DNA of 10,151 nt from an uncultured Devosia sp. Its GTDB lineage: Bacteria > Pseudomonadota > Alphaproteobacteria > Rhizobiales > Devosiaceae. The first letter of the stretch is position 1, and the number at the start of each line of letters is the position of its first letter. The position numbers and the translations under genes are program-made. The stretch lies in the NCBI GenBank assembly GCA_946481445.1, contig CAMLOA010000034.1, positions 1 to 10,151 on the forward strand, read 5' to 3'. Under the pieces are notes generated by a model. The model was given only the letters and a program-made list of their open reading frames with translations, was not told the DNA's origin and did no database searches. Shown one piece after another: positions 1 to 10,151 of this stretch.

Positions 1-100
1 GGTCTCGCCATCGAACGGTCCGTCGGAATGGCAGACGGAGTATGAAGCGCTCTCGCTTCGATCCCGCCGCATCGCCACACCGGCGGAGCCGGCGGAATGA
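1..100 (+). CDS. fdsA: Formate dehydrogenase large (alpha) subunit FdsA, C-terminal end only
   Basis: Only the last 32 codons are in the window, read in the frame that begins at base 2 and ends at TGA 98-100. The tail contains the segment SPSNGPSEWQ followed by a Ser-Arg-Arg-Ile stretch, which I recognise as the extreme C-terminus of the molybdenum/tungsten bis-MGD subunit of soluble NAD-dependent formate dehydrogenases (FdsA). That enzyme oxidises formate to CO2 in the cytoplasm and passes electrons through FdsB and FdsG to NAD. The fragment is too short to show any cofactor site. Its assignment rests on this tail plus the two genes that follow, FdhD and FdsD, which is the usual end of an fdsGBACD operon. 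The stop overlaps the fdhD start as ATGA, so the genes are probably translationally coupled. Confidence 0.82.
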   Translation, partial: VSPSNGPSEWQTEYEALSLRSRRIATPAEPAE

Positions 101-930
101 GCAGGGCCGAGAGGCCACCCGTGACCCGAATTCCCCGCTTGGCCCGGCGCGCGGCCGGGACAAGCTGGGCCGAACGAAGCGTGCCCGAAGAGGTCCCCAT
201 CGCCCTGTCGTTTTCCGGGACGACGCATGCGGTTATGATGGCGAGCCCAGCCGACCTCGAGGATTTTGCCCTCGGCTTCGCACTGACCGAGGGTATCATT
301 TCCGCTCCCGACGAGATCGAGAGGATGCATGTCGAGCACCTGGAGTCCGGAATCGATATCCAGATGTGGCTGCGCGACAAGGCCGATACCCGGTTCAAGG
401 CACGGCGCCGGCGGTTGGCCGGGCCCGTCGGGTGTGGTCTGTGCGGCATTGAATCGATCGAGGAAGCCGTTCGGGCCGTTTCGAAGGTTCTTCCGGGGCA
501 AGTGACTCTCTCGGTGGACCAGGTTGGAGAGGCCATGAAGCTCTTGGCCAAGCACCAACCCTTTCACGCCGAGACCGGTGCCGTGCATGCTGCCGGCTTT
601 TTCCGCCCGGGCCAAGGCATCGCCCTTGTCCGGGAGGATGTGGGCCGCCACAATGCGCTCGACAAACTGGTCGGCGCCATGTCCAGAGCTGGTATTGCCG
701 GTGCGACCGGGGCCATCGCGGTCACGTCACGGCTATCCGTCGAGATGGTGCAAAAGGCTGCGGCGATCGGCGCTCCAGCCATTCTGGCGGTCTCCGCCCC
801 CACGGCCCTGGCGATCCGCACGGCCGAGGAGGCGGGAATGACCTTGATAGCTCTCGTGAGGGGTGAAGAATTCGACGTCTTCACGCACCCTGAACGGGTC
901 AGTGAAGGAGGCGGCAGGCATGTCGCATGA
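97..930 (+). CDS. fdhD: FdhD (FdsC), sulfurtransferase/chaperone for the formate dehydrogenase molybdenum cofactor
   Basis: This 277-residue cytoplasmic protein has the normal FdhD length. FdhD carries sulfur from a cysteine desulfurase to the bis-MGD cofactor and delivers it to the formate dehydrogenase catalytic subunit; without it the enzyme is inactive. The family's mobile-loop cysteine pair is present as VGCGLCG, with Cys113 and Cys116. Other conserved blocks are FHAETGAVHAA (156-166), REDVGRHNALDKL (179-191) and the Thr-Ser-Arg-Leu-Ser segment near 210-214, all part of the GDP/cofactor-binding fold. The start at 97 is supported by its four-base ATGA overlap with the fdsA stop. A second possible start inside the gene would remove conserved sequence. 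The gene runs into fdsD with an 11-base overlap. Nothing suggests truncation. In fds operons this gene is also called fdsC. Confidence 0.95.
   Translation: MSRAERPPVTRIPRLARRAAGTSWAERSVPEEVPIALSFSGTTHAVMMASPADLEDFALGFALTEGIISAPDEIERMHVEHLESGIDIQMWLRDKADTRFKARRRRLAGPVGCGLCGIESIEEAVRAVSKVLPGQVTLSVDQVGEAMKLLAKHQPFHAETGAVHAAGFFRPGQGIALVREDVGRHNALDKLVGAMSRAGIAGATGAIAVTSRLSVEMVQKAAAIGAPAILAVSAPTALAIRTAEEAGMTLIALVRGEEFDVFTHPERVSEGGGRHVA
905..911 (+). promoter_or_regulatory. Ribosome binding site for fdsD, inside the fdhD coding region
   Basis: The stretch AAGGAGG lies 8 bases before the ATG at 920. It decides the fdsD start: an upstream in-frame ATG at 863 would add 19 residues with no family similarity and has no comparable site. 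Confidence 0.75.
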
Positions 931-1177
931 CCAGGAAACGTCCCTGAAGCTGGTCCGCATGGCCAACCAGATCGGCACATTCTTTGACACGCAATCGGGA
1001 CCGGACAGGGCGGCATGCGTGGCAGACCACATCAACAAGTTCTGGGAGCCGCGCATGCGCCGGCAGTTCCTGCATCTTTACGACACGGGCGCCGAAGGCT
1101 TCAGCCCTATCGTACGCGAGGCGGCCGCAGCGGTGAGACGGCCGGACCCGGTCGATCCACCCAGCCCATCGGCTTGA
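920..1177 (+). CDS. fdsD: Formate dehydrogenase delta subunit FdsD
   Basis: A small protein of 85 residues, typical of FdsD, the accessory or structural subunit of the soluble NAD-dependent formate dehydrogenase complex. The N-terminal half has the family pattern KLVRMANQIGTFF (residues 10-22), followed by HINKFWEPRMR (37-47), the second conserved block. The C-terminal 15 residues are Pro-rich and probably disordered. No metal ligands or membrane segments are visible. The exact function of FdsD is not well defined; related proteins are needed for assembly or full activity. It overlaps the 3' end of fdhD by 11 bases in another frame and has its own strong ribosome binding site. This supports co-translation with the catalytic subunit upstream. 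Confidence 0.93.
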   Translation: MSHDQETSLKLVRMANQIGTFFDTQSGPDRAACVADHINKFWEPRMRRQFLHLYDTGAEGFSPIVREAAAAVRRPDPVDPPSPSA

Positions 1178-1223
1178 CGGCCCCAGCAGGGCATGGGAAC
1201 CCAAAGCCCGGGGAAGAGTTGCC

Positions 1224-2114
1224 ATGCTGCTTGAACGACTTGAGCTTTTCATCGCCCTCGCGCGCGAGCGTCACTTTGGTCGCGCAGCCGAGGCTTGCGG
1301 CATCACCCAACCCACGCTGTCATCAGCAATCAAGCAACTCGAATCCTCGCTAGGGATCATGCTGGTCAAGCGCGGCTCACGGTTCGGCGGGCTGACGCCA
1401 GAGGGCGAACTGGTGCTCGGCTGGGCGCAGCGCATGGTGGGCGATGCGGTGGCCATGCGGCAGGAGGTCAAGGCCTCCCGTCACGGCCTGTCGGGCCGCA
1501 TTCGCATCGCCGTCATTCCCACGGCTCTGGCCATGGTCGCCGAGCTGACCACGCCGTTTCGCGCAAAGCACCCCGGCGTCAGCTTCTCCATCCTCTCGCG
1601 GACCTCGGTGGAAATCCTGTCGCTGGTGGGCAATTTCGATGCCGATATCGGCATCACATATCTCGACAACGAACCGCTCGGTCGCGTGATTTCCATCCCG
1701 CTCTACCTCGAACGCTATCATCTGGTCACGTCGGAGGGCGGGCCTTTCGCGGATGCAGAACAGGTCACCTGGGCCCAGCTTGCCGATGTGCCCCTCTGCC
1801 TTTTGACACCGGACATGCAGAACCGGCGCATCATCGACCAACACCTGGCCGAAGCAGGCGCCATGGCCCGCCCGACCCTGGAATCCAATTCCATGATCGT
1901 GCTGTTTTCCCACATCATGACGGGCAAGTGGTCGTCGATCATGCCGGGCAACCTGGTGCGGACATTCGATCAGGCGGAAACCATCCGCACGATACCCATC
2001 GTCGAGCCGGTTGCGAACCACATTGTGGGCGTTGTCGCGGCCCACCGGGATCCGCATACGGCGCTGGTTGCCGCCTTCCTCAGCGAGACAAGCAAGCTCA
2101 CGGCATTCCGCTGA
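1224..2114 (+). CDS. LysR-type transcriptional regulator next to the formate dehydrogenase genes
   Basis: The protein has 296 residues, the standard length for LysR regulators. The N-terminal winged helix-turn-helix covers about residues 1-60, with the recognition segment FGRAAEACGITQPTLSSAI (18-36) followed by the linker helix. The effector-binding domain begins near residue 91 (GRIRIAVIPT) and runs to the end. It starts 46 bases after fdsD on the same strand, so it may be read from the fds transcript or from a promoter of its own; none is obvious in the short gap. LysR regulators of fds operons are known in other proteobacteria, for example FdsR of Cupriavidus, which senses formate. By position this protein is a candidate formate-responsive regulator. 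The ligand cannot be read from the sequence, and the name FdsR is not assigned. A GGGGAAGAG stretch about 5 bases upstream serves as ribosome binding site. Confidence 0.9.
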   Translation: MLLERLELFIALARERHFGRAAEACGITQPTLSSAIKQLESSLGIMLVKRGSRFGGLTPEGELVLGWAQRMVGDAVAMRQEVKASRHGLSGRIRIAVIPTALAMVAELTTPFRAKHPGVSFSILSRTSVEILSLVGNFDADIGITYLDNEPLGRVISIPLYLERYHLVTSEGGPFADAEQVTWAQLADVPLCLLTPDMQNRRIIDQHLAEAGAMARPTLESNSMIVLFSHIMTGKWSSIMPGNLVRTFDQAETIRTIPIVEPVANHIVGVVAAHRDPHTALVAAFLSETSKLTAFR

Positions 2115-2153
2115 GCGTGCAGCCTCGCCGACCGCGCCGTCGAGCGCGAAACA

Positions 2154-2179
2154 GGTCGGGGTCACGCGGAACCCCGACC
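2154..2179. terminator. Dyad between convergent operons, likely bidirectional terminator
   Basis: GGTCGGGGT (2154-2162) and ACCCCGACC (2171-2179) form a perfect 9-bp stem with an 8-base loop. The dyad lies between the lysR stop (2114) and the convergent demethylase stop (2202), exactly where two transcription units meet. Neither strand has a real T-tract after the stem; the minus-strand read has only TGTTT. It may therefore be a weak intrinsic or factor-assisted terminator, or a 3'-end stabiliser. Confidence 0.65.
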
Positions 2180-2201
2180 GCCATCAAAGGACTTCCCGGC
2201 C

Positions 2202-4763
2202 TCAGGTGCGCGGCTTGAGGTTTTCCGGGTCGTAGAGCGGCTTGTAGCCGACGCCTGCGACCTCTGCCGGGTAGGTTTCGCCGAAATATTCCAGCGTCAC
2301 CTGGCGGCCGACCTGACAATAGCTCCAGGGAAGATAGGCCAGGGCGATATTCTTGCCGATAGTGGGACCATAGGCGACCGAGGTCGTGTAGGACCGGCGA
2401 CCCAGCTCGTCGACCAGCGTCTCGCCCGTCGTCGGGTCCATCACCGGCATGGTGCCGACCGGGTAGCGGGCCACGCCCTTGCTGTCGACATTGTTGGTCA
2501 TGACCAGCGTGCAGAGCATGGCAGGCTGGTGTTCGCGGGCGCGATATTCGACATGCTTGGCCTTGCCGCGGAAGTCGGCTTCCTTGACCTTGGGGCGGGC
2601 GAGGTCGGCTTCGAGCAGATTGTATTCTGTAAGAAGGTCCGCATTCTGCAGGCGCAGGCTCTTTTCCATGCGGCGGGTATTGGCATAGGTCTCGACACCC
2701 ACGGCGATGACACCGGTCGAGCGCAGCGCATCCCAGACGGCGAGGCCGTCCTCGTAGGCCATGTGCAATTCCCAGCCCTGTTCGCCAACGTAGGAAATGC
2801 GGAAGGCCATGACGGACTTGCCGGCAATGGTGAGCGGCTTGATCGCGGCAAAGGGGAAGTTTTCCGGCAGCAGGACCGATGGGTCTTCCACCAGCTTGCT
2901 GAGATTTTCCCGCGCATTGGGACCCCAGATGCCGATAGTGATGTTCTTTTCGGTCACGTCGGTGATGGTGGCGTCAAAACCGCGATCCTGGGCGACGCGG
3001 CGCATGTACTGCAGGTCGCGCGGGCCGGCATCTGCGCCATTGATCATGCGAATGCGGTCGGCCATGCGGATGACGGTGAAGTCGGCCCGCACCATGCCTT
3101 CGTCGTCGAGGAAGTGGGTGTAGATGCCCTTGCCGATATTGGCGTCGCCACCGATCTTGGCGGCACAGAGCCACTCCATCAGCTCGACATGGTCGGGGCC
3201 CTCGATGTCGCAGATATAGAAGTGCGACAGGTTGATGATGCCGCAGTTCTCGGTCATTTCGAGATGCTCGGCATTGGAGACGCGCCAGAAGTGGCGGTTG
3301 TCCCATTCGTTCTCGCGCACCGGGACGCGGTCGCCGAATTTCTCCAGCAGGTGCTCGTTGGCGGCATAGCCATGGGCGCGTTCCCAGCCGCCCAGTTCCA
3401 TGAAGTAGCCGCCCAGTTCCTTCTCGCGCTCGTAGAAGGGCGAGCGGCGGATATTGCGGCCCCCGGAGAAGGGCTCGCGCGGATGCACCGGCGGATTGTA
3501 GATCTTCATCGCCGTTTCGGTGCAGCGCTCTTCGATGAACTTCTCGGTGAGCTGGAACGGGGCGAAGCGGGCATAGTCGATCTTGTTGTGGTCGATGGCC
3601 GTGCGGCCATCGGTCATCCAGTCGGCGATGAGCTTGCCCATGCCCGGGCCGTCCTTGACCCAGATGCCCACGGCATACCAGAGGCCGCGCACCTTCTGGC
3701 TTTCGCCCATGGAGGGACCGCCATCGGTCGTGGTTTGCAGCAGGCCGTTGAAGGAATGGCCCTCATTGTAGCCGAGCTCGCCCAGGATCGGCGTCAGCTC
3801 CATGGCGCGTTCGAGCGGTTCCATGACCTGCTCGAGGTCAAGGTCGCGCTGCGACGGCGACAGGCGCGCCTGTTCCTTTTCGAGCAGGTCGCGCGGATGC
3901 ACGAGGCGCGGATTGTGCTCCTCGTAGTAGCCCCATTCGATCTGGCCGCCTTCGGCGGTCTTCGGATCGCCGGTATCGCGCAGATAGGCCGAGTTGCCTT
4001 GGTCGCGCAGCAGCGGGTAGCCGATCTCCTTGCCGGTATCGGCGAAACCGTCGAACGGACCGAAGAAGGTGAGTGGATGGTCGACAGGCATGACCGGCAG
4101 GTCCTCGCCTGCCATCTCGGCGATGAGCCGGCCCCAGAGGCCGGCGCAGACCACGACGTGGTCGGCCATGATGGTCCCGCGATCGGTGACCACGCCCTTG
4201 ATGCGACCATCCTCGATGACCAGCGACTTGGCCGAGGTATTGGCGAAAGCCTGCAGCTTGCCCGCGCTGACCGCCTGATCGACCAGTTTGCCGGCAACGG
4301 TCTGCGAGCGCGGGATGACGAGGCCGGCATCCGGGTCCCAGAGGCCGCCCTGGATCATGCTCTCCTCGACCAGCGGCATCTTTTCCTTGATCTCGGCAGG
4401 GTCGATGAGGCGGGCGCGGGTGCCAAAAGCCTTGCCCGAGGCGACCTTGCGCTTGATCTCGTCCATGCGTTCGTCGTCGCCGACGCGGGCCACTTCAAGG
4501 CCACCGACACGGGCGTAGTGGCCCATCTTGTCGAAGAAGTCGATGGAGTAAAGCGTGGTCCAGCAGCTCAGGAAGTCATGGCTGGTGGTGTAGCAGAAGT
4601 CGGAGGCGTGGGCGGTGGAGCCGATATCGGTGGGGATGCCGGACTTGTCGATGCCTACGATATCGTCCCAGCCGCGCTCGACCAGATGGTGCGCGATGGA
4701 CGCGCCAACAATCCCGCCCAGTCCGATGATGACGACCCGCGCCTTCTCGGGAAACGCTGCCAT
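2202..4763 (-). CDS. FAD-dependent N-demethylase fused to a GcvT folate domain (dimethylglycine dehydrogenase/oxidase-like)
   Basis: An 853-residue cytoplasmic enzyme of the dimethylglycine dehydrogenase/oxidase family; no signal peptide is seen. Domains in order: FAD-binding DAO fold (about 8-385, dinucleotide motif IGLGGIVGAS at 13-22), a central linker domain (about 388-440), the GcvT folate-binding domain (about 440-735) and the GcvT C-terminal barrel (about 745-845). GSTAH (48-52) matches the family motif whose His carries covalent FAD, so His52 is the predicted attachment residue. By comparison with Arthrobacter globiformis dimethylglycine oxidase recalled from memory, His229 and Tyr260 fall where its active-site His and Tyr lie. 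Asp561 falls where its folate-site Asp lies. SYVGEQGWEL (657-666) is the typical GcvT block. The reaction is oxidation of an N-methyl group with capture of the carbon as methylene-THF. It shares an operon with etfBA, which favours a dehydrogenase using ETF over an oxidase. Dimethylglycine is the best guess; sarcosine or another N-methyl amino acid is possible. Confidence 0.88.
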   Translation of the reverse strand: MAAFPEKARVVIIGLGGIVGASIAHHLVERGWDDIVGIDKSGIPTDIGSTAHASDFCYTTSHDFLSCWTTLYSIDFFDKMGHYARVGGLEVARVGDDERMDEIKRKVASGKAFGTRARLIDPAEIKEKMPLVEESMIQGGLWDPDAGLVIPRSQTVAGKLVDQAVSAGKLQAFANTSAKSLVIEDGRIKGVVTDRGTIMADHVVVCAGLWGRLIAEMAGEDLPVMPVDHPLTFFGPFDGFADTGKEIGYPLLRDQGNSAYLRDTGDPKTAEGGQIEWGYYEEHNPRLVHPRDLLEKEQARLSPSQRDLDLEQVMEPLERAMELTPILGELGYNEGHSFNGLLQTTTDGGPSMGESQKVRGLWYAVGIWVKDGPGMGKLIADWMTDGRTAIDHNKIDYARFAPFQLTEKFIEERCTETAMKIYNPPVHPREPFSGGRNIRRSPFYEREKELGGYFMELGGWERAHGYAANEHLLEKFGDRVPVRENEWDNRHFWRVSNAEHLEMTENCGIINLSHFYICDIEGPDHVELMEWLCAAKIGGDANIGKGIYTHFLDDEGMVRADFTVIRMADRIRMINGADAGPRDLQYMRRVAQDRGFDATITDVTEKNITIGIWGPNARENLSKLVEDPSVLLPENFPFAAIKPLTIAGKSVMAFRISYVGEQGWELHMAYEDGLAVWDALRSTGVIAVGVETYANTRRMEKSLRLQNADLLTEYNLLEADLARPKVKEADFRGKAKHVEYRAREHQPAMLCTLVMTNNVDSKGVARYPVGTMPVMDPTTGETLVDELGRRSYTTSVAYGPTIGKNIALAYLPWSYCQVGRQVTLEYFGETYPAEVAGVGYKPLYDPENLKPRT

Positions 4764-4843
4764 TTTTGATGTTCTCCGTTGTGCTGGGCGAAAGTCGAAT
4801 TCGGCCTGCCCCGTCTTCGCCGGAGGGGTGCTGGCCGGCAGTC

Positions 4844-5728
4844 TTACCAGAGTTGGGGGACAGGCAGGCCCCGCCGCATATGCGCGGCAAGCAATGTGTT
4901 GTGCATGAGACTCATGATGGTCATTGGTCCCACGCCACCCGGCACGGGCGTAATGGCGCCAGCATTGACCGACGCTGCCGCGAATTCAACATCACCCACC
5001 AGCGCCTTCTTGTCGCCCTTGATCACCCTGCTGGTGCCGACATCGATCACGGTGGCGCCCGGCTTGATCCATTCCCCCTTGATCATTTCTGCCTGACCCA
5101 CGGCGGCCACGACGATATCGGCCTGCCGCACCTTTTCGGCCAGGTCCCGCGTGCGCGAATGGGCGATCGTCACGGTGCAGTTCTGGGCCAGCAGCAATTG
5201 CGCCATCGGCTTGCCGACCAGGATCGATCTACCCACGACGATGGCATCAAGGCCGGATAGGTTGCCCAGGGCCGACTTGAGCAGCATCAGGCAGCCCAGC
5301 GGCGTGCAGGAGACCAGTCCCGGCAGGCCGGATGCCAGCCGGCCGGCGCTCGATGGATGCAGGCCATCGACATCCTTGGCCGGATCGATGGCCTCGATAA
5401 CCTCGAGCGAATCCAGATGCCCCGGCAGCGGCAGCTGCACGAGGATGCCGTCCACCGCATCATCGGCGTTGAGCGCAGCGATCAGGTCGAGCAGCTCGCC
5501 CTGGCTGGCATCGGCCGGCAGGACATGTTCGAAGCTGGCCATGCCGAGCTGACGGGCCATCTTGCCCTTGCTGCGAACATAGATCTCGCTGGCCGGGTCG
5601 GTTCCGACAAGTACGACGGCCAATCCGGGTACACGCCCGGACCGTCGCGTCAGTTCGGGAATGCAGCCGGTGATCTTTTCACCCAAGCTGCCCGCATAGG
5701 CTTTGCCGTCAATAATCCGAGCACTCAT
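4844..5728 (-). CDS. folD: FolD, bifunctional methylene-THF dehydrogenase / methenyl-THF cyclohydrolase
   Basis: The protein has 294 residues, normal for FolD. It oxidises 5,10-methylene-THF with NAD(P) and hydrolyses the methenyl form to 10-formyl-THF. The catalytic Tyr-xxx-Lys is seen as YVRSK (Tyr50, Lys54). The substrate-side motifs are VQLPLP (97-102, Gln98) and DVDGLHP (119-125). The dinucleotide site has [11 protein letters not shown] (164-174), and the C-terminal block is [17 protein letters not shown] (261-277). The start at 5728 is chosen because the protein then begins [10 protein letters not shown] as in the family; an upstream in-frame ATG would add 41 unrelated residues. Lying between purU and the demethylase gene, it should act on the methylene-THF that the demethylase makes. 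It may be a second folD dedicated to catabolism, which the window cannot show. Confidence 0.96.
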
Positions 5729-5754
5729 CTGGCCACCAGAAACAATCGGGTTGA

Positions 5755-5775
5755 TGGGGTGCCGGTGGCACCCCA
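5755..5775. other. Perfect hairpin between purU and folD
   Basis: TGGGGTGCC (5755-5763) pairs with GGCACCCCA (5767-5775) in a 9-bp GC-rich stem with a three-base loop. It begins 5 bases after the purU stop and ends 26 bases before the folD start in the direction of transcription. No T-tract follows, so it is not a standard intrinsic terminator. It could slow polymerase, protect the 3' end of an etfBA-purU message, or lower folD and demethylase expression. The structure is certain on paper; the role is inferred. Confidence 0.6.
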
Positions 5776-5780
5776 ACGGA

Positions 5781-6638
5781 TCAGTTCGTGAAGACGACCG
5801 TACGGTGATGATTGAGCATGACCCGGCCCTCCAGGTGATACTTGACCGCACGGGCCAGCACGCGGGACTCGATATCGCGACCGGTAGCCACGAAATCTTC
5901 CGAAGTCATGGCGTGGCTGACGCGCTCGGTTTCCTGCTCGATGATCGGGCCTTCGTCGAGGTCCGCGGTCACGTAGTGACCGGTCGCGCCGATCAGCTTC
6001 ACACCGCGCTCATGCGCCTGGTGATAGGGCTTGGCGCCCTTGAAGCTTGGCAGGAAGGAGTGGTGGATATTGATGACCATGCCGAACAGGCGGTTGGACA
6101 GTTCATTGGACAGGACCTGCATGTAGCGGGCCAACACAACCAGTTCCGACCCGGTCTCCTTGACCAGCTCGATCAACTGCTCTTCGCGCTCGGCCTTGTT
6201 CTCCTTGGTCACCGGCCAATAGTAGAACGGGATGTCCTCCTGCTGCGCCGTCCGCCGGGAATCCTCGTGGTTGGAGACGATCGCGGCAACCTCGGCATTC
6301 AGCCAGCCGACCTTGATCTGGTAGAGCAGGTGCAAGAGGCCATGGTCGAATTTGGAGACCATGATGATGATCTTGGGCCGGCGCGACAGGTCCTCGATCT
6401 TGAGCTTCATGTCGAAGCGGTCGACGGAGGGCTTGAGCGCCAGTTCGAGCATCTCCCGGCTGGTCGTTGCCGGCACTGCAAAGGCGATGCGGATGAAGAG
6501 CTGGTTGGTCTGCCGGTCGCAGAACTGGTTGGACTCCAGAATATTTGCGCCACGCGAGGCCAGCGCGGTCGTCAGCGCTGCGACAATGCCCGGCTGGTCG
6601 AGGCAGCTCAGCTTGAGAATGAACTTGTTCTCGGTCAT
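5781..6638 (-). CDS. purU: PurU, formyltetrahydrofolate deformylase
   Basis: The protein has 285 residues, the usual PurU length. It hydrolyses 10-formyl-THF to formate and THF in the cytoplasm. An N-terminal ACT domain (about 5-85, with [20 protein letters not shown]) is followed by a formyltransferase-like hydrolase domain (about 88-265). The catalytic triad of the PurN/PurU fold is visible as Asn190 and His192 in [11 protein letters not shown] and Asp228 in [17 protein letters not shown] (217-224) is the conserved strand before the Asp. In E. coli PurU balances folate pools for purine and glycine synthesis. Here, between etfA and folD in a demethylation operon, it most likely disposes of excess formyl groups and frees THF for the next turnover. 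The gene starts 31 bases after the etfA stop with only a weak GAG-type ribosome binding site. Confidence 0.96.
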
Positions 6639-6669
6639 CTAGGTGTCTCGATTGGGTTGGAGGGTGCTC

Positions 6670-7599
6670 TCAGAGCTGCCGCTCAAGTTCCGGGATCAAT
6701 TCGAAGAGGTCGCCAACAAGGCCATAATCCGCGATCTGGAAGATCGGGGCGTCCTCGTCCTTGTTGATGGCGACGATCACCTTGGCTTCCTTCATGCCCG
6801 CCAGGTGCTGGATGGCGCCCGAAATGCCGATGGCGATGTAGAGGTCCGGCGCGACGATCTTGCCCGTCTGCCCGACCTGCCAGTCGTTGGGCGCGTAACC
6901 CGCGTCCACCGCCGCCCGTGATGCACCCACCGCGGCACCCAGCTTGTCGGCCACGGGCAGGATGATCTCCCGGAATTTCTCCAGGGAGCCCAGGGCACGG
7001 CCACCCGAGATCACCACGCGCGCCGAGCCCAGTTCCGGCCGCTCGCTCTTGGCCATGCGGTTCTCGATGAACATGGAGAGCCCGCGATCCGCCGGGGCGT
7101 CCAAGACCTCGACCGGCGCGCCGGACCCGGTCACAGCGGGCGCGAAGCCGGCCGTCCGCACCGTGATGACCTTCTTGGCATCGGTCGCCTGCACCGTCTG
7201 GATGGCATTGCCGGCATAGATCGGACGCTTGAACGTATCGGGCGAAACGACTTCGACGATCTCGGAGACCTGCATCACGTCGAGCAGCGCGGCGACGCGG
7301 GGAAAGACGTTTTTGCCCGTCGTCGTCGCTGCAGCCACGAACACGTCATAACCCGAAGCGATGGAGACGATGAGGTCAGCCAACGGCTCGGCCAGTTGAT
7401 TGGCGAGCGCGTCGCTTTCGGCGAGCAACACCTTGCGCACGCCGGACAGGCCGGCGGCGGCAGCGGCGGCGCCCTGGGCGCCCTTGCCAGCAACGAGGAT
7501 GTCGATGTCGCCACCAATCCTGGAGGCTGCAGTCAGTGCCCGCGCCGTCAGCTCCGACAGGGTCGCGTTATCGTGTTCGGCGAGAAGAAGAATTGCCAT
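6670..7599 (-). CDS. etfA: Electron transfer flavoprotein alpha subunit
   Basis: The protein has 309 residues, matching bacterial EtfA. It forms the FAD-carrying half of the ETF heterodimer, which takes electrons from dehydrogenases and passes them to ETF:quinone oxidoreductase at the membrane. The C-terminal FAD domain is clear: the stretch from GRALGS (200-205) through [15 protein letters not shown] (221-235) and QVGQTGKIV (241-249), then the family signature [16 protein letters not shown] (253-268) and NKDEDAPIF (279-287). The N-terminal domain I is variable, as is usual. It lies 20 bases after etfB and has a GAGGA ribosome binding site 7 bases before its ATG. Sharing an operon with a demethylase of the dimethylglycine dehydrogenase family points to that enzyme as the electron donor. 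No ETF:quinone oxidoreductase gene is in the window, so that partner must lie elsewhere. Confidence 0.97.
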
Positions 7600-7619
7600 T
7601 TTGTGTCCTCGCTTCCAGA

Positions 7620-8369
7620 TCAGATGACGCGGGCTTCGTTGCGCAGCTTGTCGACCAGTTCGGCGACGTTGGCGACCTTGATGCCGGCCTTGCGAGTCCC
7701 CGGCTCCTCGGTCCTCAGCACCTTGAGGCGCGGCTCGGTCGACACGCCATAGTCAGCGGCAGTCTTTTCCTCGAGCGGCTTCTTCTTGGCCTTCATGATG
7801 TTGGGCAGGGAGGCGAAGCGCGGCTCGTTGAGGCGTAGGTCGGCCGTAACGACAGCCGGCAGCTTGACCTCGATCGACTGCAGGCCACCATCGACCTCGC
7901 GCAACACGGTGGCCTTGTCGTCGCCAAGGTCGACCTTGGAGGCGAACGTCGCCTGCGACCAGCCCAGCAGGGCCGACAGCATCTGCCCGGTCTGGTTGCA
8001 GTCGTCGTCGATCGCCTGCTTGCCCAGGATGACGAGGCGCGGGGCCTCGGCCTCGACCACGCCCTTGAGAAGCTTTGCGACAGTCAGCGGCTCGACCACG
8101 TCATCGACATTGATCAGGATGCCGCGATCCGCGCCCATCGCCATGGCGGTGCGCAACGTGTCCTGCGCCTGTGCCGGCCCGATGGAAACCACCACGATCT
8201 CGCTGACCTTGCCAGCCTCCTTGAGCCGGATGGCCTCCTCGACCGCGATCTCGTCAAAGGGGTTCATCGACATCTTGACGTTGGTCAGGTCAACACCCGA
8301 CCCATCCGCCTTGACGCGGATCTTCACGTTGAAATCGACCACGCGCTTTACAGGCACCAGAACTTTCAT
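7620..8369 (-). CDS. etfB: Electron transfer flavoprotein beta subunit
   Basis: The protein has 249 residues beginning [12 protein letters not shown], the standard EtfB start. EtfB carries the AMP site and the docking surface of ETF. The AMP-binding block [16 protein letters not shown] is at residues 115-130. The recognition-loop sequence [10 protein letters not shown] (188-197) is intact; in the human protein this loop, with its anchoring Leu, grips partner dehydrogenases. It is thus a canonical electron-accepting ETF rather than a bifurcating type. An ATG three codons earlier (8378) is in frame. The GAGGGA element directly abuts that codon but lies 9 bases from the ATG at 8369, so 8369 is preferred. 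This is the first gene of the five-gene minus-strand operon. The conserved block at 8400-8443 lies just upstream and is the probable promoter or operator. Confidence 0.96.
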
Positions 8370-8378
8370 TTTGGTCAT

Positions 8379-8384
8379 TCCCTC
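8379..8384 (-). promoter_or_regulatory. Ribosome binding site of etfB
   Basis: Read on the minus strand this is GAGGGA, 9 bases before the ATG at 8369 and 0 bases before the alternative ATG at 8378. The spacing decides for the start at 8369, which also gives the family's usual N-terminus. Confidence 0.7.
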
Positions 8385-8399
8385 AATCTTGGCACGGAG

Positions 8400-8443
8400 C
8401 ATTGCGACACTAATTGTCCTCTGCACAGAACGTTTGCGTCAAA
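8400..8443 (-). promoter_or_regulatory. Promoter/operator block upstream of etfB, shared with soxB
   Basis: On the minus strand the block begins TTTGACGCAAA, continues through CTGTGC and ends TGTCGCAATG, 30 bases before the etfB start codon. A near-copy lies before soxB at 9614-9656. With one gap, 34 of 44 columns match, concentrated at the two ends and in the central CTGTGC. Within the block TGACGCAAA and TGTCGCAAT read as direct half-sites 32 bases apart, about three helical turns, as is common for AraC-family operators. The first half-site contains TTGACG, a good -35 hexamer, with GACAAT 18 bases further as a possible -10. The block lies in the 125-bp divergent region, so it could also influence the regulator gene on the other strand. 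Which protein binds is inferred. Confidence 0.7.
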
Positions 8444-8483
8444 TCCGGATTAGCGATACGACATTGCCGGAAAGAATTGCCGC

Positions 8484-8489
8484 AAGGGG
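8484..8489 (+). promoter_or_regulatory. Ribosome binding site of the GlxA-type regulator
   Basis: AAGGGG is 5 bases before the ATG at 8495. It supports this start over the in-frame ATG at 8414, which would add 27 unrelated residues encoded across the conserved promoter block. Confidence 0.65.
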
Positions 8490-8494
8490 ATGCG

Positions 8495-9550
8495 ATGGAC
8501 GCTAAGGTGAGGGGCAGCCGGCCCAGCGCGGCAACATCGCGCGTCTACAAGCCCCGGCCCGATGGGCTCAGGCTTTCTGTCGGCTTCATCCTCGCCAAGC
8601 GCTTCACGCTTTGTGCCTTCGCCAATTTTGTCGACGTGCTGCGTCTTGCCGCCGACGAAGGCGATCGCAGCCGCCCCATCATGTGCGGCTGGACCGTATT
8701 GTCCGACACGATGAGCGCCGTTCCTTCCAGCAGCGGCATCACCGTGCAGCCCAATGAACGCCTGGGTGACCCCACCAAGTTCGACTACATCGTCGTCATT
8801 GGCGGAGTCATGGACGACATGTCGGGCCTCGGCCAGGAATATACCGCCTATCTGGAACGGGCCGCAGCAGCCGGTGTCCCGTTGGTGGGCGTTTGCACCG
8901 GTGGCTTCCTGTTGCACAAGGCCGGCCTGATGAATGGCTATCGCTGCTGCGTCAGTTGGTTCCACCACGCCGACTTCCTCGAGCAGTTCGACGGGCTCGA
9001 CCCGGTTTCCGATCAGATCTTCATCGACGACGGTGACCGCCTCACCTGTTCAGGCGGGGCGAGTTCCGCGCATCTGGCAGCTTATCTGGTCGAACGGCAT
9101 GTTGGCCGCGCCCAGGCCAGCAAGAGCCTCCACATCATGATCATCGATGACGCCATGCGGCCCGAAAAACCGCAGCCCGGCGTATCAATGGACATCTCCA
9201 CCCGCGATCCGATGGTGATGCGGGCCCTGCTCCTGATGCAGCAGAATATCGACAATCCGCTGTCGGTGTCGGAATTGGCCCGCCGCATGGGCCACAGCAA
9301 GCGCCAGCTGGAGCGCCACTTCCGGGCCGCCCTGGGCGCGTCGCCGCAGGCGGCATTCCTGCAGATCCGGCTGACCTTCGCTCATCACCTCATCGAGACC
9401 ACGGACAAGTCCGTCGCGGCCATCGCGGTGGAATGCGGCTTCTGCGACTCTTCCCACCTGAGCCGCATGTTCCGGCAACGCTTCAACCGCACCCCGCACG
9501 AAATCCGCAAGCAGGCAGCCACCCCTGCCCTCGTGGCCGAGGCCGCCTGA
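8495..9550 (+). CDS. GlxA-family regulator: DJ-1/PfpI-like domain plus AraC DNA-binding domain (GbdR-like)
   Basis: The protein has 351 residues. Residues about 25-215 form a DJ-1/PfpI (class I glutamine amidotransferase-like) domain with the nucleophile-elbow motif GVCTGGF (132-138, Cys134) and a later SGGASSAHLA block (186-195). Residues about 240-338 form the AraC/XylS domain with two helix-turn-helices, the second around AIAVECGFCDSSHLSRMFRQ (309-328), ending in RTPHEIRK (332-339). This architecture is that of GbdR (glycine betaine/dimethylglycine), SouR (sarcosine) and ArgR/CdhR of Pseudomonas, which activate catabolic genes when they bind a small ligand. It is divergent from etfB and 137 bases before soxB, so it is probably the activator of both units. 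The ligand is likely dimethylglycine, sarcosine or a related compound; this is inferred from context only. The start at 8495 follows from the ribosome binding site. Confidence 0.9.
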   Translation: MDAKVRGSRPSAATSRVYKPRPDGLRLSVGFILAKRFTLCAFANFVDVLRLAADEGDRSRPIMCGWTVLSDTMSAVPSSSGITVQPNERLGDPTKFDYIVVIGGVMDDMSGLGQEYTAYLERAAAAGVPLVGVCTGGFLLHKAGLMNGYRCCVSWFHHADFLEQFDGLDPVSDQIFIDDGDRLTCSGGASSAHLAAYLVERHVGRAQASKSLHIMIIDDAMRPEKPQPGVSMDISTRDPMVMRALLLMQQNIDNPLSVSELARRMGHSKRQLERHFRAALGASPQAAFLQIRLTFAHHLIETTDKSVAAIAVECGFCDSSHLSRMFRQRFNRTPHEIRKQAATPALVAEAA

Positions 9551-9561
9551 CTGTCGCATTT

Positions 9562-9578
9562 GTTGGGCTGAGCCCGAC
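9562..9578 (+). terminator. Hairpin after the regulator gene, possible terminator
   Basis: GTTGGGC and GCCCGAC form a 7-bp stem (one G-U pair as RNA) around a UGA loop, starting 12 bases after the regulator stop. No T-tract follows directly; a TTTTT run comes 20 bases later (9599-9603) behind a weaker CGCC/GGCG stem. It probably limits read-through from the regulator into soxB, so that soxB depends on its own promoter block. The dyad is also short enough to be a protein-binding site. Confidence 0.4.
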
Positions 9579-9613
9579 GCGCTTTAGCCGCCTTGGCGTT
9601 TTTGTGCGATCCG

Positions 9614-9656
9614 TTTGACGCAAATGTCCTGTGCTGCGGCGGGTAATGTCGCAATG
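9614..9656 (+). promoter_or_regulatory. Promoter/operator block upstream of soxB, shared with etfB
   Basis: The block starts TTTGACGCAAA, contains CTGTGC and ends TGTCGCAATG, 31 bases before the soxB ATG. It is the second copy of the etfB block, in the same orientation relative to its gene and at the same distance to within one base. Here the half-sites TGACGCAA and TGTCGCAA are 31 bases apart. TTGACG is again a possible -35, but the best -10 candidate (GGTAAT) lies 21 bases away, too far for an unaided sigma-70 promoter. This fits a promoter that needs an activator. Confidence 0.7.
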
Positions 9657-9687
9657 ATACCTCAACACTAGTCGTTCGAGGTAGGCG

Positions 9688-10151
9688 ATGACCCGCTTTT
9701 CGTTCCCGACACTGCTCGGCAATGCCCTGACGGGTCACAAGAACTGGCAGCCGCAATGGCCCGATGCCCAGCCCAAGGCGGAGTATGACGTGATCATCGT
9801 CGGTGCTGGTGGTCATGGCCTCGGCGCCGCCTACTATCTCGCCAAGGAACACGGCATCACCAATGTCGCAGTCATCGACAAGGGTTGGCTGGGCGGCGGC
9901 AATACCGGCCGCAACACGACCATCATCCGCTCCAACTACCTCTATGACGAAAGCGCGATGCTCTACGAGCACTCGATGAAGCTCTGGGAGGGCCTGACGC
10001 AGGAGCTCAACTACAACGTCATGTTCTCCCAGCGCGGCGTGATGATGCTGGCGCATAATGTCCACGACGTGCAGAGCTTCAAGCGCCACGTGCATTCCAA
10101 CCGGCTGAACGGCATCGACAACGAGTGGCTGACGCCCGAACAGGCCAAGGA
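9688..10151 (+). CDS. soxB: Sarcosine oxidase beta subunit SoxB, N-terminal 154 residues (cut by window end)
   Basis: This is the start of the FAD-containing catalytic subunit of heterotetrameric sarcosine oxidase, which oxidises sarcosine to glycine and gives methylene-THF plus hydrogen peroxide. Diagnostic are the N-terminal SGHK-like lead (here [10 protein letters not shown], 15-24), the dinucleotide motif [20 protein letters not shown] (35-54), and [17 protein letters not shown] (69-85), which is highly conserved in SoxB. The covalent FMN His lies further on and is not in the window; full-length SoxB has roughly 415 residues. The ATG at 9688 has GAGGT 5 bases upstream. The partner genes soxD, soxA and soxG should follow beyond the edge. 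Its methylene-THF product can enter the FolD-PurU route encoded on the other strand. Confidence 0.96.

Follow-up and report, generated by a model that had tools for sequence, protein, structure and literature searches.

Predicted tandem operator-promoters on either side of a GATase1/AraC-family regulator gene between dimethylglycine and sarcosine demethylation genes

The locus studied here, a stretch of 10,151 nucleotides from an uncultured Devosia sp. (hereafter the window, meaning the whole stretch analyzed), has a similar block of DNA before each of two operons that flank a regulator gene, raising the question of what the block is and which protein reads it. Leftward, on the minus strand, are etfB (7620..8369; Pfam ETF), the first gene of the divergent operon, etfA (6670..7599; Pfam), purU encoding formyltetrahydrofolate deformylase (5781..6638; above its NCBIfam cut-off), folD (4844..5734; above the NF010785 cut-off), and a gene for an 853-aa dimethylglycine dehydrogenase-like FAD/folate enzyme (dmgdh; 2202..4763; DAO, FAO_M, GCV_T, and GCV_T_C domains). 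Rightward, soxB (9688..10151, plus strand), for the sarcosine oxidase beta subunit, continues beyond the end of the window; its best NCBIfam model is TIGR01373 and, as a partial gene, it scores under the cut-off of that model. These assignments agree with the preliminary description, as does the position of an AraC-type regulator gene between the two sites, with both flanking operons marked by conserved sites at their promoters. The regulator (8495..9550, plus strand; HTH_18 and DJ-1/PfpI in Pfam, GlxA family, GbdR-like) has domains PF01965, PF12833, and PF00165 within 8495-9547 and belongs to the GATase1-like AraC-family regulators of the GbdR/CdhR/ArgR type. Its best NCBIfam model is GbdR, but the score of 191.8 bits is under the curated cut-off of 480 for the GbdR equivalog (NF052371), and the regulator is therefore not named GbdR.

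The two copies of the block, at 8443-8400 on the minus strand and 9614-9656 on the plus strand, are identical at 34 of 44 columns with one gap when the alignment is recomputed, and TTTGACGCAAA, CTGTGC, and TGTCGCAATG are common to both, as had been claimed. They end 30 bases from the etfB ATG (8369) and 31 bases from the soxB ATG (9688), and the half-sites originally proposed within them start 32 bases apart before etfB and 31 bases apart before soxB. Aligned locally, the upstream regions of the two genes give a score of 53, a value reached in none of 5,000 dinucleotide shuffles (maximum of 44; Gumbel p about 3e-7) and above the best of 4,853 pairs of window fragments used as a real-sequence control (47). 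Contrary to the view that no similarity exists outside the blocks, the alignment runs on through ATCCG, and an extra half-site precedes the block by 20 bases in both copies, as TGTCGTA on the etfB side (8463-8457, minus strand) and as a weak TGGCGTT at the same offset on the soxB side (9594-9600, plus strand). That two copies lie within 1.2 kb might be taken to indicate a recent duplication or a repetitive element, but only short constrained columns are common to the copies, the spacer has diverged, and the site is found again at orthologous positions and persists where a different gene stands first, making such an origin extremely improbable. The block was correctly read as selected regulatory DNA.

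Orthologous upstream regions, which had been put forward as a test, contain the site. In 75 of 76 loci of relatives, as in the window, the gap from the regulator gene to the first divergent gene contains a tandem repeat; in the sole exception, L068, this gap contains N. The loci are drawn from the best 80 of 341 relatives from the regulator search, a sample that covers Aureimonas, Devosia, Rhodobacteraceae, Thalassospira, sphingomonads, and others; four without a scored divergent gene start (L029, L032, L057, and L065) are excluded from the count of 76, as are L081 and L082. Sites were defined by agreement with TGACGCAAWYRTYCTRT at 14 or more of 17 positions, between the regulator and the first gene, on the strand reading towards that gene only. 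The site is kept whichever gene stands first on the divergent side (etfB in 48 loci, dmgdh in 17, and purU in 11). Its consensus is a direct repeat, TGTCGTA-N4-TnAT followed by TGACGCA-N4-TYCTRT, with both halves fitting one head-to-tail pattern, TGWCGYA-N4-TnMT, and a period of 22 bases, the approximately two helical turns that separate the direct repeats of tandem AraC-type operators. The proximal half-site served as the anchor of the alignment, hence its own conservation is partly due to selection of the sites; evidence independent of the anchor comes from the distal half-site, the -10 region, the held-out loci, and the extra pairs described below. The distal core TGTCGTA played no part in anchoring; of 76 aligned divergent regions, counting the window, 73 have it without a mismatch, and among the 39 non-redundant regions it is unaltered in 36. 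Across the non-redundant regions, T at +11 is invariant in each half (39/39) and T at +14 is found in 35/39 and 39/39 in the two halves.

In the window, the predicted etfB operator comprises a distal half-site, TGTCGTATCGCTAATCC (8447..8463, minus strand; core TGTCGTA), and a proximal half-site, TGACGCAAACGTTCTGT (8425..8441, minus strand), which is the left part of the block as first described. The predicted soxB operator has a proximal half-site, TGACGCAAATGTCCTGT (9616..9632, plus strand; 20.6 bits), and, at the same 22-base offset, a weak distal half-site, TGGCGTTTTTGTGCGAT (9594..9610, plus strand; profile score of -4.8 bits). The distal half-site sits just outside the block, which therefore held only the proximal one, and the half-site spacing first given as 31-32 bases is replaced by a conserved repeat spacing of 22 bases. 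Among relatives, the 22-base pair is at a constant position in many Rhodobacteraceae soxB promoters, and the period is 21 bases in a few soxB promoters; the distal half-site is not recognizable in the Aureimonas soxB promoters of L001, L002, L004, and L005 and is weak in that of L008. In a test of 24 soxB promoter sequences, where the signal in several Aureimonas loci comes from the proximal half-site, the site was matched in 0 of 200 shuffles for 21 sequences and in 1 of 200 for the other three. The proximal half-site is at -68 to -80 in all 15 non-redundant soxB promoters, whereas on the divergent side the anchor varies from -74 to -483 in relatives. The equal distance of the blocks from both start codons thus holds in the window but not in general, and on the divergent side it is not conserved. 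An exact match to the half-site also occurs inside etfB (8068-8082, minus strand), with a close one in genome G001, and might be no more than a consequence of conserved codons.

The right end of the block has a different character. Across 69 non-redundant promoters (45 divergent, 14 soxB, and 10 held-out), the match to TATAAT peaks 37 bases from the start of the proximal half-site; A2 and T6 occur together in 43% of promoters at offset 37 and in 30% at 38; elsewhere between offsets 18 and 63, the two are combined in no more than 16%. In a fourth group, comprising 29 further promoters, the mean TATAAT match is again highest at 37, and among 15 non-redundant soxB promoters, 11 have T at 37 and 11 have A at 38. 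A hexamer at 37-38 in all four promoter groups corresponds to the arrangement at promoters of class II AraC-type activators, for which AraC and XylS promoters provide reference offsets of 36-37. The predicted -10 hexamers in the window are AATGCT for etfB (8398..8403, minus strand; offset 38, at the right end of the block) and AATGAT for soxB (9653..9658, plus strand; offset 37), matching TATAAT at 3/6 and 4/6 positions, respectively; a good -35 was not found at either promoter. Given these offsets, TGTCGCAATG contains the predicted -10. We suggest that TGTCGCAATG is mainly a -10 region and that the second half-site of the preliminary description is a misread -10. Another candidate for the etfB promoter, TTGACG-N18-GACAAT (minus strand, 8442-8413; 9/12), was rejected, its second hexamer (alignment columns 24-29) being unconserved in the divergent set and unmatched at soxB.

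The earlier arrangement, in which an AraC-type dimer sits on TGACGCAA and TGTCGCAA at 31-32 bases and needs nothing outside the block, has some appeal in that each word has at most one mismatch to the half-site and the downstream core is found in 14 of 39 divergent promoters, compared to about 1% of background positions. The half-site conserved in all clades is nevertheless the upstream one at 22 bases (the 36 exact cores above), and conservation of both half-sites at 31-32 bases is limited to those 14 promoters. The other 25 downstream words fail TGWCGYA while their GCA and following T persist, as a -10 would, and the spacing of 31 or 32 varies by one, like promoter spacers. We consider this dimer improbable. 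There is more over the -10 than a -10 needs, as TGTC precedes GCAATG, and the TGWCGYA-like words in 14 of the 39 non-redundant promoters on the divergent side (offset 32 in 11, offset 31 in three) may represent a third regulator box. The candidates in the window are TGTCGCAATGCTCCG over the etfB -10 (8395..8409, minus strand) and TGTCGCAATGATACC over the soxB -10 (9647..9661, plus strand), each with one mismatch to TGWCGYA-N4-TnMT.

Presence of the site correlates with that of the regulator across genomes. In the nearest genus, the regulator is found in 7 of 75 genomes, and the exact 17-base proximal pattern is in five of seven regulator-positive versus one of 68 regulator-negative genomes (Fisher p 7e-6). 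The one negative genome with the pattern has neither the distal half nor the pathway genes, and the two positive genomes without an exact match have the same pattern with one change at each promoter. A 39-base sequence-only profile was built from 32 sites and, in searches of the genus and of 30 other genomes, 150 candidates were scored per genome. Because the profile included sites of these clades, the searches test the number and placement of sites rather than their existence. At E < 0.01, each of the seven positive genomes has exactly two matches, one per flanking promoter; no match below this value was found in seven regulator-negative genomes (G003 and G005 to G010, taken in order of label, best E of 0.028; G002, with the chance 17-base match, was omitted). 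Weaker matches (E of 0.03 to 5), which also occur in regulator-negative genomes, were treated as chance. Of the 30 other genomes, 29 have their best match next to the regulator, and the remaining one has it upstream of soxB. Five of the 30 have a second match (up to E 0.02), by position on the soxB side in G152, G153, G154, and G157 and on the regulator side in G178. In the latter genome, some 10.5 kb separate soxB from the site of the regulator, yet soxB carries its own site (E 3.9e-5), whose center is 74 bases from the gene, compared to 67-76 in the seven genus genomes. Applied to the 80 loci, the profile identified a site in the regulator gap of 76; on the soxB side it identified nine (up to E 0.1). 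The sporadic occurrence of the regulator in the nearest genus suggests loss or transfer.

The half-site pair also recurs in loci that had no part in building the motif or the profile. These are ten plasmid records with regulators 63-76% identical to that of the window, fetched for spread from 20 plasmid records among 255 matches. All ten have a half-site pair pointing away from the regulator, unmatched in 200 shuffles per locus, and the 39-base profile with default filters recovered the gap site in four. The divergent gene is soxB in L173, L175, L177, L178, and L179, etfB in L171 and L180, and a DMT transporter gene in L176; L172 and L174 are without annotation. Plasmids of Mesorhizobium, Aminobacter, Methylobacterium, and Paracoccus encode a regulator of 63-70% identity whose gene faces directly away from soxB and the other sarcosine oxidase genes.

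Searches with the 39-base profile had pointed to a motif limited to the two flanking promoters, apart from one match away from the regulator, in a BCCT transporter/soxB gap of a Pseudosulfitobacter record; a scan for half-site pairs overturned this limit for other families. Outside the regulator gap, 58 further pairs of at least 14 bits were found in 48 of the 80 loci, in 942,755 bases searched, versus one pair in 939,664 bases of order-1 random sequence. All but one of the 58 are within 620 bases upstream of a same-strand gene of six pathway types (tblastn): gbcA-like oxygenase (16), purU (13), BCCT transporter (12), soxB (9), ABC ATPase (5), and glutathione-independent formaldehyde dehydrogenase, fdhA (2). 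No gene could be assigned to the remaining pair (L024, plus strand). Counted by genes with upstream sequence, a pair of at least 14 bits precedes 16 of 31 gbcA, 10 of 15 BCCT, 22 of 47 purU (including sites in purU-first gaps), five of five ABC, four of eight fdhA, and 10 of 25 soxB genes, and such pairs are absent before many pathway genes of the same loci. The expectation of a motif usable for finding further members is thus borne out in other Alphaproteobacteria, where 57 of 58 extra pairs precede demethylation-pathway genes. These predictions support a pathway-wide motif, with some sites perhaps used by paralogous regulators. In the Pseudosulfitobacter plasmid, the gap L181:7747-8245 has two opposed pairs, of 26.3 bits towards a BCCT transporter gene and 12.2 bits towards soxB, and similar opposed pairs are located between BCCT and purU in several loci, e.g., L035, L039, L050, and L058.

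A protein other than the regulator encoded beside the site might bind it instead. Such a factor, either a paralogous GbdR-like regulator or the LysR protein encoded at 1224-2114, could in principle be responsible, given that similar half-sites are used by such regulators, that a GbdR-like paralogue is encoded about 10 kb away in the nearest genome, and that a 43%-identical regulator has a near-identical half-site beside it. A second regulator gene of the same class is in the fetched stretch of 14 of 80 loci. In the nearest genus, however, presence of the motif tracks presence of the window-type regulator, the site is beside this regulator in 30 of 30 other genomes (29 by locus and G178 by position), and 41 of 48 loci with extra pairs have no second such gene in the stretch. 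We therefore regard another factor as a poor candidate for the flanking sites. For distant sites, seven of the 48 loci have a second regulator in the stretch and in others one may lie elsewhere, so that a paralogue may own some of these sites.

Several observations concern these paralogues. At L101:1400-1500, the 43%-identical regulator is accompanied by a divergent TRAP-type binding-protein gene (by eye) and by TGACGCAACCATTCTGT with TACGAC 38 bases on, which suggests a layout common to paralogues. Among eight order-level homologues scanned (38-49% identity), a convincing proximal half-site was found in L101 only, and these homologues were left out of the evidence for the regulator of the window. 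Before gbcA-like genes of Thalassospira and a Rhodospirillales MAG (L061-L064, L066, and L070-L072) and of Pseudovibrio (L075, L078, and L080), a pair is located about 390-520 bases from the start and is followed at 36-38 by AATAGAT or CTAGAT, which resembles a -10 well; these pairs may belong to a GbdR-like paralogue. The nearest genome has its locus in an island with gbcAB-like genes, genes for sarcosine oxidase alpha and formate dehydrogenase, and a second GbdR-like regulator. The second GATase1/AraC regulator of G001 (L169:11160-12143; C1:1843160-1844143), beside gbcAB-like genes and about 10 kb from the window-type regulator, scores 355 bits to the GbdR model, below cut-off, and is 32% identical to the window-type regulator. 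In the 34 kb of the nearest genome that were examined, only the two flanking sites exceed 14 bits, with no strong pair on the gbcAB side. An 11.0-bit pair (L169:7240-7400, minus strand) precedes a betaine-type ABC substrate-binding gene (by eye).

A broader role can be envisioned, in which a single regulator runs the pathway from glycine betaine to glycine in many Alphaproteobacteria through this motif, and the central operator would serve as class II site towards etfB, purU, or dmgdh, as the regulator's own promoter, and, through the third half-site, as a brake. Binding would then shut off the regulator gene while activating the divergent operon, and the half-site over the -10 would be a brake in Devosia, Aureimonas, and some others. 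The extra pairs before gbcA, betaine transporters, purU, and fdhA are in favor of this role. A speculative promoter for the regulator, TTGCGT and TACGAC separated by 17 bases, can be drawn inside the etfB operator (8434..8462, plus strand) by spacing only. Little is conserved between operator and regulator, which are about 31 bases apart in the window and its closest relatives, and therefore the -10 of the regulator should overlap or precede TACGACA. Against this role, the hexamers are poor, several rhizobial-type copies have TGTCGCA or another word in place of TGTCGTA, and paralogues may own distant sites. With only the two flanking sites below E 0.01 in the regulator-positive genomes of the genus, and gbcAB beside another regulator in the nearest genome, we view a single regulator for the whole pathway, and the broader role, as doubtful.

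Much better supported is the narrower prediction that the blocks are the proximal parts of two tandem operator-promoters, bound by the GATase1/AraC regulator encoded between them and subject to class II activation, which we consider very probable for both demethylation operons. Two regulator molecules would occupy the TGWCGYA-N4-TnMT half-sites in head-to-tail orientation, at the 22-base period, with the proximal half-site abutting the -35 and the -10 hexamer 37-38 bases from the start of that half-site. In XylS/Pm, likewise, the proximal repeat is positioned at -35. Loaded with its effector, probably dimethylglycine or sarcosine, the regulator would recruit RNA polymerase as a class II activator, with one promoter driving etfB-etfA-purU-folD-dmgdh and the other driving soxB and its operon. 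Demethylation of dimethylglycine and of sarcosine would thereby be switched on jointly and, in relatives, the same kind of site would act before gbcA, betaine transporters, a second purU, and formaldehyde dehydrogenase. Conservation, period, position of the -10, co-occurrence with the regulator, persistence despite a swapped first gene, and pathway enrichment are computed; binding, activation, and the related regulator that uses each distant site are what we infer.

The operator resembles those of several characterized regulators. In Pseudomonas aeruginosa, the operator of CdhR, also a GATase1/AraC regulator of a related quaternary-amine pathway, is in the caiX-cdhR gap beside the divergent regulator gene and has direct-repeat GGTCGC half-sites with a 15-base spacer; its period is 21 rather than 22 bases and, with a footprint and a mapped start, CdhR is reported to be a class I activator upstream of its promoter (excerpts of PMC5806209). 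The window-type site, in contrast, is predicted to abut the -35. The ARG box of Pseudomonas ArgR, TGTCGC-N6-GNAA in tandem with a 5-base gap and a period of 21, is similar in its TGTCGC-type tandem half-site and less conserved second repeat but differs in the downstream N6-GNAA, in pathway, and in having 61 and 41 predicted sites in one genome (excerpts of PMC10963909). Pseudomonas GbdR provides the best model for the regulator and acts in the same pathway; the difference is the low model score and the presence of a closer GbdR-like protein beside gbcAB in the nearest genome. A CG in the GbdR half-site is required for binding (excerpts of PMC5806209), and no GbdR consensus was found in excerpts of PMC12323605. 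The Pm promoter of XylS is bound, at a pair of 15-bp direct repeats that each contain a box A and a box B, by a dimer that contacts RNA polymerase (excerpts of PMC5481539), with sensor and box sequences unlike those of the window-type operator. The operator is thus a solid further example of the GbdR/CdhR/ArgR kind, with a corrected consensus, and a literature search of open-licence papers found no earlier report of it.

The finding provides a testable operator consensus and a promoter map for a regulator that accompanies dimethylglycine and sarcosine genes in Devosia, Aureimonas, Rhodobacteraceae, Thalassospira, sphingomonads, and rhizobial plasmids, and it sets right a plausible error, the reading of a -10 region as a half-site. 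The site stays with the regulator while the adjacent first gene changes. Unlike the 39-base profile, the half-site pair finds gbcA, BCCT transporter, purU, and fdhA genes, offering a tool for mapping methylated-amine regulons.
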